Of a DNA stretch of 64,000 nt, positions 1 through 64,000 are shown in pieces. The DNA is from an uncultured Rhodopila sp. Its GTDB lineage: Bacteria > Pseudomonadota > Alphaproteobacteria > Acetobacterales > Acetobacteraceae. Location of the stretch: assembly GCA_903851415.1 (NCBI GenBank), contig CAINOE010000105.1, positions 62,001-126,000 on the forward strand, written 5' to 3'. The position numbers were made by a program, and so were the translations under genes. Within the stretch, counting starts at the first letter, position 1, and every line of letters begins with the position of its first letter. A model generated the notes under the pieces. It ran no database searches. It saw only the letters and a program-made list of their open reading frames with translations, and was not told the DNA's origin.

Positions 1-243
1 GCGGTGCAGGCGGACCATCAGCCCCAGGCTCGACGCGGCGGCGATGAAGAAGGCCAGCGACAGCCAGGGATTCTCGCGGTTGTACAGGGCCACGATGATG
101 ATCATCGCCAGCGAGAAGGCACACATGATGAACTGGATGTTGGTGACCGGGTTCGCCCGCTTCAGTTGCACGTGCTGGAAGCCTGACAGATAGAACGTCA
201 CGAAGAACAGGACGTTGGTTATCCAGGCGGGGATGAAGATCAT
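1..243 (-). CDS. Partial small membrane protein, C-terminus outside the window
   Basis: The ATG lies on the minus strand two bases after the glcE stop codon, and the frame stays open to the window edge (81 residues seen). The start MIFIPAWITNVLFF is hydrophobic. Two further hydrophobic stretches follow (IQFIMCAFSLAMIIIVAL and LSLAFFIAAASSLGLMV), so this is an integral membrane protein. The tight spacing suggests translation with glcD-glcE. I do not recognise the family. It is not glcF, the iron-sulfur subunit expected in this position in many glycolate oxidase operons. Confidence 0.6.
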   Translation of the reverse strand, partial: MIFIPAWITNVLFFVTFYLSGFQHVQLKRANPVTNIQFIMCAFSLAMIIIVALYNRENPWLSLAFFIAAASSLGLMVRLHR

Positions 244-245
244 TG

Positions 246-1463
246 TCAGACGCCCGGGTAAAGCCGGCCGGGGTTGAAAATGCCGGCCGGGTCCATCGCC
301 GCCTTCACTTCGCGGGTGATGCGCGCCAGCGCCGGCGGCTCATCCGGGATCACGCGCACGGCGGCGCGCAGCGCGTCCGGCGCGCGCAGCAGGGTCCATG
401 TGCCCCCCGCCGCCCGCGCCGCCGCCTCAACCCGCAGATGGGTGGCGGAGTCCGCCGGACCGGCAAGCCAGACCAGACCGCCACCCCAATCGAGAAACCC
501 GGCCGCGCCATGCGGGCGCAGGGCGTCGAGAATTTTCGCCCCGGCGGACGGGCGGACCGAGACGCGCCAGACGGCGTCCCCGGGCCGCGGGGCCAGCGGC
601 CCGACGTCGCGAATGGCGCGCCAGACCGACCGGGAGGCTTCGGTGCCGAGCGTCACCGCACCCGCTACCGCGAACTGGTCGCGCAGGCGGCCGATGCGGT
701 AGGTGACGGAGTCGGCGAATTCCTCGATCCGGATCAGCGCGGCGGGCCCGCTGACACCGTCCAGGGCAGGCGTGGCGGCGACCGCCCCGGCCGGCAGCCA
801 GGCGGCGGCGGACACGTCGAACGGCGAGCCGAGGGCCGCGGACAGGGCGGCGATGCCGGCGGCGGCGTCCAGGCCGGGCAGCACCAGCGTGCCGGTCGCC
901 TCCGGGGCGGGCAGCACCTTGAGGGTAATCTCCGTCAGCACGCCCAGCGTGCCGTAGCTGCCGGTGAACAGCTTGCACAGATCGAGGCCGGTGACGTTCT
1001 TCAGCACCCGCCCGCCGGAGCGGATCAGTTCGGCGCGGCCGTTGATGGCGCGGATGCCCATGACGTTGTCGCGGATCGCGCCGCGGGCGATGCGGCGAGG
1101 CCCGGACAGGTTGGTGGCGACGACCCCGCCCAGGGTCTGCGGCTTGAGCGTCTGCGGCTTGCCGTTGCTTCCCAGCAAGGCCGACAGGTCGGGCGGTTCG
1201 GCAATCATGTATTGTCCGGCCTCGGCCAGTGCCGCCTCGATCTCCGGCATCGGGGTCCCGGCGCGCGCTGAAATGATCAGCTCCTTCGGCGCATACAGCG
1301 TGATGCCGCTGAGGCCGGCGGTGGACAGGCTGCGCGCCGCCTTGATCGGCCGCATCAGGCCGGATTTGGTGCCGTTGCCTTCGACGCGCAGCGTCTCGCG
1401 CCCGGCGAGCGCGGCGGCAACGGCGGCGATGATCGCGTCCTCGGTGGTCGCCGGCAGGGTCAT
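246..1463 (-). CDS. glcE: Glycolate oxidase FAD-binding subunit GlcE
   Basis: A 405-residue protein of the FAD_binding_4 family with a PP-loop FAD domain (ELIISARAGTPMPEIEAAL, then LGGVVATNLSGPRR) and the C-terminal signature DPAGIFNPGRLYP. GlcE acts with GlcD and GlcF to oxidise glycolate to glyoxylate, passing electrons to the respiratory chain. The ATG at 1463 overlaps the glcD stop by four bases (ATGA), which supports this start over a longer in-frame extension. The order glcD-glcE and the coupling make the assignment strong. Glycolate arises from photorespiration or phosphoglycolate salvage, so the gene fits a phototroph. Confidence 0.9.
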   Translation of the reverse strand: MTLPATTEDAIIAAVAAALAGRETLRVEGNGTKSGLMRPIKAARSLSTAGLSGITLYAPKELIISARAGTPMPEIEAALAEAGQYMIAEPPDLSALLGSNGKPQTLKPQTLGGVVATNLSGPRRIARGAIRDNVMGIRAINGRAELIRSGGRVLKNVTGLDLCKLFTGSYGTLGVLTEITLKVLPAPEATGTLVLPGLDAAAGIAALSAALGSPFDVSAAAWLPAGAVAATPALDGVSGPAALIRIEEFADSVTYRIGRLRDQFAVAGAVTLGTEASRSVWRAIRDVGPLAPRPGDAVWRVSVRPSAGAKILDALRPHGAAGFLDWGGGLVWLAGPADSATHLRVEAAARAAGGTWTLLRAPDALRAAVRVIPDEPPALARITREVKAAMDPAGIFNPGRLYPGV

Positions 1464-2917
1464 GCGGCCTGCGGCAGCACAGCGGCGGCGATGGCGGATT
1501 CGGCCAGCGGGAACACCTTGCTGGGATTGAGCAGCCACTCCGGGTCGAAGGCGGACTTGATGCGGCGCTGCTGCTCCAGTTCATGCGGTTCGAACTGCAC
1601 GTGCATCAGGTCGCGCGTCTCCACCCCGACGCCGTGCTCGCCGGTCAGGCAGCCGCCCACCTCGACGCACAGCTTCAGCAAATCGGCGCCCAGGACTTCG
1701 GCCTTATGGAGCTGGGAGGGATCGTTGGCGTCGAACATGATCAGCGGGTGCAGGTTGCCGTCGCCGGCATGGAAGATGTTGGCGACCTGGAGGTTGGCGG
1801 CGGCGGCCATTTCCTGCGTGCGGCGCAGCACCTCGGGCAGCCGGCTGGTCGGGATGGTGCCGTCCATGCAGAGGTAGTCGGGGCTGATGCGGCCGACGGC
1901 GCCGAATGCGGCCTTGCGGCCCTTCCAGATCGCCAGCGATTCCTCCGGCGACTGCGACACCCGGATGCTGATCGGATCGAAGCGGCGGCAGATTTCAGTT
2001 AGTTTACCCAGCAGGATGTCCTGTTCCTGGACGCTGCCTTCAACCTCGATGATCAGCATCGCCTCGGCGTCCAGCGGGTAGCCGGCGTGGGCGAATTCCT
2101 CGCAGGCGTGGATGGCGGGGCGGTCCATGAACTCCAGCGCCACCGGGATGACGCCCGACGAGATGATGGCGTCCACCGCGGCCCCGGCGATCTCGTTGGA
2201 TTTGAACGCGGCCAGCATGGCGCGGGCGCCCTCCGGGCCGCGCAGGATGCGCACGGTGATCTCGGTGATGACGGCGAGCTGGCCCTCGCTGCCGGTCAGC
2301 AGGCCGAGCCAGTCATAGCCGGCAGAGTCGAGATGGGCGCCGCCGATGTCGATGACCTCGCCCTCGATGGTGACGATCTTCAGGCCGAGCAGGTTGTTGG
2401 CGGTGACGCCGTATTTCAGGCAGTGCGGGCCGCCGGAGTTCATCCCCACATTGCCGCCGATCATGCAGGCGAGCTGGGAGGAGGGGTCGGGGGCGTAGAA
2501 GAAGCCGTTGCCGGAGACGGCGTTGGTGATGCCGATATTGGTCACGCCGGCCTGCACCGTGGCGCATCTGTCGGCGTAGTCGATGTCGAGGATCTTCTTC
2601 ATCCGCATCAGGCCGAGGACGATGCCGTCCTCCAGCGGCAGGGCGCCGCCGGATAGGGACGTGCCGGCGCCGCGCGGGACGATGCGGACGCCGTTCCGGT
2701 GGCAGAAGCGGAGCACCGCGGCGACCTGTTCGGTGGTCTCCGGCAGGGCGACGGCCAGCGGGACCTGGCGGTAGGCGGTCAGGCCGTCGGTCTCATAGGG
2801 CTTCAGGCGGAGGGGCTCGGCGATCAGTCCGGACTCCGGCAGCAGCTTGCGCAGTCCGGCGACGATGGTGTCGCGGCGGCGCAGGACGTCGGGCTTGGGG
2901 TCCGGTTGACGGATCAT
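1460..2917 (-). CDS. glcD: Glycolate oxidase subunit GlcD, FAD-linked
   Basis: A 485-residue FAD-linked oxidase with VAAVLRFCHRNGVRIVPRGAGTSLSGG in the FAD_binding_4 domain (about residues 45-220), the GGNVGMNSGGPHCLKYG motif, and a C-terminal FAD-oxidase domain containing NIFHAGDGNLHPLI and LTGEHGVG. These are hallmarks of GlcD and D-lactate dehydrogenase. The neighbouring glcE decides for GlcD. The ATG at 2917 is preceded by AGGA about ten bases upstream. An in-frame start 60 bases earlier would add an unconserved tail. Start of the minus-strand glycolate operon. Confidence 0.92.
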   Translation of the reverse strand: MIRQPDPKPDVLRRRDTIVAGLRKLLPESGLIAEPLRLKPYETDGLTAYRQVPLAVALPETTEQVAAVLRFCHRNGVRIVPRGAGTSLSGGALPLEDGIVLGLMRMKKILDIDYADRCATVQAGVTNIGITNAVSGNGFFYAPDPSSQLACMIGGNVGMNSGGPHCLKYGVTANNLLGLKIVTIEGEVIDIGGAHLDSAGYDWLGLLTGSEGQLAVITEITVRILRGPEGARAMLAAFKSNEIAGAAVDAIISSGVIPVALEFMDRPAIHACEEFAHAGYPLDAEAMLIIEVEGSVQEQDILLGKLTEICRRFDPISIRVSQSPEESLAIWKGRKAAFGAVGRISPDYLCMDGTIPTSRLPEVLRRTQEMAAAANLQVANIFHAGDGNLHPLIMFDANDPSQLHKAEVLGADLLKLCVEVGGCLTGEHGVGVETRDLMHVQFEPHELEQQRRIKSAFDPEWLLNPSKVFPLAESAIAAAVLPQAA

Positions 2918-3000
2918 GAGGCACGTTCCTCGGTTATGTTTCCGTGAACTGTATAGCGGGGGATGCGGGGGATGCACAGGGGCGGTTGGGGCGGTAAGGC

Positions 3001-3058
3001 GAGGGGCGCTGCCCCTCGGACCCCGCCAAGGGCCGGAGGCCCTTGGAACCCGGTTTTT
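3001..3058. repeat. Paired-hairpin intergenic element
   Basis: Two perfect hairpins lie side by side: 3001-3017 (7-bp stem GAGGGGC) and 3026-3046 (9-bp stem CCAAGGGCC), followed by a run of six T at 3053-3058. Both adjacent genes start away from this point, so it is not in place to end either. It resembles the GC-rich paired-hairpin elements scattered between genes in many alphaproteobacteria. It could act as a terminator for any rightward transcript. Confidence 0.6.
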
Positions 3059-3127
3059 TGGGTGGGGATTGGGTGGGGTGGCGCTGGCTTATCGCAATGT
3101 CCAGACCGGGCAGACGGTCGAAATCGG

Positions 3128-3156
3128 TTGTCGGCCTAGTCCCGTTTAGGTATAAC
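3128..3156 (+). promoter_or_regulatory. Probable sigma-70 promoter of the toxin-antitoxin pair
   Basis: TTGTCG (3128-3133) and TATAAC (3151-3156) are separated by 17 bases, a near-ideal housekeeping promoter in an otherwise GC-rich gap. The predicted first transcribed base, about 3163, coincides with the GTG start of the toxin gene, so the transcript would be leaderless. Confidence 0.6.
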
Positions 3157-3162
3157 GCTGGG

Positions 3163-3531
3163 GTGGTTGAGTCGCCGTCCGTAAAGCCGCTCGTATGGAT
3201 CGCAAGCAGCAAGAAGGATCTGCTGGCGATGCCCGAGGAGGTGCGGGACGTGTTTGGCTATGCGCTGCACCTGGCGCAGACCGGTTCGAAGCATGAACAG
3301 GCTATACCGTTGAAGGGATACGGCTCCGCGGGCGTGCTTGAGGTGATTGAGAGTTCGAAGGGTGATACTTACAGGGCCGTCTACACCGTGCGGTTCAGAG
3401 ACGCCGTCCATGTGCTGCATTGCTTCCAGAAGAAGGCGACCAAGGGCATCGCCACACCGAAGCCCGAGTTGGATCTGATCGAAAGCCGATTGAAAGCCGC
3501 CGAGGCCCTCTCGAAAGGAGCGACACCGTGA
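3163..3531 (+). CDS. HigB/RelE-type toxin (phage Gp49-like family)
   Basis: A 122-residue protein with the conserved opening KPLVWIASSKKDLLAMPEEV and downstream AVYTVRFRDAVHVLHCFQKK, which mark the RelE-fold Gp49/HigB toxins. Known members are ribosome-dependent mRNA interferases. No in-frame ATG precedes the conserved KPL segment except one upstream of the promoter, so GTG 3163 is the likely start. No Shine-Dalgarno sequence is present, in keeping with a leaderless message. The stop overlaps the antitoxin start by one base (TGATG), so toxin precedes antitoxin as in higBA loci. Confidence 0.82.
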   Translation: MVESPSVKPLVWIASSKKDLLAMPEEVRDVFGYALHLAQTGSKHEQAIPLKGYGSAGVLEVIESSKGDTYRAVYTVRFRDAVHVLHCFQKKATKGIATPKPELDLIESRLKAAEALSKGATP

Positions 3532-3848
3532 TGGAATTTGAGCGAGGTAGCACGAACGTTTACGCCGATCTCGGCTTGGCGGATGCGAACGAGATGTTGG
3601 TCAAGGCGCAACTCGCCACGAAGATTGGGGAGATCATCAGCCAGCGGGGACTGACTCAGGTGGAGGCGGCGGAGATCGTCGGGATGCCGCAACCCAAGCT
3701 GTCGGGACTGCTGCGCGGCCAGTTCCGGGGTATCAGTGAGGCGAAGATGCTGAACTGCCTCACGCGGTTGGGGTGGGACGTGAAGATTGTGGTGGGGCCG
3801 GCTCGGCGGCGAGAGGGGGCGGGGCAGATAGAGGTGGTGTCGGGTTAG
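3531..3848 (+). CDS. HigA/XRE-type antitoxin, helix-turn-helix
   Basis: A 105-residue DNA-binding protein. The central segment KIGEIISQRGLTQVEAAEIV, followed by GMPQPKLSGLLRGQFRGIS, is a classical XRE helix-turn-helix of the HTH_37 type found with Gp49-like toxins. The ATG at 3531 overlaps the toxin stop and has AAAGGAG at 3513-3519 as ribosome binding site. Unlike the toxin, it therefore has a standard initiation signal. It is expected to bind the toxin and repress the promoter at 3128-3156. No clear operator palindrome is visible there. Confidence 0.82.
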   Translation: MEFERGSTNVYADLGLADANEMLVKAQLATKIGEIISQRGLTQVEAAEIVGMPQPKLSGLLRGQFRGISEAKMLNCLTRLGWDVKIVVGPARRREGAGQIEVVSG

Positions 3849-3941
3849 CACCGCATTTCCGGATGAGTGTGTCGCGCGCGTAGGACAGGCAGGCAAGGAA
3901 GCCTTCGTGGGTAATCAGTCGCCGGCCGCAGCCGGCGCGCA

Positions 3942-4100
3942 TTGCCTGGAGCCCGAACAAGGCGGCGCCGGCACCCCGCTCGGCGGGCGTCCCCGGCGTG
4001 CCACCGGCCAAGGTCGTGGTGCTCGGCGGCGGCGTCCCCGGCGTGCCGCCCGCATGGCGGTGGGGCTGGAGGCCAGCGTCACCATCATCGACAAGTCGCT
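3942..4100 (+). pseudogene. Mosaic fragment of alanine dehydrogenase gene
   Basis: About 160 bases closely match the middle of the intact ald gene at 24194-24352, covering the NAD-binding loop region up to [14 protein letters not shown]. The copy carries a one-base insertion (CGGCGGGCG for CGGCGGCG) and, about 70 bases on, a net four-base loss. A GTCCCCGGCGTGCCGCCCGC block seems to have replaced the ald sequence at the second position. The two changes restore the frame, but the stretch between them is read in the wrong frame and a TAG follows at once. It cannot encode an enzyme. Confidence 0.8.
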
Positions 4101-4218
4101 ATAGCTTTGGGACGGGGTGGCAGCGCCGGGGAGGTTTTGGCCGCTGCGGGACCGGCGGATCGCGCGACTCCGATCGGCTGTGCTAACCCTCGCCCGGTTG
4201 CAAACCTGGAGACTGGAT

Positions 4219-4581
4219 TTGAAAAAACCCAAGCGGCGGCGCCCCGCGTCCGGGCGCAAATCAATTCGCCTGCCGAGGTTAGTGGCGGCGCCCGGGCCTT
4301 CCGCCGGTGAAGCCGAGGACGGCGACAGGCTGGCGGCCCTGCTGCGGGCGCGGCTCGCCCTGATGCCGCCGCAGGTCGCGGCCGACTACCGCGCCCTGGC
4401 GGAAAGAGACCATCCAACCGTCGCCGAAAAGGCCAGGCTCAGTGTGCTGGAGGATACCTATGCGCCTTCGGCCGCGCAGGTGCAGGCGGCGATCGCCGCG
4501 GTTCACGCCGAACGCGGAGCGCAATCGCGGCGGCGCCCGGCGGCCGATCGGCAGTCCGGGGCTGGACCGTCGGGGACCTGA
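4219..4581 (+). CDS. Small basic hypothetical protein
   Basis: About 120 residues with strongly GC-biased third positions in the middle and end, as in real genes of this genome. The start is basic (KKPKRRRP); the middle contains ALLRARLALMPPQVAADYRA and helical segments. TTG 4219 is preceded by GGAG at 4208-4211 with seven bases spacing. A longer GTG start at 4117 is possible but lacks a binding site and runs close to the ald fragment. I do not recognise the family. It could be the end of a decayed gene. Confidence 0.4.
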   Translation: MKKPKRRRPASGRKSIRLPRLVAAPGPSAGEAEDGDRLAALLRARLALMPPQVAADYRALAERDHPTVAEKARLSVLEDTYAPSAAQVQAAIAAVHAERGAQSRRRPAADRQSGAGPSGT

Positions 4582-4638
4582 ACCGGCGGACGCCCGGACG
4601 GCGCGCGCCACAATGGTGCGCCATTCATTCGTTGGGGC

Positions 4639-5223
4639 CTACCCGGCGGCGCGTGCCCCCTCGGGCGCGCCGGTGGCCACCGTCTCCGCCGCCATGCGCA
4701 GGCACATCCGGAAACCGTCGAGATCGTCCAGCTTGCCCCCGGCATCGTTCCGCACCAACCCGCATCCTTGCCGTGCAAGGCAACTGTCGATCATTAAATT
4801 GTCGGCATTGCCGAAATCCTCGATGGCCCAGCCATTGGCATCCTGCCACCCGCCACCCGGGCGCTGTATCGCGCCGCCGACGCGCGCCAGCAACGGCGCG
4901 GCTGCGTTGGTGTACCCAAACAAAGGCTTGCGCAGGCCCGCCATCAGCCCGAGCTCAAAAGCTGTGCCGACATCCGCGCTCGGGCCGCGGAAGGGCGTGA
5001 GGTTGAAGATGCCCAGCTCCGCTTCATGCATCATGGCGACATTGGCATCAAAGATCAGCCGATCCACCCGCCCCGGCGTCCCCATCGGCACCTCATTGTC
5101 GAAAGGAAAAAGTCCAATAAATCCATACTCCTGGCAGAGTGCTTTCTTTCGGTTCCCGATTTCCACGGCGTTCGGGAGAAACACGTCGGGTCCGGCCAGG
5201 TAGACTCTCAAGGGGTGCGACAC
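4639..5223 (-). CDS. Nucleoside 2-deoxyribosyltransferase family protein
   Basis: A 194-residue protein with YLAGPDVFLPNA near the start, a DNEVPMGTPGR loop, and PSADVGTAFELGLMAG carrying the glutamate nucleophile position of the nucleoside deoxyribosyltransferase family (Glu about residue 90). Such enzymes cleave or exchange the base of 2'-deoxyribonucleosides, and related folds act on nucleotide signals. GTG 5223 has GGAG nine bases upstream. An upstream TTG at 5238 overlaps that binding site and is less likely. It is divergent, with a 116-base gap, from the membrane protein and dGTPase genes, which also concern deoxynucleotides. Confidence 0.82.
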   Translation of the reverse strand: MSHPLRVYLAGPDVFLPNAVEIGNRKKALCQEYGFIGLFPFDNEVPMGTPGRVDRLIFDANVAMMHEAELGIFNLTPFRGPSADVGTAFELGLMAGLRKPLFGYTNAAAPLLARVGGAIQRPGGGWQDANGWAIEDFGNADNLMIDSCLARQGCGLVRNDAGGKLDDLDGFRMCLRMAAETVATGAPEGARAAG

Positions 5224-5339
5224 AATTGTAATCTCCAACCGACTCGACGTATGGTATCCTATGACGCTGCGTATGCGCCAGCACCGAAGCCTGACGTCTC
5301 GGCTCGCTCGGCAACCTGCTTTGGAGCGTGAGGGGGCGT

Positions 5340-6047
5340 ATGTCAGGATCTCCGGCGCCGGACCCGCTCAAACAGCATGAACGGCTCATCGACCACTTCA
5401 AGCGCGTCTACTCGATCGTCGCGGGCCTTGCCCTGACGGAGGCGTGCAGGCGAAGCCTTCCGATCGAGAGCATTTTCGACTTTCGGCTATGGATGTTCGC
5501 CACATTGTTTATCACCCTGGTGCCGATATTCCATGGCGGCGACCGCTCGCTCGACCAGAAGCACTGCGGCCGGCCGCCACAAACGGTGTGGGAACGAGTC
5601 GCCTTCGTCTGGGATGACTATATGCTGCTTCTGACCGCAGTCTTGTTTGTCTGCATCGCGGAATCGATACCGTCCGCCGCCGACATCGGGACTCCGAGCG
5701 ATTTTGCGCCGGGCCGCTTCTATTTCTGGATGTCGGTAACATTCGGGTTCGATGTATTCGTGCTCGGTGTCGACTACGTCAAGAACTGGCAACGCCGGTC
5801 GGAATTGAGGCCGTACTGGGTGTGGATCGTCGCGAACAGCCTGCTCTGCTACATTTGCCTTCGTGCCAGCCAGCTTGTGCTCCTGGACTATTCCGTCAAG
5901 ACGGTCTCGGTCGCTTTGCTCGGCGATGTCACGCTATTCACCCTGAGTGTGGTGGTTTTCATATGCGCCTTGCTTCGAACGATTGTTGACTATTCGGTTG
6001 GCGATGCGTTCCTGTTTCCCCGTACTAACACCGGACAGACCATTTGA
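5340..6047 (+). CDS. Multi-pass membrane protein of unknown function, coupled to dGTPase
   Basis: A 235-residue protein with about five or six membrane segments (for example LWMFATLFITLVPIF, YMLLLTAVLFVCIA, WIVANSLLCYICLRASQLVLL, VTLFTLSVVVFICALL). The first 40 residues are soluble. ATG 5340 is preceded by GAGGGGG; a GTG at 5328 would overlap that site. Its stop overlaps the start of the dGTPase gene (TTGA), so the two are translationally coupled. The family is not recognised. Base composition is slightly lower in GC than the core genes, in keeping with an accessory gene. Confidence 0.75.
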   Translation: MSGSPAPDPLKQHERLIDHFKRVYSIVAGLALTEACRRSLPIESIFDFRLWMFATLFITLVPIFHGGDRSLDQKHCGRPPQTVWERVAFVWDDYMLLLTAVLFVCIAESIPSAADIGTPSDFAPGRFYFWMSVTFGFDVFVLGVDYVKNWQRRSELRPYWVWIVANSLLCYICLRASQLVLLDYSVKTVSVALLGDVTLFTLSVVVFICALLRTIVDYSVGDAFLFPRTNTGQTI

Positions 6048-7372
6048 CTCAGCCAGACACCCTGCTGACCGCACCCTGGGCCGATCGGCGCTCCGGCAGT
6101 GTGCCGGCTCGTCCGGCTGACTGGCGGCAATGGCACGATCGCGACCGCGCGCGGATTATCCATTCCAGCGCCTTCCGCCGGCTTCAGACCAAGACCCAAG
6201 TACTCGGAATGGGCGGCAGCGATTTCCACCGCACGCGGTTGACGCACTCACTCGAAACCGCGCAGATTGCCCAGGGCATCGTCATCCAACTCGCCCATGA
6301 TCCCGGTCTGGCGGAGGAAGCCAGGGCGGCGCTGCCGCCCGGGACGCTGATCGAAGCCATCGCATTGGCGCACGATCTCGGTCATCCGCCGTTCGGACAC
6401 GGCGGCGAGGTGGCGCTGAACTGGTGTATGCGGCGGCACGGCGGTTTCGAGGGCAACGCCCAGACCCTGCGGCTGATCGGGCGGCTGGAAGCCCATTCCG
6501 GCGCGTTCGGGCTGGACCTGGCACGCCGCACAATGATTGGCGTGCTGAAGTATCCGGCCCCTTATTCTCGGGTTGCCCACGTGGTTGCCGAACGAACGGG
6601 CGAGTCCGTCCGCGCCGTCGACTGGAAGCCCGCGAAGTGTTTTTTCGACGCCGATCTTTCCATCGTCGAATGGATGCTGGCGCCGTTCACTGCCTCTGAC
6701 CGCGAGCTGTTCTCCGCCACATCCCCGGCCGGGCGAGCGGCGGGCGCGCCGGACCATCGCACGCTGGACACCGGCATCCTTGAACTCGCCGACGATATTG
6801 CATACGGCGTCCATGACTTTGAGGACGCGATCGCGCTTAACCTGATTACTCATGATCATGTCGACGACATCTGGGCTCGTTATCGCGCCGCTGTGGCCGG
6901 TCTCGATGGTGCGCCCTCGGATCGTGATATCGGCGACCTGTTTCGCGACGACAGCGCACGGAAGCGGGCTATCGGCTTGCTGGTGAACTTTTTTATCGTG
7001 CATATCCGACTTGTTTGCGACGGTCTGCCCGCCAATCCGCTGCTCGCATGGTCCGCTGTTCTGTCGCCTGAGGTTGCCGATTTCCTGTGCGCGCTGACGG
7101 CATTGGTCCGCAAGCAGGTAATCAACCAGCCCGTCGTGCAAATGCTGGAGTATCGCGGCCAGGAGATCGTTCGCCGGCTGTTCGAGACGATTGGAGGCGA
7201 TCCGGAGCGCTTTCTGCCGCACCTATGGCTCGATCGCTGGCGCACCGCCGATGCAAACGGGGCATCCCGCACCATTTGCGACTATATCGCCAGCATGACG
7301 GACGAGCAGGCTACCAGGAATTACGAACTCCTGTTTTCACCCCGGGGCAGCCCCACATTCGGAATTCTCTAG
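6044..7372 (+). CDS. Deoxyguanosinetriphosphate triphosphohydrolase (dGTPase), anti-phage-like
   Basis: A 442-residue HD-domain enzyme. It shows RDRARIIHSSAFRRLQTKTQ, then DFHRTRLTHSLETAQIA (metal-binding His 68), ALAHDLGHPPFGHGGE (His-Asp 110-111), GGFEGNAQTLR, and ELADDIAYGVHDFEDAI with the last metal ligand. The family hydrolyses dGTP to deoxyguanosine and triphosphate. The sequence style, with a short N-terminus and a SSAFRRLQ core, resembles the group including dGTPases shown to deplete dGTP during phage infection. I assign this from memory of the family, not from a search. TTG start overlaps the membrane-protein stop. Confidence 0.85.
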   Translation: MTQPDTLLTAPWADRRSGSVPARPADWRQWHDRDRARIIHSSAFRRLQTKTQVLGMGGSDFHRTRLTHSLETAQIAQGIVIQLAHDPGLAEEARAALPPGTLIEAIALAHDLGHPPFGHGGEVALNWCMRRHGGFEGNAQTLRLIGRLEAHSGAFGLDLARRTMIGVLKYPAPYSRVAHVVAERTGESVRAVDWKPAKCFFDADLSIVEWMLAPFTASDRELFSATSPAGRAAGAPDHRTLDTGILELADDIAYGVHDFEDAIALNLITHDHVDDIWARYRAAVAGLDGAPSDRDIGDLFRDDSARKRAIGLLVNFFIVHIRLVCDGLPANPLLAWSAVLSPEVADFLCALTALVRKQVINQPVVQMLEYRGQEIVRRLFETIGGDPERFLPHLWLDRWRTADANGASRTICDYIASMTDEQATRNYELLFSPRGSPTFGIL

Positions 7373-7587
7373 CACCGCTCGCTCGGCGCATTGGGGGAGA
7401 CGGGGTCGCTCCGCCGTCGGTTTCGCGGTATCGGTCGCGACGCCGATCGAGCCCGGCCGCCACTCGAACGGTGTGCCGCGAGATCGCGAGCAGAGCCAAG
7501 ACCGAACGCGCTCAGTTGCGCAAAGCACTTGCCGACTGCACGCCGGCCACCTCTATAAGATTCGACCCTCTACTTGCCGGATCAGAC

Positions 7588-9540
7588 TCAGATCGGCTGC
7601 GCAGTGACCATCAGCGTCATGCCGTCAAAGCGTATCGAGAGGACATGACCGTCGAGCACGCCCGTGCTCCCGACCGGCACCTCGACCACCTCGCCGCTGG
7701 CCGGATCGCGCATGCGCACCGCGAGCTGCGGCCGGTGCGTGAGCGGCTCCGCCAGCTTCAACGAGGCTTGGCCAGGCAGTGAGAGCGCGATGTCGGGGAG
7801 CTCGATCTCCTGTTTCGGCTCATCGCGCCGTACCCGAACCAGCGCGACGCCCGATAGCGAGCCGGGCCAGGGATTGATGAACGACCCGCTGCGCAACGAG
7901 AACGACAGCGTAACCGCGCGTGGCACAGGCTGGTAGGCCATAGCCACGCCGGAGGCATAGTTCGAGTTGGATGCCTGGAACGATGCGCCGCCGAACGACT
8001 CACCGGTGCCGAGGCGGTAGACCGTCCGCATGTAGGCGTGCGTGGTCGGCAACAGGCCATGGTCAGTCAACAATTCCTGCACCATGACCCGGCGTTCAAG
8101 CGTCACCGGACGCGCCGGCATCAGCAGGGTGGCACGCAGGCGCACCGGCCCTGCTGTCAATGAGGCCACCGCGGCTGCGGACCCGGTATCCGGAGTATCG
8201 GCTTCCTGCACCGTGGCGTCCGGCTGGCCAGATCCCGAGGATGCGGCCTGCGGCGACGATAGGCCATCCGCTACCGGAGCCGGTTGCGGCGTTTGGGCAG
8301 CATCGCTGGGAGAAGATGGGGCGGTGCTTGGCTCAACGGTCTGCTGCAGTTGGCTCGGCGGGGGTGGTGGTGAACCGGAACTCTCGTCGGAAGCCCGAAC
8401 CAATTGCGGCGTCCGGGAATCGTCCCCGGAAGAGGTTGGCAGTGTGTTCAGCGCAACGGTCTGCGGCTGCGTCTGGCTGGCCACGGGTGCCGGTGCGCTC
8501 GACATCTCGCTGACAGGCGCGATCCCCGGCGTTTGCCATTGCCACCAACTGCCGCCACCCGCCAGGATGATGACCCCTGCCGCGGCGGCCGCGATCGTTG
8601 CCAGCGACACCCGCCTGCAATCCGGCGGGGCTGCGACCGAACCTTCGGGTGCGACAGGCGCGCTCCCCGGAATCGAAGGCAGAGCCTGGCCTGATGCAGC
8701 GCTTGCCGCGGCGCTGCTTCGTCCGACAGGACGCGGCCGTTTCGTTGCCATCTCGATCGCCTCGGCAAACGCTGCTGAGGTCGGGTAGCGATCCTCCGGT
8801 CGTCTCGCCATGGCCTGGCGCACCACGGCATCATAGGCCGGCGGTACCATCATCGAAAGCCGCGATGGCGCCGTCGGCTCGGTGTTCAGCACTTTGTACA
8901 TGATCGCCGACATGCTGCCCTCGAAAGGCCGGTCGCCGGTCAGCAGTTGATAGAACAACACGCCCGCCGAATAGATATCGGAGCGCGCATCGACCGCCTG
9001 TCCCATGAATTGTTCCGGCGACATATAGGAAGGCGTGCCAAGAACGGTTCCCGCCTGTGTCATCCAGCTCCCCTCGATCCGCGCGATGCCGAAATCGACA
9101 ATCTTGGCCTGGCCGGAGCTCGTCAGTATGACATTGGCCGGGCTGAGATCCCGGTGCACCACACCGCGCTCATGACTGAAGTGCAGTCCCGCCAGTACGT
9201 CGCTCATGATGTGGAGCGTATCGGTGAGTGGAATGCCCCCGCTCTTGTCGAGCAGCGTCTTCAGCGACAGCCCATCCACATATTCCATTACAATATAGTG
9301 TTGGTTGTTTGTCTCACCGTAATCGAACACTCCGACAATGTTGGGGTGAGCGAGCCGCCCGGCGACCTGTGCCTCGCGGCGAAATCTGGCGACTGCCTCT
9401 CGCGAGTCGCAATCGGATGTGTCAGGCAGTTCCACCGTCTTGATCGCGACACGACGAGCGATGAGCGGGTCCCAGCCCTCGTAGACGGTGCCCATAGCTC
9501 CGCGCCCCAGCTTCCCCGTAACCTCATACTTTCCGAGCAT
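7588..9540 (-). CDS. Membrane-anchored Ser/Thr protein kinase with extracytoplasmic domain
   Basis: A 650-residue PknB-like kinase. Residues 1-265 form the catalytic domain: glycine loop GRGAMG (12-17), VAIK lysine 34, HRD (129-131), DFG (149-151), GTPSYMSPE. The loop reads HRDLSPAN, with Ser in place of the usual Lys. A membrane helix follows at about 311-330, then a Pro/Ser/Gln-rich linker of roughly 150 residues, then a C-terminal domain of about 180 residues of unknown type, probably periplasmic. ATG 9540 has AGGA seven bases upstream; an ATG at 9546 is too close to it. Divergent from a matching protein phosphatase gene. Confidence 0.88.
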   Translation of the reverse strand: MLGKYEVTGKLGRGAMGTVYEGWDPLIARRVAIKTVELPDTSDCDSREAVARFRREAQVAGRLAHPNIVGVFDYGETNNQHYIVMEYVDGLSLKTLLDKSGGIPLTDTLHIMSDVLAGLHFSHERGVVHRDLSPANVILTSSGQAKIVDFGIARIEGSWMTQAGTVLGTPSYMSPEQFMGQAVDARSDIYSAGVLFYQLLTGDRPFEGSMSAIMYKVLNTEPTAPSRLSMMVPPAYDAVVRQAMARRPEDRYPTSAAFAEAIEMATKRPRPVGRSSAAASAASGQALPSIPGSAPVAPEGSVAAPPDCRRVSLATIAAAAAGVIILAGGGSWWQWQTPGIAPVSEMSSAPAPVASQTQPQTVALNTLPTSSGDDSRTPQLVRASDESSGSPPPPPSQLQQTVEPSTAPSSPSDAAQTPQPAPVADGLSSPQAASSGSGQPDATVQEADTPDTGSAAAVASLTAGPVRLRATLLMPARPVTLERRVMVQELLTDHGLLPTTHAYMRTVYRLGTGESFGGASFQASNSNYASGVAMAYQPVPRAVTLSFSLRSGSFINPWPGSLSGVALVRVRRDEPKQEIELPDIALSLPGQASLKLAEPLTHRPQLAVRMRDPASGEVVEVPVGSTGVLDGHVLSIRFDGMTLMVTAQPI

Positions 9541-9886
9541 TTCCATGTCCTGGCCCTTGCGCGTCAGATTTCTCCGTTGAAAACAATCATCCGCTAAAGG
9601 ATCCAAACTATATGTAACGTAGGTCACCCGCCGGGCAGGCGCGCCGATCTGCCATGGAGTCCGGCCTTACGCAGCAGCGGAACGCCGCCCCCCTGAGGTC
9701 GTCTGGATATCGCATTGATCGCGCCGTCGATCCAGTATATGTGAGGTGCATGTTTGAGCGCATCACCAACGTCCGGGCGGCTCCGGCATGGGCGCTTTAC
9801 CGGCTGGCCGGAAGAGCCCACGGCAAGGCGCGGCTGCGCCGTGCCGCCCGCCGGGAACCGCCGAAGTACCGTCGCCGCGGCACCCG
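9541..9886. other. Divergent kinase/phosphatase intergenic region
   Basis: This 346-base gap separates the start codons of the kinase (minus) and the phosphatase (plus), so it should hold both promoters. An AT-rich patch, AACTATATGTAACGTAGG, lies at 9605-9622. No convincing -35/-10 pair with standard spacing was found. No further gene is evident. Confidence 0.4.
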
Positions 9887-10684
9887 ATGAAGCAGTTGCT
9901 GCGACGGCTAACCGGCATGAAACCTGCGGCCGGTGCCGAGTGGCCGCTGACGGTCATCGATGAGCGCGGCAACCTGAGACCGCCCACCGTGCCTGACGGC
10001 ACCGTGCTTTACGCGGTAGGAGACATCCATGGCGAGCTGGACAGCCTGCAGCGGGTGCTCGGGCGGATCCGAACGGACATTGCGGCGAGTCCCTTGAAAC
10101 ATGTCTCCACCGTGTTTCTCGGCGACTACGTGGACCGGGGTCTGGCAAGCAGGTCGGTCATCGACGCGATCATCGCGGAACCCGGCATCGGTTACAAGAT
10201 CGCCTTGCGGGGCAACCACGAGGAGATGTTGCTGCGGGCTTTGGATGACGCCGCGTGCATGCGGAACTGGTGCCAGGCGGGCGGCATCGCCACGATTGCG
10301 TCCTACGGCATCGACGTTGCGGACCTCATGATTGGCCGCGGCCATGATGCGGCGCGGGCGGCGTTGTTGGATGCCATGCCGGACAGCCACCTTGCCTGGC
10401 TGCGCGCGCTGCCGAGCCGGTATGAGAGCGGTGATTACTTCTTTTGCCATGCCGGCATCGATCCGGATCGGCCGCTCGACGATCAACGCGAGGGCGATCT
10501 GTTGTGGATCAGGCGAAAGTTCATCCGCGACCGGCGCAGCTTTGCCAAGATCATCGTGCACGGGCACTCGCCGGTCGAGCGGATCGAGGTCCGGCACAAT
10601 CGCATCAATGTAGATACGGGCGCCTTTTGCACCGGCAATCTGGGCTGCATCCGCCTGGACGCGGCCGGCCTGCGCTACGTTTAG
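9887..10684 (+). CDS. PPP-type serine/threonine protein phosphatase (metallophosphoesterase)
   Basis: A 265-residue enzyme carrying the full set of metallophosphatase motifs: GDIHGE (45-50), GDYVDRG (79-85), GNHEEM (109-114), FFCHAGI and IVHGHS near the end. This arrangement is typical of bacterial PrpA-like phosphatases that remove phosphate from Ser, Thr or Tyr. ATG 9887 begins MKQLLRRLTG just before the conserved part; the in-frame upstream extension is low complexity and unlikely. It sits back to back with a Ser/Thr kinase gene, so the two are likely to act on the same substrates. Confidence 0.9.
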   Translation: MKQLLRRLTGMKPAAGAEWPLTVIDERGNLRPPTVPDGTVLYAVGDIHGELDSLQRVLGRIRTDIAASPLKHVSTVFLGDYVDRGLASRSVIDAIIAEPGIGYKIALRGNHEEMLLRALDDAACMRNWCQAGGIATIASYGIDVADLMIGRGHDAARAALLDAMPDSHLAWLRALPSRYESGDYFFCHAGIDPDRPLDDQREGDLLWIRRKFIRDRRSFAKIIVHGHSPVERIEVRHNRINVDTGAFCTGNLGCIRLDAAGLRYV

Positions 10685-10721
10685 CCGGGCTGTCCGCTCC
10701 CCTTCGGGCGCGGCGATGCCA

Positions 10722-10746
10722 GGCCCGGACAAGCCGGGCCATGACG
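10722..10746. repeat. Dispersed palindromic repeat, copy 1
   Basis: GGCCCGGACAAGCCGGGCC folds into a 7-bp stem with a five-base loop and is followed by ATGACG. The same motif recurs at 38834-38911, 57837-57910 and 62097-62126. It lies between the convergent ends of the phosphatase and PAP2 genes, where it could also serve as a terminator. Confidence 0.75.
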
Positions 10747-10768
10747 ACCAGGTTCGTGCGACTATCGT

Positions 10769-11365
10769 TCAGTTGCGGTCAGCGATCCGGAGTTCGCCGC
10801 AGGCGGCGGCCAGCCATCCCCATTGCCCGGTTTCTTTGATCATATCCTCACCGTGCAAGTGGTACCCGTGCATGATGGCGACGATAAGCATAGCCGGGCC
10901 GAGCAACCAGGCCGGTTGCAGCCTGCGGGGCGGCGCGCCGGCCAGTAGCAGCATGGCAAACACGCCCACACAGCCGACGGCGCCACCGATCATCACTTCC
11001 GGCAAATTGTGCGCGCCCAGTTCGATGCGGGTGAAGCCGATGAGCGAGGCGATCAGAGGCGCCGGCAGCAACGCCAGGCCGCGGCCGGCGCCGAAGTGGC
11101 GCATCACCAATCCGATCAAACCGCCATAGATGATGGCAGCGCTGGCGACATGACCGCTTGGGCTGTTCACCAGGTCCCGGAGCTGCACCGGTCCGCAGGC
11201 GGCGATGCCGATCTTGAGGACCGCGATCGTGGCAATCGTCCCGAACACGGCCGCCAGCCAGATAAAGGTGCCGCGCGTCCATCCGGTCAAAGCCAGCATC
11301 AGGGCAATGATAACGGCAGCGGGGAGAATCACGGCCTGATCGGCCAGATCGGTCAGGAAGTTCAC
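10769..11365 (-). CDS. PAP2 superfamily phosphatase, membrane protein
   Basis: A 198-residue membrane protein with a recognisable but divergent PAP2 signature: KIGIAACGP (motif 1), SPSGHVASAA (motif 2) and TRIELGAHNLPEVMIGG (motif 3, with Glu-Val where Asp is common). About five hydrophobic segments surround the motifs. Relatives dephosphorylate phosphatidic acid, undecaprenyl pyrophosphate or similar lipids. It lies just beyond the exopolysaccharide cluster, where an undecaprenyl-pyrophosphate phosphatase would be useful, but that is inference. The first possible start is GTG 11365; no good ribosome binding site precedes it. Confidence 0.72.
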   Translation of the reverse strand: MNFLTDLADQAVILPAAVIIALMLALTGWTRGTFIWLAAVFGTIATIAVLKIGIAACGPVQLRDLVNSPSGHVASAAIIYGGLIGLVMRHFGAGRGLALLPAPLIASLIGFTRIELGAHNLPEVMIGGAVGCVGVFAMLLLAGAPPRRLQPAWLLGPAMLIVAIMHGYHLHGEDMIKETGQWGWLAAACGELRIADRN

Positions 11366-11701
11366 GTCAGCGTGATAGGCACTTCCATACCGCGCTGCAA
11401 TCGAAACATTGCCGCCGTGTCCGGGATTGCCAACAGATCAGATGCCATCGCACAGGGCCGCGTCGAACTCCCGCATGGCGGGCTTGCGACGTGAGCGTGC
11501 GCGGGCCTCGTAGCGATCAAGCCGGCCGGGCTGCGCGCCTTGCTCAGCCTGACCCGACAACCCATGCGTTGCCCGCTGAGACCTTCTTGCCGGCTGGTGT
11601 CCCGGGACCGGTGCTGCGCCCGGCGCAGATCCGATTGGCCGCGCGCTTCGCCCGGTTCGGTCGCCGTGGCCTGCGGTTTGGTTCAGGGCACCGCCCGAGG
11701 C
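11366..11701. other. Gap with possible coding remnant
   Basis: No complete gene is evident. On the minus strand a short open stretch around 11455-11535 reads DRYEARARSRRKPAMREFDAA, which resembles the C-terminal tails of some mobile-element or hypothetical proteins, but it is broken by a stop. A 67-codon minus-strand reading frame ends in a four-base overlap (GTGA) with the PAP2 start; this may be chance. Confidence 0.25.
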
Positions 11702-12286
11702 TCAGCCTCGGCGCATGAGTGCCGGCTCAAGAGAATCCCTCATGAGGACGACCCCAACCGATGTTCCCATGATCTCCAGCAGCACGCGGACCCGTCCGTT
11801 TGCGTCGAGCCGGTCCAGCGTTGCGAGCTGGTTGGCAAAGGGTCCATCCCGCAGCCGAACCGGGTCACCGGGGCGGAAGGTATAGGTCAGGCTCGTCTCA
11901 CCGGCATCGTCAGTACGATCAAGCAACGCCTCAATGAGGCCCCGCGGCACCGGCGAAGGGCGGTCCTGAAAGGTGACGATGCGAGCGACACCGAAGGTCC
12001 CGTTGATCGACCGCCATTGATCGCGCGCGAGATCAAGGATCACGAACAAGTAGCCGGCGAAGACCGGCGCCTTAACGATACGGAACTGTCTCGAATGACG
12101 AATGGTTTTGCTGAAGCGGGGCAGAAATACCCTGAATTGCTGCTGTGCGAGCTGCACATCCGCCCGTGCCTCCTGCCGCGCCAGCGCCTGGACGAGATAC
12201 CATCGCTCACCGCCGGACAACTCCAGCGTGTTCCGGCGCGAAGGCCATGGCGCACGCACGAACTGCGACCAATACGATTCACTCAT
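11702..12286 (-). CDS. NusG/RfaH-family transcription antiterminator
   Basis: A 194-residue NusG paralogue. The N-terminal NGN domain includes RWYLVQALARQEARADVQLA and the FAGYLFVILDL motif. The C-terminal part TFRPGDPVRLRDGPFANQLATL is a KOW domain. Specialised paralogues of this type (RfaH, LoaP, UpxY) travel with one capsule or exopolysaccharide operon and help polymerase read through it. Here it is the last gene of the minus-strand exopolysaccharide cluster, 12 bases after the preceding stop. GAGG precedes the ATG. Confidence 0.85.
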   Translation of the reverse strand: MSESYWSQFVRAPWPSRRNTLELSGGERWYLVQALARQEARADVQLAQQQFRVFLPRFSKTIRHSRQFRIVKAPVFAGYLFVILDLARDQWRSINGTFGVARIVTFQDRPSPVPRGLIEALLDRTDDAGETSLTYTFRPGDPVRLRDGPFANQLATLDRLDANGRVRVLLEIMGTSVGVVLMRDSLEPALMRRG

Positions 12287-12298
12287 GACGGCCTCACC

Positions 12299-12952
12299 TC
12301 ACAACCCGATCGTGGCGAGTTCTGCATCGATCAGACGCGCGCGCGCCTTCAAATCGTGCCTCAAAGTCTTTCGTCCGTCCGGCGAAAGCGATCCCGTTGC
12401 ATGTCGAAGCAGCTCGATCGAGGCGCGTTGCCGAAGAGTCCAGGCACCTGCCAGATCAGTAACGACGCTTCTGCGGTCGTCCGCCGACAATGCGTCCCAG
12501 AGTTGCACGCCGAGCACCTCGCGGGCCAGCATCATCCGGCCGTCAAAGGGAGCCACCACCACGGATATCTGATAAGCCGCAATGACTGAACTGATATCGG
12601 CACCCGACGCGGCCCTGATCTCGGCCAGACGGACCCAATAGGGTCCGGCGAGGGGCCACACCTGCAGCACATCAGTGACTGCGTCGCCCGCCGCGCCCAC
12701 GGTTTGCAGCGTCAGCGGCTCGGCCAGAGCGGGCATAGCCCGATCGGCTCTGGCGTACAGCTCGATCCCTCTCGTCCTCGTGTCGGCCGGAAGCGGCCGC
12801 CCGCCCCGCTGGTCCGCAGCGTGGGACGGCTGGCCGCCCGCCGCAGACGCCGACAGAGCCTGGTTAACACAGTCGATACCCTTGGACATAACGAAACCGG
12901 ACAGCGCGATTATCGCCAGCGACAGTCGAATTTCCGGTCCCTTCTTATACAT
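12299..12952 (-). CDS. Exopolysaccharide-cluster hypothetical protein, N-terminal membrane anchor
   Basis: A 217-residue protein with a hydrophobic N-terminus (LSLAIIALSGFVM), probably a signal anchor, then a helical, mostly periplasmic part with AYARAD-like and WVRLAEIRAASG segments. I do not recognise the family. It sits five bases after the Wzc-like autokinase gene and before the NusG paralogue, so it is probably co-transcribed and may assist polysaccharide assembly or export. Confidence 0.7.
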   Translation of the reverse strand: MYKKGPEIRLSLAIIALSGFVMSKGIDCVNQALSASAAGGQPSHAADQRGGRPLPADTRTRGIELYARADRAMPALAEPLTLQTVGAAGDAVTDVLQVWPLAGPYWVRLAEIRAASGADISSVIAAYQISVVVAPFDGRMMLAREVLGVQLWDALSADDRRSVVTDLAGAWTLRQRASIELLRHATGSLSPDGRKTLRHDLKARARLIDAELATIGL

Positions 12953-12957
12953 CGTTC

Positions 12958-15201
12958 TTATTCCGCATAATAAGACTTATAGTAACGGCGGCCATAGTAA
13001 TAAGAGTAAGCGTACCTGCCATATTTCCGCGCTTCCGATTCATTCACCAAATTAAGCACCACACCGGCCACTTTCTTGTCGCCGAGGAGCAGGCGAATCG
13101 AGTCGGAGACGACCTCGCGGGCGGTCCTGCCCCAATGGATGATAAACACCACCTTATCGGCCAGCGCCGACGCGACGATGGCGTCGGCAACTGGGCCGAC
13201 GGGCGGCGTATCAAGAACGATATAGTCGTACCGCGACCGCAGAGTCTCGATAAAGTCCCGCATCCGCTCCGATCCGAGCAGATCAGGCGGATTTTGCGTC
13301 TTGCTGCCGCCGACGAAGACGTGCACGCCAGTTGCCTCGTCAACGTGGGTGATGGTCTCGATCGTTTCCGTTCCAAGCAGGAGATCAACCACGCCCTTGG
13401 ATTTTTCCAGGCCGAAGAAGCGGGTGAGCGATGCATGGCGGAAATCACCCTCAACCAGCGCGACCTTCTGGCTCGAGGTTGCCGCGGCCGAAAACGCCAA
13501 CGCTAGCGAGATCGTGGTCTTGCCCTCGTTTGGAATGGCCGAGGTCACCTGGATGACCCGGGGTATGTTATCGACGTCAGCCATCTGGATCCCGGTCCGC
13601 ACCAAACGGATCGCCTCGGCGAACCGGGACATCGGCTTGGCGACAAGAAACCGTGCCAGCGTCAGGGTCGAACGCTCCACCGTCAACTCGCTGGCAGACA
13701 GGCGCTTGATCGAGCCGAGAACGGGCAGGTCCAGACGCTCCTCAACCTCCCGCGGCGTGGTGAAGCCCTGACGGAGCATCTCCGTGGCCACCGCGCCGCC
13801 GCTGCCGAGCAGCAAGCCGGCAACCAAACCGATCGCAATGGTTAATGCTTTTGGCGGGAAACTCGGAGCCGACGGCGGCGTGGCCTGGGTGATCAGCCGT
13901 GCCTCGCGAACCTCGAACGTCGAGCGTTCCTCGCTGATCTTCGCGCGCGACAGGAAGTCTTCAAACAGCGTCTTGTTGACGAACGCAGTCCGTTCGAGCT
14001 CGCGCAGTCCGACCGTTACCCGTCCGTCAGCACTGCTGGCGCCACTGACCTGCGCGAGGCTTGCCTGCAGTGCGTCGGCACCGGCCCTGGCGACATCATA
14101 TTCGCTCTTGAGATTGGCGGCGATGCGGGTGACCTCGGCACCGAGCGCGCGCTCGATGTCGCGGCGCTCGGCGCGCACATTCACCACCGACGGATGGCGA
14201 TCGCTGTAGCGGGCAATCAGGTCGGCTTCGCGGCGGGAGACGTCGGCCTCCTGCGCACGCAACTGGCTTATGACGGTCGATCGCAATACGTCCGGCAGCG
14301 CCTGCACGTCGCCGCCGTTGCTCCGCAGCGCCAACACCTGATCGTATTTTGCCTTCTTTTCGGCGGCATCGGCCCGCGCGGTGACCAGTTTCGCATTCAG
14401 CTCGGATAGCTGCTCCTCGTTCAGCGTGATATCCTTGCCGGTCGTGATCAGCCCGTGCTCGGAGCGAAAGTCGGCCACTGCTTGCTCAGAGTCGCGCAGT
14501 TGCGTGCGGAGCTGCTCGAGGTGGTCGCCGAGCCAGGTGGTGGCTCGCTGCGCGGATGCAAAACGCGCTTCCAGCTTGTCCACGATGAATGCATCGGCAA
14601 CCGCGTTGGCAAGCCGTGCCGCCTTGAACCGGTCGACCGACGTGATCGACACTTTGATGACATAGGTCCTGCCGACCCGCTCAACCGCGAACGCTGCGCG
14701 CAGGCGCGCGATCGCCGCCAGGACATCAGGCGGAAAGATCTCATCCTTGGCGCTGATTTGCGACTTTGCCGCGTCTTCGGCAAAAAATCCGGTGATCGCT
14801 TGTTGGACGCGCGCAAACACCGTGCGGCCGGTGTCGGGGCCGACACCGAATTCCGGATCGGCGACAAGTTTCTGGCTCTTGACGACGCGCTGCAGCAGAA
14901 TGTTCGAGCGCATCACGGCGACCTGACTGTCAACCACGGTTTGGTCGAGCGTCAACGCATTGAATAGCGACTCCGTTCCGGGCGTCTTGTCCACATTTGG
15001 GTCGAGCAACAACTCCGCCGACGCCGTATACCGGGGTGTCGCGGTAGCCAGAAACATGATCACAACAATTAACACCGCCACCGTCACCGAGGCAATGAAT
15101 TTCCATTTTCGCCAGAAGAAATTGATGAACTGCCGGAGGTCGAACTCTTCCGCCGCCGTACTCGCCATCTGAACTATTTGCCGCGGACCAACGCTTGACA
15201 C
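12958..15201 (-). CDS. Polysaccharide co-polymerase and tyrosine autokinase, Wzc/ExoP type
   Basis: A 747-residue inner-membrane protein. The Wzz domain spans about residues 15-110 with a first membrane helix (FIASVTVAVLIVVIMFL). A long coiled-coil region follows, then a second helix (LTIAIGLVAGLLLGSGGAV), then a BY-kinase domain with Walker A SAIPNEGKTTIS and Walker B YDYIVLDTPP. The A' motif reads LVEGDFRH. The C-terminus is a dense tyrosine cluster (RKYGRYAYSYYYGRRYYKS), the autophosphorylation site known in this family. GTG 15201 has AGGGG upstream; an internal ATG at 15168 is an alternative. It controls chain length and export. Confidence 0.92.
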   Translation of the reverse strand: MSSVGPRQIVQMASTAAEEFDLRQFINFFWRKWKFIASVTVAVLIVVIMFLATATPRYTASAELLLDPNVDKTPGTESLFNALTLDQTVVDSQVAVMRSNILLQRVVKSQKLVADPEFGVGPDTGRTVFARVQQAITGFFAEDAAKSQISAKDEIFPPDVLAAIARLRAAFAVERVGRTYVIKVSITSVDRFKAARLANAVADAFIVDKLEARFASAQRATTWLGDHLEQLRTQLRDSEQAVADFRSEHGLITTGKDITLNEEQLSELNAKLVTARADAAEKKAKYDQVLALRSNGGDVQALPDVLRSTVISQLRAQEADVSRREADLIARYSDRHPSVVNVRAERRDIERALGAEVTRIAANLKSEYDVARAGADALQASLAQVSGASSADGRVTVGLRELERTAFVNKTLFEDFLSRAKISEERSTFEVREARLITQATPPSAPSFPPKALTIAIGLVAGLLLGSGGAVATEMLRQGFTTPREVEERLDLPVLGSIKRLSASELTVERSTLTLARFLVAKPMSRFAEAIRLVRTGIQMADVDNIPRVIQVTSAIPNEGKTTISLALAFSAAATSSQKVALVEGDFRHASLTRFFGLEKSKGVVDLLLGTETIETITHVDEATGVHVFVGGSKTQNPPDLLGSERMRDFIETLRSRYDYIVLDTPPVGPVADAIVASALADKVVFIIHWGRTAREVVSDSIRLLLGDKKVAGVVLNLVNESEARKYGRYAYSYYYGRRYYKSYYAE

Positions 15202-15264
15202 TAGCTGTAACCCCTGAAGGCAGAATTTTGAACACCGTACGCGCGTTCACTTTCAGAAATGGGC

Positions 15265-16713
15265 TTAGACCACGTCCAGTTCCTTGCGGCTCGACCAGGA
15301 TTGCGCCACACCGGCACCCAGGAGGGCTGACCAGATCAGCGTAATCGATTGTATCTGCAGGCTGAAGTCGACGAACGCGTGCACACCCAAAAGCACGCTC
15401 GCCGAAGCGGCGACGATCGGCACCGTCGACGTCTGCCGGCGGAGGATCGAGGCTTGCGCGCACCGCCAGATCAACAGCCCGATCCCGGCGAGAAAAGCCG
15501 CACCGAAAACGAGGCCGAGACCTTGGAACACCTCCAGATACGTGTTGTGCGCCTTGTCCCAGGTGCCGGCGAGCCCGACGCTGCCGTCCCGATACATCGG
15601 GAAAACATCCTGGAAGGTGCCATAGCCGAACCCGAGAACCGGAGCATCCCGGATTGAGGCCACAACGATGGCATACGCCGCCTGCCGGCCGGCCGCATCC
15701 AAATTGATCGTATCGAGACGACCAACGAAAAGATCGCCGTAGCCCAGAAATGCGGCAAGGATCACCGCACAGGCCGTCAGGATGGTGCCGATTTGTCCGA
15801 CACGCTGACGTTCGGCCCTGGCGATGACCAGGGTCGTCAGGACAAAGATGCCCAACGCGGTCGATGTGATGCCGGCCCTGGACCCGCTCAGCAACAGCGC
15901 CACGACGATGGTGAAAATCATCACCAACAGGAACACGCCCCGCTTGCCGGTCGCCTCGATCGCCCGCGAGAGCATTCGCCGCCAACCGGTGATGCCGCTA
16001 TCAATCTCGCGGCGGAACAGCCGCAGGGTGATCCCGATCGCCGCCAGCAAGGTCACGCCGGCAAATGAGGCGAACGAATTCCGGTTGACGAACGTGGCCG
16101 TGACGAAGCCGACGTAAGCGTCCTTCTTGAACCAGAGGTTCGATTCCGGGGTGATCGCCAGCGAGAGCACGCCATACGCCGAGTAAACAAAGCCGGTGAC
16201 GGCGAGACTGAAAAGCAGCGCGTTGGCGCGTTTGGCGTCGCGGCAAAGCTGAAGCGCCATCCAAAAAACGGCCAGAGCCGTGAGAAGGCGAAGCAGTGCC
16301 AGCATCGTCAGCTCTCGGTTCACGGAAATGCTGCCCGCCAGCGTTCTGTCGAGGGTGGCGGCGGCCATGGACCAGATCGGATGCTTCCAACCGTCCGGCA
16401 CGAAACCGACGGTTTGGATGACGATCCAAATGACCGTGGCGCCAATCAGCGCCGCGGGCACACGAAGATACGCCAGACCCACCGTGTGCCGCCGGCCGGC
16501 CGCCAAAACGCCCAGCTCCAGGACAATCAGCAGTCCGCCAAACAGCACGGCGTGAAAACCCCAGCATATCAGCCGGTTTCCGCCGAGCCAGACGGGAGTC
16601 AAGGCGAGGCCGCAGAGAAATACGGCGTAGAGGTGCGTTTCGAAGGCCGCGAGCCAGGATACGTCAAAGACGCCAACCCGGGCCGCTGCACCCCCGCGCA
16701 TGGGCAAGGTCAT
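15265..16713 (-). CDS. O-antigen ligase/polymerase-like membrane protein
   Basis: A 482-residue protein with about ten or more membrane segments and a large loop holding FGYGTFQDVFPMYRDG and KAHNTYLEVFQGLGL. The HN-T-YLE motif is the hallmark of Wzy_C/O-antigen ligase proteins, which polymerise or transfer undecaprenyl-linked glycans. Within this exopolysaccharide cluster a polymerase role (ExoQ/Wzy type) is more likely than lipopolysaccharide ligation. It lies between the autokinase gene and a small secreted protein gene, all in the same direction. Confidence 0.85.
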   Translation of the reverse strand: MTLPMRGGAAARVGVFDVSWLAAFETHLYAVFLCGLALTPVWLGGNRLICWGFHAVLFGGLLIVLELGVLAAGRRHTVGLAYLRVPAALIGATVIWIVIQTVGFVPDGWKHPIWSMAAATLDRTLAGSISVNRELTMLALLRLLTALAVFWMALQLCRDAKRANALLFSLAVTGFVYSAYGVLSLAITPESNLWFKKDAYVGFVTATFVNRNSFASFAGVTLLAAIGITLRLFRREIDSGITGWRRMLSRAIEATGKRGVFLLVMIFTIVVALLLSGSRAGITSTALGIFVLTTLVIARAERQRVGQIGTILTACAVILAAFLGYGDLFVGRLDTINLDAAGRQAAYAIVVASIRDAPVLGFGYGTFQDVFPMYRDGSVGLAGTWDKAHNTYLEVFQGLGLVFGAAFLAGIGLLIWRCAQASILRRQTSTVPIVAASASVLLGVHAFVDFSLQIQSITLIWSALLGAGVAQSWSSRKELDVV

Positions 16714-16771
16714 TTCATCGCAGATTCATCGAGGATTTTGCACCAAGGCACTCCGCGCCTTTCGCACTGCG

Positions 16772-17296
16772 CTAGTTGGGACTAACCTGGGTGTTGACGG
16801 GGGTTGTGGTAGTGTTTGACGAGGTCGCGGACGTCGTCGCAGCTGCTGTCTGCGCAACGGGGTTTGCGGCAATCGCGGCACTGAACGCAACGGAGAATGA
16901 AGCCGTGAGCGCACCGTTGCCGGAAGCCGCAACAACCGAAGAAACGCTTTTCGAAGCCGCCGGGTTGGTGACCGCCAGCTCGGCGTCGCCCTGCGCCAGC
17001 CCGGCGCCCAAGGCGCTGACAATCGCACTACTCGCCCCGGAGTTAGCCGCAGCCACAACGGCCTGTGCCATGGCAGCCGCGGCATCCGCAGTCGTCTGTG
17101 AGTCGACCAGGTCCGCGACCGCGCTCGCCAGAGCCGCCCCGCCCTGCGGATACTCAGCCACGAGCGCCGCCACCTGTTCTTGCGGGGTTTCTGCCTGCTG
17201 CGACGCCGAAGAGTCGGCAGCAACTGCGGGGAGGGAGGCCAACGGGACCAACAGAGGAAGAGCCGTGACCGCCAATATCAGAGGATGAACCTTCAT
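16772..17296 (-). CDS. Secreted Ala/Val/Ser-rich small protein in exopolysaccharide cluster
   Basis: A 174-residue protein with a clear signal peptide (MKVHPLILAVTALPLLVPLA, cleavage near AVAA-DS). The mature part is almost free of aromatic and charged residues and rich in Ala, Val, Ser and Thr, with a C-terminal T/S/N-rich tail. The family is not recognised. Similar low-complexity exported proteins occur in some exopolysaccharide loci, but no function follows from sequence. It is separated by 230 bases from the export lipoprotein gene, so it may have its own promoter. Confidence 0.7.
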   Translation of the reverse strand: MKVHPLILAVTALPLLVPLASLPAVAADSSASQQAETPQEQVAALVAEYPQGGAALASAVADLVDSQTTADAAAAMAQAVVAAANSGASSAIVSALGAGLAQGDAELAVTNPAASKSVSSVVAASGNGALTASFSVAFSAAIAANPVAQTAAATTSATSSNTTTTPVNTQVSPN

Positions 17297-17526
17297 GTCG
17301 CCACCTGTCCTAACCGTATTCTTACTTTAACGCACAGAGGCCGGCATTGTCAAGTTCTCCCGGCGGGAAGGCCCGCTTGTTATTGCAGATCAGGACTCCG
17401 CGGCGGCAGTTCGGAGGAGCCTGCGAAATCGGGGTGCCGCCTGATCCCCTTGCAAAGATCAGGCGACAAAGTTTCAGGCCGGCGGCCAACTCCGGCCTCG
17501 CCGCCGTCTATTTAAGTACGCGCAGA

Positions 17527-18108
17527 TCAGAAGAATCTCTCGGGAACTTTGACCAGGTCGCCGGGATAGACCTTGATCGTCGGGAGCATCGGATACTCCT
17601 TGAAATCGCCCGTTCCGCCCCGTTGGATCAACACGTGCCCCTTGTTCGCCCGGTACGTCGCACCGCCGGCAATCGACATGGCACTGATGACGTTGAGCCC
17701 GGTCCTGAATTCATACTCGCCCGGCTTTTCCACCTCACCGAGAATGTAAAATGGTCTGAAGGACACAACCGAAATCGTAATGCGGGGGACATTCAACAGG
17801 CCGCCGAGCTTTTCGGCCAGCGCTTTTTCAAGCTCAAGCTTCCGCAGACCGCCGGCCTTCACCACGCCTGCCAGGGGAACTGAGATCAGGCCCTCGGGGT
17901 CGATCTCGTAATCGCCCGTGATCTCGGTTTCGTTGAAAACGGTCAGATGGATCTTGTCGCCGGGAGAGAGCCTGAAATCCTCGACCCGGACCGGGTCCTC
18001 CGCTGCGTTCCGGGACGCGTCGGGCGAAGCGCCCTCCCACGACGAGCTGCATGAAACCGCGGCAAGACTTAAAATGACGAAAATTACCGGAAAGATTCTG
18101 CCAAACAT
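17527..18108 (-). CDS. Polysaccharide export lipoprotein, Wza/ExoF-like
   Basis: A 193-residue lipoprotein with lipobox LAAVSC. A Poly_export domain follows (FRLSPGDKIHLTVFNETEIT, then IDPEGLISVPLAG), then a SLBB domain with FYILGEVEKPGEYEF and VISAMSIAGG. Such proteins form the outer-membrane or periplasmic export channel for exopolysaccharide with a Wzc-like partner. ATG 18108 is two bases after the stop of the upstream glycosyltransferase gene. It is short compared with Wza, which usually has extra SLBB domains, but ordinary for ExoF-type proteins. Confidence 0.88.
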   Translation of the reverse strand: MFGRIFPVIFVILSLAAVSCSSSWEGASPDASRNAAEDPVRVEDFRLSPGDKIHLTVFNETEITGDYEIDPEGLISVPLAGVVKAGGLRKLELEKALAEKLGGLLNVPRITISVVSFRPFYILGEVEKPGEYEFRTGLNVISAMSIAGGATYRANKGHVLIQRGGTGDFKEYPMLPTIKVYPGDLVKVPERFF

Positions 18109-18110
18109 GA

Positions 18111-19574
18111 TCAACCGACCTTTTGTCCTTTTTTGGCGCGGAGATCGATGCCCAAAACGATCAACAGCGTCCTCAGGAGGATGAGGACATCGAGCATCAG
18201 ACTCCATTGTTCGATATATTCGATATCCGACGCGACTCTGGCCCGCAGGTGTTCGAGGTCATGCACCGGCCCGCGAAACCCGCGGACCTGCGCCAGGCCC
18301 GTCATGCCAGGCCTGATGTTTTGCCGGGTCGCGTACTCGCTCACCAGGCTGCCGACCGGAACGCCCTCCACGTTCATCTGCAATGCATGAGGCCTTGGCC
18401 CGACAAGCGACATGTGTCCCTGCAAGACATTGAATAGCTGAGGAATCTCATCGATAAAGGTGGCTCTCAGAATGCGGCCGACCCGGGTGATCCGCATATC
18501 ACCGGGCTCCGCCTGACGCAGGGCCCCGATGTCGCTATCGCACGCTCTCATGGTACGGAATTTCCAGGCGCTGAAAACCTTCTCTCTGAACCCTTGTCTG
18601 GGCTGGCGGAAAAAAATCGGCAGTCCGTCGTCGAGGAAAATCAGCGCCGACGCGATCGCGCCCACAGGCGCAAGCGCCAGCAAGGCAAGCGACGAGACCA
18701 CGATGTCGAAGAGCCATTTAACGGCAACGCTGGCATCGCTGAGCGGCCGGCGAATGATCTGGATTGGCGGGAACCGTGACACCTCAAACCCAAGGCCGGA
18801 GGAAGACGGGATGCACATCACTATGTCTACGGACACGTCCATGCCTGACAGCCGGAATCTGTTTATCCCGCGCAGCAGAGGATAGAGCTCGGCAGCCGAC
18901 AAAGACAGGACGATATCGCTTCCGAACGGCACTTCGCCGTCGATGACCGTCAAGGCGTCATCAACCCCGCTGGTGAGAATTTGCTTTGAAACCGGGGCCG
19001 CGCGCGTTGATGCGGGATGATTGGCCCCGAGGTCGGCCGCGCTCGCGGTTTGTATGAGAACCTTTTGCTTTCGCAGATGCGCGATCACGGGCGTCGTTCT
19101 GTAGATGACCGGCAACAGCAGGCCAGCCAGCCCGATCAGCCCAGACGATCCGAGCAGCCACAGAAACAACGATATCCGGGAGAACTGGTCAGTGCGCTTG
19201 AGGCCGAAGGCAATTGTCAGCGCGATCGTCCAAACGCACGCCATAACGACCAGGCGCACCGTAATGAATGTCCGCGGCGCGGCCAGGGACTTCGTTTGGT
19301 AGCCACCGGTCATGGCGTAGAGAATGACGCAAACCACACCCACAAGCAGGGCAGGATCGAACTCCTCCAGTGCGTGCGCAGGGCTCTGGTACGCCGCTGC
19401 TATCAGCAGGCCTGGCGCCGCAATGCAGAAGATATCAAACAGCACAAAGGCGGTCATCGCGCCGACGAAACGCCAGTGCTGGCGCGTGGCCGGGCGAATG
19501 CTCACCGCGTCGGCTGCAATGAACTGAACGAACGGGCCGACGCCCCCCGGTTCATCCACGCTCAAACCTCGCAT
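18111..19574 (-). CDS. Exopolysaccharide polyprenyl glycosylphosphotransferase (priming enzyme)
   Basis: A 487-residue protein of the WcaJ/WbaP/ExoY type. Four or five N-terminal membrane helices precede a nucleotide-binding-like middle. The catalytic domain starts around residue 290 with a membrane re-entrant segment (WLFDIVVSSLALLALAPVG), FRQPRQGFREKVFSAWKFRTM, FIDEIPQLFNVLQGHMSLVG and RPHALQ. It transfers the first sugar-phosphate to undecaprenyl phosphate and so starts repeat-unit assembly. GAGGAAG lies seven bases before ATG 19574; the upstream TTG at 19589 overlaps that site. Confidence 0.92.
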   Translation of the reverse strand: MRGLSVDEPGGVGPFVQFIAADAVSIRPATRQHWRFVGAMTAFVLFDIFCIAAPGLLIAAAYQSPAHALEEFDPALLVGVVCVILYAMTGGYQTKSLAAPRTFITVRLVVMACVWTIALTIAFGLKRTDQFSRISLFLWLLGSSGLIGLAGLLLPVIYRTTPVIAHLRKQKVLIQTASAADLGANHPASTRAAPVSKQILTSGVDDALTVIDGEVPFGSDIVLSLSAAELYPLLRGINRFRLSGMDVSVDIVMCIPSSSGLGFEVSRFPPIQIIRRPLSDASVAVKWLFDIVVSSLALLALAPVGAIASALIFLDDGLPIFFRQPRQGFREKVFSAWKFRTMRACDSDIGALRQAEPGDMRITRVGRILRATFIDEIPQLFNVLQGHMSLVGPRPHALQMNVEGVPVGSLVSEYATRQNIRPGMTGLAQVRGFRGPVHDLEHLRARVASDIEYIEQWSLMLDVLILLRTLLIVLGIDLRAKKGQKVG

Positions 19575-19592
19575 TTTTGGCTTCCTCAACCA

Positions 19593-21041
19593 CTACAATC
19601 GAATGTGGATACCCAGTATCACCCTATTACGCTCATAGTCATAAATCGGCTGATTCGAATTGACGTTTGCGAAGTCATATTCCAGCCTGATTCCAGCCCG
19701 TTCGGTAAGATAATAGGTTGCGGACATTGTGATTTGCGATATCTTGTCGTCTCGTGACCCGACTGTGTAGTTTACGTTGCTGAGCGATGCTGTTGCATTA
19801 AAATTGATCCGCCTGGTGTAGTCATAGGTTACCGCCGCGGAAATCGTATCGGTCTTGTTTATCGATCCGGTGGATCCGGATAATATGGTGTTCGGCGTCA
19901 ATGCCTGCGCGGCCTGGAGGGAGATGACCAGATCCTTCGTCGGCGTCCAGGCAACCCGACCGCCAAACGTGCCGCCTGAGAGCTGGCTGCTTCCGCTTGC
20001 ACCCGACCCGAATTCCACGATCTGGTAGCCGCCGAAGATCTCCCCGCGGAACAAACCCAGGTGGTCCGATCCAACGCCGCCGGTCACGGTATATCCAGTG
20101 GCGGGAACGCCTTGCTGGTAGTCATATTGAGTGACGGTCGGTTCAATGAACACATAATCGTCGGACAGGAACCGCAGTCCCCCGCGGGCATGCGCGGAAT
20201 ACTGGATCAGGTCGCGGCCGCTTTGCGACACGGTCCCACCGGCGGTCGTCTGGGCATTGTTGTAATGATACGCCTGGAAACCGCCGCCGGCTGACACGAA
20301 GGCATTGTTGAAACTCTTGTCCAACAGCAGCGAGCTCGAATAGGTCATATAACTGATCGGCTCGATATAGACCCCCGTGGCGCCGCCGCCCGTGCCGGTT
20401 GCGCTGACGGCGCTGCCCTGGTCATAACGGTGCGCCACTTCGCCCTGGTACGTCAGCGAGAGGTCACGCTCGATCTCATAGACATGCTTCAGATCGGCGG
20501 CACCGGTGAAGGTATCCGCGCCGCTGACGTCCACGGGTGTCGATATATCGCCGGTCAGAGACAAGGTGGTGTTATGGATGCCGGTGTCGCGTTTCAGCGT
20601 CACCCCGGGCTGCACGTCGAACCCCCAACTGGCCTTCGGATTGGTTCTCGAATTGAACAGGTTGTCGTCGTAGGAGGTGCCAATCGTCATTTCGGGCAGG
20701 ATGATCCAGTCGCCCGCGGTGATTCCCAGGTTCTTCTGTTCGCTAATCGCAAAGGGATCGCTATTCCGCACCTTGGCCTTGTCAACTTCCGTCTTGATCT
20801 CGTCAACGGACGGGGCGGACGTGGCGGACTGCGCGTAGGCAGCCGGCGCGCCGCGCTCAAGCAGCAAAAGGGCCACGGCAGGAAGCAGCAGATGTTGTCG
20901 AAGATCATACACAGGCAATGCACCATACTGTCGCGGGACCGGCCGATCCGCGTTTCCGCAGCGCCGCCCACCGACGCTTCTCACAAGTATGTTATACCGC
21001 ACTGAGAACGATAGCAAATCCTGTTTATCAGATGGACGCAA
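19593..21041 (-). CDS. Outer-membrane beta-barrel protein of the exopolysaccharide cluster
   Basis: Up to 482 residues; a signal-like segment (LLLPAVALLLLERGAPAAYAQ) lies about 50 residues in, so the true start may be the GTG at 20912. The mature part has alternating hydrophobic beta strands, many aromatic residues, and ends with RNRVILGIHIRL, a typical barrel C-terminus. It belongs with BBP2-like barrels often found at the head of exopolysaccharide operons, probably assisting secretion. Three bases separate it from the priming transferase gene. It is the promoter-proximal gene of the cluster. Confidence 0.78.
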   Translation of the reverse strand: MRPSDKQDLLSFSVRYNILVRSVGGRRCGNADRPVPRQYGALPVYDLRQHLLLPAVALLLLERGAPAAYAQSATSAPSVDEIKTEVDKAKVRNSDPFAISEQKNLGITAGDWIILPEMTIGTSYDDNLFNSRTNPKASWGFDVQPGVTLKRDTGIHNTTLSLTGDISTPVDVSGADTFTGAADLKHVYEIERDLSLTYQGEVAHRYDQGSAVSATGTGGGATGVYIEPISYMTYSSSLLLDKSFNNAFVSAGGGFQAYHYNNAQTTAGGTVSQSGRDLIQYSAHARGGLRFLSDDYVFIEPTVTQYDYQQGVPATGYTVTGGVGSDHLGLFRGEIFGGYQIVEFGSGASGSSQLSGGTFGGRVAWTPTKDLVISLQAAQALTPNTILSGSTGSINKTDTISAAVTYDYTRRINFNATASLSNVNYTVGSRDDKISQITMSATYYLTERAGIRLEYDFANVNSNQPIYDYERNRVILGIHIRL

Positions 21042-21203
21042 CAGTCATGAAGATTAAACCATCGCGCGTAGATCCGGTTGGAATTGCCCAAAACTCGTGC
21101 CTTACGACGGCAAATGTCTCATCTTTCACTTTTGTCTCGCAAAAATGTCCGGCGCTTGGGTCGATGTCGTATTAGTAAGACAGCCTTGCCCCCACCTCTG
21201 GTA

Positions 21204-21221
21204 GCACGGTTATGACCGTGC
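21204..21221. promoter_or_regulatory. Hairpin upstream of exopolysaccharide cluster
   Basis: GCACGGT and ACCGTGC form a perfect 7-bp stem with a TATG loop. It lies in the probable leader region of the minus-strand exopolysaccharide operon, about 40 bases after GACGGTAGC (21258-21266, minus strand), which resembles the core of the ops element used by RfaH. Function is speculative. Confidence 0.3.
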
Positions 21222-21419
21222 AAGCCGACGCGGTTGCCGGGAGCGGCGATCACAGCGGCTACCGTCAACCTGCTCGAACCTCAGCATCGGTGAGCGCGCG
21301 ACTCGGAAACCGGCGCTTATGCGGGTGACCATCCGTTCGCCGGTGGAGCAGCCATTTCAGCGTACTCCCGATCAGCGCGGTCGGGGGCGGTTCTTCGCAT
21401 CGGCGCGTTATCGCATCGC

Positions 21420-21925
21420 ATGATCGCCGGTGGTGTCGGATTGCGCTGGCACGTGTTGGCAGTGCCCCGGACGCACGCGGGCAGCGGCTTCACTCAGCGG
21501 TTCAAGGCCTTGGTCATGACCATGGTCTCCGCCATGCCGCTCGCCGGCAAAGGGCGCATCGCCAGCGAGCGCAATCCCAGGCTGTGTCCAATGATTCAAC
21601 GTCACGTTGGGCGCGTGCATGAGCGCGCGGACGCCCGCTGGCCGCGCGCCGCATCGACCCTGAGGCGATCCGCCGGGCCTGCATCGCGACCGCGTCCTTC
21701 ATCCAGCGCATGGCCTGGAGCGGGTGTCCGATGGGACGCTCTCGCCTTCTATAAGTGTCATGGCTTCGGGATCGTCAACGAGGCGGCCGATCAGGCCCGC
21801 CGCATCGAACAGACAGGCCAGCATCTGCTGCGTGACGCGCGATGCGTGCGGCTGCGTAACCGGGACAACGTGCCGGATCAGCAGCGGGAGGCGCTGGACT
21901 GCCTGCGGCGCGGAGTCTGACGACT
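21420..21925 (+). pseudogene. Decayed ISL3-family transposase
   Basis: The plus strand reads GSGFTQRFKALVMTMVSAMP, then RIASERNPRLCPMIQRHV, and after a damaged stretch DALAFYKCHGFGIVNEAADQ followed by ARRIEQTGQHLLRDARC and RLRNRDNVPDQQREAL. These match the order of conserved blocks of ISL3 transposases (N-terminal helix-turn-helix, then the HxxKxxxxAVDxVRR region). The block carrying the first catalytic Asp is missing or scrambled, and the frame ends early. No inverted repeats were recognised. A dead insertion sequence. Confidence 0.6.
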
Positions 21926-21989
21926 GCGCTTGCGTGTCGGACGCGCCTCGCCTTTCAGGACTTGCATGCGCGGAACACACCCGAGCGGG

Positions 21990-22244
21990 CGGCTTTGTCC
22001 GCGACGCGCCTGTGCTCCGGGTCCACCCATGGCCGTCCGCTGCCGCTGACCGGCGATCGTCACCGCCTCTGCAGCCCGGACTGCGGTTGCGCGGCCCGAT
22101 GCGCCTGGTCTTCTCCGGCCGGTTCGGCTTCCGGCCCTTACATAGCGGCCGGCTGGAAGTGTCCGGGGTCGTGCCGGGCTCGGCAAGCCGCGCCTCAGGT
22201 TCGGCGATGCGCTGCCCGGCCGGCTCAAGCGGCTGCCGCAACAC
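21990..22244 (-). pseudogene. Decayed N-terminal part of an IS66-family transposase
   Basis: The minus strand reads LRQPLEPAGQRIAEPEARLA, then TPDTSSRPLCKGRKPNRPEK, close to the typical IS66 TnpC opening (coiled-coil, then TPDNSSxPPSxGxKxN). The zinc-ribbon and catalytic parts are absent and stops or shifts follow. It abuts the ISL3-like remnant, so several elements have decayed at this spot. Confidence 0.5.
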
Positions 22245-22552
22245 GCGGATCAGGACGTCCTTCCGGACGTGGCTCAGGCGGCCGAGATCAGGAAGCTCGA
22301 GCGCCCGGCGTTTGCAATCGACCCGGCCCGGGCGGTTTTTTCAGTCAGATCGATGCGGAAGTGGTTCATCCCTTCGGGCGCCGCCTGAATGGGGGGTAAG
22401 CAGTTGCCGGTTTCTAATCGGGGTGAACGCGCCTCAACGTGCCAGGCAGGCTTGACGGACATCGATAGATCGCATGAGCAAACGGACCTGCAGATGCCAA
22501 TAGCCTGATGCGGAATCACGCTATAACCATGCTTTTACCGATGACTTATACT

Positions 22553-22619
22553 ATGGCATTATGATCACTTTAGAGTGATGAATTACAATGCCATGTCGGC
22601 GTTAACCAATTGTTAACGC
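22553..22619. repeat. AT-rich cluster of nested palindromes
   Basis: ATGGCATT (22553-22560) pairs with AATGCCAT (22587-22594), enclosing a second inverted repeat ATCACT (22564-22569)/AGTGAT (22574-22579). Just downstream GCGTTAAC (22599-22606) pairs with GTTAACGC (22612-22619). The surrounding bases are far richer in A and T than the rest of the window. This may be an operator region for the lipoprotein gene at 22829 or the end of a lost element. Confidence 0.55.
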
Positions 22620-22828
22620 AGCAGGTGTTAAATGCGCGCACGCCGGAACGGCGCCTGAACTGACTCGACGGTCGCACATATTGTTGCGAACCACTCAGGG
22701 TAGTGCGGTGCACATGCGCTTGATACGTACTCTACTGAATAGTCCGGCACGATCAGTTGATTTTATTGTCCGTTGAGAGGTGGTTTACAAGACGCTTACA
22801 CTGCCTTTTCAGTCTTCCGAGGAGCCTT

Positions 22829-23356
22829 ATGGGGCTACACAAGATATTTTGCAGATCCGCTCGACGCACATTCCTGTATTCAACGCTCTGGCTGCTTATT
22901 GTTGCGTTCATCTCCTCCGCCTGCTCCGGCCCGGCCGTTTACCGCACGAGTACCGGCGTCCGTCTCGTGGGGCGTATCGATGATAGTAGCTACGCAAGGC
23001 TCGCGGAACTACTGACCCCGGGCGACTTGTTAATACTTGATAGTGACGGCGGTTACGTGGCAGCGGCCGGCCGCATGGCTGTACTGGTCCTGCGCCTGCA
23101 TGCCGACACCCATGTCGACGATCGCTGCGCGTCGGCCTGTGCGCTGGTTTTCGCCGCCGGGCATCATCGCACGACTGGCCCGGAGGCGCGGATTGGGGTT
23201 CATCAGTCTACCGGGCCGGCAGAGATCGATGTCGTGTTCGGAAACGCACTGCGCGCTCTCGGCACGCCGACGGCCGTGGTCGAGGCAATGGAGCGCACCC
23301 CCGCGCGATACATATATTGGATATCCGAGTCGCAGTTGCGGGCGTGGATAAACTGA
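22829..23356 (+). CDS. Periplasmic Clp/crotonase-fold protease-like lipoprotein
   Basis: A 175-residue protein with a hydrophobic N-terminus ending in FISSAC, a probable lipobox (Cys 32). The mature part resembles COG3904 predicted periplasmic proteins: ILDSDGGYVAAAGRMA (oxyanion-hole glycine loop), DDRCASACALVFAAG with the candidate nucleophile Ser 102, and ARIGVHQSTG with a conserved His. The fold is that of ClpP and crotonase. Proteolytic activity is inferred, not shown. AGGAG lies four bases before ATG 22829. It stands alone at the edge of the insertion-sequence graveyard. Confidence 0.7.
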   Translation: MGLHKIFCRSARRTFLYSTLWLLIVAFISSACSGPAVYRTSTGVRLVGRIDDSSYARLAELLTPGDLLILDSDGGYVAAAGRMAVLVLRLHADTHVDDRCASACALVFAAGHHRTTGPEARIGVHQSTGPAEIDVVFGNALRALGTPTAVVEAMERTPARYIYWISESQLRAWIN

Positions 23357-23752
23357 TCGGAAACCGCTCGGACCGCCTTTGCTTCTTCGACGGCCGGCGC
23401 CGCCGCTTCCCGCCACAGCGATTGACGTGCGCTCTCGACCCGGCCATGTTCCGTATGTGTTCACGACTCTGATGGGTTAGCACTTCCTACTGTCCGCCGC
23501 GGCCCGCTCGCTCGGTCCGGCCCGGGACGAAGCCGATGGCCTTGGGGGTATTCGCCTCGGCCAGCGAGATCACCGCATCGGCCGCCACCCCGCGATGCGG
23601 CAGCGCCCCGCCGCCACCTGCCGCAGGCCGCCCAGATGCGGACCGAATCGAAGGCATTCAGCGTCTCGACCGGCGTCATCTCGCACACTTCTTTGCCTTG
23701 CAATCGACCGTCCCGAACCGACATCGTAAAGACACCACCAGGAGCCAGCCCC
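23357..23752. other. Gap without recognised gene
   Basis: No gene is convincing in either direction. The last bases (AGGAG at 23740-23744) are the ribosome binding site of ald. Reading frames here are ordinary by-products of the high GC content. Confidence 0.4.
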
Positions 23753-24877
23753 GTGAAGATCGGCGTTCCCAAGGAGATCAAGACCCACGAGTACCGCGTC
23801 GGCCTGACCCCGGCCGGCGCCCGCGAGCTCACCCATCACGGCCACCAGGTCATCATCCAGCACGAAGCCGGCGCCGGCATCGGCTTCGACGACGAAGCCT
23901 ACCTCCAGGCCGGCGCCACCATCCAGCCCACCGCCGCGGGCGTCTTCGAAACCGCCGACATGATCGTCAAGGTCAAGGAACCCCAGCCGCCGGAGATCGC
24001 CCTGCTGCGCCCCGGCCAGATCCTGTTCACCTACCTCCACCTCGCCGCCGACAAGGCGCAGACCGAGGGCCTGATCCGCTCCAAAGCCACCTGCATCGCC
24101 TATGAGACGGTAACCGACCGCAACGGCGCCCTGCCCCTGCTCGCCCCCATGAGCGAGGTCGCCGGCCGCATGTCCATCCAGGTCGGCTGCCGCTGCCTGG
24201 AGCGCGAACAGGGCGGCGCCGGCATCCTGCTCGGCGGCGTCCCCGGCGTGCCGCCCGCGAAAGTGGTGGTGCTGGGCGGCGGCGTCGCCGGCACCAACGC
24301 CGCCCGCATGGCGGTGGGGCTGGAGGCCAGCGTCACCATCATCGACAAGTCGCTGCAACGCCTGAAGGAACTCGACCTGCAATTCGGCGCCCGCGCCACG
24401 ACGCTGTTCGCCACCACCGCCTCGGTCGAGCAGGCGGTGCTGTCAGCCGATTTGGTCATCGGGGCGGTGCTGGTGCCGGGCGCGGCGGCGCCGAAGCTGG
24501 TGACGGCGGAAATGGTCAAGCGGATGCGCCCCGGCTCGGTGCTGGTGGACATCGCCATCGACCAGGGCGGCTGCTTCGAGACCAGCCGCCCGACCACCCA
24601 CTCCAGCCCGACCTTCGTGCAGGACGGCATGGTGCATTATTGCGTCACCAACATGCCGGGGGCGGTGGCGCGCACCTCCACATTCGCGCTGACCAACGCC
24701 ACGCTGCCTTTCGTGCTGGCGCTGGCGGAGAAGGGCTGGCGGCAGGCGCTGCAGCACGATCCGCATTTGGCGGCGGGGCTGAACATCCACGATGGCCGGG
24801 TGACCTACGGCGCGGTCGCCCGGGCGCTGGAGCTGCCATGCACGACGTTGCAGGAGGTGCTGGAGCCGGGCGTCTGA
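23753..24877 (+). CDS. ald: Alanine dehydrogenase
   Basis: A 374-residue NAD-dependent enzyme converting L-alanine and pyruvate plus ammonia. [20 protein letters not shown] is the standard N-terminus. Further landmarks are [11 protein letters not shown] (catalytic Lys region), [11 protein letters not shown] (catalytic His), the Rossmann motif [20 protein letters not shown], and the C-terminal [20 protein letters not shown]. The length matches the family. GTG 23753 has AGGAG eight bases upstream. A scrambled piece of the NAD-binding region also exists at 3942-4100. Confidence 0.95.
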
Positions 24878-24963
24878 CTGACTGACAAATCCCGCCCGCC
24901 CGTTAAGGTTTGGTTAACCTGCCCGGCCGATACTCCGCCTCCTTGGCAGACGAGAGTAGCGGC

Positions 24964-27432
24964 ATGGACAGTATGATCGACAGCCTCGCCCCGGCGGGGA
25001 CACGGCGGGACGAGGCGTGCGTGCTGCACGTCGGCTGCGGCGCCTACAGCCGAACCAAACTGCCGCCGGTGTTTCAGGACCCGGTGTGGCATGAGATCCG
25101 GCTGGACATCGACCCGGGGGTCCGGCCCGACATCGTCGCCAGCATCACCGACATGGCGGCCGTCGACGATGCCGCCGTGGATGCGGTCTATTCGTCGCAC
25201 AACATCGAGCATCTGTATGCGCACGAAGTGCCCGTGGCTCTGCGCGAGATGCGCCGCGTGCTGAAGCCGGGCGGCTTCCTGTTCGTCACCTTGCCCGATC
25301 TGCAGGAGGTTGCCCGCCGGGTGGCCGAGGACAGGCTGGACGACCCGCTCTACCTGTCGCCAATGGGGCCGATAGCGCCGCTTGATATCTTCTATGGTCA
25401 CCGGCCGTCGCTGGCGGCCGGCAATACCTTCATGGCGCACCGGACCGGCTTCACCCGGGGAACGCTGGCCCGGGCCTTGACCGAGGCCGGGTTCGCCGCC
25501 GTGCTGGTGCAGCGCGCTCTGTCCGCCTTCGGCCTGGCCGCCGTCGCGTTCAGGAACAGGCCGGGGGATACGCAACTGGCCGACGCGCAGGCCCGGATGC
25601 TTCCCGAGGGCGATGGTCCCGTAATCCTGTTCGCGGCGCCCGCCGCGGCCGACGGGAAGCTGGCCGAGGCCATCGGCCACCATAAGGCCGGCAACGCTGG
25701 CGAGGCGGAAGAGCTGTACCGCGCCGTCCTGGCCGCAACCCCGGACAATGCCATGGCCAGTTACAACCTGGGCCTGCTCTGCTTCTCTCAGGGTCGGCTG
25801 CAGGAGGCCGTCGATGCCTACCGCGACGCCATCGCGGCGCGATCCGACTGCGTGGAGGCGCATATCAACCTCGGAACCGCGCTGCTGGCGCTCGGGCGGC
25901 CGGAGGAGGCGGTGGTCTGGTTCAAGCGCGCCATCGCGCTGCGTCCGGATGACGCCATGGCGATCTCCAATCTCGGCAAGGCGCTGCAGGACATGGGCCG
26001 CACCGATGACGCGATGGCCGCGTATCGCGCCGCCCTCGGCCACCAGCCGGACAATGCCGCCGCCACGCTCAATCTCGGCTCCGCCCTGCTGGATCGTCAG
26101 GACTGGGACGAAGCCGCTTCGGTGACCCGGCGCGCCATCGCGTTGCAGCCGGACAACGCCATGGCGCACGCCAACCTGGGCACGGCGCTGGCGCGCCTCG
26201 GACAATACGAGGAGGCGCTGGCGGCATGCCGGCAGGCCATCGCGCTGCGGCCCGCGGACAGGACGGTGCTGGCGTCGCTGGGCGGCGCGATGGCCGATCT
26301 GGGGGCGTTGCGGGAGGCGGAGGACGTGTGCCGCGAGGCGATAGCGGCGGACCAGGCGCTTCCGGCGGCCCACTTCAACCTCAGCCACGCGCTGAAGGCG
26401 GTGAACCGGCTGGAGGACGCGGAGCACGCCGCGCGCCAGGCCTTGGCGTTGCGGCCGGACTCGCCGGAGTATCATTTCCATCTCGCGCATCTCCTGCTGC
26501 TGCAAGGCGAGCTTGAGGCCGGCTGGGCGGAATATGACTGGCGATGGAAACTGCCGGATTTCGCCTGGATGACCGCCGTTCACGGGCCGTTCGCGCAGCC
26601 TTGCTGGCGCGGCGAGGACATCGCCGGCAAGACGATCCTGATCCACACCGAGCAGGGTCTCGGCGACATCATCCTGTTCGCCCGCTATCTGCCGCTGGTC
26701 GTGGCCAAAGCCGGCCGGGTGATCGTCGCGGCCTGCCCGGCCATGCACCGGCTGCTGCGGACGATCGACGGGATCGCCGTTGTTTCGATCGAAGAGGTTC
26801 CGCTGCCGGCGTTCGACGTCTACTGCCCGCTGCTGAGCCTGCCGCGCGCCTTTGCGACAAGGCTTGGCACGGTTCCCGCGGATGTGCCGTATCTGCGGGC
26901 CGAACCGGCCGCGCGGGCGCGCTGGCGACAGCGCTTCAGCAGCGAGACAATGCGCGCCGGCATCGTCTGGGCCGGCAATCCCGCGACGAAGGGCGATCGC
27001 TTCCGGTCTCCCGGGTTTGCCAGCGTTGAACCGCTTTTCTCGGTTCCCGGCGTCGATTTCATCGTGCTTCAGGTCGGCCCGGGCCGCGCCGGCTGCGATG
27101 GTCGCGCCTGGCCTCCGCATGCCCGGGACTTCGGCGGCGAGGTCGCCGATATGGCGGACACGGCGGCGGTCATGGCGAATTTGGATCTGGTGATCAGCTC
27201 CTGCACCGCGTCGCTGCATCTGGCGGGCGCGCTGGGTGTGCGAACCTGGGCGATGATCCCGTTTGCGCCCTATTTCCCGTGGCTTCTGGAGTCCGAGACG
27301 ACGTCCTGGTACCCGACGATGCGGCTGTACAGGCAGGCGCAGCCCGGGCAGGATTGGTCCGGTGTGGTTGACCGGATCGCCGGGGATCTGGCGGCCCTGG
27401 CGGGGTCATGGCCGGGGAACGGGCGGCAGTAG
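24964..27432 (+). CDS. Methyltransferase-TPR-glycosyltransferase fusion protein
   Basis: An 822-residue three-part protein. Residues about 10-215 look like a SAM-dependent methyltransferase (VLHVGCGAYSRTKLPP, then SSHNIEHLYAHEVPVALREM and VLKPGGFLFVTLPDL). Residues about 235-515 hold some eight TPR units of the AIALRPDDAMAISNLGKAL style. The C-terminal 270 residues, opening with KTILIHTEQGLGDIILFARY and ending SSCTASLHLAGALGVRTWAM, match the glycosyltransferase-9-like domain common behind TPR arrays. It converges with an O-GlcNAc-transferase-like gene; both could modify the octad-repeat protein. ATG 24964 chosen; a longer start at 24910 is possible. Confidence 0.82.
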   Translation: MDSMIDSLAPAGTRRDEACVLHVGCGAYSRTKLPPVFQDPVWHEIRLDIDPGVRPDIVASITDMAAVDDAAVDAVYSSHNIEHLYAHEVPVALREMRRVLKPGGFLFVTLPDLQEVARRVAEDRLDDPLYLSPMGPIAPLDIFYGHRPSLAAGNTFMAHRTGFTRGTLARALTEAGFAAVLVQRALSAFGLAAVAFRNRPGDTQLADAQARMLPEGDGPVILFAAPAAADGKLAEAIGHHKAGNAGEAEELYRAVLAATPDNAMASYNLGLLCFSQGRLQEAVDAYRDAIAARSDCVEAHINLGTALLALGRPEEAVVWFKRAIALRPDDAMAISNLGKALQDMGRTDDAMAAYRAALGHQPDNAAATLNLGSALLDRQDWDEAASVTRRAIALQPDNAMAHANLGTALARLGQYEEALAACRQAIALRPADRTVLASLGGAMADLGALREAEDVCREAIAADQALPAAHFNLSHALKAVNRLEDAEHAARQALALRPDSPEYHFHLAHLLLLQGELEAGWAEYDWRWKLPDFAWMTAVHGPFAQPCWRGEDIAGKTILIHTEQGLGDIILFARYLPLVVAKAGRVIVAACPAMHRLLRTIDGIAVVSIEEVPLPAFDVYCPLLSLPRAFATRLGTVPADVPYLRAEPAARARWRQRFSSETMRAGIVWAGNPATKGDRFRSPGFASVEPLFSVPGVDFIVLQVGPGRAGCDGRAWPPHARDFGGEVADMADTAAVMANLDLVISSCTASLHLAGALGVRTWAMIPFAPYFPWLLESETTSWYPTMRLYRQAQPGQDWSGVVDRIAGDLAALAGSWPGNGRQ

Positions 27433-27461
27433 GCTTTTCGCCCCCGGAAGAACGAGCCGGC

Positions 27462-29390
27462 TCAGCGGTCGGCCGTTACTTTGTCGCTCCGTTTCAGGTG
27501 CCCGGACACGCCTTGTGCCAGCGTGCCGGGCTTGGCGATGGAAACAAGCAAATCCTCGTAGGAGGCGGTGAAGTCTTCGATATTGCCGATCGTCCGTCGC
27601 CAGTTCTCCAGATTGAAGATGCTTTTGTAAGCGGTATAGGCGTGGTTGTCAGCCGCGAGCGAGACGGCGAAGTCAATATATGCCTGCAACGACGTGGCGA
27701 TGCCGGCGGTCGCCCCGATGGCGGTGAGAAGGCTCGCGGCCATGCGCGATGCGAACGCCTGGCCGGCCAGGGTCACCAAAGGCAGGCCCATGCGAATCGC
27801 GTCGCTGGCAATCGTTCCTGCATTGTACGGGAACGTGTCGAGAAATACGTCCGCCAGGCTGAGGCGCGCCATATACTCGTCCGGGCCGACGCGCGGCGCG
27901 AAGACGATCCGGCCGGGATCGATGCCGAGCCCGGCGGCGCGCTTGAGCATGTTCGCGCGCGCCCATTCATTGTCGCTCACCAGCCAGAGGATCGCATTTT
28001 CGGATCGCCGCAGAATCTCCATCCAGGCGGCAAAGATGTTTTCCGTGGTCTTGTAATGATTGGAGAAGCAGCAGAAGACGAATTTGCCGTCGGGCAGTCC
28101 GGCGGCGGCGCGCGTCATCGCCGGGCCGATGGTCCGCTTGCCGTCATTCGCCTGGTAGTTTCCCTCGATATAAAGCGGCGTTGGCTGATAGGCGTGCGCC
28201 AGGCGCGGCGGCACGACAATCCGGTCGCAAAACATGTAGTCGAGTTCCGGCAACGGGACCGGACCCACGAACCCGAGATAGGTTGCCTGCACGGGCGCCG
28301 GCCTGGAGCGCAGGAGCTGCGGCCGCACGCCGGAGGTCAGGCCGTTCAGGTCGATCAGGATATCGATTTCGTGGCGGCGGATCAGCCGCGCGGCCTCCTC
28401 GTCGGACAACTGCCTGATGCGTTCGAAATGGTCGAACGATTGGATGACGCGCGCGCGGATGGCGCTGCCGTCCTCGGGGCTCGAGCAATAGCCGTAGACT
28501 TCGAAGCGCGTGCGGTCATGCCGTTCAAAGAGTTCGGCGATCAGGTAGCTCATGGCATGACTGCAGAAATCGGACGAGAGATAGCCAACCCGGATGCGGT
28601 CATGGCAGTAGCCCCAGGGCGGGCACAGGGGAACCGGAACGGGCGCGGTCTTTCGCGCTATCCAGTCCTGTCCTGCCCGAAGTTGCGCGGCGATATCGTC
28701 CGTCAACGCGAGCGTTGTCATGGACCCGGCATGACGCAACTGATCCTCCGCCGTCAGCCCCGCAATATCGTCGCGGATGATCGGCCATGCGCACATCTTC
28801 TGCCGAAGGTGCATCCAGTGCTGCACGACATCCGGCTGCTTCGGGTCGATTGCCAGGCTGAAACGCAACTCCCGCTCCGCCGCGTCGAACCGGCCAACCT
28901 GTTCGAGCAGGCGGGCGCGGTTGTTGACAAGGATCAGGCGCACCTCGTCGGGTTGCAGCGCCCGTTCCCAGACGCGAAGGGCGGCATCGGTCTGGCCGAT
29001 GGATTCAAGCACGGTCCCGAGGTTTGCCGCGGCGGGGTAGAAGTCCGGCCGGAGCAGAAGCGCGTTCTGGTAGGCAACGATCGCGTTTGTCTTGTCATCC
29101 GCCTTGGACAATGAGACGCCAAGGTTGAACCAGGCGGCGTGCAGTTCGTTAGACCCGTGCCGTTGGCCGGCGATCCAGTCCCGATACAGGCAAATAGCAG
29201 CCTGTCCGCCCTGCGTTTGATTGGCCCGCTCGATCGCGGCGATGATTTGGACAAGCGGAACGGTGCTCAGCCGGTCCCGGACATCAGCGCTGCCGCCGTC
29301 ACCGGGTGGTGGCGCCATGGTATAGTCATCCAGTAGCTGCGCCAGCCAGGCGTCCGTGCCGTTCACTGCCGTGCATTCTGCTGTCGTCAT
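27462..29390 (-). CDS. SPINDLY/OGT-type O-linked N-acetylglucosaminyltransferase-like protein
   Basis: A 642-residue protein. TPR-like repeats occupy about residues 80-190 (AWFNLGVSLSKADDKTNAIV, FYPAAANLGTVLESIGQTDA). The GT41 catalytic region begins around 265 with RIRVGYLSSDFCSHAMSYLI. It continues with IDILIDLNGLTSGVRPQLL, APVQATYLGFVGP, FCCFSNHYKTTENIFAAWM, and DVFLDTFPYNAGTIASDAIR. These are the signatures of bacterial O-GlcNAc or O-fucose transferases that modify Ser/Thr of proteins. The gene follows the Ser/Thr-rich repeat-protein gene on the same strand, 132 bases behind it, which suggests its substrate. Confidence 0.88.
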   Translation of the reverse strand: MTTAECTAVNGTDAWLAQLLDDYTMAPPPGDGGSADVRDRLSTVPLVQIIAAIERANQTQGGQAAICLYRDWIAGQRHGSNELHAAWFNLGVSLSKADDKTNAIVAYQNALLLRPDFYPAAANLGTVLESIGQTDAALRVWERALQPDEVRLILVNNRARLLEQVGRFDAAERELRFSLAIDPKQPDVVQHWMHLRQKMCAWPIIRDDIAGLTAEDQLRHAGSMTTLALTDDIAAQLRAGQDWIARKTAPVPVPLCPPWGYCHDRIRVGYLSSDFCSHAMSYLIAELFERHDRTRFEVYGYCSSPEDGSAIRARVIQSFDHFERIRQLSDEEAARLIRRHEIDILIDLNGLTSGVRPQLLRSRPAPVQATYLGFVGPVPLPELDYMFCDRIVVPPRLAHAYQPTPLYIEGNYQANDGKRTIGPAMTRAAAGLPDGKFVFCCFSNHYKTTENIFAAWMEILRRSENAILWLVSDNEWARANMLKRAAGLGIDPGRIVFAPRVGPDEYMARLSLADVFLDTFPYNAGTIASDAIRMGLPLVTLAGQAFASRMAASLLTAIGATAGIATSLQAYIDFAVSLAADNHAYTAYKSIFNLENWRRTIGNIEDFTASYEDLLVSIAKPGTLAQGVSGHLKRSDKVTADR

Positions 29391-29475
29391 GATTAAGTAT
29401 TCGCTCGCCGGAGAAAGTTGATGTTTTAGAAGCGGTGTAAGCGTCTGGCGGCCTGCCGATCGGCCTGCGGAACGA

Positions 29476-29508
29476 GGTCACGCACCAGGGGCGGGCTGGT
29501 GCGTGACC
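29476..29508 (-). terminator. Strong hairpin between repeat-protein and OGT-like genes
   Basis: A perfect 13-bp stem (29476-29488 with 29496-29508, arm GGTCACGCACCAG) with a seven-base loop GGGCGGG starts 15 bases after the repeat-protein stop. There is no T-run on the minus strand after it, so it may be a weak terminator or a 3'-end stabiliser. Either would let the repeat protein be made in excess of the transferase. Confidence 0.6.
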
Positions 29509-29522
29509 GGGATAACGTTCCG

Positions 29523-31388
29523 TCAGCCGAAGATGGCGGTCTGTTCGGCGGGCGTCATGTGTGAGATCTGCGCGCCGGTAAAGGCGGTTTCGTTCGTCCA
29601 CCCGCCGGCGACCGCAGCGGCCAGGTTGGCGGTGCTGAGCGCCGGTATTTGGGTTGACGTGAATGCCTGGATCTCCGCCGTCGTGAGGGAAATGATCTCC
29701 GCCGAGGTCAGCCCGGCGATGGCGGTCGAGCTGATGGCGGCGAATTGCGTCGTGGAAAGGCCGGACAGGCTCTGCGTCGCGGCGGCAATCTCGGCCGAGC
29801 TGAGGCCCGCGATGCCGGACGATGAAAGTGCGACGAATTGGAGCTGCGAGAAACCGCCGATGGTTTGGCTGTTCAGCGCCGCCACCTGGGCGGAGCTGAG
29901 TGCGGCAATGTCGGCGGTGGACAGGCCGGAGACGCCGGCCGATGTGGACAAAGCGGCCACCTGCGCGGTGGACAGCGCGGTGACCTGCGCCGTGCCGAGG
30001 GCGGAAACCTGAGCCGATGTCAGAACGGCGGCCTCGGTGTTGGAAACCCCGGCGATGCCGGCGGTGGACAGCGCGGCGATCTGCCCGCTGGACAGCCCGG
30101 TGACCGCGCCGGAGACCAGCGCCGCGATCTGCGCGGACCCCAGCGCCGCAATGTCCGCGGTGGACAGCCCCGAGATCGCGGCCGACGCGGCGACGGTGCC
30201 GAGCGCCGCAGTGGACAGCGCCTTCACCTGAGCCGAACCCAGCGACGACACCTGCCCCGAGGTCAGCCCCGCCGCACCGGTGCCGAGGGCTGCGATCTGC
30301 GCGGTGGTCAGCGAAGACACCTCCCCGGTGGAAAGGCCGCTGACCTGGGCGGAGGTCAGCGCGGCAACCACCGCGGTGGACAGGCCGCCGATTTGCAAAG
30401 ACGTGAGGTTGCCGATTTGCGCCGCCACCTCGCCGGAACTCAGCCCGGCCGCGGCTGTCTTGGAGATCGCACCGAACTGCGTGGCGGAGAACCCGTCCAC
30501 GGCCAGGCTGTTCAACGCCGCCACCTGCGCCGAACTCAGCGCCGCGATATCGGCGCTGGACAGGCCCGACACCGCGGCCGACGTGGACAATACGGCAACC
30601 TGCGCGGCGGACAGCGCGGTGACCTGCGCGGTGCCCAAAGCGGAAACCTGGGCCGATGTCAGCACCGCCGCTTCGGCGACGGACACCCCGGCGAGGCCGG
30701 CGGTGGACAGCGCGGCGATCTGCGCACTGGACAGCCCGGTGACCGCGCCGGAGACCAGCGCCGCAATCTGCGCGGACCCCAGTGCCGCGATATCAGCGGT
30801 GGACAGCCCCGACACCGCGGCCGAAGCCGCGACGGTGCCGAGCGCCGCAGTGGACAGCGCCTTGACCTGGGCCGAACCCAGCGCCGACACCTGCCCCGAG
30901 GTCAGCCCGGCCGCACCCGTGCCCAGCGCGGCGATCTGCGCGGTGGTCAGCGAAGACACCTCTCCGGTGGACAGGCCGCTGACCTGGGCGGAGGTCAGCG
31001 CGGCAACCACCGCGGTGGACAGGCCGCCGATTTGCAAAGAGGTGAGGTTGCCGATTTGCGCCGCCACCTCGCCGGAACTCAGCCCGGCCGCGGCTGTCCT
31101 GGAGATCGCACCGAACTGGGTGCCGCCCAACCCGTCCACCGCCAGGCTGTTCAGCGCCGCCACCTGCGCGGAACTCAGCGCCGCGATGTCGGCGCTGGAC
31201 AGGCCGGACACCGCGGCCGATGTGGACAACACAGCAACCTGGCCGGTCGTCAGGGCGGTGACCTGCGCGGTGCCGAAGGCGGAGACCTGGGCCGAACTCA
31301 AATTCGCAATAATGCTTGTGCTCAGGGCCGCGACCGCGCCGGTCGACATGGCGGCGATTTGAGCGGTGGTCAGCGTAATAGTCGTCAT
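29523..31388 (-). CDS. Octapeptide-repeat protein, Ser/Thr/Ala-rich, three super-repeats
   Basis: A 621-residue protein made almost wholly of octads with consensus L-[ST]-[ST]-A-[QE]-[VI]-[AS]-[AG], roughly 70 units. Above this lies a super-repeat of exactly 639 bases (213 residues). Equivalent points occur at 29902, 30541 and 31180. The two N-terminal copies are nearly identical; the C-terminal copy has diverged. Cysteine is absent and aromatic residues are scarce. No signal peptide is seen; the end reads FTGAQISHMTPAEQTAIFG. A regular Leu every eight residues suggests a solenoid or fibre. AGGGGA precedes ATG 31388. Function unknown; a glycosylated surface protein is one guess. Confidence 0.85.
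   Translation of the reverse strand: MTTITLTTAQIAAMSTGAVAALSTSIIANLSSAQVSAFGTAQVTALTTGQVAVLSTSAAVSGLSSADIAALSSAQVAALNSLAVDGLGGTQFGAISRTAAAGLSSGEVAAQIGNLTSLQIGGLSTAVVAALTSAQVSGLSTGEVSSLTTAQIAALGTGAAGLTSGQVSALGSAQVKALSTAALGTVAASAAVSGLSTADIAALGSAQIAALVSGAVTGLSSAQIAALSTAGLAGVSVAEAAVLTSAQVSALGTAQVTALSAAQVAVLSTSAAVSGLSSADIAALSSAQVAALNSLAVDGFSATQFGAISKTAAAGLSSGEVAAQIGNLTSLQIGGLSTAVVAALTSAQVSGLSTGEVSSLTTAQIAALGTGAAGLTSGQVSSLGSAQVKALSTAALGTVAASAAISGLSTADIAALGSAQIAALVSGAVTGLSSGQIAALSTAGIAGVSNTEAAVLTSAQVSALGTAQVTALSTAQVAALSTSAGVSGLSTADIAALSSAQVAALNSQTIGGFSQLQFVALSSSGIAGLSSAEIAAATQSLSGLSTTQFAAISSTAIAGLTSAEIISLTTAEIQAFTSTQIPALSTANLAAAVAGGWTNETAFTGAQISHMTPAEQTAIFG
29583..31388 (-). repeat. Tandem 639-bp super-repeat within the octad gene
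   Basis: The DNA repeats with a period of 639 bases over about 2.8 copies (for example the GCxGCxATxTCGGCG segment at 29902, 30541 and 31180). The two copies from about 30110 to 31388 are very similar, including many synonymous positions, so the last duplication or conversion is recent. The copy below about 29900 has drifted. Confidence 0.85.
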
Positions 31389-31516
31389 AACGGTCCCCTG
31401 AATGGCAAGCGACGGATGCGACGACTTTTTCGTCCGGCCCCTTTCTCGGCCGAATTAGTAAATAAAACGTAAATTTCGCGGGTTTTTTTGCCCGTGCGAC
31501 CGGGTTTTCGCGCGCG

Positions 31517-32272
31517 TCAGGCCCGGTCCGACCCGAACCGGTCCAGCAGGCGCGGCAGCGCCAGCAGCGAATTCACCACCGCATCAGGCGCATATCCCAG
31601 CGCCTCCGCCTGCATCCGCAACGCCCGGAACATGGTCGCCGGGCCGATGGGTCCGCCGCTGCGCAGTTCCTGCCGCAGGCCGCCCGGCGTCACCCGCTCG
31701 ATGCGGGCGACCCTGAAGCCGAAGCTGCGGGCGCCCGCGACGTCGAAGCCGTTGGACGAAATGAACAGCACCTCGTGCGGCTCACAGCCCAGCCGCTCCG
31801 GCACCAGCGCGTAGGCGCGCGGATCGGGCTTGTAGGCCTTGGCCGAATCGACGCTGATCACCGCCTCAAGATACGGCGCAAGGCCGCTGTGCCGGACCAA
31901 AGGGTCCAGCATGCCCGGACTGCCGTTGGACAGGATCGCCAGCCGGTATTCGCGCAGCGCGACGAGCGCCTCAGCGGCCTCGGGATACAGCGACAACGTA
32001 TTATAAGAGTCGACGATGCGGTCGAGCAGCGCCTCATCCGCCGTCAGCCCCAGCGTGCCAACCGTGTAATCCAGCGAATCCCGGGTGATCGTGCGGAAAT
32101 CCTCATAACGCCCCATCAGCGAGCGCAGCCAGGTGTACTCAAGCTGCTTCAGCCGCCAGACCTGGGTGATGTAGGCCCCGTGGCCCTGAAACGCCGTGCT
32201 CACGGCGCCCGAAACCGACTGCACGTCGTATAGCGTGCCGTATGCATCGAACACGACAACCTTGATCGCCAT
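31517..32272 (-). CDS. Haloacid dehalogenase, type II
   Basis: A 251-residue HAD enzyme. It opens with VVVFDAYGTLYDVQS (nucleophile Asp 8 and the DAYGTLxD signature of L-2-haloacid dehalogenases). It continues with LAILSNGSPGMLDPL (motif II), SAKAYKPDPRAYALV (motif III Lys) and LFISSNGFDVAGARSFGF (motif IV). Length and the SSNGFDVAGA signature fit type II dehalogenases, which hydrolyse 2-haloacids to 2-hydroxyacids. It is followed seven bases later on the same strand side by hflX in the opposite order of transcription flow (hflX upstream). A housekeeping substrate cannot be excluded. Confidence 0.88.
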   Translation of the reverse strand: MAIKVVVFDAYGTLYDVQSVSGAVSTAFQGHGAYITQVWRLKQLEYTWLRSLMGRYEDFRTITRDSLDYTVGTLGLTADEALLDRIVDSYNTLSLYPEAAEALVALREYRLAILSNGSPGMLDPLVRHSGLAPYLEAVISVDSAKAYKPDPRAYALVPERLGCEPHEVLFISSNGFDVAGARSFGFRVARIERVTPGGLRQELRSGGPIGPATMFRALRMQAEALGYAPDAVVNSLLALPRLLDRFGSDRA

Positions 32273-32278
32273 CCCAAC

Positions 32279-33622
32279 CTACTCCCGCCGCTCGAACCGC
32301 GCCCGGTCCGCCGGCAACAACCGCACCTTCATATGCACCGCGGCATCGTCGTCCGAACGCTGCACCACTTCGCCGTGCCGGTACAGCCAGGCCAGCCGCG
32401 CCCCGTCCTGCGGCGGGATGTCGTAGTCGGCCAACTCCATCCCCTCCGCGATCCGGCGATCGATCGCGGCCTGCAAAGCGGGCAGGCCCTCGCCGGTCAG
32501 CGCCGATACCGCCACCGCGCCCTCGCGCAACGGCACCTCAGCCACGCCGCCCAGCAAATCGGCCTTGTTGAGAACCTCAATGGTGCGCTCCGGCCAGTCG
32601 GCGTCGAGCGTGCCGTCGGCGACCATGTCGTCCAGCACCTTGATCACGTCGCCGCGCTGGGCGATCGTCTCCGGATGCGCCGCGTCGCGCACGTGCAGGA
32701 TGACGTCGGCTTCGGAGACCTCCTCCAGCGTGGCGCGGAACGCCTCCACCAGCTCGTGCGGCAGCTCGCTGATGAACCCCACGGTGTCGGACAGGATGAC
32801 CCGCCGCCCGGAGGGCAGCCGCAACCCGCGCATCGTCGGGTCGAGCGTGGCGAACAACTGGTCCTTCGCCGTGACGTCCGCGCCGGTCAGCGTGTTGAAC
32901 AGCGTCGATTTTCCGGCATTGGTGTAGCCCACCAGAGCGACCACCGGGAACGGCACCCGCTGCCGCGCCGAGCGGTGCAGCCCGCGCGTCCTGCGGACCT
33001 TTTCCAGATCCTTGTGCAGCCTGACCAGCCGTTCATCAATCAACCGCCGATCGGCTTCGATCTGGGTTTCACCGGGTCCGCCGAGGAAGCCGAAACCGCC
33101 GCGCTGACGTTCAAGGTGGGTCCAGGACCGCACCAGGCGCGAGCGCTGATATTCCAGATGCGCGAGTTCGACCTGGAGCGTGCCCTCCCTGGTCGCAGCG
33201 CGCTCGCCGAAAATATCCAGAATGAGGCCGGTCCGGTCGATAACCTTGCAGCTCCAGGCGCGCTCCAGGTTGCGCTGCTGCACCGGGGTCAGCGCCGCAT
33301 CGACGATCGCGACGGTGATGTGGTTCTGTTCGATCGCGTCGCGCTGGGCGGCAACCTGACCCTGGCCAAGCAGCAGCGACGGCCGCCGCGCGCGCAACGG
33401 CAGGATCGCCGAATGCACGACGACCAGCCCGATGGAAGCCGCCAGACCGACGGCCTCCGCCAGCCGCGCCTCCGCGGCCCGAGGCTGATCTGCGCTGGCG
33501 ACATCCTGGCCCTGGCGCTCCCATGGCAGGATGACGGCCGCCCGTGTCGGCCCGCCCGAGGGAGGCGCCGCATGTTCGCCGGGCGGGTTCGGCGGCGTCT
33601 GGTGAAGGGGCGTAGCGATCAA
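32279..33622 (-). CDS. hflX: GTPase HflX
   Basis: A 447-residue ribosome-associated GTPase. The N-terminal HflX domain has [14 protein letters not shown] and [20 protein letters not shown], followed by [18 protein letters not shown]. The G domain has [16 protein letters not shown] (G1), [19 protein letters not shown] (G3) and NKAD (G4). HflX splits stalled or heat-stressed ribosomes. TTG 33622 overlaps the hfq stop (TTGA), the classic hfq-hflX arrangement. The first 35 residues are Pro-rich and poorly conserved, so an internal start is possible. Confidence 0.93.
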
Positions 33623-33909
33623 TCGTTCCCGGTCACGGAGCTCAGTTCCCGGGCAGGCGCCGCCGTGCCCTCCACCTTGCTTGCGTCGAACAACTGTATC
33701 GGCGCGCCCGGCATCACGGTGCTGATGGCATGCTTGTACACGAGCTGGGTATGCCCATCCCGGCGCAGCAGAACGGAAAAATTGTCAAACCAGGTGATGA
33801 TACCCTGCAGCTTGACACCGTTCACAAGGAACACCGTTACCGGTGTTTTACTTTTCCGCACATGGTTCAGGAACACATCCTGAACATTCTGCGATTTCTC
33901 GTTGGCCAC
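33619..33909 (-). CDS. hfq: RNA chaperone Hfq
   Basis: A 96-residue Sm-like protein. [20 protein letters not shown] is the Sm1 start, [20 protein letters not shown] and [20 protein letters not shown] complete the fold including the YKHA motif. Hfq hexamers join small RNAs to mRNAs. Two GTG codons (33915 and 33909) are possible starts. GAAGGG lies nine bases before the second and only three before the first, so 33909 is preferred. The gene couples to hflX. Confidence 0.95.
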
Positions 33910-34012
33910 GGCCACAATCCCTTCTTTTTGTATGAAAATCGTGTCGGTACCCGGTTTCCCGGCGGTTCGTGGCACGGCCGCCGGACAGTCGCGTTTTAGC
34001 AGGACCCCTTTC

Positions 34013-34672
34013 TCACGCAAGCTCACGTAAACGTGCAGCCAGAGCGATGGCTGATGGGAAGTGGATATCCGGAGCGGCCCGTTCAACTCCCCCATCGTGC
34101 GCCGCATCGCCGATTAGCACCGCTGTGGCGCCGGCCGCGCGTGCCGCCTGCATGTCCAGAGCGGTATCGCCCATGTACCACACGGATCGGTCGCAACTGT
34201 GACCGATCTGCCGCAGTGCGAGCAGCAACGGCGCGGGGTCCGGCTTGTCGATGGCCGCATCGCCGGCACCGACGACCGGGCCGAAGAACCGGTCCCAGCC
34301 CAGATGGGTCACCTCCCGGCGCAGGAAATCGCCGGCCTTGTTGGAAACCACGCCCTGCGGCCAGGCTGCGCCGGCTTCCAGCAGCGCCTCGGCCCCCGGC
34401 ATCGGCGCGACGTGATCGAGGTGCTGCCCGGTCAGGCTGTCGTAGAACAGGGTCCGCGCGTGTTCCCACCGGTCGCCGAACATCTTCGGGAAGCTTTCGC
34501 GCAGCGACACCCGGACACGGTTCCTGGTATCGTCCTTTGTCCATGCAGGATGACCGAACGCGGCGAAAACCACGTTCAGCGCCGCGGTAATGCCGGCCCA
34601 CCCGTCCGCCAGGGTATTGTCCCAGTCGTACAGCAGGACCGCCGGGCGGATCAGGTCCGGCCGACGGCTCAT
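34013..34672 (-). CDS. HAD hydrolase, phosphoglycolate phosphatase-like
   Basis: A 219-residue HAD enzyme with [14 protein letters not shown] (nucleophile motif, Trp in the DxDxT position), [27 protein letters not shown] and [18 protein letters not shown]. The overall pattern is that of Gph-like phosphatases. A role in clearing 2-phosphoglycolate would feed the glycolate oxidase at the left end, but substrate cannot be told from sequence. Its start lies just inside the end of the 424-residue gene (four-base overlap at 34669-34672), and it precedes hfq by about 100 bases. Confidence 0.78.
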
Positions 34673-35943
34673 GCGCCGCCGGTTTCGGTTTTGGCCCCCG
34701 CGGGTTTGCCACGCTCGATCGCGGCGTCCGCCCCGGCGGCGCTGCGGGCCGACTTTTGCAGGCGTGACAGCACGTAGGCGTTTGCGCAGACCCGCAGCCA
34801 GCCGTCGAACGACAGGTCATGCGCGTTGTCGGCAGGGGCGAAGCGGTCGATATAGCCCTTCAGCAATCCGGGCAGGACGACCTCGACCGTGCCGGCGGGA
34901 CGATCGCGCCCGGCCGGGACGACCCAGAGCAAGGTGGCCTCGCCGTAGCGGTTGAGCGACATGAGCAGCGGCAGGATTTCCTCCTCGGACACCTCGGCGC
35001 TGAACTTGTAGACGAAAATCTTGTCGTTGGCCTCAAGCTCCTCCATGAACTTGCGGCGGAGGAACATGAGCCGGGCGGATTCCTGCTCGCGCATCAGCCA
35101 GATGCTGCGTTGCCCTTCGTAGACGAAGGTATGATACACCAGCGCGTATTTCTTCTCGTGTATCATGTATTCCCGGCGCGGACCGCCCTCCAGGCGCGGA
35201 TCGATGTCCTCGGTCGTGCCCAACCCCTCGAAGCCGTTGTCGATGCCGCGGATCAGGTTGCGCATGAAGGTGCTGGAAAACCGCAGCAGGCCCAGCGGTT
35301 CGGCGTCGCACCGCCGCTGGAACAGGCCGAACTCGCAGTTCTCGCCGAGCGATTCGAACTTCAGCGCGATCTCCGGAATGGTCAGGCCGGTGCGGGACAT
35401 CACCCATTCGGTCAGGTCGCCATGGCCGCGGGCGCCGAAGGAGCGCTCGTTGGTTGGCCCCAGCATCAGGCCGGCGGGCAACCTCGCGCCGAGCGGCGCG
35501 TCCGCGTTGGTGACGCGATACAGCTTCGCCTCCGACAGCGAGAACGCGAGATAGCGGTCGTCGCCGGTGTCGGAAAAATCCTTCGGCCGCGCCGCGTCGG
35601 GATGCTGCAACGTAATCAGCATCTTGTCCGATCGGCGGGCCAGGGCGGGGGAGATCCGGTAGCCGAGCAGGGTCGGGCGCGACAACTCGGCCGAACCGAC
35701 AACGGTGTCGTTGATCGAGACGACCAGCCTTTGGCTGGGCAGTTCGGGCAGGTGGATGAACGGCACGACATCCAGGGTCAGGACGTATTCGTCAGCCTCT
35801 GCGAGCCGCGGGAGAACAAGGTGGCTTTCCGCTCCGACACCCCAGGAGAACTCGGGTTCCGACCGGGCCCAGCCGCCGCCGAGGTAAGCCAGACTGTTCC
35901 CCGCGGTGGCGAAGTTGATCGTCAGGTCGCACGCGATTGCCAT
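34669..35943 (-). CDS. Hypothetical protein with SLGENCEFG motif
   Basis: A 424-residue protein. The N-terminal third is beta-rich (jelly-roll-like, VLTLDVVPFIHLPELPSQRL). The middle reads FESLGENCEFGLFQRRCDAE with PLGLLRFSST. This resembles the Cys-containing opening of DUF1796-type putative cysteine peptidases, which also occur near glycan-modification genes in acetic-acid-type bacteria; the link is from memory and weak. The last 40 residues are Ala/Gly/Lys-rich. It overlaps the phosphatase gene by four bases. No function is assigned. Confidence 0.6.
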   Translation of the reverse strand: MAIACDLTINFATAGNSLAYLGGGWARSEPEFSWGVGAESHLVLPRLAEADEYVLTLDVVPFIHLPELPSQRLVVSINDTVVGSAELSRPTLLGYRISPALARRSDKMLITLQHPDAARPKDFSDTGDDRYLAFSLSEAKLYRVTNADAPLGARLPAGLMLGPTNERSFGARGHGDLTEWVMSRTGLTIPEIALKFESLGENCEFGLFQRRCDAEPLGLLRFSSTFMRNLIRGIDNGFEGLGTTEDIDPRLEGGPRREYMIHEKKYALVYHTFVYEGQRSIWLMREQESARLMFLRRKFMEELEANDKIFVYKFSAEVSEEEILPLLMSLNRYGEATLLWVVPAGRDRPAGTVEVVLPGLLKGYIDRFAPADNAHDLSFDGWLRVCANAYVLSRLQKSARSAAGADAAIERGKPAGAKTETGGA

Positions 35944-36253
35944 ATGTAACGTTTATCCTCCGCGGCGGCGGCCGGCGGCCGCACCTCGTCCTGAGCCTGT
36001 GCCATCATCTTGTTGACGCCCCGCATCGGATCATAGGCGCGTTCGACGTTACGGCGCCAAGGTTAAAAACTGTAATAAGGCTCTGACGAGGCGGCGCAAT
36101 CGCCTCGACCTTTGCGTTCATGCACCGCGAGAGCGTGCAAAGCCGTGCGCGCCGACGCCCGGCGGAGACGCAAGGCCAACGGATCCGCCGGCGGCGGATC
36201 TTTCCGTGGAACTGCTTGACGGCTCCGCGCCGCCCGTCCACATCTGCCGCGTC
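35944..36253. other. Intergenic region upstream of lipA
   Basis: A divergent gap. GATCCGCC at 36182-36189 pairs with GGCGGATC at 36193-36200 (loop GGC), followed by TTT, which resembles a small terminator or attenuator before lipA. An in-frame GTG at 36206 could start a longer lipA but lacks a binding site. Nothing else is seen. Confidence 0.4.
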
Positions 36254-37276
36254 ATGACATCAACACGCCTGACCATAGACCATCGCGTGAGCTCACCGCC
36301 CGTCCGTTCTGGAGACTCCGGGGACGCCGCCGCAGCGCGGCATCCTGAAAAAGCCCACCGGCCGGATCAGCCGATCCAGCGCAAACCGGCCTGGATCAGG
36401 GTGAAGGCGCCGGCGCATCCGGTCTACCATGAAACCCGGTCCCTGATCCGCGCGCATGGCCTGGTCACGGTGTGCGAGGAAGCCGCCTGCCCGAATATCG
36501 GCGAATGCTGGTCGCAGCGGCACGCCACCATGATGATCATGGGCGACACCTGCACCCGCGCGTGCAGCTTCTGCAACGTCCGCACCGGACTGCCCGGCCC
36601 GCTATCGGCGGATGAGCCGGACCGCGTGGCGGAGGCCGTCGTCCGGCTGGGGCTGCTGCACGTGGTGATCACCTCGGTGGACCGGGACGACCTTGCCGAC
36701 GGCGGCGCCGCCCATTTCGCCGCGGTGATCGGCCGGATCCGCGCCGCCGCGCCGGACACCACCATCGAGGTTCTCACGCCTGACTTTTTGCGCAAGCCCG
36801 GCGGCATGGAGACGGTCGCGGCCGCGAAGCCGGACGTGTTCAACCACAACCTTGAAACGGTTCCGCGCCTGTATCCGTCGATCAGGCCGGGCGCCCGCTA
36901 TTACCAATCGCTGCGGCTGCTCGACTCCGTCAAGCGCACCGATCCCGCCATTTTCACAAAATCCGGCCTGATGGTCGGCCTTGGCGAATCCCGCTCCGAG
37001 ATCGCCCAGGTGATGGACGACCTGCGGGTCGCCGATGTCGATTTCCTGACGATCGGGCAATACCTGCAGCCGACGGTCAAGCACGCGCCGGTCGATCGCT
37101 TCGTAACCCCGGGGGAGTTCGCCGAATACGCGTCCATGGCGCGCGCCAAGGGCTTCCTGCTGGTGTCCGCCACCCCGCTGACCCGCAGTTCGTACCACGC
37201 CGACGCCGATTTCGCTGCCTTGCGCGATGCCAGGCAAGCGATGCCGGATGCGAAGCCGATACAGTCCGGCGCCTGA
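36254..37276 (+). CDS. lipA: Lipoyl synthase
   Basis: A 340-residue radical SAM enzyme that inserts two sulfurs into protein-bound octanoyl groups. It has both iron-sulfur cysteine sets: [13 protein letters not shown] (auxiliary cluster) and [14 protein letters not shown] (radical SAM CxxxCxxC). [35 protein letters not shown] and [10 protein letters not shown] are further family marks. The first 55 residues are variable. The stop codon overlaps the next gene's ATG, a lipA-COQ10-like pairing common in alphaproteobacteria. Confidence 0.95.
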
Positions 37277-37848
37277 TGCCAACCCATGCCGAGCGCAAGG
37301 TTGTTCCGTATACCCCGGAACAAATGTTCGATCTGGTCGCGGATGTCGGCAAGTACCCGCTGTTCCTGCCGTGGTGCGTGGCGTCCCGCGTGCGCACCAG
37401 GACCACGCGCCTGCTCGTGGCCGATTTGACGATCGGGTTCGGCCCGTTCCGCGAGAGCTTTACCAGCAGGGTGACGTTGCACCGCCCGAAACAAGTGACG
37501 GTGGCCTATGAGGACGGTCCCTTCCACTACCTGAATAACGAATGGAGCTTCACGCCGCGGGGAACCGGGACCGAGGTCGGATTCTTCGTCGATTTCGAAT
37601 TCCGCAGCCGGATCCTGCAGGCGGCTATCGGCGTGGTGTTCAACGAAGCGGTCAAGCGGATGGTGAGGGCCTTCCTCAAGCGCGCCGGCGACGTTTATGG
37701 TCCGCCGCCAGCCCCTCACGGGAGTCAGCTCCATGGTCTACGCCCCGCTCCGGCCAAACCGGTCTCTCCCGCCCGTGCGGGTCAACCTGTATTCGGATAC
37801 TCAAACGCGTCCCTCCGCCGCGATGAAGGAGGCGATGGTACGGGCTGA
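37276..37848 (+). CDS. COQ10/RatA-like START-domain protein, ubiquinone-binding type
   Basis: A 190-residue protein whose first 145 residues match the polyketide-cyclase/COQ10 family: YTPEQMFDLVADVGKYPLFL, PWCVASRVR, FRESFTSRVTL, and EFRSRILQAAIGVVFNEAVK. Relatives bind coenzyme Q or, in E. coli RatA, inhibit ribosome association. Usual length is about 150. The extra 40 residues lie over the start of the threonine aldolase gene and are probably not functional. TGATG overlap with lipA. Confidence 0.88.
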   Translation: MPTHAERKVVPYTPEQMFDLVADVGKYPLFLPWCVASRVRTRTTRLLVADLTIGFGPFRESFTSRVTLHRPKQVTVAYEDGPFHYLNNEWSFTPRGTGTEVGFFVDFEFRSRILQAAIGVVFNEAVKRMVRAFLKRAGDVYGPPPAPHGSQLHGLRPAPAKPVSPARAGQPVFGYSNASLRRDEGGDGTG

Positions 37849-38797
37849 CGTCGGCGACGAGCAGCACGGCGACGATCCCACGGTGGAGGCATTGTGCGAC
37901 CGGGTGGCTGCGCTGACCGGCAAGGAGGCGGCGATGTTCCTGCCCTCCGGCACCATGTGCAACCAGATCGCGATCCTGGTGCATTGCCGCCGGGGCGACG
38001 AAATCCTCGCGCACGAAGACTCTCACATCGTCATTAATGAGGGTGGCGGTCCCGGCGCCCTGGCCGGCGCGGTTGTGCTCGGCCTGCGCGGCGAGCGCGG
38101 GACGTTCGACAGCGCCACGCTGAAGGCGGCGCTGCGCGAGAAGCGGCGCAACGCCCCGCCGCAGACGCTGGTGGAGGTCGAGCAGACCGCCAACGCGGGC
38201 GGCGGCTCGGTCTGGCCGCAGGCGCTGCTGGATGACGTGCTCGACACGGCGCATGATCTCGGGCTGAAGACGCATATGGACGGGGCGCGGCTGATGAATG
38301 CCGTGGTCGCGTCCGGGGTGCCTGCCAGGGAGATGGCGGCGCGGTGCGACTCCGTCTGGCTGGATTTCACCAAGGGGCTGGGAGCGCCGCTCGGCGCGGT
38401 ATTGTGCGGGTCCGCCGCGTTTATCGACGAGGCATGGCGCTGGAAGCAGCGGCTGGGCGGGTCGCTGCGGCAGGCCGGGATTTGCGCGGCCGCTTGCCTT
38501 TATGCGCTTGACCATAACGTCGAGCGGCTCGCCGAAGATCATGCCAATGCACGCCGGTTGGCGCTTGGGCTGGCGGCTGTTCCCGGGCTGACGGTGCACG
38601 AGCCGGAAACCAACCTTGTGTTCTTCGACACGCGGCCCATCGGCCTGACCGCCGATGAACTGGCGGAACGGGTTCGCCTGGCGGGCGTGGTGCTGTCCAC
38701 CGTGGGAACGTATCGGATGCGCGCCTGCACGCATCTCGACGTGGATGCGGAGGCTGTCGATGCCGCGGTTCGGGCGGTTGCGGAGGCGTTGCGGTAA
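37733..38797 (+). CDS. Low-specificity threonine aldolase, GntG-like PLP enzyme
   Basis: A 354-residue fold-type I PLP enzyme. VNLYSDTQTRPSAAMKEAMV, ADVGDEQHGDDPTVEALCDR, FLPSGTMCNQIAI, HMDGARLMNA and DSVWLDFTKGLGAPLGAVLC (PLP-binding Lys in TKG) identify the beta-eliminating lyase/threonine aldolase family. It cleaves threonine or allo-threonine to glycine and acetaldehyde. GGAG lies eight bases before ATG 37733. The start is 116 bases inside the preceding gene. Confidence 0.9.
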   Translation: MVYAPLRPNRSLPPVRVNLYSDTQTRPSAAMKEAMVRADVGDEQHGDDPTVEALCDRVAALTGKEAAMFLPSGTMCNQIAILVHCRRGDEILAHEDSHIVINEGGGPGALAGAVVLGLRGERGTFDSATLKAALREKRRNAPPQTLVEVEQTANAGGGSVWPQALLDDVLDTAHDLGLKTHMDGARLMNAVVASGVPAREMAARCDSVWLDFTKGLGAPLGAVLCGSAAFIDEAWRWKQRLGGSLRQAGICAAACLYALDHNVERLAEDHANARRLALGLAAVPGLTVHEPETNLVFFDTRPIGLTADELAERVRLAGVVLSTVGTYRMRACTHLDVDAEAVDAAVRAVAEALR

Positions 38798-39099
38798 CCT
38801 GCCGGCGCAGAGCGCGACTCTTTCCGTTCACCTTCATGGCCCGGCTTGTCCGGGCCACCTATGCCAGCACCTGCCGCGATAGGTCGCCCGGACAACAAGC
38901 CGGGCCATGATGGTGGGGGAAAAGCCTTGCTCCGCACGACCCCTTATCCTGATGGCTATGGGGCTATGACGTTGATATTGGCTCGGTGGGTCAGTCCAAC
39001 GCGGCTTGGCTGGCGCAGCGGAAAAATCTGGCAGGTTTACCGTTTGTTAATTAACGCCCGCTATGGTTGTCCCGTCATCAACCTGATCAGGGAGAAAAC
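38798..39099. other. Intergenic region rich in dispersed repeats
   Basis: No gene. It holds the inverted repeat pair at 38834-38911 and, at 38912-38968, a stretch that also occurs at 62125-62180. AGGGAG at 39089-39094 is the ribosome binding site of the EF-hand gene. Confidence 0.6.
38834..38911. repeat. Dispersed palindromic repeat, copy 2 (inverted pair)
   Basis: TCATGGCCCGGCTTGTCC with GGGCCACC (from 38834) faces an inverted copy ending GCCGGGCCATGA at 38910. The right arm carries a three-base insertion (ACAACAAG). The pair can fold into a long hairpin. It is the same motif as at 57837-57910, where the arms are perfect. Confidence 0.75.
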
Positions 39100-39519
39100 A
39101 TGCGCTTTGTGCGGGTGTTGCTGCTGGCAGCCTTGCTGCCGCCGGCTTTGTCGATTGCCGCCATGGCCGATGAGCCGCCGAAAACCGAGCTCGCGGCTGC
39201 TCACCACGCGCGCATGACCCGGGAGCAGCACTTCGCCCGGGCCAATACGGCGGGCGACGGTCATCTGACATTGGAGGAAGCCAAAACCGGCTTTCCGCTG
39301 GTTGCGAAGCATTTCTCCGATATCGACCTGGACGGCAAGGGATACGTGACCCTCAAGGATCTCCAGACCTGGTATGCGATACGCAAGGTGGCGCGCAGTC
39401 TGCGCGATGCGCCGGGTGATGCTTCGCAATTGCACAATGCCCGTCAACGCGACCTCCCGGACGAACGCCCGATTGGCACGCCGGCGGTCACGCAGGTGAC
39501 GGTGTCGGCCCAACAATAG
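39100..39519 (+). CDS. Periplasmic EF-hand protein
   Basis: A 139-residue exported protein with signal peptide (VRVLLLAALLPPALSIAAMA). Two EF-hand loops follow: ANTAGDGHLTLEEA and DIDLDGKGYVTLKDL, the second canonical for calcium. The first has Asn in place of the leading Asp. The helix between them and the tail are unremarkable. The protein probably binds calcium in the periplasm; a partner is not evident. ATG 39100 is preceded by AGGGAG. Confidence 0.8.
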   Translation: MRFVRVLLLAALLPPALSIAAMADEPPKTELAAAHHARMTREQHFARANTAGDGHLTLEEAKTGFPLVAKHFSDIDLDGKGYVTLKDLQTWYAIRKVARSLRDAPGDASQLHNARQRDLPDERPIGTPAVTQVTVSAQQ

Positions 39520-39528
39520 AGTCGCTTG

Positions 39529-40365
39529 CTACTCCGCCGCGGACAGTTCACCGGCAAGCGGCGCGTGATTCAGCAGCGCGGCGAGTATGGTGCCCCCCGC
39601 GGCGTTGCCGAGCAGTGTCGGCAGCAGGAAGCGGAACGCGTAATCGCCAACCGTCGCGGCGCCTGTCAGCACGCCGTAGGCCGCCTCGACCGAACCGGCG
39701 ATGATGTGCGGGAACTGGCAGATCGCGACCACATAGGTCAGCAGGATGATGATCAGCGGCCGGCTCGGCCCCGCCCCGGGAAGCAGCCAGACCATCAGGC
39801 CAATCAGCCAGCCGGCCGCGCCGCCACCCAGTGCCGTGCGCCAGAAGGACCCGTCCATGGTGTGGGCGGACAACTCCGCCAAAGCCGTCGCCGTCGGCTC
39901 GTGAAACACGCCGGAGTAGGTGACCAGACCGGCGAACACCCAGGTCGCCGCCAGGTTGGCGGCCAGGACGATCGCCCAGACCCGCAATGTCATCAGGGTG
40001 GTGCTCAGGTCGCGCCGCGTCAGCGCCGGGATCACCGCCGTCAGCGTGGTCTCGGTGAACAATTGCTGCCGCCCGAGGATGACGATCAGGAAACCGACGG
40101 AATAGCCAAACCCGGCTATCAGCGGACGCCACGGCGTGTCCGGCATCCGCCCCTGCAGCGTCGCCTGCACCAGGAAGGAAAAGCCGATCGACAGGCCGGC
40201 TGCCACGCCGGACCAGGCAAGGCCGCTGAAGGAGCGTTCGAGTTCCTCCTCGCCCTGGTCGCGCACGATTTCATGGATCACGATCGCGCCCATCGGGGCT
40301 CCGGCCGCCGCCTGGCGTTGTTCCTTCTCATCCAGATGGGGCGACTGTTCGCCGGCCTCGGCCAT
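39529..40365 (-). CDS. Formate/nitrite transporter family membrane protein
   Basis: A 278-residue protein with six membrane segments after a soluble, charged 60-residue N-terminus. VLGRQQLFTETTLTAVIPAL is the conserved loop of the FNT family, and the segment FPHIIAGSVEAAYGV fits the second broken-helix motif. FNT channels carry formate, nitrite or hydrosulfide. The subgroup with a long charged N-terminus is annotated only as FNT family, so the substrate is open. It converges with the EF-hand gene, nine bases apart. Confidence 0.85.
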   Translation of the reverse strand: MAEAGEQSPHLDEKEQRQAAAGAPMGAIVIHEIVRDQGEEELERSFSGLAWSGVAAGLSIGFSFLVQATLQGRMPDTPWRPLIAGFGYSVGFLIVILGRQQLFTETTLTAVIPALTRRDLSTTLMTLRVWAIVLAANLAATWVFAGLVTYSGVFHEPTATALAELSAHTMDGSFWRTALGGGAAGWLIGLMVWLLPGAGPSRPLIIILLTYVVAICQFPHIIAGSVEAAYGVLTGAATVGDYAFRFLLPTLLGNAAGGTILAALLNHAPLAGELSAAE

Positions 40366-40504
40366 GACGGCTCCCGTTGCGGTGCGCGGGCATAACGCCG
40401 CCTGGACTGCCGGGTCGCATCACATCGTTCAGCCGCGCGTGTCTTGCCAGCCGGCGCGCGCCGTGCTTGTCGGAAAGCCTGATCGCCATGACGGGAGGAC
40501 ACAC

Positions 40505-42040
40505 ATGACCCGCTATCCCGCCGATACGGTTTCGGCCCTGCTGACACGTGGCGATGGGGCAGCGCCCGCCATCGGCGCTCCCGGCCGCCCGTGGCTGACA
40601 TACGACGCTTTGCGGGCGCAGGCCCGGCGGACCGTCGGCGATCTGAACGCGATGGGCATCGGCCGCGGCGATCGGGTGGCGCTGGTGCTGCCGAACGGGC
40701 CGGAGGCGGCGACGGCGTTTGTTTCCATCGCCTGCGGCGCCACCGCCGCGCCGCTGAACCCCGCCTATAAGGCCGAGGAATTCGCGTTCTACCTCGGCGA
40801 CCTGGACGCAAGCGTCCTGGTCGTGCAGTCCGGCACGGAAACCCCGGCACGCGAAGCCGCCGCCGCCAAGGCGATCCCGGTGGTGGAACTGAAGCCCCGG
40901 GCGGACGGTCCGGCCGGCAGCTTCGCGTTGCTGCCGCCGCCCGGCCTGGTTGGCCCGGCGAGACATCCGGGGGAGGCGGACGCGGAGGATATCGCGCTGG
41001 TGCTGCATACCTCGGGCACCACGTCGCGGCCGAAGATCGTGCCGCTGCGGCACCTCAACGTGACGGCCTCGGCGTTCAACATCGGTGAGGTCCTGGCGCT
41101 GACCGCGGACGACGTGTGCCTCAACATCATGCCGCTGTTCCACATCCACGGGCTGATCGCCGGCGTGCTGAGCAGCCTGGCCGCCGGCGGCGCGGTCTCC
41201 TGTTCGCCCGGCTTCAACGCGTTCCGCTTCTTCGCCTGGTTCACGGAGGTGCGGCCGACATGGTACACGGCGGTGCCGACGATGCATCAGACGATCCTGG
41301 ATCTGGCGCCGCGCAACAAGGCGGCGATCGAGGCGGGGCGGCTGCGCTTCATCCGCTCGTCCTCGTCCTCCCTGCCCGGCCCGGTGATGCTGGCGATGGA
41401 ACAGGCGTTCGGCGTGCCGCTGGTCGAGTCCTACGGCATGACCGAGGCGGCGCACCAGATGGCGTCCAACCCGCTGCCGCCGCGGCCGCGGTTCCCCGGC
41501 TGCGTCGGCATCGCGGCGGGGCCGGAGGTGGCGATCATGGACGATGCCGGCGCGTTGCTGCCGCCGGGCGCACTCGGTGAGGTGGTGATCCGCGGCCGCA
41601 ACGTCACCGCCGGATACGAGAACAACCCGGCGGCGAACGCGGCTGCGTTCACCCACGGCTGGTTCCGCACCGGCGACCAGGGGGTGCTCGACGCCGATGG
41701 CTATCTGCGCCTGACCGGGCGGCTGAAGGAGCTGATCAACCGCGGCGGCGAAAAGGTCAGTCCGCTGGAGGTGGACGAAATCCTGTCGGAGCATCCGGCC
41801 GTGGCGCAATGCCTCACCTTCGGACTGCCGCATCCCAAGCTGGGCGAGGAGGTCGCCGCGGCGATCGTCCTGCGTGGCGGATTCACCGCCAAGGACACCG
41901 AGTTGCGGGACTTCGCCGGTGAGCGCCTGGCGCCGTTCAAGGTGCCGCGGAAGATCGTCTTCCTGACGGAAATTCCCAAGGGTGCCACCGGCAAGCTGCA
42001 GCGTATCGGCCTGGCGGAGAAGCTGGGGCTGACGGCGTGA
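40505..42040 (+). CDS. Acyl-CoA synthetase, AMP-forming (oxalyl-CoA synthetase-like)
   Basis: A 511-residue ANL-superfamily ligase with LVLHTSGTTSRPKIVPL (P-loop), YGMTEAAHQ, GWFRTGDQG, LKELINRGGEKVSP and the C-terminal lysine motif KGATGKLQR. The sequence style recalls plant and yeast oxalyl-CoA synthetases (AAE3/Pcs60), so oxalate is a plausible substrate, though other small acids are possible. GGAGG lies before ATG 40505. The stop overlaps the following reductase start (GTGA), so the two form an operon. Confidence 0.85.
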   Translation: MTRYPADTVSALLTRGDGAAPAIGAPGRPWLTYDALRAQARRTVGDLNAMGIGRGDRVALVLPNGPEAATAFVSIACGATAAPLNPAYKAEEFAFYLGDLDASVLVVQSGTETPAREAAAAKAIPVVELKPRADGPAGSFALLPPPGLVGPARHPGEADAEDIALVLHTSGTTSRPKIVPLRHLNVTASAFNIGEVLALTADDVCLNIMPLFHIHGLIAGVLSSLAAGGAVSCSPGFNAFRFFAWFTEVRPTWYTAVPTMHQTILDLAPRNKAAIEAGRLRFIRSSSSSLPGPVMLAMEQAFGVPLVESYGMTEAAHQMASNPLPPRPRFPGCVGIAAGPEVAIMDDAGALLPPGALGEVVIRGRNVTAGYENNPAANAAAFTHGWFRTGDQGVLDADGYLRLTGRLKELINRGGEKVSPLEVDEILSEHPAVAQCLTFGLPHPKLGEEVAAAIVLRGGFTAKDTELRDFAGERLAPFKVPRKIVFLTEIPKGATGKLQRIGLAEKLGLTA

Positions 42041-43029
42041 AGGTTGCGATTTTCGGCGCCGGGGCTATCGGCGGATTTCTCGGCGTGCGTTTGGCCAGGG
42101 CCGGGGCCGATGTGACCTTTATCGCCCGCGGGCCGCATCTGGCGGCAATGCAGGCGAACGGGGTCACGCTGCGCTCGGGGGATGAGAGCATCACCGTCCG
42201 GCCGCGCTGCGTCGGTTCGGCCGAGGAAGCCGGCCTGCATGACTACGTGGTGGTGACGCTGAAGGCGCATGGACTGCCGGCGGCGGCGCCGTCGATCGCG
42301 GCGATGATGCGGCCGGACAGCGCCCTGGTGACCGGGATCAACGGCATCCCGTACTGGTATTTCTACGGCCTCGATGGTCCGCATCGCGACCGCCCGGTGG
42401 AAAGCGTCGATCCCGGCGGGCGGCTCTGGTCCGTCCTGCCGCCCTCCTGCGCTATCGGCTGCGTGGTGTATCCGGCGGCCGAAGTCACCGCACCCGGGGT
42501 GATCGAGCACAGCTACGGCGACCGCTTCACCCTGGGGGAGCCGGACGGATCGCGCAGCGCCCGGGTCGAGGCGTTCTCCCGGGCGCTGATCGCGGCGGGT
42601 CTGAAGGCGCCGGTGCGGCCGAGGATCCGCGACGAGTTGTGGGTGAAGCTGTGGGGCAATCTTGCGTTCAACCCGGTTTCGGCGCTGACCGCGGCGACTC
42701 TGGACCGGATCACCGGCGATGACGGGCTGCGCACGCTGTGCCGGGGGATGATGCTGGAGGCGCAGGCCGTCGCCGAGGCGCTCGGCGTCCGCTTCGGCAT
42801 CGACGTGGACAAGCGGATCGCCGGCGCCGCCGAGGTCGGCGCGCACAAGACGTCGATGCTGCAGGACCTGGAGCGCGGCCGGCCGATGGAGATCGACGCG
42901 CTGCTGGGCGCGGTGGTGGAGTTGGGGACCGTGGTGGGCGAGGCGATGCCGCTCTGCCGCTCGGTGCTGGCGCTGGTGCGGGAGAGGGGACGGCAGGCCG
43001 GCTGCTACGCCGAACCGGGGAAAGACTGA
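42037..43029 (+). CDS. 2-Dehydropantoate 2-reductase family protein
   Basis: A 330-residue NAD(P)-dependent reductase with MKVAIFGAGAIGGFLGVRLA at the N-terminus, VVVTLKAHGLP, KLWGNLAFNPVSALT (catalytic Lys region) and a C-terminal HKTSMLQDLERGRPMEID. These are the ApbA/PanE marks. Coupling to an acyl-CoA ligase rather than to pantothenate genes suggests a catabolic 2-oxoacid reductase rather than, or as well as, ketopantoate reductase. Confidence 0.87.
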   Translation: MKVAIFGAGAIGGFLGVRLARAGADVTFIARGPHLAAMQANGVTLRSGDESITVRPRCVGSAEEAGLHDYVVVTLKAHGLPAAAPSIAAMMRPDSALVTGINGIPYWYFYGLDGPHRDRPVESVDPGGRLWSVLPPSCAIGCVVYPAAEVTAPGVIEHSYGDRFTLGEPDGSRSARVEAFSRALIAAGLKAPVRPRIRDELWVKLWGNLAFNPVSALTAATLDRITGDDGLRTLCRGMMLEAQAVAEALGVRFGIDVDKRIAGAAEVGAHKTSMLQDLERGRPMEIDALLGAVVELGTVVGEAMPLCRSVLALVRERGRQAGCYAEPGKD

Positions 43030-43039
43030 TAGTTCACCT

Positions 43040-44818
43040 TTACCGAATCCGAACCAATACCGCCTTGATCTCATCCAGATGGTCCAACGCCGCCTGATGC
43101 CCCGCCGCGATCGCCTTCTCGTGCGCATTCCAGTCGAACAGTCCAATGTCTCCCACCGCCGGCTTCAGCAGCACGTCGCGCCCGTCGCGGATCGGGTTGG
43201 CGGCCGAGTCGCTGCCGATGGTGCCGACGCGCCACAGCAGGTCCAGTATCCCCGGCAGCCCGGTCTCACCACCCGATCGCGCATCCTTCTCCAGCGATCC
43301 CACATCCACCGCGATCACCGAGGCCACCCCGAACTCATGAATCCGCTCGATCGGCATGTTGTTCAGCACGCCGCCGTCAACATAGACCGCATTCCCTTCC
43401 AGTATCGGCGGACAAATCCCCGGAACCGCGGTGGTCGCCCGCAGCCAGGTCACCAGCGGCCCGGTCCGGTGCACAGCCAAAGCGCCTTCGGTGATATTTG
43501 TCGAGACGCAGAACAGCGGTATCGGCGCATCCTCGATCGCCATGGTGCCGAAGCAGTGGCCGAGCGTCCTGACGAACGCGCGCTCGGAGTACAGCGCCGT
43601 CCACGGCACCGCGAAGTCCGAGAACCGCCGCCGGTTGAACGCCATGGCCAGGGCGCGAACAGTAGTGGCAAGGTTCCATTCCAGCGCGAACACCGCAGAA
43701 ACGATCGCGCCCACGCTGGTGCCGCCGACGGCGTCGATATGAATGTCATGCTCGCGCAACGCATGGATAACGCCGATATGGGCCAGCGCCTTGGCGCCCC
43801 CGCCCGAGAGGACCAAACCCAGCCCGCGTTCCGCGATCAGGCGGCTCGCGCGTTCTATGTCGCTGAAACAACGAATATGAAAATGCCGGGCCGGGTTGAC
43901 AGCCGCGAGCCAGCCGGTCGTCCGCCCCGGCACGATGGCGTCCTGCCAGAGCAGCATCAGCGACAGCGGGGTGGTATGCGGCACGTCCATCCGAACCGGC
44001 CCCGGTTCGGCGTCGCCGGTCGCGACAAGCACGATGCGGTCGCTTTGCCGGACGCAGAACCGAGTCCAGGCCGTCGGCTCGCAGTCCGCCTGCAGCAGGA
44101 CGAAATCCGCATGCTTTTCGATGTCGGAGAACCAGGCGGAGGTCCGTTCAGACTTTTGCTTGCCCGCAACGATGACCACCGTCCCGAACGCCTGCAGGCA
44201 GGCGGCGATTTTCTGGACGATCGGCCTTATATCCGTAGCGGCGTCCGCAGGGACGAAGCAGAACGTATGACATTTCGGCGGCTTGACGGATGGCGCCTGC
44301 CCGCGCCGGAGCCTTTGCACGGCGCCGGAACAGACCGCCAGCAAAACGCCATGGCAGCGCGCGGCCGCGGCGTGAAGATCGTCCTTCGCGATGCGCAGAA
44401 CCTCGCTGTTGCGCAGCGCCCGAACGGCGACCGCATGGGCCTCATTGGTGAAGAACCCGACATCCCCGATGACATCCCCGGCGCCGAACCGTTCGAGTAT
44501 CGTCCGGCCATGTCCGTTCGCCTGCCAGGCGCCGAACTGTCCGGTCATGACGATGTAGACGGCTTCCGGCTGCTCGCCTTCCAGGATCAACGCGGTGCCG
44601 GCGGGAACCGACATCAGCGAGCAGATCGACGTCAGTGCCTCGATCGACTTGCCATCCGCCAGAGGAAACGCGGCGCGCAAATCCCGAGCGCGCTCGGCCA
44701 GCGTTTTGTCTTCTTCAGCGCGCCGCGTCGCTGACAGAGGGTGTCGATATAGCCAGCCGTCCGGGGTCCGCGCGTGCAGCTTCAGGCTGTTCAAAAGACG
44801 CGTGGTCCTGTCGGGCAT
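43040..44818 (-). CDS. Cyclic-nucleotide-binding-domain patatin-like phospholipase (NTE family)
   Basis: A 592-residue protein. Residues about 50-165 form a cNMP-binding domain (IEALTSICSLMSVPAGTALI, GAGDVIGDVGFFTNEAHAVA). A middle region with Rossmann-like segments follows (VVIVAGKQKSERTSAWFSD). The patatin domain starts near 335: GLGLVLSGGGAKALAHIGV (oxyanion hole), GGTSVGAIVSA with nucleophile Ser in GTSVG, and VDGGVLNNMPI with the catalytic Asp. It resembles bacterial RssA/NTE-like lysophospholipases. The substrate and the ligand of the N-terminal domain are unknown. Confidence 0.88.
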   Translation of the reverse strand: MPDRTTRLLNSLKLHARTPDGWLYRHPLSATRRAEEDKTLAERARDLRAAFPLADGKSIEALTSICSLMSVPAGTALILEGEQPEAVYIVMTGQFGAWQANGHGRTILERFGAGDVIGDVGFFTNEAHAVAVRALRNSEVLRIAKDDLHAAAARCHGVLLAVCSGAVQRLRRGQAPSVKPPKCHTFCFVPADAATDIRPIVQKIAACLQAFGTVVIVAGKQKSERTSAWFSDIEKHADFVLLQADCEPTAWTRFCVRQSDRIVLVATGDAEPGPVRMDVPHTTPLSLMLLWQDAIVPGRTTGWLAAVNPARHFHIRCFSDIERASRLIAERGLGLVLSGGGAKALAHIGVIHALREHDIHIDAVGGTSVGAIVSAVFALEWNLATTVRALAMAFNRRRFSDFAVPWTALYSERAFVRTLGHCFGTMAIEDAPIPLFCVSTNITEGALAVHRTGPLVTWLRATTAVPGICPPILEGNAVYVDGGVLNNMPIERIHEFGVASVIAVDVGSLEKDARSGGETGLPGILDLLWRVGTIGSDSAANPIRDGRDVLLKPAVGDIGLFDWNAHEKAIAAGHQAALDHLDEIKAVLVRIR

Positions 44819-45319
44819 CAGACCCCTTCATCAACGCCGAATCGTACGCGCAGTAACTCATTCAGCTATAGCGGGTTCGCAGTATGAGAAGCCAGCCCGA
44901 TCCCGGGGTGCCAATTGTTCGTTATCGACAGCGGACCATCCGCCGATCGGCGGTCAACAAAGTGTGGTTCCTGGATGGTTTGCGGAGCCGGTCCCGGGTC
45001 GGACCGGTCGCAGCGGCCGCCGCGCAAACGCCCGGGCCAAAGCGGACGCCGGCCTGGCAAACGTGGTGTCCGGATTGCAGGAATTTGATTTATTCCCGCC
45101 ACACAGGTCTGGCGAGAGCGCCGGAAGGGTGCTAAGTGACGGATTGCGTGGAATCGCCTCGAATTGGCCCGGTCATGACCGGGCCGCGCATCGGAACGGC
45201 GGTGCCGTCGCGGCACCAGAAAGTTCCACTTTGTTCGGCCAAGCCTCACGGATCTCGACAATACGGAGTCCGCCGTCCGCCGCAGTGAAAAAAACCGCCT
45301 TCAAAAAAGGGAGGACACG
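44819..45319. other. Intergenic region without recognised gene
   Basis: About 500 bases. No reading frame has convincing features. GGGAGG at 45308-45313 is the ribosome binding site of the next gene, preceded by an A-rich stretch (GTGAAAAAAACC). Promoters of the patatin gene (minus) and the secreted protein (plus) should lie here. Confidence 0.4.
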
Positions 45320-45871
45320 ATGAGCTGTCTACGGGCTATCGTACCAGCCGGTGTACTGCTGATCACCGGGATGGGTCCGGGCTACGCAGCCTGCGACAAT
45401 ACTTCGCTCAATGGCGTTTATCCATTCACGACAAACGGCTACACCCTGGGAATTTACGACTCATCCGGCACAGTACATTACCTGACGCCACCTCAGCCGC
45501 TCTCATCCGTCGGACAATATACCTTCGACGGCCAAGGGAATTTCACCCGCGTGGACTATAACGTGGGCAACGGCGTTCCGGTCAACGGCCCCTCCACACC
45601 TGTCAACGACGCCGGCTTCCGCACCGGGCAAACCGGCACCTACACGATCGCCGATGATTGCACCGGCACCATAACACTGAATGCAAACGGCGCCATGATC
45701 GATCTGCAAGTCGTGGTCGTCGATTACGGGTTGAGCGCGTTCGCCATTGTCAAATCAGAACACGTCCCCGGCTTTGCCAATCCGCCGGATGGAACGAGCT
45801 GTGCCAGCGGTTGCGACGAAGCCGTCAATATCCTCTCCGAACTGAAGAAGGACGTTTATCGGCACCACTGA
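45320..45871 (+). CDS. Secreted protein of unknown function
   Basis: A 183-residue exported protein with a signal peptide (LRAIVPAGVLLITGMGPGYA, cleavage near YAA-CD). The mature part is beta-rich: SLNGVYPFTTNGYTLGIYDS, then VGQYTFDGQGNFTRVDYNVG, then TGTYTIADDCTGTITLNANG. This layout is widespread among uncharacterised secreted proteins of soil bacteria. Four cysteines (two in CASGC) could form disulfides. A strong GGGAGG site precedes the ATG. Confidence 0.75.
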   Translation: MSCLRAIVPAGVLLITGMGPGYAACDNTSLNGVYPFTTNGYTLGIYDSSGTVHYLTPPQPLSSVGQYTFDGQGNFTRVDYNVGNGVPVNGPSTPVNDAGFRTGQTGTYTIADDCTGTITLNANGAMIDLQVVVVDYGLSAFAIVKSEHVPGFANPPDGTSCASGCDEAVNILSELKKDVYRHH

Positions 45872-45941
45872 CAACCGGGGCTGGCGCCGGCGATCCCGGC
45901 CGAACGGCATGCGCCGGTTCGGTCGGCGCCCGGCGGGCTCG

Positions 45942-47234
45942 CTACTTCCCGATGCAAAACCGCGAGAACACCGTATCCAGGATATCCTCCACCCCGACAT
46001 GGCCGGTGATCCGTCCCAGCTCCCGCATCGCCAGCCGCAAATCCTCGCCACGCAGTTCGGGCAGTTCGGCCCGTTCGGCGTCCTCCAGATGGCCCGCCGC
46101 CGCCAAAAGCGCCGCGCGGTGCCGCGCCCGGGTGAGCGGCGGAGCACCCCGGGATTCCGTCATCCGCCGTGCCGCGGAGGCGAGACAATTCCGCAGGTCT
46201 GCCATCCCCTCCCCGGTCTTCGCACTGATCCGCACCGCCCCCGCCGGTCCTGGCGCGCCCAGATCGGCCTTGTTCGCCACCAGGATGTGCCGGTCCGACG
46301 CCACCGCACACGCCTCGGCCCCCGCCTCCACCACCGTGATCACCAAATCGGCCGCCGCCGCCCGGGCCAGCGCCCGCCGCACCCCTTCCGCCTCGATGCT
46401 GTCGGTCGTCTCCCGCAGCCCGGCGGTATCGACCAGCGTCACCGGCACCCCGCCCAACACCACGCGCGTCTCCAGCGCATCCCGGGTGGTGCCGGGCACC
46501 GCCGAGACGATCGCCACGTCGCGGTCCGCCAAAGCGTTGATCAGAGTGGATTTTCCGACATTCGGCGCGCCGGTGATGGCGAAGAACAACCCCTCCCGCA
46601 GCTTCTCCCCGCGACCGGTGTCGTTCAGGTGATCGCGCATTTCCGCCTGGACGGCGCGCAACGCCGCCAGAAGCTGGTCTTCCACCTCCGGCGGCAGATC
46701 CTCGTCCGGGAAGTCGATCAGCGCCTCCTGATAAGCCAGTATGCCGCGCAGGCGATCCGCCCAGTCCTGGTAGACCGCGCCCAGCGCTCCGTCCAACTGA
46801 CGCAGTGCCTGGCGCCGCTGCGCCTCGGTCTCGGCGGCGATCAGGTCGTGGACCGCTTCCGCCTCAAGCAGATCCATGCGCCCGTTCAGGAACGCCCGCC
46901 GGGTGAACTCCCCTGGTTCCGCCGGCCGCAACCCGGCCGCCACCAGCGCGTCCGCCACCCCGTCGATGACTGCACGGCCGCCATGCAAATGAAGCTCGGC
47001 GCAATCCTCACCGGTATATGTGCCGGGGGCGGGGAACCACAGGACGATGGCCTGATCGAGCACCACCCCGGCGGGATCGCGCAACCGCCGCAGCGAGGCA
47101 TGGCGCGGAACCGGCAGCGCACCGCCGCAAAGTGCCGTAACCGCCCGCTCGGCCGCGGGACCGCTGATCCGCATCACCGCAATGGCGGCGCGGGCGGAGC
47201 CGGACGCGAGGGCGAAAATCGTATCATCGTTCAT
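45942..47234 (-). CDS. mnmE: tRNA modification GTPase MnmE
   Basis: A 430-residue protein. Opening MNDDTIFALASGSARAAIAV is the usual TrmE N-terminus. FNGxxDL-type GRMDLLEAEAVHDLI lies in the helical region, and the G domain has TGAPNVGKSTLINALADRDV, VPGTTRDALE, DTAGLRETTD and NKAD. The C-terminus is RFCIGK, the catalytic CIGK motif. With MnmG it modifies the wobble uridine of tRNAs. ATG 47234 begins the conserved region. It is divergent from bchE. Confidence 0.95.
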   Translation of the reverse strand: MNDDTIFALASGSARAAIAVMRISGPAAERAVTALCGGALPVPRHASLRRLRDPAGVVLDQAIVLWFPAPGTYTGEDCAELHLHGGRAVIDGVADALVAAGLRPAEPGEFTRRAFLNGRMDLLEAEAVHDLIAAETEAQRRQALRQLDGALGAVYQDWADRLRGILAYQEALIDFPDEDLPPEVEDQLLAALRAVQAEMRDHLNDTGRGEKLREGLFFAITGAPNVGKSTLINALADRDVAIVSAVPGTTRDALETRVVLGGVPVTLVDTAGLRETTDSIEAEGVRRALARAAAADLVITVVEAGAEACAVASDRHILVANKADLGAPGPAGAVRISAKTGEGMADLRNCLASAARRMTESRGAPPLTRARHRAALLAAAGHLEDAERAELPELRGEDLRLAMRELGRITGHVGVEDILDTVFSRFCIGK

Positions 47235-47295
47235 CGCGTAACCATAGCGGCTTGCGCGTCGCCCCGAACCGCTTTCCCTGCTTAATCTATTGCCT

Positions 47296-47309
47296 TTGAT
47301 CTGCGTCAA
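47296..47309 (+). promoter_or_regulatory. FNR/FnrL-type box upstream of bchE
   Basis: TTGATCTGCGTCAA matches the FNR consensus TTGAT-N4-ATCAA at nine of ten positions. It lies 57 bases before the bchE start. Oxygen-sensing FnrL is known to control bchE in Rhodobacter, so anaerobic activation is a natural reading. A short palindrome GGTGTCACACC follows at 47315-47325. Confidence 0.65.
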
Positions 47310-47365
47310 TGTCAGGTGTCACACCGACCGTCAACCATGCTTGACAGATCGGGAGGTCATTCAGA

Positions 47366-49069
47366 GTGCGTATCCTGCTCATTCATCCAAACTACCATTC
47401 CGGTGGCGCCGAGATTGCCGGCAATTGGCCGCCAGCCTGGGCCGCGTATCTGGCCGGTTCGTTGAAAGCCGCGGGCTTCAGCGATCTGCGGTTCATCGAC
47501 GCGATGACCAACAACATCTCGGACGACGACCTGCGGGACATCATCAAGGCCGAGAAGCCCGATCTCGTCGGCTGCACCTCGATCACGCCGTCGATCTACA
47601 AGGCGGAGCGGGTGCTGCAGATCGCCAAGGAGGAGCACCCGAACACGGTGACCGTCCTCGGCGGCATCCATGCCACGTTCATGTACCAGCAGGTGCTGAC
47701 CGAAGCCCCGTGGGTCGATACCATCGTCCGCGGCGAGGGCGAGGAGATCCTGATCAACCTCGTCCGCCTGATCGACCAGGGCCGCTGGCCGGCCGATCGG
47801 CATGAGGTCAAGGGGCTGGCGTTTACGGAATCGCTGGCGGACGGCGCGCAGATCGTCGCCACCCCGGCGGCGCCCACCATCAAGGACCTGGACTCGATCG
47901 AAGCCGATTGGGGCATCCTGGAGTGGGATAAATACCGCTACATCCCGCTGAACTGCCGCGTCGCGATCCCGAACATGGCGCGTGGCTGTCCGTTCACTTG
48001 CTCCTTCTGCTCGCAATGGAAGTTCTGGCGCGACTACCGCTTCCGCGACCCGAAGAAGGTCGTGGACGAGATCGAGACGCTGTACAAGAAATACGATATC
48101 GGCTTCTTCATCCTCGCCGACGAGGAACCGACGATCAACCGCAAGAAGTTCATCCAGTTCTGCGAGGAACTGATCGCGCGCGGGCTGAACGAGAAGGTTC
48201 TGTGGGGCATCAACACCCGCGTCACCGACATCCTGCGGGACGAGGAAATCCTGCCGCTTTACCGCAAGGCCGGCCTGATCCACGTGTCGCTCGGCACCGA
48301 GGCCGCGGCGCAGATGAAGCTCGACCTGTTTAATAAAGAAACGAAGATTTCCGACAACCGCAAGGCGATCCAGTTGCTGCGCAATGCCGGCATCGTCGTC
48401 GAAGCCCAGTTCATCGTCGGTCTTGAGAATGAAACCGCCGAGACGCTGGAAGAAACCTACCGCATGGCGGTGGAGTGGAAGCCCGATCTGGCGAACTGGT
48501 CGATGTATACGCCGTGGCCGTTCACCTCCCTGTTCCAGGAGATGAAGGACAGCGTAGAAATTTTCGACTTCGAGAAGTATAATTTCGTTACGCCGATCAT
48601 GAAGCCGGAGGCGATGGACCGGAGCGAGTTGCTTGATCGGGTGATGAACAACTATCGGCGCTTTTACTTCAAGAAGGCGCTGTTCTCCTATCCGTGGGCT
48701 GGCAAGGGCGCGCGGCGGCGTTACCTGCTGGGCTGCCTGAAAGCCTTCCTCAAGTCCGGTTTCGAACGCAAATTCTACGACCTCGGCAAGGTCGGCTATT
48801 GGGGACCGCAGTCGAAGAAGCGGGTCAACTTCCACTTCGACGAGGCCCGCAAGTTGACCGAGGCGGCGACCGGAGACTGGGAAGCCGCGGCGGACAAGTC
48901 GCGCAAGGCCAGGCCGGCGCTTCCGGTGTCGGCGGTGGCGGCCTGCGGCGGCGGTCGCGACCAGATGGATGCGATTGACGCCAGCGGGGTGAAGCCTCCG
49001 GCGGTGATGGCGTGCGGTGGCGGCACCGAGCAGATGGCGGAGACCGATGAAGCAGGCGCCGCGGATTGA
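47366..49069 (+). CDS. bchE: Anaerobic Mg-protoporphyrin IX monomethyl ester cyclase BchE
   Basis: A 567-residue cobalamin-binding radical SAM enzyme that forms the isocyclic ring of bacteriochlorophyll without oxygen. The N-terminal B12-like domain opens [20 protein letters not shown]. The radical SAM cysteines are C208, C212 and C215 in [29 protein letters not shown] and the aromatic [10 protein letters not shown] are BchE-like. The tail holds two ACGGGxxQM motifs (526-534 and 549-557). GTG start with GGGAGG nine bases upstream. It overlaps bchJ by 23 bases. An FNR-type box lies upstream. Confidence 0.93.
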
Positions 49070-49691
49070 TCGCAGCATGCACGGCCTGACCGATGACCCC
49101 TCGGCTCCGGGGGTCATCGGACCGAACGCGGTGCTTCAGCTTATCGAGGCTCTGAAGGCCGCGGGTCTATACGAGGTGTCCGCCCCGGTTTTCGCGACGG
49201 CCGGGGTGGCGGACTGGCTGGTTGACCCGCCTGAAAGGATGGTCGACCAGCGCGGCGTGGCCCGGCTGCACCAGGCGATCCGGGCGATGTCCTCGCCGGC
49301 CGAGGGTGTCGCGCTGATGGCGGAATCCGGGCGGCTGACCGCGGATTACATCCTCGCCAACCGTATCCCGAAACCGGCTCAGGTGCTGCTGAAGCTGTTG
49401 CCGCCGAGGCTGGCGGCGGCGGCGTTCGTGCCGGCGATCAAGGCGCATTCCTGGACCTTCGCCGGGACGGGCAAATTCGCCGGCAAGGCGGGACTGCCGA
49501 CAGTGTTCACCCTGATCGGCAATCCTTTGTGCGCGGGGGAGCGGGCTGCCTCGCCGGTCTGCACGTGGCACGCCGCAGTGTTCCAGCGGCTGTTCCAGGT
49601 GCTGGTATCGCCCCGTGCCCGCGCCGTCGAGACGGCGTGCGAGGCCTGCGGCGATCCGTTCTGCCGCTTCGAGGTGGATTGGCGGAAATAG
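49047..49691 (+). CDS. bchJ: Bacteriochlorophyll biosynthesis protein BchJ (V4R domain)
   Basis: A 214-residue protein ending in a V4R domain: [19 protein letters not shown], then [19 protein letters not shown] with the paired-cysteine motif. Length and the pairing with bchE match BchJ, once thought to be the 8-vinyl reductase and now seen as a substrate-handling factor. It starts inside the bchE end at ATG 49047, with GGAG four bases upstream. Confidence 0.88.
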
Positions 49692-49749
49692 GCCGGCGTT
49701 AAGCCGATCTTAACTATTTGGCGGTTTTGTAGGGGCGCAAAGACGGGAT

Positions 49750-50085
49750 GTGCGCCACTTTATGCTGCCTCCAGGAACCCTCCGGGCGCTGAAAGGCCAC
49801 CATGACAGCATCGTCACGGTCGCCTGCCTCGGCGCGTGTTTGACTGCGATTGAATGCGGTGTGCCTGCATGGGCTGCAATAGCGGCCCTGGCATTGTCTT
49901 TGGGGGCATCACATTTGCGAGCAACGAGGAAGGAACGTCATATTGAGGCACTTGCCCGTCGACAGATGATCGATGCAATGGTTAGGTTTGGGACGATTGA
50001 GATCAGCAAATCGGCCGCACCCCGATCCCGGCGTAAACAGCAGCCGGCGGTGCGGCTTATCGAAGACGATGAAGGTTACCCGTGA
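49750..50085 (+). CDS. Small membrane protein downstream of bchJ
   Basis: About 111 residues (107 if the ATG at 49762 is used). A hydrophobic stretch spans roughly residues 20-55 (VTVACLGACLTAIECGVPAW, AALALSLGASHL). The rest is a basic tail with many Arg and Lys. Not recognised. The stop overlaps the next gene's start by one base (TGATG), so the two small genes are co-translated. Position behind bchEJ raises a link to photosynthesis, but this is inference. Confidence 0.55.
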   Translation: MRHFMLPPGTLRALKGHHDSIVTVACLGACLTAIECGVPAWAAIAALALSLGASHLRATRKERHIEALARRQMIDAMVRFGTIEISKSAAPRSRRKQQPAVRLIEDDEGYP

Positions 50086-50324
50086 TGAACCTGCTATCAA
50101 CTGACCTTACGGCGATTTTGGCGGCCATCCTTGTGGCGGCATCAGCGTGGGCCATTCGTTCGCAAACACATGCGCGGCACGAAGCCCGCGTCAGGCTGCT
50201 GCGGGAAACCACGGAGTCGCTTCACCGTAAAGCCGAGGCCGCTGCCCGGTTCCGCTCGGCGACGGGCGGCTCGATGCAGGGTTCGCCGGCCCCGACAAAG
50301 CCGTCTCAGGTTTTTCCGGCGTAG
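50085..50324 (+). CDS. Small single-pass membrane protein
   Basis: A 79-residue protein with one N-terminal helix (LTAILAAILVAASAWAI) and a helical, charged tail (RLLRETTESLHRKAEAAARF). It overlaps the end of the DUF169 gene on the other strand by 19 bases. Not recognised. It pairs with the preceding small membrane protein. Confidence 0.5.
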   Translation: MNLLSTDLTAILAAILVAASAWAIRSQTHARHEARVRLLRETTESLHRKAEAAARFRSATGGSMQGSPAPTKPSQVFPA

Positions 50325-51112
50325 CTTTTCGCCATCCCCTCGCCCGGTTCGGCCTGCGGGCCGAACGGCATGATCGGGTAACGCAGGCCGGCTTTCGACA
50401 GGCCATGCAGGCCGATGACCGCGCGTTGCAGATCTTCCGGCGGACATGCCATCAGCATCTCGTCGTCCGCGACACCGCCGTAGCGGCGCTCGGCGTAGCA
50501 CGGGATCGACAGGCTGACCTTGCGGTTTTTCAGCGCGCTGCCCCAGCTATCGGCGCAGGCGCTTTCCCCTGTGATGCTGAAGTCGTAGCGCTGGTAGTTG
50601 CGCCATTGCAGCCCGTTGATGAACAGGATCATCTGCGCCGGGTTGCCGTAGAACAGGCATATATCCGGCGGGTCCAGCCGCCCGGTGCGCAGCGGCGAGA
50701 TCGCCAGGCCGTGGAATGTCCCTGCCGGCACGCGCGGCATCTGCGCCTGATGCGCGGCGGCGGCCTCGCGGTTTTCGAACCACACGCCCTCCATCTTGCG
50801 GCCGGAGGTGTAGATCTCGCCGGGTGCGTCCAGACCGATGACGCTGCTGCAGCTTGAGAAGGGGGGCACGTTCTCGGTGGTGATGCCGAGGGTGAAGCCC
50901 GCCATGCGGGACTGGGTAACGAGCTGGCAGGTCGAGAAGGTTTTTCCGGGCGCCGGGCGGCGCAGGCCGGGGATGGTTTCCAGCGCGGCGACATCCGCGA
51001 ACAGCTTCATGCCGATGGGAAATGTCCGCAGCTTCAACAGTTGGTTTAACTGCTCCGCCAGATCGGCGATCGCCTTGCCGTCAAGCGTTTGCGTCGCGCG
51101 TGCGTCGTTCAT
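50306..51112 (-). CDS. DUF169 family protein
   Basis: A 268-residue protein of the DUF169 family: FPIGMKLFADVAALETIPG, KTFSTCQLVTQSRMAGFTLG with a conserved Cys, CSSVIGL and CLFYGNPAQMILFINGLQW. The biochemical role is unknown; DUF169 proteins occur in methanogens, anaerobes and phototrophs. GGAGGG lies eight bases before ATG 51112. Being close to bchEJ, it may belong to the same anaerobic programme. Confidence 0.82.
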   Translation of the reverse strand: MNDARATQTLDGKAIADLAEQLNQLLKLRTFPIGMKLFADVAALETIPGLRRPAPGKTFSTCQLVTQSRMAGFTLGITTENVPPFSSCSSVIGLDAPGEIYTSGRKMEGVWFENREAAAAHQAQMPRVPAGTFHGLAISPLRTGRLDPPDICLFYGNPAQMILFINGLQWRNYQRYDFSITGESACADSWGSALKNRKVSLSIPCYAERRYGGVADDEMLMACPPEDLQRAVIGLHGLSKAGLRYPIMPFGPQAEPGEGMAKSYAGKT

Positions 51113-51172
51113 GGCCGGTTCCCTCCTGCGCGCCCATGGTGCCATGGCGCGCTTCGGTGGGGAACTTGGCCA

Positions 51173-51397
51173 TCAGGCGGGAACGATTTCCAAACGGCGC
51201 TCGATCCGGTCAAGCCGGATTTCGATCCGGTCGATCCGTTCGGACTGCGCCGCGAAGTCGCCGTGCAGAAGGACAACCTTGGTCTCAAGCGACGTCACGC
51301 GCCGCCCGAGGTCGCCGACGGCCGAGGCCAGCCGATCGAGCTTTTCGTCCATCCGGCGAAGATAGACAAGAATCAGGTTGTCAGGCCCATCGCTCAT
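51173..51397 (-). CDS. Small coiled-coil protein
   Basis: A 74-residue protein beginning MSDGPDNLILVYLRRMDEKL, then a continuous heptad pattern (DRLASAVGDLGRRVTSLETK, RIDRIEIRLDRIERRLEI). This small family is common in alphaproteobacteria and has no known role. ATG 51397 has GGAG six bases upstream; longer starts exist without a site. Confidence 0.65.
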   Translation of the reverse strand: MSDGPDNLILVYLRRMDEKLDRLASAVGDLGRRVTSLETKVVLLHGDFAAQSERIDRIEIRLDRIERRLEIVPA

Positions 51398-51472
51398 TCC
51401 ATGCTCCATCGACTGAGTGCCGACATTATCCAACATATGTGTTAACAAGCGGTTAAGGAAGCGCCCACGCAA

Positions 51473-52393
51473 TCACATTCCGTGCCGCAGCCGCCGCAGC
51501 CCGGCCATCTGCTGCTGCGCCCACGTCCCCGTGGCCAGCGCCTCCTCGCCCGAAGGATCGCCCGTCCGCACGTACTCCCGGGAAAAATCCGCAGTTCGGA
51601 ACAGCATGTCCCACCACGGCAGCACCGCGCCGTAGTTGCAGCTCCGCTGTCCCGCCGCCAGCACCCCGTGATGCGCCCGGTGGAACCGCGGCGAGATCAG
51701 CAGGCGCTCGCCCAGCCAGCCGAACGACAGCCGCACATTGGCGTGCGACAGCGACTCCAGGAACCGCAGCACCAGCACCAGCAGCGGAAACTGCAGCGGC
51801 GGCACGCCAATCAGCAGGGCGATCACGCCGAACCAGACGAAAGCGATCAGGTCATCCAGCACATGGTTGCGGTCATCCGACCAGAACGTCATCTGCCGCT
51901 GCGCGTGGTGCAGCGAGTGCAGCGCCCACCACCAGCGGAACCGGTGCGCCAGCCAGTGCCGCCAGTAATCGGCAAAGTCCAGGATGATCGCATAGATCAC
52001 GAACACCAGCACCTGCTGCCCGAGCAGCGCCGGAAACAGCCCCTCCAGCGTCGGCGGCACCCAGCCCTGATCCGCCATCCAGCCGCTGACCGCCACCCGG
52101 GCACGATAGAACAGCACGTAAGTAACGAACGGCAGAACCCCGACGCGCGACAGCAGCGTATACAGCACATCGACCCAGACGGCGTGGCTGTCCGGCCAGC
52201 GCTCCACCGGCCGCCACCGCTCCAGCGGCAGGCAGACAGCGAACGTCAGCACCACCTGGGCCACGCCGTACAGGGCGAACAGCGCCCAGCCGTACGACAC
52301 GTCCTCCCAGTTCATCAGTCCCAGCCAATACAGCGCCGGGACCAGCACATTTTCCTCAAGCCACCCCGCGCCAAGGTCGAACGGATCGCCCAT
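51473..52393 (-). CDS. Sterol desaturase/fatty acid hydroxylase family protein
   Basis: A 306-residue membrane enzyme with the eight-histidine di-iron motifs of the family: WRHWLAHRF, LHSLHHAQR and FHRAHHG, between about five helices. Relatives hydroxylate or desaturate lipids such as sterols, carotenoids or fatty acids. In a phototroph, carotenoid or hopanoid substrates are possible, but nothing here decides. Its ATG overlaps the preceding gene's stop by one base. Confidence 0.87.
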   Translation of the reverse strand: MGDPFDLGAGWLEENVLVPALYWLGLMNWEDVSYGWALFALYGVAQVVLTFAVCLPLERWRPVERWPDSHAVWVDVLYTLLSRVGVLPFVTYVLFYRARVAVSGWMADQGWVPPTLEGLFPALLGQQVLVFVIYAIILDFADYWRHWLAHRFRWWWALHSLHHAQRQMTFWSDDRNHVLDDLIAFVWFGVIALLIGVPPLQFPLLVLVLRFLESLSHANVRLSFGWLGERLLISPRFHRAHHGVLAAGQRSCNYGAVLPWWDMLFRTADFSREYVRTGDPSGEEALATGTWAQQQMAGLRRLRHGM

Positions 52394-53361
52394 CAGCGGC
52401 TGGATACCACCATTGGCGACGGCGCATGCGCGTTCAGATACAGCCCGTGCGGCGAGCGTCCCACCGCGATCGTCTCATACGCGCCGGTCGCCGGGTCGAG
52501 CACGGCGACACTCTCCGCCCAGCGCCGGGTGATCCACAGCTTGCCGCCGGGCGCGAAATCGATGTCGTCAGGGCCGCCGGGTATCGCGTAGCTGCGGATC
52601 ACCTTCAACGTCGCCGGGTCCACCGAGACGGTCGTGCCGCCGGCCCGGTTGTTGACCCACAGGACCTTGCGGTCCGGCGAGAGGAACAACTGATGCACGC
52701 CCCTGCCGGTGACGATGCGGTCCACCACCCTGCCATCCGCCGGATCGACGACGGCGACGTAATCGGTGCCCATGTCGGCCACCAGCACGCGGCCGTTCAA
52801 CCACAGCACCCCGGCCGGCGTCCGGCCGACGGGGACGGTCCATTTCTCCGTCATGGTCCGCAGGTCGAACGCCGCCAGCTTGTCGCTGTCCTGCAGGCTG
52901 ACGAACACCGTGGACGAGTCCGGGGAGTAAGCAAGGTGGCTCGGCGTCGCCACCACGGGGAAGCGCTTCAGCAGCTTCATGCTGGCGGCATCATAGACGT
53001 CCACCTGGTTGCGCGCCAGGCCGTTCACCACCAGGAACTTCGCGTCAGGACTGAACAGCAACTGATACGGGTCCGCCACCGGCAGGCGCTTCTGCACCTC
53101 CCCGGTGTTCGGGTCGATGAACATGATCTGGTTGCCGGCGGTATCGCCCACCAGCAGGCTCTTGCCGTCGGGGCTGAGGATCAGGTGATGCGGCTCCCGC
53201 AGGCTCGGGATGCGGCGCACTTCCTTGCGTGTCGCCATGTCGATCACGCTGATCGAGGCGCCATTCGAATTCACCACGAACGCGATGCCGCCGGCCCGGG
53301 CCGAGGCGGCGAAACCGCTGATCGCAACGGCGCAAAGAAGTGCGAGGCAAAAACGCCGCAT
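52393..53361 (-). CDS. Periplasmic YVTN-type beta-propeller protein
   Basis: A 322-residue exported protein with signal peptide (MRRFCLALLCAVAISGFAAS). The mature part is a seven-bladed propeller of YVTN/40-residue repeats: AFVVNSNGASISVIDMATRK, LLVGDTAGNQIMFIDPNTGE, VFVSLQDSDKLAAFDLRT, VLVADMGTDYVAVVDPADG and so on. Such proteins scaffold or bind ligands; none is evident. GGAG lies six bases before ATG 53361. It is coupled to the hydroxylase gene. Confidence 0.85.
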   Translation of the reverse strand: MRRFCLALLCAVAISGFAASARAGGIAFVVNSNGASISVIDMATRKEVRRIPSLREPHHLILSPDGKSLLVGDTAGNQIMFIDPNTGEVQKRLPVADPYQLLFSPDAKFLVVNGLARNQVDVYDAASMKLLKRFPVVATPSHLAYSPDSSTVFVSLQDSDKLAAFDLRTMTEKWTVPVGRTPAGVLWLNGRVLVADMGTDYVAVVDPADGRVVDRIVTGRGVHQLFLSPDRKVLWVNNRAGGTTVSVDPATLKVIRSYAIPGGPDDIDFAPGGKLWITRRWAESVAVLDPATGAYETIAVGRSPHGLYLNAHAPSPMVVSSR

Positions 53362-53393
53362 GGGGTGCTCCGGCAAAGATGTGTGGCCGATGC

Positions 53394-54743
53394 CTAAACC
53401 TTCGGAGCGGAATCGGGCAAGGCCAATCGGGCGTCCGCGAACACCGCGGTGGCGAGCGCGAACAGCACGCAGGCCGGGGTGGATATCAGCACATTGTCGG
53501 TGACGGCATGGCAGGCGAACGCGGCAAACACCAGCCGCATGATCCGGGCATCGGCTGGGCGCAGGACGCGCGTATGGACAATCACCCAGGCAGCGAACAG
53601 GCCGATGAACGCCGCGCGGCCGATTTGGCCGCCCTCGACCTCCATGCGGAGGTACTCGTTATGCGCCGCCCAGGTGTGCAGGGTGCGGGCGACCGGGCCG
53701 TCCGGAGGGACCACCGCGTTGCCCGCGCCGATGCCCCAGCCGAACCAGGGCGATTGGGCCGAGGCTGCCTCGAACGCCGGCCACAGCAGGCCGCGACCGC
53801 TGAGGTCGCCGGCATAGTTGGTGACCACGTTGAACAGGCGGATATCGGACAGATCCCCGGCGAACAGCAGCATGACCGGCGCCGCGACCGCACCGGCCAC
53901 GATCAGCAACAGGCGGCGGTGCAGCGGGAAGACGGTGGAGCGGATCGTCGTCAGGCCAAGGCCGGTGACTGCGACGGCGTAGGCCAGCGGGGCACGGGCG
54001 CCGGTCAGCAGCAGGAACACGAAGTTAACCGTCAGGAGCATGAGATCGCGGCGGCGGCCGTGGCGATACAGCAGAATCAGGCAGGCGTAGATCGCCGCAA
54101 GGCAGACTCCGGCCAGGAACGCCGGATGGCCCAGCCCGCCCAGCCGCGCTCCCCCGCTTTCAACGAAAAGCGGCCGGATGCCGGCGATGGCGAACGGGAT
54201 CGAAGCGGCGATGGCGACTGCGGGGCACCAGGCCACAGCCCGTATCATGGCGTGCGGCCATTTGCGCGGCAGAAGGCAGAAGCAGAAGGCGAACGGCGCG
54301 GCGGAGCCGACGAACGAGCGGACGGTTTCGGCGGGTGTAAGGCCGGGGTGCAGGCCGTGCACCAGTCCGATCGCCAGCATCGCCAGATAGGCCCAGACCG
54401 GGTTGAACGGATCGAGCCGCGGACCGAATCGCAGCGCGCAGATGACGGCGAGCCCGATCCCGGCGCCTTTCACCACGGCTATCATCGGCTGGAACATCTC
54501 GTCGCCGGCCAGATCCGCGAAGCTCATCTCCAGGCTCATGCCGGTGATCATCAGCCACGCGACGCAAAAGGTGGTGGGATGGAGAAACACCAGGGAGGTG
54601 ATGCCGGCGGCGGCGGCGGCGGCGAGGGCCGCCCAGAACAAAGGCGGGACGATCAGGCCGCAGCCAAGGGCGGCCGCCAGCAACAGCGCAGCGGCCGTCA
54701 GAGGGGCGATGTCGGGGTGAGTGGTCAAACGGTTCGGCAGCAT
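53394..54743 (-). CDS. O-antigen ligase family membrane protein, second copy
   Basis: A 449-residue protein with about ten membrane segments and the periplasmic loop FGWGIGAGNAVVPPDG followed by HTWAAHNEYLRMEVEGG. The AHNEYL-E motif is that of the Wzy_C/O-antigen ligase family. It lies well apart from the exopolysaccharide cluster, so it may be a lipopolysaccharide ligase or serve another glycan. It precedes the beta-propeller gene by about 32 bases. Confidence 0.82.
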   Translation of the reverse strand: MLPNRLTTHPDIAPLTAAALLLAAALGCGLIVPPLFWAALAAAAAAGITSLVFLHPTTFCVAWLMITGMSLEMSFADLAGDEMFQPMIAVVKGAGIGLAVICALRFGPRLDPFNPVWAYLAMLAIGLVHGLHPGLTPAETVRSFVGSAAPFAFCFCLLPRKWPHAMIRAVAWCPAVAIAASIPFAIAGIRPLFVESGGARLGGLGHPAFLAGVCLAAIYACLILLYRHGRRRDLMLLTVNFVFLLLTGARAPLAYAVAVTGLGLTTIRSTVFPLHRRLLLIVAGAVAAPVMLLFAGDLSDIRLFNVVTNYAGDLSGRGLLWPAFEAASAQSPWFGWGIGAGNAVVPPDGPVARTLHTWAAHNEYLRMEVEGGQIGRAAFIGLFAAWVIVHTRVLRPADARIMRLVFAAFACHAVTDNVLISTPACVLFALATAVFADARLALPDSAPKV

Positions 54744-54946
54744 CACGCGTTAGCATGCCTGAAAAAGATGAACAAAAAGTTTATGCGAAGCGGCGGTTGT
54801 CACGCCGGCTTGCCTGGAGCGGCATGCGGCCGTTTCGTCTTGGAACTCTGGCCCGGTCGCATGACGCTCAGGTTTGGATCACACCCGGTTTCCAAGTGCG
54901 ATTCGCCTGACTGACGGAGGGCTTTGCATGGCGCCCGATTGCCGCT

Positions 54947-54952
54947 TATATA
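54947..54952 (+). promoter_or_regulatory. Possible -10 element before small coiled-coil gene
   Basis: TATATA lies six bases before the ATG at 54959, with TTGCAT 17 bases upstream (54924-54929). The -35 match is weak. If real, the transcript would begin at or next to the ATG. No Shine-Dalgarno sequence precedes this start. Confidence 0.3.
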
Positions 54953-54958
54953 TGCGAT

Positions 54959-55264
54959 ATGAGCGACCCCGACGACACCCGCAGGGAACCCGACGTCGAG
55001 CGCAGAGAAACGGCAGGCATTTCGGCCGACACCGCTGCTGCTATCGAGGCGGTGGTGGAGAGCCTGCGTGTGGGGGTGGCGAAAGCCACGCAGGGCTTTG
55101 CAGCAAAGTTGGGCGAGGTCACGGCGGTCGTCACGGCCCTCCCCGGTAGGGAGTACGCGGACGAGGAAACCGAAATCGCCGAAATCTATCACCGGATAGA
55201 CCGCGAACTCGCCGTCGCCGAAGCCCGGGCGGATCGCCTCCTCGCGCAGCGCGCCGCGCGCTGA
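54959..55264 (+). CDS. Small hypothetical charged helical protein
   Basis: A 101-residue acidic, helix-rich protein: ISADTAAAIEAVVESLRVGV, then EIAEIYHRIDRELAVAEARA. No known family. Seven bases after its stop begins a related-looking, frameshifted coiled-coil gene. Third-position GC bias is coding-like. Confidence 0.5.
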   Translation: MSDPDDTRREPDVERRETAGISADTAAAIEAVVESLRVGVAKATQGFAAKLGEVTAVVTALPGREYADEETEIAEIYHRIDRELAVAEARADRLLAQRAAR

Positions 55265-55270
55265 CCGTCC

Positions 55271-55589
55271 ATGGCGTTCAATCCGCGCGCCTTGTTGGAC
55301 TGGGCGAACCTGCGATCGCCTGCTGACCCTGGAAAAGAAGCACGGCGCGCTGTTCGAGGGGAACGCCGAGGATATCAAGGCGATGGGTGATCGCATCACA
55401 AGGTTGGAAGCCCACGTCGAGGCGCGCGAGCACATCATGGTGGCGGAGGCCAAGGGCGCTGCCGCTGCGCTGGCCGCGGAAGCCGCCGCCCGCCCGGTTG
55501 GCGACATCTACCGCCGGCTCGGCGTCCTGGAGGAGCGGTTGCGCGGAAGCGGGCTGCCCCGGCTGGCGCCCCCGGACGCCAAGGACTGA
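55271..55589 (+). pseudogene. Frameshifted small coiled-coil gene
   Basis: ATG 55271 reads MAFNPRALLDWANLRS in one frame; from about 55320 the coding pattern continues in another as LLTLEKKHGALFEGNAEDIK, then RITRLEAHVEAREHIMVAEA and VGDIYRRLGVLEERLRGSG. One base change between about 55316 and 55322 joins them. This may be a true disruption or a sequencing slip. The C-terminal 69 codons alone (from ATG 55383) could still be read. The protein would be a helical membrane-associated or coiled-coil protein of unknown role. Confidence 0.45.
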
Positions 55590-56091
55590 GGCTGTGGATG
55601 TGTGTCGCTCTCCGTTAGAAATGTCACTGCGCGCAAGCCGGAGCCGACACATTCTCCCTCTTCCGGGCCAGCTTTCCGGTTCTTTGCGTGGGGAGTTCAA
55701 GCGCGCAGGCTGCAACGAAGCCTATCTGGCCAGTCTGCTCGCCCTGTTCTGAAATGCGATTGCCCTGAGGTTGGCCCTCACCTTGGATTCCGCATACGGA
55801 TAAACAGGCAAACGCGCTCCGGAACTCGGGTCATAGGTTGCGCCGGACAAGACCGGTATCGTTCAGTTTGGCAAAGACTCCGGGTTAGCGCAAGGCGCCG
55901 GAAAGCTCGCATCGCTCGGCGTGACAGAGTCCGGTGGGGTCCGCTGAGACGCCGCGGGCAGCCGAGGTCCCAACCACGCCGTTATGCCTGGCGCGGCCTT
56001 GTGCTTGTCCGCCCGCGGGCGGGCCTCTGTCGGCGTTCCCTCGAGCGCCCCGCCGCCCTATCCTCCCCGCAAGACCTTGGAGGAAACCCAT
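55590..56091. other. Intergenic region without recognised gene
   Basis: About 500 bases in which no convincing gene or repeat is seen. GGAGG at about 56079-56083 belongs to the next gene. Confidence 0.4.
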
Positions 56092-57012
56092 ATGCCTGAC
56101 ATCCGCGTCATCGCCACCGGCCTGCGCTTTCCGGAAGGTCCGGTGGCCATGAAGGACGGCTCGATCGTCCTGGTGGAGATCGAGCGCCAGACCGTCACCC
56201 GGGTCCATCCCGGCGGACGCACCGAGGTCGTTGCCCATACCGGCGGCGGTCCGAACGGCCTCGCCATCGGCCCCGATGGCGCTTTCTATGTCTGCAACAA
56301 CGGCGGCTTCCAATGGCGGCTGGAGCAGAACCTGCTGCGCCCCGGCGGCCCGGCCTCCGACTACAGCGGCGGGCGGATCGAGCGGATCGATCCCGCCACC
56401 GGCGCCGTCACCGTTCTGTACGACCGTTGCGGCCCGCACCGGCTGCTCGGCCCGAACGACATCGTCTTCGACGGCCCGGGCGGCTTCTACTTCACCGACC
56501 TGGGCAAGGCCCGCGCCCGCGACCGGGACTGGGGCGGCGTGTATTACGCGCTGGCCGACGGCTCCCGCATCACCGAGGTCGTGCATCCGATCTTGACGCC
56601 CAACGGCATCGGCCTGTCGCCGGACGGCAAGACTTTGTATGTCGCGGAAACCGAGACCGCGCGGCTCTGGGCGTTCGACGTGAAGGCGCCGGGCGTGCTG
56701 GCGAAAGCGCCCTTCCCGTCTCCGCATGGCGGGCGCCTGGTCGCTGGCCTCGGCGGGTTCCAGCGCTTCGACAGCCTTGCGGTGGACGCCGCCGGCAACA
56801 TTTGCGTCGCGACGCTGGTCAACGGATCGGTCAGCGTCATCGCGCCGTCGGGCGGCCTGCTGCGGCAGGTGCCGATGCCCGACCTGTTCTGCACCAATAT
56901 CTGCTTCGGCGGCGCCGATATGAGGACCGCCTATATAACGCTGTCCGGAACCGGGCAACTCGTCTCCATGCCGTGGGACGGTCCCGGGCTGCGGCTGGCC
57001 TACGAGGCGTGA
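56092..57012 (+). CDS. SMP-30/gluconolactonase family lactonase
   Basis: A 306-residue six-bladed propeller enzyme. LRFPEGPVAMKDGSIVLVEI carries the first metal-binding Glu, GPNGLAIGPDGAFYVCNNGG and LLGPNDIVFDGPGGFYFTDL the Asn ligands, and GFQRFDSLAVDAAGNICVAT the Asp. The family hydrolyses sugar lactones and other esters using a divalent metal. TGGAGG precedes ATG 56092. It stands alone and converges with a LysE exporter gene. Confidence 0.9.
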   Translation: MPDIRVIATGLRFPEGPVAMKDGSIVLVEIERQTVTRVHPGGRTEVVAHTGGGPNGLAIGPDGAFYVCNNGGFQWRLEQNLLRPGGPASDYSGGRIERIDPATGAVTVLYDRCGPHRLLGPNDIVFDGPGGFYFTDLGKARARDRDWGGVYYALADGSRITEVVHPILTPNGIGLSPDGKTLYVAETETARLWAFDVKAPGVLAKAPFPSPHGGRLVAGLGGFQRFDSLAVDAAGNICVATLVNGSVSVIAPSGGLLRQVPMPDLFCTNICFGGADMRTAYITLSGTGQLVSMPWDGPGLRLAYEA

Positions 57013-57086
57013 TCGGCATGACGCCGGGCGGTTGCGCCGTGTCGAGACGGCGTTGCCCCGCAACGGGGGCGGCTTCCTGCAGAATT

Positions 57087-57701
57087 TCAGCCTGCTGCGA
57101 CCGCGGCCGCCACACCCGCTATCGTCGTTGCAGTCCCCTTGTTGATCCGCCGCAACGCCTGTTCAGAACGGAAAACCCGCCGCGCCCGATCGGCCAGAAT
57201 CGCAGCGGCCGTCATCACCGACGACAGCACCACGATGATTGTGGCGCCCAGTTCGGCGAAAATCAGCGTGTCGACATGCTGCATATCAACCACCAAAGGC
57301 ATGATCGACAGGAAGAAGACGATTGGTTTCGGATTGCCGAGCGTGAGCGAGAGGCTGGAGAGGAATGCGCTTGAACGCCGCTGGCGTACCGTCTCGGCTG
57401 ACAGGTTGAGGGGTTGCACCGGCGTCCGCCAGATCTTCCAGGCCATCCACGCGAGGTACAGGGCGCCGGCGTAGCGCAGCACGCGGAACCCGGTTGCAAA
57501 TGTCTGAGTGACAAACGCGAGGCCGAAGACCGCCAACGTCATCAGGACCAGGTCACCGAGGACGAACCCCGCCACAAGCCACGGCAAGCCAGGCAGTCCA
57601 CGCCCCAGCGTGCGCGCCACCGCCAGCGCCAGGCCAGGGCCGGGCGTCGATGCCGCGACAAGGTAGATGCCCGCAAAAATCAGGATGTTCGACAGTGTCA
57701 T
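57087..57701 (-). CDS. LysE family amino acid/metabolite exporter
   Basis: A 204-residue protein with about six helices. ASTPGPGLALAVARTLGRG is the conserved LysE/RhtB motif (PGP), and LGNPKPIVFFLSIMPLVVD the second conserved block. Such carriers export amino acids or homoserine lactones; the substrate here is unknown. Confidence 0.88.
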   Translation of the reverse strand: MTLSNILIFAGIYLVAASTPGPGLALAVARTLGRGLPGLPWLVAGFVLGDLVLMTLAVFGLAFVTQTFATGFRVLRYAGALYLAWMAWKIWRTPVQPLNLSAETVRQRRSSAFLSSLSLTLGNPKPIVFFLSIMPLVVDMQHVDTLIFAELGATIIVVLSSVMTAAAILADRARRVFRSEQALRRINKGTATTIAGVAAAVAAG

Positions 57702-57836
57702 CGGCGGCCCTCGGCGGTTTGCCTACCCCATCCGGCGGACGTTTGGTAGCCATCGCCACGCAACGCGACCGGCCTCGAGCGTCGCCTGAGGCGACGCCGG
57801 GAACTATTGCTTCACTGGGCGAGATCCTCGAAACCG

Positions 57837-57910
57837 TCATGGCCCGGCTTGTCCGGGCCACCTAACGCGGCACGTGCTGGCATAGGTGGCCCGGACAAGC
57901 CGGGCCATGA
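57837..57910. repeat. Dispersed palindromic repeat, copy 3, perfect inverted pair
   Basis: Two perfect 27-base arms (57837-57863 and 57884-57910) enclose a 20-base spacer that includes GCGGCACGTGCTGG. Core motif GGCCCGGCTTGTCCGGGCC. It sits between the start of the LysE gene and the end of purK. It is the best preserved copy of the family in the window. Confidence 0.85.
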
Positions 57911-57954
57911 CCGGAACGATGGCGCCACCCGATTCGATCATTTTTGGGCGTCGC

Positions 57955-59085
57955 CTATGCCAGCTTCCCCAGCGCAGCCTCCACGCCGAAATCGCCCGGC
58001 AGCGAACCGCGCGGAAACAGCCGGGTCACGTGCCCCATCTTGCGCCCGGGCAGCGCCTCGGCCTTCCCGTACAGATGCGGGATCAGCCCCGGCTCCGCCA
58101 GCGCCGCCGGCCAGAGCGCCATGCCCTCAGGCCCGATCAGGTTCTTCATCACCGCATCCGAATGCCGCCTCGCCGCGGGCAGGGGCAGCCCGGCGATCGA
58201 GCGGATATGCATCTCGAACTGGCTCGCCGGGCAGGCGTCGATCGTCCAATGCCCGGAATTATGCGGCCGCGGCGCGATTTCATTCACCAGCACCGTGCCG
58301 CTGCTGTCGAGGAACATCTCCACCGCCAGCAGCCCGACCAGGTCCAGCGCCTCCGCCACACGCCGGGCGATCGCCTGCGCCGCCTCATGCACCCCCGGCG
58401 CGACCCGTGCGGGAGACAGCGTCACATCGAGAATATGGTTGCGATGGCGGTTCTCCACGGTGTCGAACGACGCCACCGCGCCATCCAGGCCGCGCGCCGC
58501 CACCACGCTGAGCTCGCAGGCAAAATCGACGAAGCCCTCCAGCACCAGCGGCTTCGGCTCCAGCCGCTCCCACGCGGGATCGAGGTCCTCCGGCGCGCGC
58601 AGCATCGCCTGGCCCTTGCCGTCGTAGCCCAGCCGGGTGGTCTTCAGCACCGCCGGCAGCCCAAGCCGCCGCACCGCCTCCTCCAGTTCCTGCCGCGAGC
58701 CGACGGGCGCCCAGGGCGCGGTGGCGACGCCAGCCTGATTCAGGAAAGTCTTTTCCGCGATCCGGTCCTGGCTGATGCGCAGCGCGGACGGCGCCGGGCG
58801 GACCGGACGCAGCGAGGCCAGAAGGTCCAGCCCCTCGGCGCTGATGTTCTCGAACTCGAAGCTGATAACGTCCACCGCCGCGGCGAAAGCGCGCAGCGAA
58901 ACCGGGTCTCGGTAGTCGCTGATGGTCACCGCGTGCGACACCTGCGCCGCGGGGCTGTCCACCTCCCGCGTCAGGATGTGGCAGCGATAGCCGAGCCTCG
59001 CCGCCGCCATCGCCGACATGCGGCCGAGCTGTCCGCCCCCCACCAGCCCGATCGTCGCGTTGGGCGGCAGCTTCTGCGCTGTCAT
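57955..59085 (-). CDS. purK: N5-carboxyaminoimidazole ribonucleotide synthase PurK
   Basis: A 376-residue ATP-grasp enzyme of purine synthesis: [59 protein letters not shown] and [17 protein letters not shown]. It converts aminoimidazole ribonucleotide, bicarbonate and ATP. It overlaps the purE end by four bases. Confidence 0.95.
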
Positions 59086-59579
59086 GCCGGGTCTTCGGGC
59101 GAATTCGCCACCGCCCCGGTCTGTTCCGCCCGCAGCGCGTCAAGCCGCGCGGCCAGGTCCGCGTCCTGAGTCGCCAGCATCGCCGCCGCCAGCAGCGCCG
59201 CATTCACCGCGCCGGCCTTGCCGATGGCCAGGGTGCCGACGGGAATGCCCGCCGGCATCTGCACGATCGACAGCAGGCTATCCATCCCCTTCAGCGCATG
59301 CGTCTCTATCGGCACGCCGAGCACCGGCAGCGGCGTCCAGGCGGCGCACATGCCGGGCAGATGGGCGGCCCCTCCGGCGCCGGCAATGATCACCTTCAAA
59401 CCGCGGTCCCGCGCGGTCAGCGCATACTCGCGCAGCCGATCGGGGGTGCGGTGGGCGGAGACGATGCGGACCTCATGCGGGATGCCAAGGCGCGCCAGCG
59501 TGTCGGCCGCGTGCATCAGCGTGGGCCAATCCGACTGGCTGCCCATGATGATGCCGATCGGCGGGACGGAGACGATCAT
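59082..59579 (-). CDS. purE: N5-carboxyaminoimidazole ribonucleotide mutase PurE
   Basis: A 165-residue enzyme with [48 protein letters not shown] and [15 protein letters not shown]. These are the class I PurE signatures. It acts with PurK. It follows the small DUF465 gene by one base and starts the purE-purK pair. Confidence 0.95.
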
Positions 59580-59580
59580 C

Positions 59581-59784
59581 TCAGGCGATGCTGTCCGGGA
59601 TCAGCCGGCTTTCCAGCCAGGCGATTTCGTCGCGCAGCATCAGCTTGCGCTTTTTCAGCCGCTGCAGATGCAGTTGATCCGACGCGCCCTGGTCCGCCAG
59701 CCGCGCGATGACCGTATCGAGGTCCCGATGCTCGCTGCGCAACCCGTGCAATTTGCGGAGCAGCGAATCCCTATCGCTCAGCAT
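59581..59784 (-). CDS. YdcH-family DUF465 protein
   Basis: A 67-residue helical hairpin protein ([17 protein letters not shown], then [20 protein letters not shown]), the DUF465 pattern. Role unknown. It is read ahead of purE, one base apart. A start two codons earlier is possible. A second DUF465 gene lies divergent at 59934. Confidence 0.8.
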
Positions 59785-59933
59785 GTTCACAACCCAAGCT
59801 AGAAATAACCAACTGACGCTCGTCCTTCATGTTCGATCTGGTCAAATTGATCGCAACGGCGTTACAGTACGGCGTCACGGTCGCCGGGGCGGCCGCTGAC
59901 AGGCAACTGCTTCTTAACGGAGGTATCAAGTCC

Positions 59934-60107
59934 ATGAGCCTGAATACGCGACTCGACGCCCTAAAGGAACGGCATGCGTCGCTTGAAACGCGGATTTTCG
60001 ATGAGGACCATCGACCGTCCCCCGACTCACAGGCACTCACGAAGCTGAAGCTCGAGAAGTTGCGTCTCAAGGAGGAAATGGAAAGGTTGCGCGCCAGCGG
60101 AGCCTGA
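59934..60107 (+). CDS. YdcH-family DUF465 protein, second copy
   Basis: A 57-residue protein (LDALKERHASLETRIFDEDH, LTKLKLEKLRLKEEMERLR) of the DUF465 family. GGAGG lies ten bases before ATG 59934. It is divergent from the copy at 59581-59784, with a 149-base gap. Confidence 0.8.
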   Translation: MSLNTRLDALKERHASLETRIFDEDHRPSPDSQALTKLKLEKLRLKEEMERLRASGA

Positions 60108-60139
60108 TCGGACACTGTTCGGTCTACCCGTCACGCCGG

Positions 60140-60727
60140 TCAGGCGGCTTCGTCCGCCTCCGGCGGCGGCGGCAGCGGGACGGTCCGCCCCTCGCGCTCC
60201 AGGCGCTCATTCGCCTGAGTCACGGCCGCATTCAGGTCGGTTTGGCTGCACAATCCCAGGATCACCGGATCGCGCGGCTTGATGTTGGCGCTGTTCCAGT
60301 GCGTCCGCTCGCGCACCTTCTGGATCGTGTCCTTGGTGGTGCCGAGCAGCTTGCCGACCTGAGCCTCGGAAAGCTGGGGGAAGTTGCGCAGCAGGAAGGC
60401 GATGGCGTCGGGGCGGTCGTTGCGCTTGGCCACGGGGGTGTAGCGGGAGCCGCGCAGCCGCTTCGGCGCCGGCAGCGTGGTGGCGAGCAGCTTGAGGCGG
60501 CCGTTCGGATCAGCCTCGCACCGGCGGATGTCCGCGAGCGTGACCTGCTGGTTGGCGACCGGGTCGTAGCCGACAATGCCCTGGGCCACCTCGCCATCGG
60601 CGATCGCCTGCACTTCCAGCGGATGCATGCCGCAGAATTCCGCGATCTGCGTGAAGGTCAGAGCGGTTTTCTCAATCAGCCAAACGGCGGTCGCCTTTGG
60701 CATCAGCGGAAGGGTCATGGCATTCAT
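60140..60727 (-). CDS. trcR: DUF1013 protein, TrcR-type cell-cycle transcriptional regulator
   Basis: A 195-residue protein specific to alphaproteobacteria. PLMPKATAVWLIEKTALTFT, HPLEVQAIADGEVAQGIVGY and LSEAQVGKLLGTTKDTIQKV, then RERTHWNSANIKPRDPV, are constant in the family. The last part looks like a helix-turn-helix. TrcR in relatives is linked to cell-cycle gene regulation. Start either 60727 or 60718. Confidence 0.88.
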   Translation of the reverse strand: MNAMTLPLMPKATAVWLIEKTALTFTQIAEFCGMHPLEVQAIADGEVAQGIVGYDPVANQQVTLADIRRCEADPNGRLKLLATTLPAPKRLRGSRYTPVAKRNDRPDAIAFLLRNFPQLSEAQVGKLLGTTKDTIQKVRERTHWNSANIKPRDPVILGLCSQTDLNAAVTQANERLEREGRTVPLPPPPEADEAA

Positions 60728-60955
60728 TCTCTCAGGGTCGCCGGCTGGTATGTCTCACTCGACAGTCTCTCCGGCGCTGCGTCCAGCGCGAGAGACGGGT
60801 CGTAGCGGCGGCTAGACGGCGCATATGACAAGTGAGCGAAGGTGGGTCAAGCGACATTGGCAGTGGTATGCGGTAATATCCTGCACAACACGCGCAGGGC
60901 AGAGTCCTTGGGCACGCACCGCTTGGACCGCCGGCCCGCAGATGGAGAGACGGAA

Positions 60956-61147
60956 ATGGCACTGGAAGAAGACGCACCCCCGCCGAAGCGGCGGCGGCTG
61001 GAGCCGCTGTTGCTGGACAGCCTGGGGATCGAGGAGTTGCGCGCCTATATCGGCGAACTGAACGACGAGATCGCGCGGGTCGAACGGGATATCGACCGCA
61101 AGAGCAGCCACCGCAGCGCCGCGGACGCCTTCTTTAAGAAGCCGTGA
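60956..61147 (+). CDS. DUF1192 small protein
   Basis: A 63-residue protein with LDSLGIEELRAYIGELNDEI followed by ARVERDIDRKSSHRSAADAF, the DUF1192 pattern common in alphaproteobacteria. GGAGA lies before ATG 60956. Often found near trcR. Role unknown. Confidence 0.85.
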   Translation: MALEEDAPPPKRRRLEPLLLDSLGIEELRAYIGELNDEIARVERDIDRKSSHRSAADAFFKKP

Positions 61148-61161
61148 CGCCCAAAGGAAGA

Positions 61162-61181
61162 GCGGGGGCCGACGCCCCCGC
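61162..61181. terminator. Bidirectional terminator between DUF1192 and hsp20 genes
   Basis: GCGGGGGC (61162-61169) and GCCCCCGC (61174-61181) form a perfect 8-bp stem with loop CGAC. CCTCGTTTAT follows on the plus strand. It sits between two convergent genes. Confidence 0.7.
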
Positions 61182-61214
61182 CCTCGTTTATCGCGGCTAC
61201 GGGTTACGAAGCGA

Positions 61215-61685
61215 TCACGCCGCCTGCGCAGCGCCCTGCGGATCGTTCGCGATCACCGTCGGCTGGACACCGCCGATGGCGATCTTGCGGGGCTTCAGCG
61301 ACTCCGGAACCACCCGCTTCAGGCCAACATGCAGCAGGCCGAGGTTGACGTCGGCGCCCTCGACGACGATGTGGTCCGCGAGCACGAAACGGCGCTCAAA
61401 CGCGCGGCCGGCGATCCCGCGGTAAAGGACCTCGGTCTTGCGGGTGTCCGGCGATACGCGGCCGGAGACATAGAGCGTGTTGTCCTTGACTGTGATGTCA
61501 AGCTCGTCGGGACGGAACCCGGCCACCGCCATGGTCAGGCGATAGGTGTCGTCGCCGGTCTTTTCGATGTTGTAGGGAGGATAGCTCTGGGCGTCCTGGC
61601 CGGCAGCGGCGGTATCGACGAGGCGGGCGAGACGGTCAAAGCCGATGGCAGTACGGAACAGCGGAGCGAAGTCGACGGTGGTCAT
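61215..61685 (-). CDS. Small heat-shock protein, Hsp20/IbpA type
   Basis: A 156-residue protein with an alpha-crystallin domain: YPPYNIEKTGDDTYRLTMAV, GFRPDELDITVKDNTLYVSG, YRGIAGRAFERRFVLADHI and GLLHVGLKRVVPE. IbpA-like proteins hold unfolded proteins for refolding. GGAGG lies seven bases before ATG 61685. No clear heat-shock promoter is seen. Confidence 0.92.
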   Translation of the reverse strand: MTTVDFAPLFRTAIGFDRLARLVDTAAAGQDAQSYPPYNIEKTGDDTYRLTMAVAGFRPDELDITVKDNTLYVSGRVSPDTRKTEVLYRGIAGRAFERRFVLADHIVVEGADVNLGLLHVGLKRVVPESLKPRKIAIGGVQPTVIANDPQGAAQAA

Positions 61686-62031
61686 GGATAAACCTCCTGC
61701 AAAGCAAGGTCTGTTGGTTGCGGATTTCCCGGCACGGGCAAATCCTTGGTCGAACAGTCCCGGAAACCCCGGATGGGCATTCCCGACAGGTCGGTATCTG
61801 GTGTTTGCGTTCGGCCGTTCAAGAGCGCCGATGCGTTGGAATGGCGCCTGCCGGGGCGGGATGTTTCGCGAGGCGCGGGCCGCTGCCGCCAGCGGATGCG
61901 CCCGGTATTCCTTGATTTTTTCACAGAGGAAGAACGAGGGCCACTGAGGGCACGGAGGGGCACCGGGGTTTGAAGCAAAGACACGGGGGTCGCCGCCACC
62001 CGGGCGAAGACTGCCGCGGGCCTCGGGTGAA

Positions 62032-62178
62032 GCCCCATAGCTATCAGGATAAGGCGCAGCCGGCGAAAAGTTTGGCCGAGGCGTCGCTCTTTCATTCGTC
62101 ATGGCCCGGACAAGCCGGACCATGACAGTGGGGGAAAAGCCGTGCTCCGCGCGACCCCTGTCTTGATAGCTATGGGGC
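62032..62178. mobile_element. MITE-like element with inverted ends
   Basis: The ends GCCCCATAGCTATCA (62032-62046) and TGATAGCTATGGGGC (62164-62178) are perfect inverted repeats of 15 bases. The 147-base unit carries the dispersed palindrome at 62097-62126 in its middle and encodes nothing. About 55 bases of its right part also occur at 38912-38968. No target-site duplication could be confirmed. Confidence 0.6.
62097..62126. repeat. Dispersed palindromic repeat, copy 4
   Basis: CATGGCCCGGACAAGCCGG then ACCATG, a variant with the same GGCCCGG/CCGG core, located inside the MITE-like element. Confidence 0.7.
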
Positions 62179-62194
62179 GAAGCCCGGCGATCGT

Positions 62195-63958
62195 CTACAC
62201 CGCGTGCGCCCCGGCACCGCGCTTGCCGCCCTTCCTGGCGGCTGACGCGACCGGGGCGTCCAGCCCGGGCAGCGCCAGCAGATTGCCCTGGTCCTGCTCC
62301 GCCCGGTCCTCCTTTTCGGCCCGCCGGAACCCGGCTTCGATCGCCAGCGGCGGCAGGTCGGGCCTGACGCCCTTGAGCAGGGACTCGATGGTCATGATCT
62401 GCAGGCGCGGATGCCGCTTGCCGCCGAACGGGCTGTCGAAATAGCCCGCCTTCGCCGCCTCCTCCAGCATCGGCCGCGTCGGCTCCGCCAAAGTGAGGAA
62501 CAGTCCGGCCTCGGCCTTCTCCCGTTCGACCACGCCGCGCAGGTCGCGCAGCATCTGGACGCTGACGTTGTCGCCGCCCTTCACGCTGATGATCGCCCGC
62601 GCCACCGTGTTGCGGCCCGCCGCCATGTAGCGCCAGCCGTCGATCCCGCTGTCGGCGCCCTTCTTCTTGCCGCCATAGGGCACGGCATCGACCAGCGAGA
62701 CCGCCCACCATTGGAACTGGTATTTGTCGCGCAAGGCCAGATCGCGCGCGCCGTCGAAGTCCTTCGGGGTGCCGTGGACGTCGAAGCTCACGCCCGGGAA
62801 GGCGTCGCGGAGGCGGCGCTCGATCAGGCTGATCGCGAGGTGCGTGACGTCGATGCCGATCCAGTTGCGTCCCAGCTTCTCCGCCGCGTGGACGGCGGTG
62901 CCGCAGCCGCAGAAGGGGTCGAGGATCATGTCGCCTTCGTTGCTGCTGGACGTGATGATCCTCTCAAGGAGGGACAGCGGCTTCTGCGTCGGATAGCCCA
63001 GAAACTCATCCGACCGATTATTTATCCCGGGCATGTCTGCCCACAGACTTTGCAGAGGGACTCCGGGCATCTCGTCAAGGTATCGTTTGTATTGAGGCAC
63101 GGTTCCGGGTTTGGTCTGGACGATGCGCCCCTCGGCGATCAGTTGGTCCATCCTATCCTTTGAATAGCGCCAGTGCCGCGAGACACCCATGACCTCGTAG
63201 AAGGGATTACCATTTCCGGCACCTCCCGGCCCCTGGATATTGTCAAGCCGGTAGCGCCGACCGTTGGCTTCAACCCGGCGGTAATCGCGGTCAATATAGT
63301 GCTGGCCATATGGTTGGAATTGCTGATGAAAAACGGCGCTATCAGATTTCGAATAAAATAAGATTGAATCCGTGACGCGCCCAAAGTGGCGTGCGCCTTG
63401 TCTCCCGTCGCTGTGGGCGTGGCTTCGCTTCCAAACTATTTCATTTTGGCACTTTTCTACACCGAAAATGCTGTCCAGCAGCACCTTCAGGTAGTGGCTC
63501 GCGGTCGGGTCGCAGTGCAGATACAGGCTCCCGGTCGGCTTCAGCACCCGGTGCAGCTCGATAAGCCGCGCCGCCATCATGGCAAGGTAGGCCATCATGT
63601 CGTTTTCGCGAAGGAAGCTGCGCATCGCCTGGAGCATCGTGCCGACATCGCCAGCGCGGGGGTTGCGCAGCACCTCCAGGAACGCCGCCTCAGCCTCGCT
63701 ACCCCACCGCCACGTATCTTCGAATGCCTCGATCTGCGCCCGGCTCTGCTGGCCGGACGGCGCCTTGAACAGGACATTGTAATTCGCGTTCGAGTTGAAC
63801 GGCGGGTCCAGATAGATCAGGTCAACCGACGCATCCTTGATGCTCTCCCGGAGCACCGCCAGATTGTCGCCGTAATAGAGGGAGCCGGGCATGCAGGACT
63901 TTCGCTGGATCGCAGCGATGTCATTGCACACGCGGTGGTATTTCTCAAGGGCGGACAA
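62195..63958 (-). CDS. DNA adenine methyltransferase fused to nuclease-like domain
   Basis: Up to 587 residues. DLIYLDPPFNSNANYNVLF (motif IV, Asp 51) precedes ILDPFCGCGTAVHAAEKLGR (motif I), so this is a beta-type amino-methyltransferase. The C-terminal 160 residues contain GGKKKGADSGIDGWRYM and ARAIISVKGGDNVSVQMLRD, which resemble the PD-(D/E)XK core of Mrr-type restriction nucleases. A single polypeptide may thus modify and cut, but the nuclease activity is inferred. TTG 63958 is the longest start; ATG 63892 is an alternative. Confidence 0.85.
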   Translation of the reverse strand: MSALEKYHRVCNDIAAIQRKSCMPGSLYYGDNLAVLRESIKDASVDLIYLDPPFNSNANYNVLFKAPSGQQSRAQIEAFEDTWRWGSEAEAAFLEVLRNPRAGDVGTMLQAMRSFLRENDMMAYLAMMAARLIELHRVLKPTGSLYLHCDPTASHYLKVLLDSIFGVEKCQNEIVWKRSHAHSDGRQGARHFGRVTDSILFYSKSDSAVFHQQFQPYGQHYIDRDYRRVEANGRRYRLDNIQGPGGAGNGNPFYEVMGVSRHWRYSKDRMDQLIAEGRIVQTKPGTVPQYKRYLDEMPGVPLQSLWADMPGINNRSDEFLGYPTQKPLSLLERIITSSSNEGDMILDPFCGCGTAVHAAEKLGRNWIGIDVTHLAISLIERRLRDAFPGVSFDVHGTPKDFDGARDLALRDKYQFQWWAVSLVDAVPYGGKKKGADSGIDGWRYMAAGRNTVARAIISVKGGDNVSVQMLRDLRGVVEREKAEAGLFLTLAEPTRPMLEEAAKAGYFDSPFGGKRHPRLQIMTIESLLKGVRPDLPPLAIEAGFRRAEKEDRAEQDQGNLLALPGLDAPVASAARKGGKRGAGAHAV

Positions 63959-64000
63959 TTTGACCTACGCAATGGGTGCGATCCCGGCATAGCGCCGTCA

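Follow-up and report, generated by a model that had tools for sequence, protein, structure and literature searches.

To our knowledge, most bacterial GT41 enzymes have no known protein substrate, and we know of no dedicated neighbouring substrate for XcOGT, TtOGT, eukaryotic OGT or SPINDLY, all of which share the GT41 fold and N-terminal TPRs with the enzyme described here. HMW1C is related to GT41; the HMW1 system is N-linked, employs two-partner secretion and acts on a substrate unrelated to the ALTTAQ repeat proteins considered below. Serine-rich repeat adhesins are repeat proteins that are O-glycosylated in the cytoplasm and then leave the cell by dedicated export; these systems are Gram-positive, use SecA2/Y2 export and different enzymes, and have disordered repeats. 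In Haemophilus influenzae, HMW1C is presented, in excerpts of two reports, as the dedicated glycosyltransferase of a large secreted adhesin, HMW1 (PMC2877744, PMC3012730). An excerpt on Caulobacter crescentus describes FlmG as a TPR-guided glycosyltransferase that O-glycosylates flagellin in the cytoplasm prior to its export (PMC7591256); the main text of that report mentions neither GT41 nor a methyltransferase nor type I secretion. For the T. terrenum OGT, part of a further report states that no in vitro activity was seen on protein substrates (PMC4683255).

The locus studied here lies in a window of 64,000 nucleotides, the whole stretch of DNA that was analysed, from an uncultured Rhodopila sp. 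A preliminary description had noted three neighbouring genes, for a repeat protein, an OGT-like enzyme and a fusion protein converging on them, and all three are confirmed to be present, intact and uninterrupted. The proposed glycosylated and secreted substrate is the ALTTAQ octad-repeat protein (621 aa; positions 29523 to 31388, minus strand), which belongs to Pfam family PF20080 with 282.5 bits in 21 stretches (gathering cut-off 26.4). The gene for the OGT-like GT41 glycosyltransferase (642 aa; 27462 to 29390, minus strand), the proposed O-glycosyltransferase for octad position 3, starts 132 bp downstream of the ALTTAQ gene on the same strand. Convergent with this pair is the fusion gene (24964 to 27432, plus strand), which encodes 822 aa from its ATG, or 840 aa from an alternative upstream TTG start at 24910.

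The GT41 protein carries N-terminal TPRs identified by Pfam and belongs to PF13844, with 220 bits in two stretches that represent both catalytic lobes (cut-off 25). Against known enzymes, its profile scored 392 bits for human-type OGT, which is a sum over several TPR stretches, 339 for XcOGT, 304 for TtOGT and 267 for SPINDLY, with match lengths that differ. The enzyme is OGT-like, and the narrower term "SPINDLY-type transferase" used previously has no specific support. Residues H278 and K447, which we take to be the active-site His and the UDP-binding Lys of OGT, align with OGT active-site positions and are invariant among eight orthologs. As in the HMW1C-HMW1 pair, at least as it is described in those excerpts, a dedicated glycosyltransferase would here accompany a large secreted protein; the window enzyme reached only 12.9 bits with the NCBIfam model for HMW1C-type N-glycosyltransferases (NF049992), for which the cut-off is 1000.

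In the fusion protein, a class I SAM methyltransferase domain (24964 to 25650, plus strand; PF08241, 43.8 bits) is followed by seven TPR stretches and a C-terminal domain of 299 residues (26533 to 27429, plus strand). This last part is unclassified: it has no Pfam match, its best PDB match had an E value of 0.27, and the AlphaFold model of the C-terminus has a pLDDT of 34. Of what had been named a methyltransferase-TPR-glycosyltransferase fusion, the methyltransferase and TPR parts are retained; the glycosyltransferase label is less certain, as is a likeness of this domain to TPR glycosyltransferases such as FlmG. Homologs of the C-terminus occur in 100 plasmid records, where they are often annotated as TPR proteins, and in one relative this domain is joined to GT41. 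A homolog of the whole fusion (837 aa) adjoins ALTTAQ and GT41 genes in a Rhodopila MAG, and methyltransferase homologs of at least 100 bits were found in 29 of 80 named GT41 loci. Elsewhere, the methyltransferase either has a gene of its own in the vicinity of GT41 and HlyD or is fused to GT41, and one Duganella protein (L181) joins GT41 to both a GT2 and a methyltransferase domain.

The fixed octad pattern recognises 74 octads in the ALTTAQ protein of the window, with the consensus L-S/T-S/T-A-Q-I-A-A. It ends in ...AFTGAQISHMTPAEQTAIFG, an octad-type C-terminus like that of most of the relatives whose termini were compared, and no N-terminal signal sequence was recognised by eye. The AlphaFold model (pLDDT 81, pTM only 0.55) predicts one short helix per octad, beginning at position 3. 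Each octad would form about one and a half helix turns plus a turn, with the Ser/Thr at position 2 acting as a structural helix cap, and stacking of the octads would wind the chain closely into a superhelix that is probably rod-like and stiff. The octads resemble HeliScrew4 (PDB 9zem; phmmer E 4.9e-10 over 109 residues), a likeness known from sequence; the ALTTAQ protein of the window occurs in nature and has five times the length. In structure searches, 9zem was not among the matches listed, in a library that extends to April 2026 and may lack this entry. HeliScrew4 is probably the "tightly wound alpha-helical screw" built from random repeats that a preprint describes as new in an abstract that does not give the name (PMC12822642), and the description there fits the predicted ALTTAQ model. 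The protein had been suggested to be fibrous or surface-located: surface location is moderately supported by linked secretion genes, and the predicted fold, together with repeat length, forms the entire basis of the fibrous reading.

An analysis of whether OGT-like genes adjoin octad-repeat genes more often than chance, as the preliminary description had recommended, was strongly positive. In a sample of the window's family, ALTTAQ and GT41 genes were neighbours in 18 of the 20 ALTTAQ-bearing genomes, one of which (G014) entered the count via locus L119. A close GT41 ortholog was present in 14 of these 20 genomes and in none of 80 ALTTAQ-negative genomes of the family; for the close or intermediate type the counts were 19/20 and 4/80 (Fisher p 1e-15), and in the four negative genomes it was the intermediate type that was found. 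The neighbourhood was replicated in a second, distant family in 23 of 30 readable genomes, with the intermediate, more distant type of GT41. Among the 80 named GT41 loci, ALTTAQ lay nearby in 62 and within 2.5 kb in 59, and where at least 8 kb was available on both sides it was found in 25 of 28. Eighteen GT41 loci had no ALTTAQ gene in the stretch examined; 12 of the genomes were searched whole, and every one of them carried ALTTAQ. In the family-level loci, ALTTAQ and GT41 were the only protein families common to more than four loci.

The content of Ser/Thr at octad position 3 also followed GT41. The counts depend on the fixed pattern by which octads are recognised, with S/T/G/D/N/E following a hydrophobic residue, and a gene entered the comparison when it had at least 12 octads. 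In the first group, drawn from the 62 loci with ALTTAQ nearby, the window and R. sphaeroides, many of them also with a second GT41, 62 of 64 candidates were kept; beside their close GT41, position 3 was Ser/Thr in a median of 81% of octads (range 60–98%). Eighteen genomes have ALTTAQ and lack close or intermediate GT41, as judged at E 1e-60 for one family and at 1e-20 for all others; 11 of them contributed one gene each, and in these 11 genes the median was 30% (range 7–42%). G130 was kept in this group although it has five GT41 genes with lower scores, of 123–153 bits. The two ranges do not overlap (p 1.5e-7), and the groups compared have common ancestry. In the same comparison, positions 2, 7 and 8 showed no significant Ser/Thr shift, and in every group the majority of octads had Ser/Thr at position 2. 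The intermediate type of GT41, represented by 16 hand-picked linked genes, was less tidy, with 25–83% at position 3 and a weak shift at position 8 as well (p 0.036).

Unlinked ALTTAQ paralogs, and genes whose GT41 lies at a greater distance, were considered apart from this test. Thirteen genes with GT41 at least 2 kb away or on another contig had 43–71% Ser/Thr at position 3, and in G269 linked and unlinked ALTTAQ genes were alike. Values were high where no GT41 adjoins in L054/L055 (G063, 88%), L062 (62%) and L109 (64%), whose genomes carry GT41, and low in two GT41-bearing genomes (L114, 27%; L223, 19%). Since 11 ALTTAQ genes occur in genomes without such a GT41, the repeat itself does not require glycosylation.

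Type I secretion genes (ABC or HlyD) were found in 37 of the 80 named GT41 loci; the flanks of the other 43 contained none, many of these flanks ending at contig ends. The whole set of ALTTAQ, GT41, methyltransferase and secretion genes is present on plasmid pA of R. sphaeroides 2.4.1 and, with TolC included, on a Pseudomonas plasmid. The proteins encoded on pA are WP_011836189.1 (ALTTAQ), WP_011836188.1 (GT41), WP_011836187.1 (ABC) and WP_011836185.1 (methyltransferase). The HlyD gene directly adjoins the methyltransferase gene in R. sphaeroides (22 bp apart) and in R. capsulatus, where the ORFs overlap by 4 bp (L171) or lie 34 bp apart (L173). HlyB/HlyD-type genes adjacent to ALTTAQ/GT41 were seen in many relatives, and several loci have sugar-nucleotide and glycosyltransferase genes nearby. 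UDP-xylose synthase genes were limited to loci with a second GT41 (7/32 vs 0/48). There are no HlyB/HlyD-type secretion genes within the window; its own genome contains unlinked ABC–HlyD pairs, one of them followed by a Sel1 protein of an ALTTAQ-linked family. The best candidate for the exporter in this genome lies on contig C96, in an unlinked cluster of ABC, HlyD, Sel1 and glycosyltransferase genes. RTX repeats are typical, not universal, in type I secretion substrates, and no RTX family was among the five Pfam matches of the ALTTAQ protein at E up to 1.

We think it likely that the locus specifies a dedicated O-glycoprotein system, with an ALTTAQ rod, glycosylation by GT41, a methyl step and type I export. 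GT41 most likely O-glycosylates octad position 3 in the cytoplasm, ahead of type I export. The TPR–GT41 protein would bind the ALTTAQ protein in the cytoplasm and move a sugar onto the Ser/Thr at position 3, where the helix begins. Capping or modification of the glycan is the probable task of the methyltransferase, whether it is a separate protein or fused to glycosyltransferases. The ALTTAQ protein, which has no recognisable Sec signal, would then leave via the HlyB/HlyD-type system, its export signal probably being the C-terminus. That an OGT-like enzyme decorates the repeat protein, as originally suggested, we infer with good support from the ALTTAQ–GT41 adjacency and from the position-3 Ser/Thr that follows GT41. 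Such a system would resemble FlmG and flagellin, as far as the excerpt describes them, in its TPR-guided cytoplasmic O-glycosylation before export, and would differ in that the substrate there is flagellin and the export flagellar. It would share cytoplasmic O-glycosylation and dedicated export with the serine-rich repeat adhesins, with helical instead of disordered repeats.

Sugar-nucleotide and glycosyltransferase genes near several loci, ALTTAQ proteins without this GT41 and the intermediate GT41 in four ALTTAQ-negative family genomes would also fit a GT41 that targets flagellin, other surface proteins or polysaccharide, and that adjoins ALTTAQ only through exchangeable surface-polysaccharide islands. 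We regard this as unlikely, given that ALTTAQ and GT41 alone recur in more than four family-level loci, that the close GT41 was not found in any of the 80 ALTTAQ-negative genomes, that all 12 genomes searched whole for lack of a local ALTTAQ gene carry one, and that position-3 Ser/Thr tracks the enzyme. GT41 might instead have its main role in the type I export of ALTTAQ, as a TPR chaperone, since its TPRs could bind the substrate as FlmG TPRs are described, in part of that report, to bind flagellins (PMC7591256). Ser/Thr richness would then be purely structural, and the Ser/Thr at position 2 in all groups is what helix caps would lead one to expect. However, GT41 presence shifts position 3 and not position 2, the aligned OGT active-site His and Lys are invariant among eight orthologs, and the Duganella enzyme is fused to GT2 and a methyltransferase domain, so that a chaperone role appears quite improbable.

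We give very little credence to the view that ALTTAQ serves as a scaffold inside the cell or in ice nucleation, even though the R. sphaeroides gene is annotated "ICE nucleation protein"; in another strain the annotation of the same gene reads exoprotein, itself no more than a name. Ice-nucleation proteins are beta-solenoids, whereas the predicted ALTTAQ fold is all-helical, and Pfam gave the window protein no match to an ice-nucleation family. The linked secretion genes also argue against this view.

Among the open-licence papers searched, there was no match for ALTTAQ, HeliScrew or the octad sequence motifs tested, and the matches listed (titles and abstract openings) included no description of the ALTTAQ–GT41 gene set and no pairing of O-GlcNAc-transferase-like chemistry with type I secretion. 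On balance, it is about equally probable as not that these loci represent a widespread, undescribed bacterial surface glycoprotein, a natural alpha-helical screw in which GT41 glycosylates one fixed residue per octad before type I secretion, so that the sugars would form a regular spiral along the rod; the subtype with a second GT41 and UDP-xylose synthase may include a protein O-xylosyltransferase. For a large subgroup of bacterial GT41 enzymes, both the substrate and the site of glycosylation can now be predicted. If correct, the proposed system would link type I secretion with O-GlcNAc-transferase-like chemistry, and would point to a function of the ALTTAQ repeat and to a naturally occurring counterpart of the helical screw recently reported as new.

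All three genes that the preliminary description had assigned to one module are intact at the positions claimed, on contig C105 of the window's 7.09-Mb genome. The ALTTAQ gene (29523–31388, minus strand) encodes a 621-residue protein that matches Pfam family PF20080, 'ALTTAQ repeat', at 282.5 bits and contains 27% Ser/Thr, 3.5% charged residues and no cysteine. A search of the genome found 16 PF20080 matches, all of them within this single frame. Behind it on the same strand is the gene for the TPR–GT41 enzyme, an OGT-like glycosyltransferase (27462–29390), and the methyltransferase–TPR fusion gene (24964–27432, plus strand) faces both; no class could be assigned to the C-terminal 299 residues of the fusion. 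An uncultured Rhodopila locus, L118, repeats this three-gene arrangement, and its GT41 is 81% identical to that of the window. A BBP2_2 beta-barrel porin gene is located upstream of the module (19593–21041). Elsewhere in the window, an ORF at 47366–49069 presumably resembles BchE-type B12-binding radical-SAM proteins; this and the Rhodopila relatives together suggest that the host is phototrophic.

The proposed check, whether an OGT-like gene adjoins octad genes beyond chance, gave a positive answer. Among 100 genomes of the window's family, ALTTAQ was present in 20, the window included, and GT41 neighboured ALTTAQ in 18 of these: 15 by fetched flank, the window as the 16th, G015, and G014, which was counted through a named record with identical contig coordinates (L119). 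The exceptions were G063, with GT41 genes on a different contig from the listed ALTTAQ matches, and G007, with a single weak ALTTAQ match. Close GT41 orthologs (at least 480 bits) were found in 14/20 ALTTAQ-positive versus 0/80 ALTTAQ-negative genomes, and close or intermediate ones (at least 270 bits) in 19/20 versus 4/80 (G020, G036, G067 and G090; Fisher p 1e-15). Chance adjacency should be rare, because GT41 matches occupy three frames in the 7.09 Mb of the window's own genome.

For the reverse test, we took the best 80 of 166 named loci from one scan with the GT41 alignment. ALTTAQ was present in 62 of the 80, at a distance of up to 300 bp in 32 and of up to 2.5 kb in 59. Of the 28 loci with flanks of at least 8 kb on each side, 25 had it. 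Eighteen loci had no ALTTAQ in the fetched stretch; 12 of those genomes were searched whole, and ALTTAQ was found in all 12. ALTTAQ-bearing loci came from Alphaproteobacteria (Acetobacteraceae and others, including Rhodobacter capsulatus, Rhodovulum and Niveispirillum), from Massilia and Duganella, and from Pelobacter and Geobacteraceae MAGs. Thiospirillum and Methylococcaceae loci had GT41, with ALTTAQ not found in the fetched stretch; a gammaproteobacterial case with both is a Pseudomonas asturiensis plasmid.

In a distant alphaproteobacterial family, ALTTAQ was present in 52/297 genomes, and GT41 (E 1e-60) in 36 of the 51 ALTTAQ genomes searched, as the intermediate type (best 344 bits). 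As read from match positions, both were on one contig, at most 7 kb apart, in 23 of 30 genomes, these being the ones with listed ALTTAQ positions among 33 with GT41 of at least 280 bits. A phylum-wide sample contained ALTTAQ (E 1e-6) in 17/397 genomes, or 16 without the window; GT41 was within 10 kb of a listed ALTTAQ match in 8 of the 16, and two had no GT41 at E 1e-20. In the class sample, under a stricter ALTTAQ cut-off that the window itself does not pass, 5/241 genomes were positive, three of them with GT41 within ~4 kb of an ALTTAQ gene. A same-phylum family that also carries ALTTAQ has open frames of ~2300–3800 residues, each containing two to four GT41 matches (genome:contig G420:C92:27164-35746, G392:C29:51250-57528, G406:C141, G427:C1 and G431:C483). 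At L116:8568-11990, in a 2.0-Mb genome with no GT41 match at E 1e-20, ALTTAQ octads lie within a larger, otherwise different protein.

The octads (L-S/T-S/T-A-Q-I-A-A) of every ALTTAQ protein were counted by one fixed pattern. Median Ser/Thr at position 3 was 81% (60–98) in the 62 genes next to close GT41 and 67% (25–83) in the 16 next to intermediate GT41, versus 30% (7–42) in 11 genes whose genomes have neither type (p 1.5e-7 and 7e-4, respectively, values that are optimistic because the sequences share ancestry). In the same gene sets, position 4 shifted less than position 3 (p 0.0025 and 0.013), no significant shift was seen at positions 2 and 7, and position 8 showed none for close GT41 (p 0.96) and a weak one for intermediate GT41 (p 0.036). 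In GT41-less genes, charged residues made up a median of 45% at position 4, and proline sometimes took position 3 (0–60%). In a comparison inside one family, position-3 Ser/Thr was 72% in 10 genes beside GT41 versus 37% in nine GT41-less genes (p 3e-4), with 43–71% in 13 other rows where GT41 was more distant or on another contig. One genome had 77% in its linked gene (L113) and 27% in an unlinked paralog (L114). There were also counter-cases: linked and unlinked genes of G269 were similar, intermediate-type L065, L073, L074 and L236 were low, and unlinked L062 and L054/L055 were high.

AlphaFold2, given four sequences, predicted the window ALTTAQ protein to be all helical (mean pLDDT 81, pTM 0.55). 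Of the 74 octads in the model, 86% had a helical residue at position 3 and 26% at position 2, and 93% of the 71 helices were directly preceded by Ser, Thr, Asp, Asn or Gly; in the model, therefore, helices start at position 3, with position 2 as their cap. Structure searches gave no close match among the matches listed. By sequence, the protein matched HeliScrew4 (9zem; E 4.9e-10), probably the structure of a December 2025 preprint (PMC12822642), which reports that a 'tightly wound alpha-helical screw' was obtained from random repeats and confirmed by experiment.

Of the best 80 of 166 GT41 loci, 37 carried an HlyB-type ABC or HlyD gene (33 carried both), 32 a second GT41, 29 a methyltransferase and 7 a Sel1-repeat protein. 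The linked ABC protein was nearest to the type I family HlyB, below its curated cut-off, and the linked HlyD protein was above that of its family. One R. capsulatus strain (L171) has HlyD and methyltransferase ORFs that overlap by 4 bp, and in a second (L173) 34 bp separate the two. GT41–methyltransferase fusions occur in L123 and L187, and two Duganella species have GT41 proteins of ~1070 residues with a C-terminal methyltransferase (L181:8836-12045 and L192:8956-12162), the GT2 domain being clear in L181 only and below cut-off in L192. A Sel1 protein lies between the GT41 and ALTTAQ genes in L119, L122, L129, L130 and L148. Plasmid pA of R. sphaeroides 2.4.1 carries ALTTAQ (1561 residues; L270:8952-13637), GT41, ABC, HlyD and methyltransferase genes in a row; the annotations of R. 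sphaeroides ALTTAQ as 'ICE nucleation protein' and, in another strain, heme-utilization exoprotein both look wrong. Directly behind this set are kdsA, two sulfotransferase and dTDP-rhamnose genes (L270:19995-26224). The P. asturiensis plasmid carries GT41, TolC–HlyD–ABC and ALTTAQ in three ORFs (L272:4542-11833), a split possibly caused by sequencing error in the repeats. Among the 80 loci, a UDP-xylose synthase gene was found in 7/32 with a second GT41 versus 0/48 without, a contrast to which the longer flanks of the former (15.0 versus 11.3 kb) may contribute slightly. The synthase of L074 had UDP-glucuronate decarboxylase 1 as its best PDB match (E 2e-124), and decarboxylase genes lie near ALTTAQ loci with a second or intermediate GT41 (L113:2-832, L134:18761-19804 and L074:5652-6686). 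These genes hint that UDP-xylose may be the donor of the second GT41.

No secretion genes were found within the 64-kb window. In its genome, the linked ABC has strong matches at two places, contigs C96 (558 bits) and C19 (534 bits; next 234 bits), each followed by an HlyD gene. On C96, the order is ABC–HlyD–Sel1, then GT2/GT4 glycosyltransferases (L208:9000-19999), and across ~410–500 residues the Sel1 protein shares 44–45% identity with the ALTTAQ-linked Sel1 proteins of L122, L129 and L148. Because Sel1 of the ALTTAQ-linked type and glycosyltransferases follow it, the C96 ABC–HlyD pair is a candidate exporter of the window's ALTTAQ protein. This ABC shares 40–42% identity with six linked ABCs; among themselves, the six share 46–74%.

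By eye, 35 of 42 complete ALTTAQ C-termini ended in octad-type sequence, commonly like ...MTTAQVNALFA; the other seven (L180, L184, L188, L189, L191, L192 and L194, from Massilia, Duganella, Pelobacter and Geobacteraceae) ended in unrelated sequence. Alongside the gene linkage, the co-occurrence, the position-3 signature, the linked secretion genes and the predicted all-helical fold, we propose that the GT41 TPRs would bind the ALTTAQ rod and the enzyme would glycosylate octad position 3 in the cytoplasm, that the methyltransferase would finish the glycan, and that type I secretion would export the glycosylated product via its C-terminus. Among the matches listed, the open-licence literature contained no description of the substrate family, of GT41 paired with type I secretion, of the methyltransferase or of the octad site. 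The mechanism would be of a known kind, the dedicated cytoplasmic glycosylation of an exported protein, as with FlmG and flagellin or HMW1C and HMW1.
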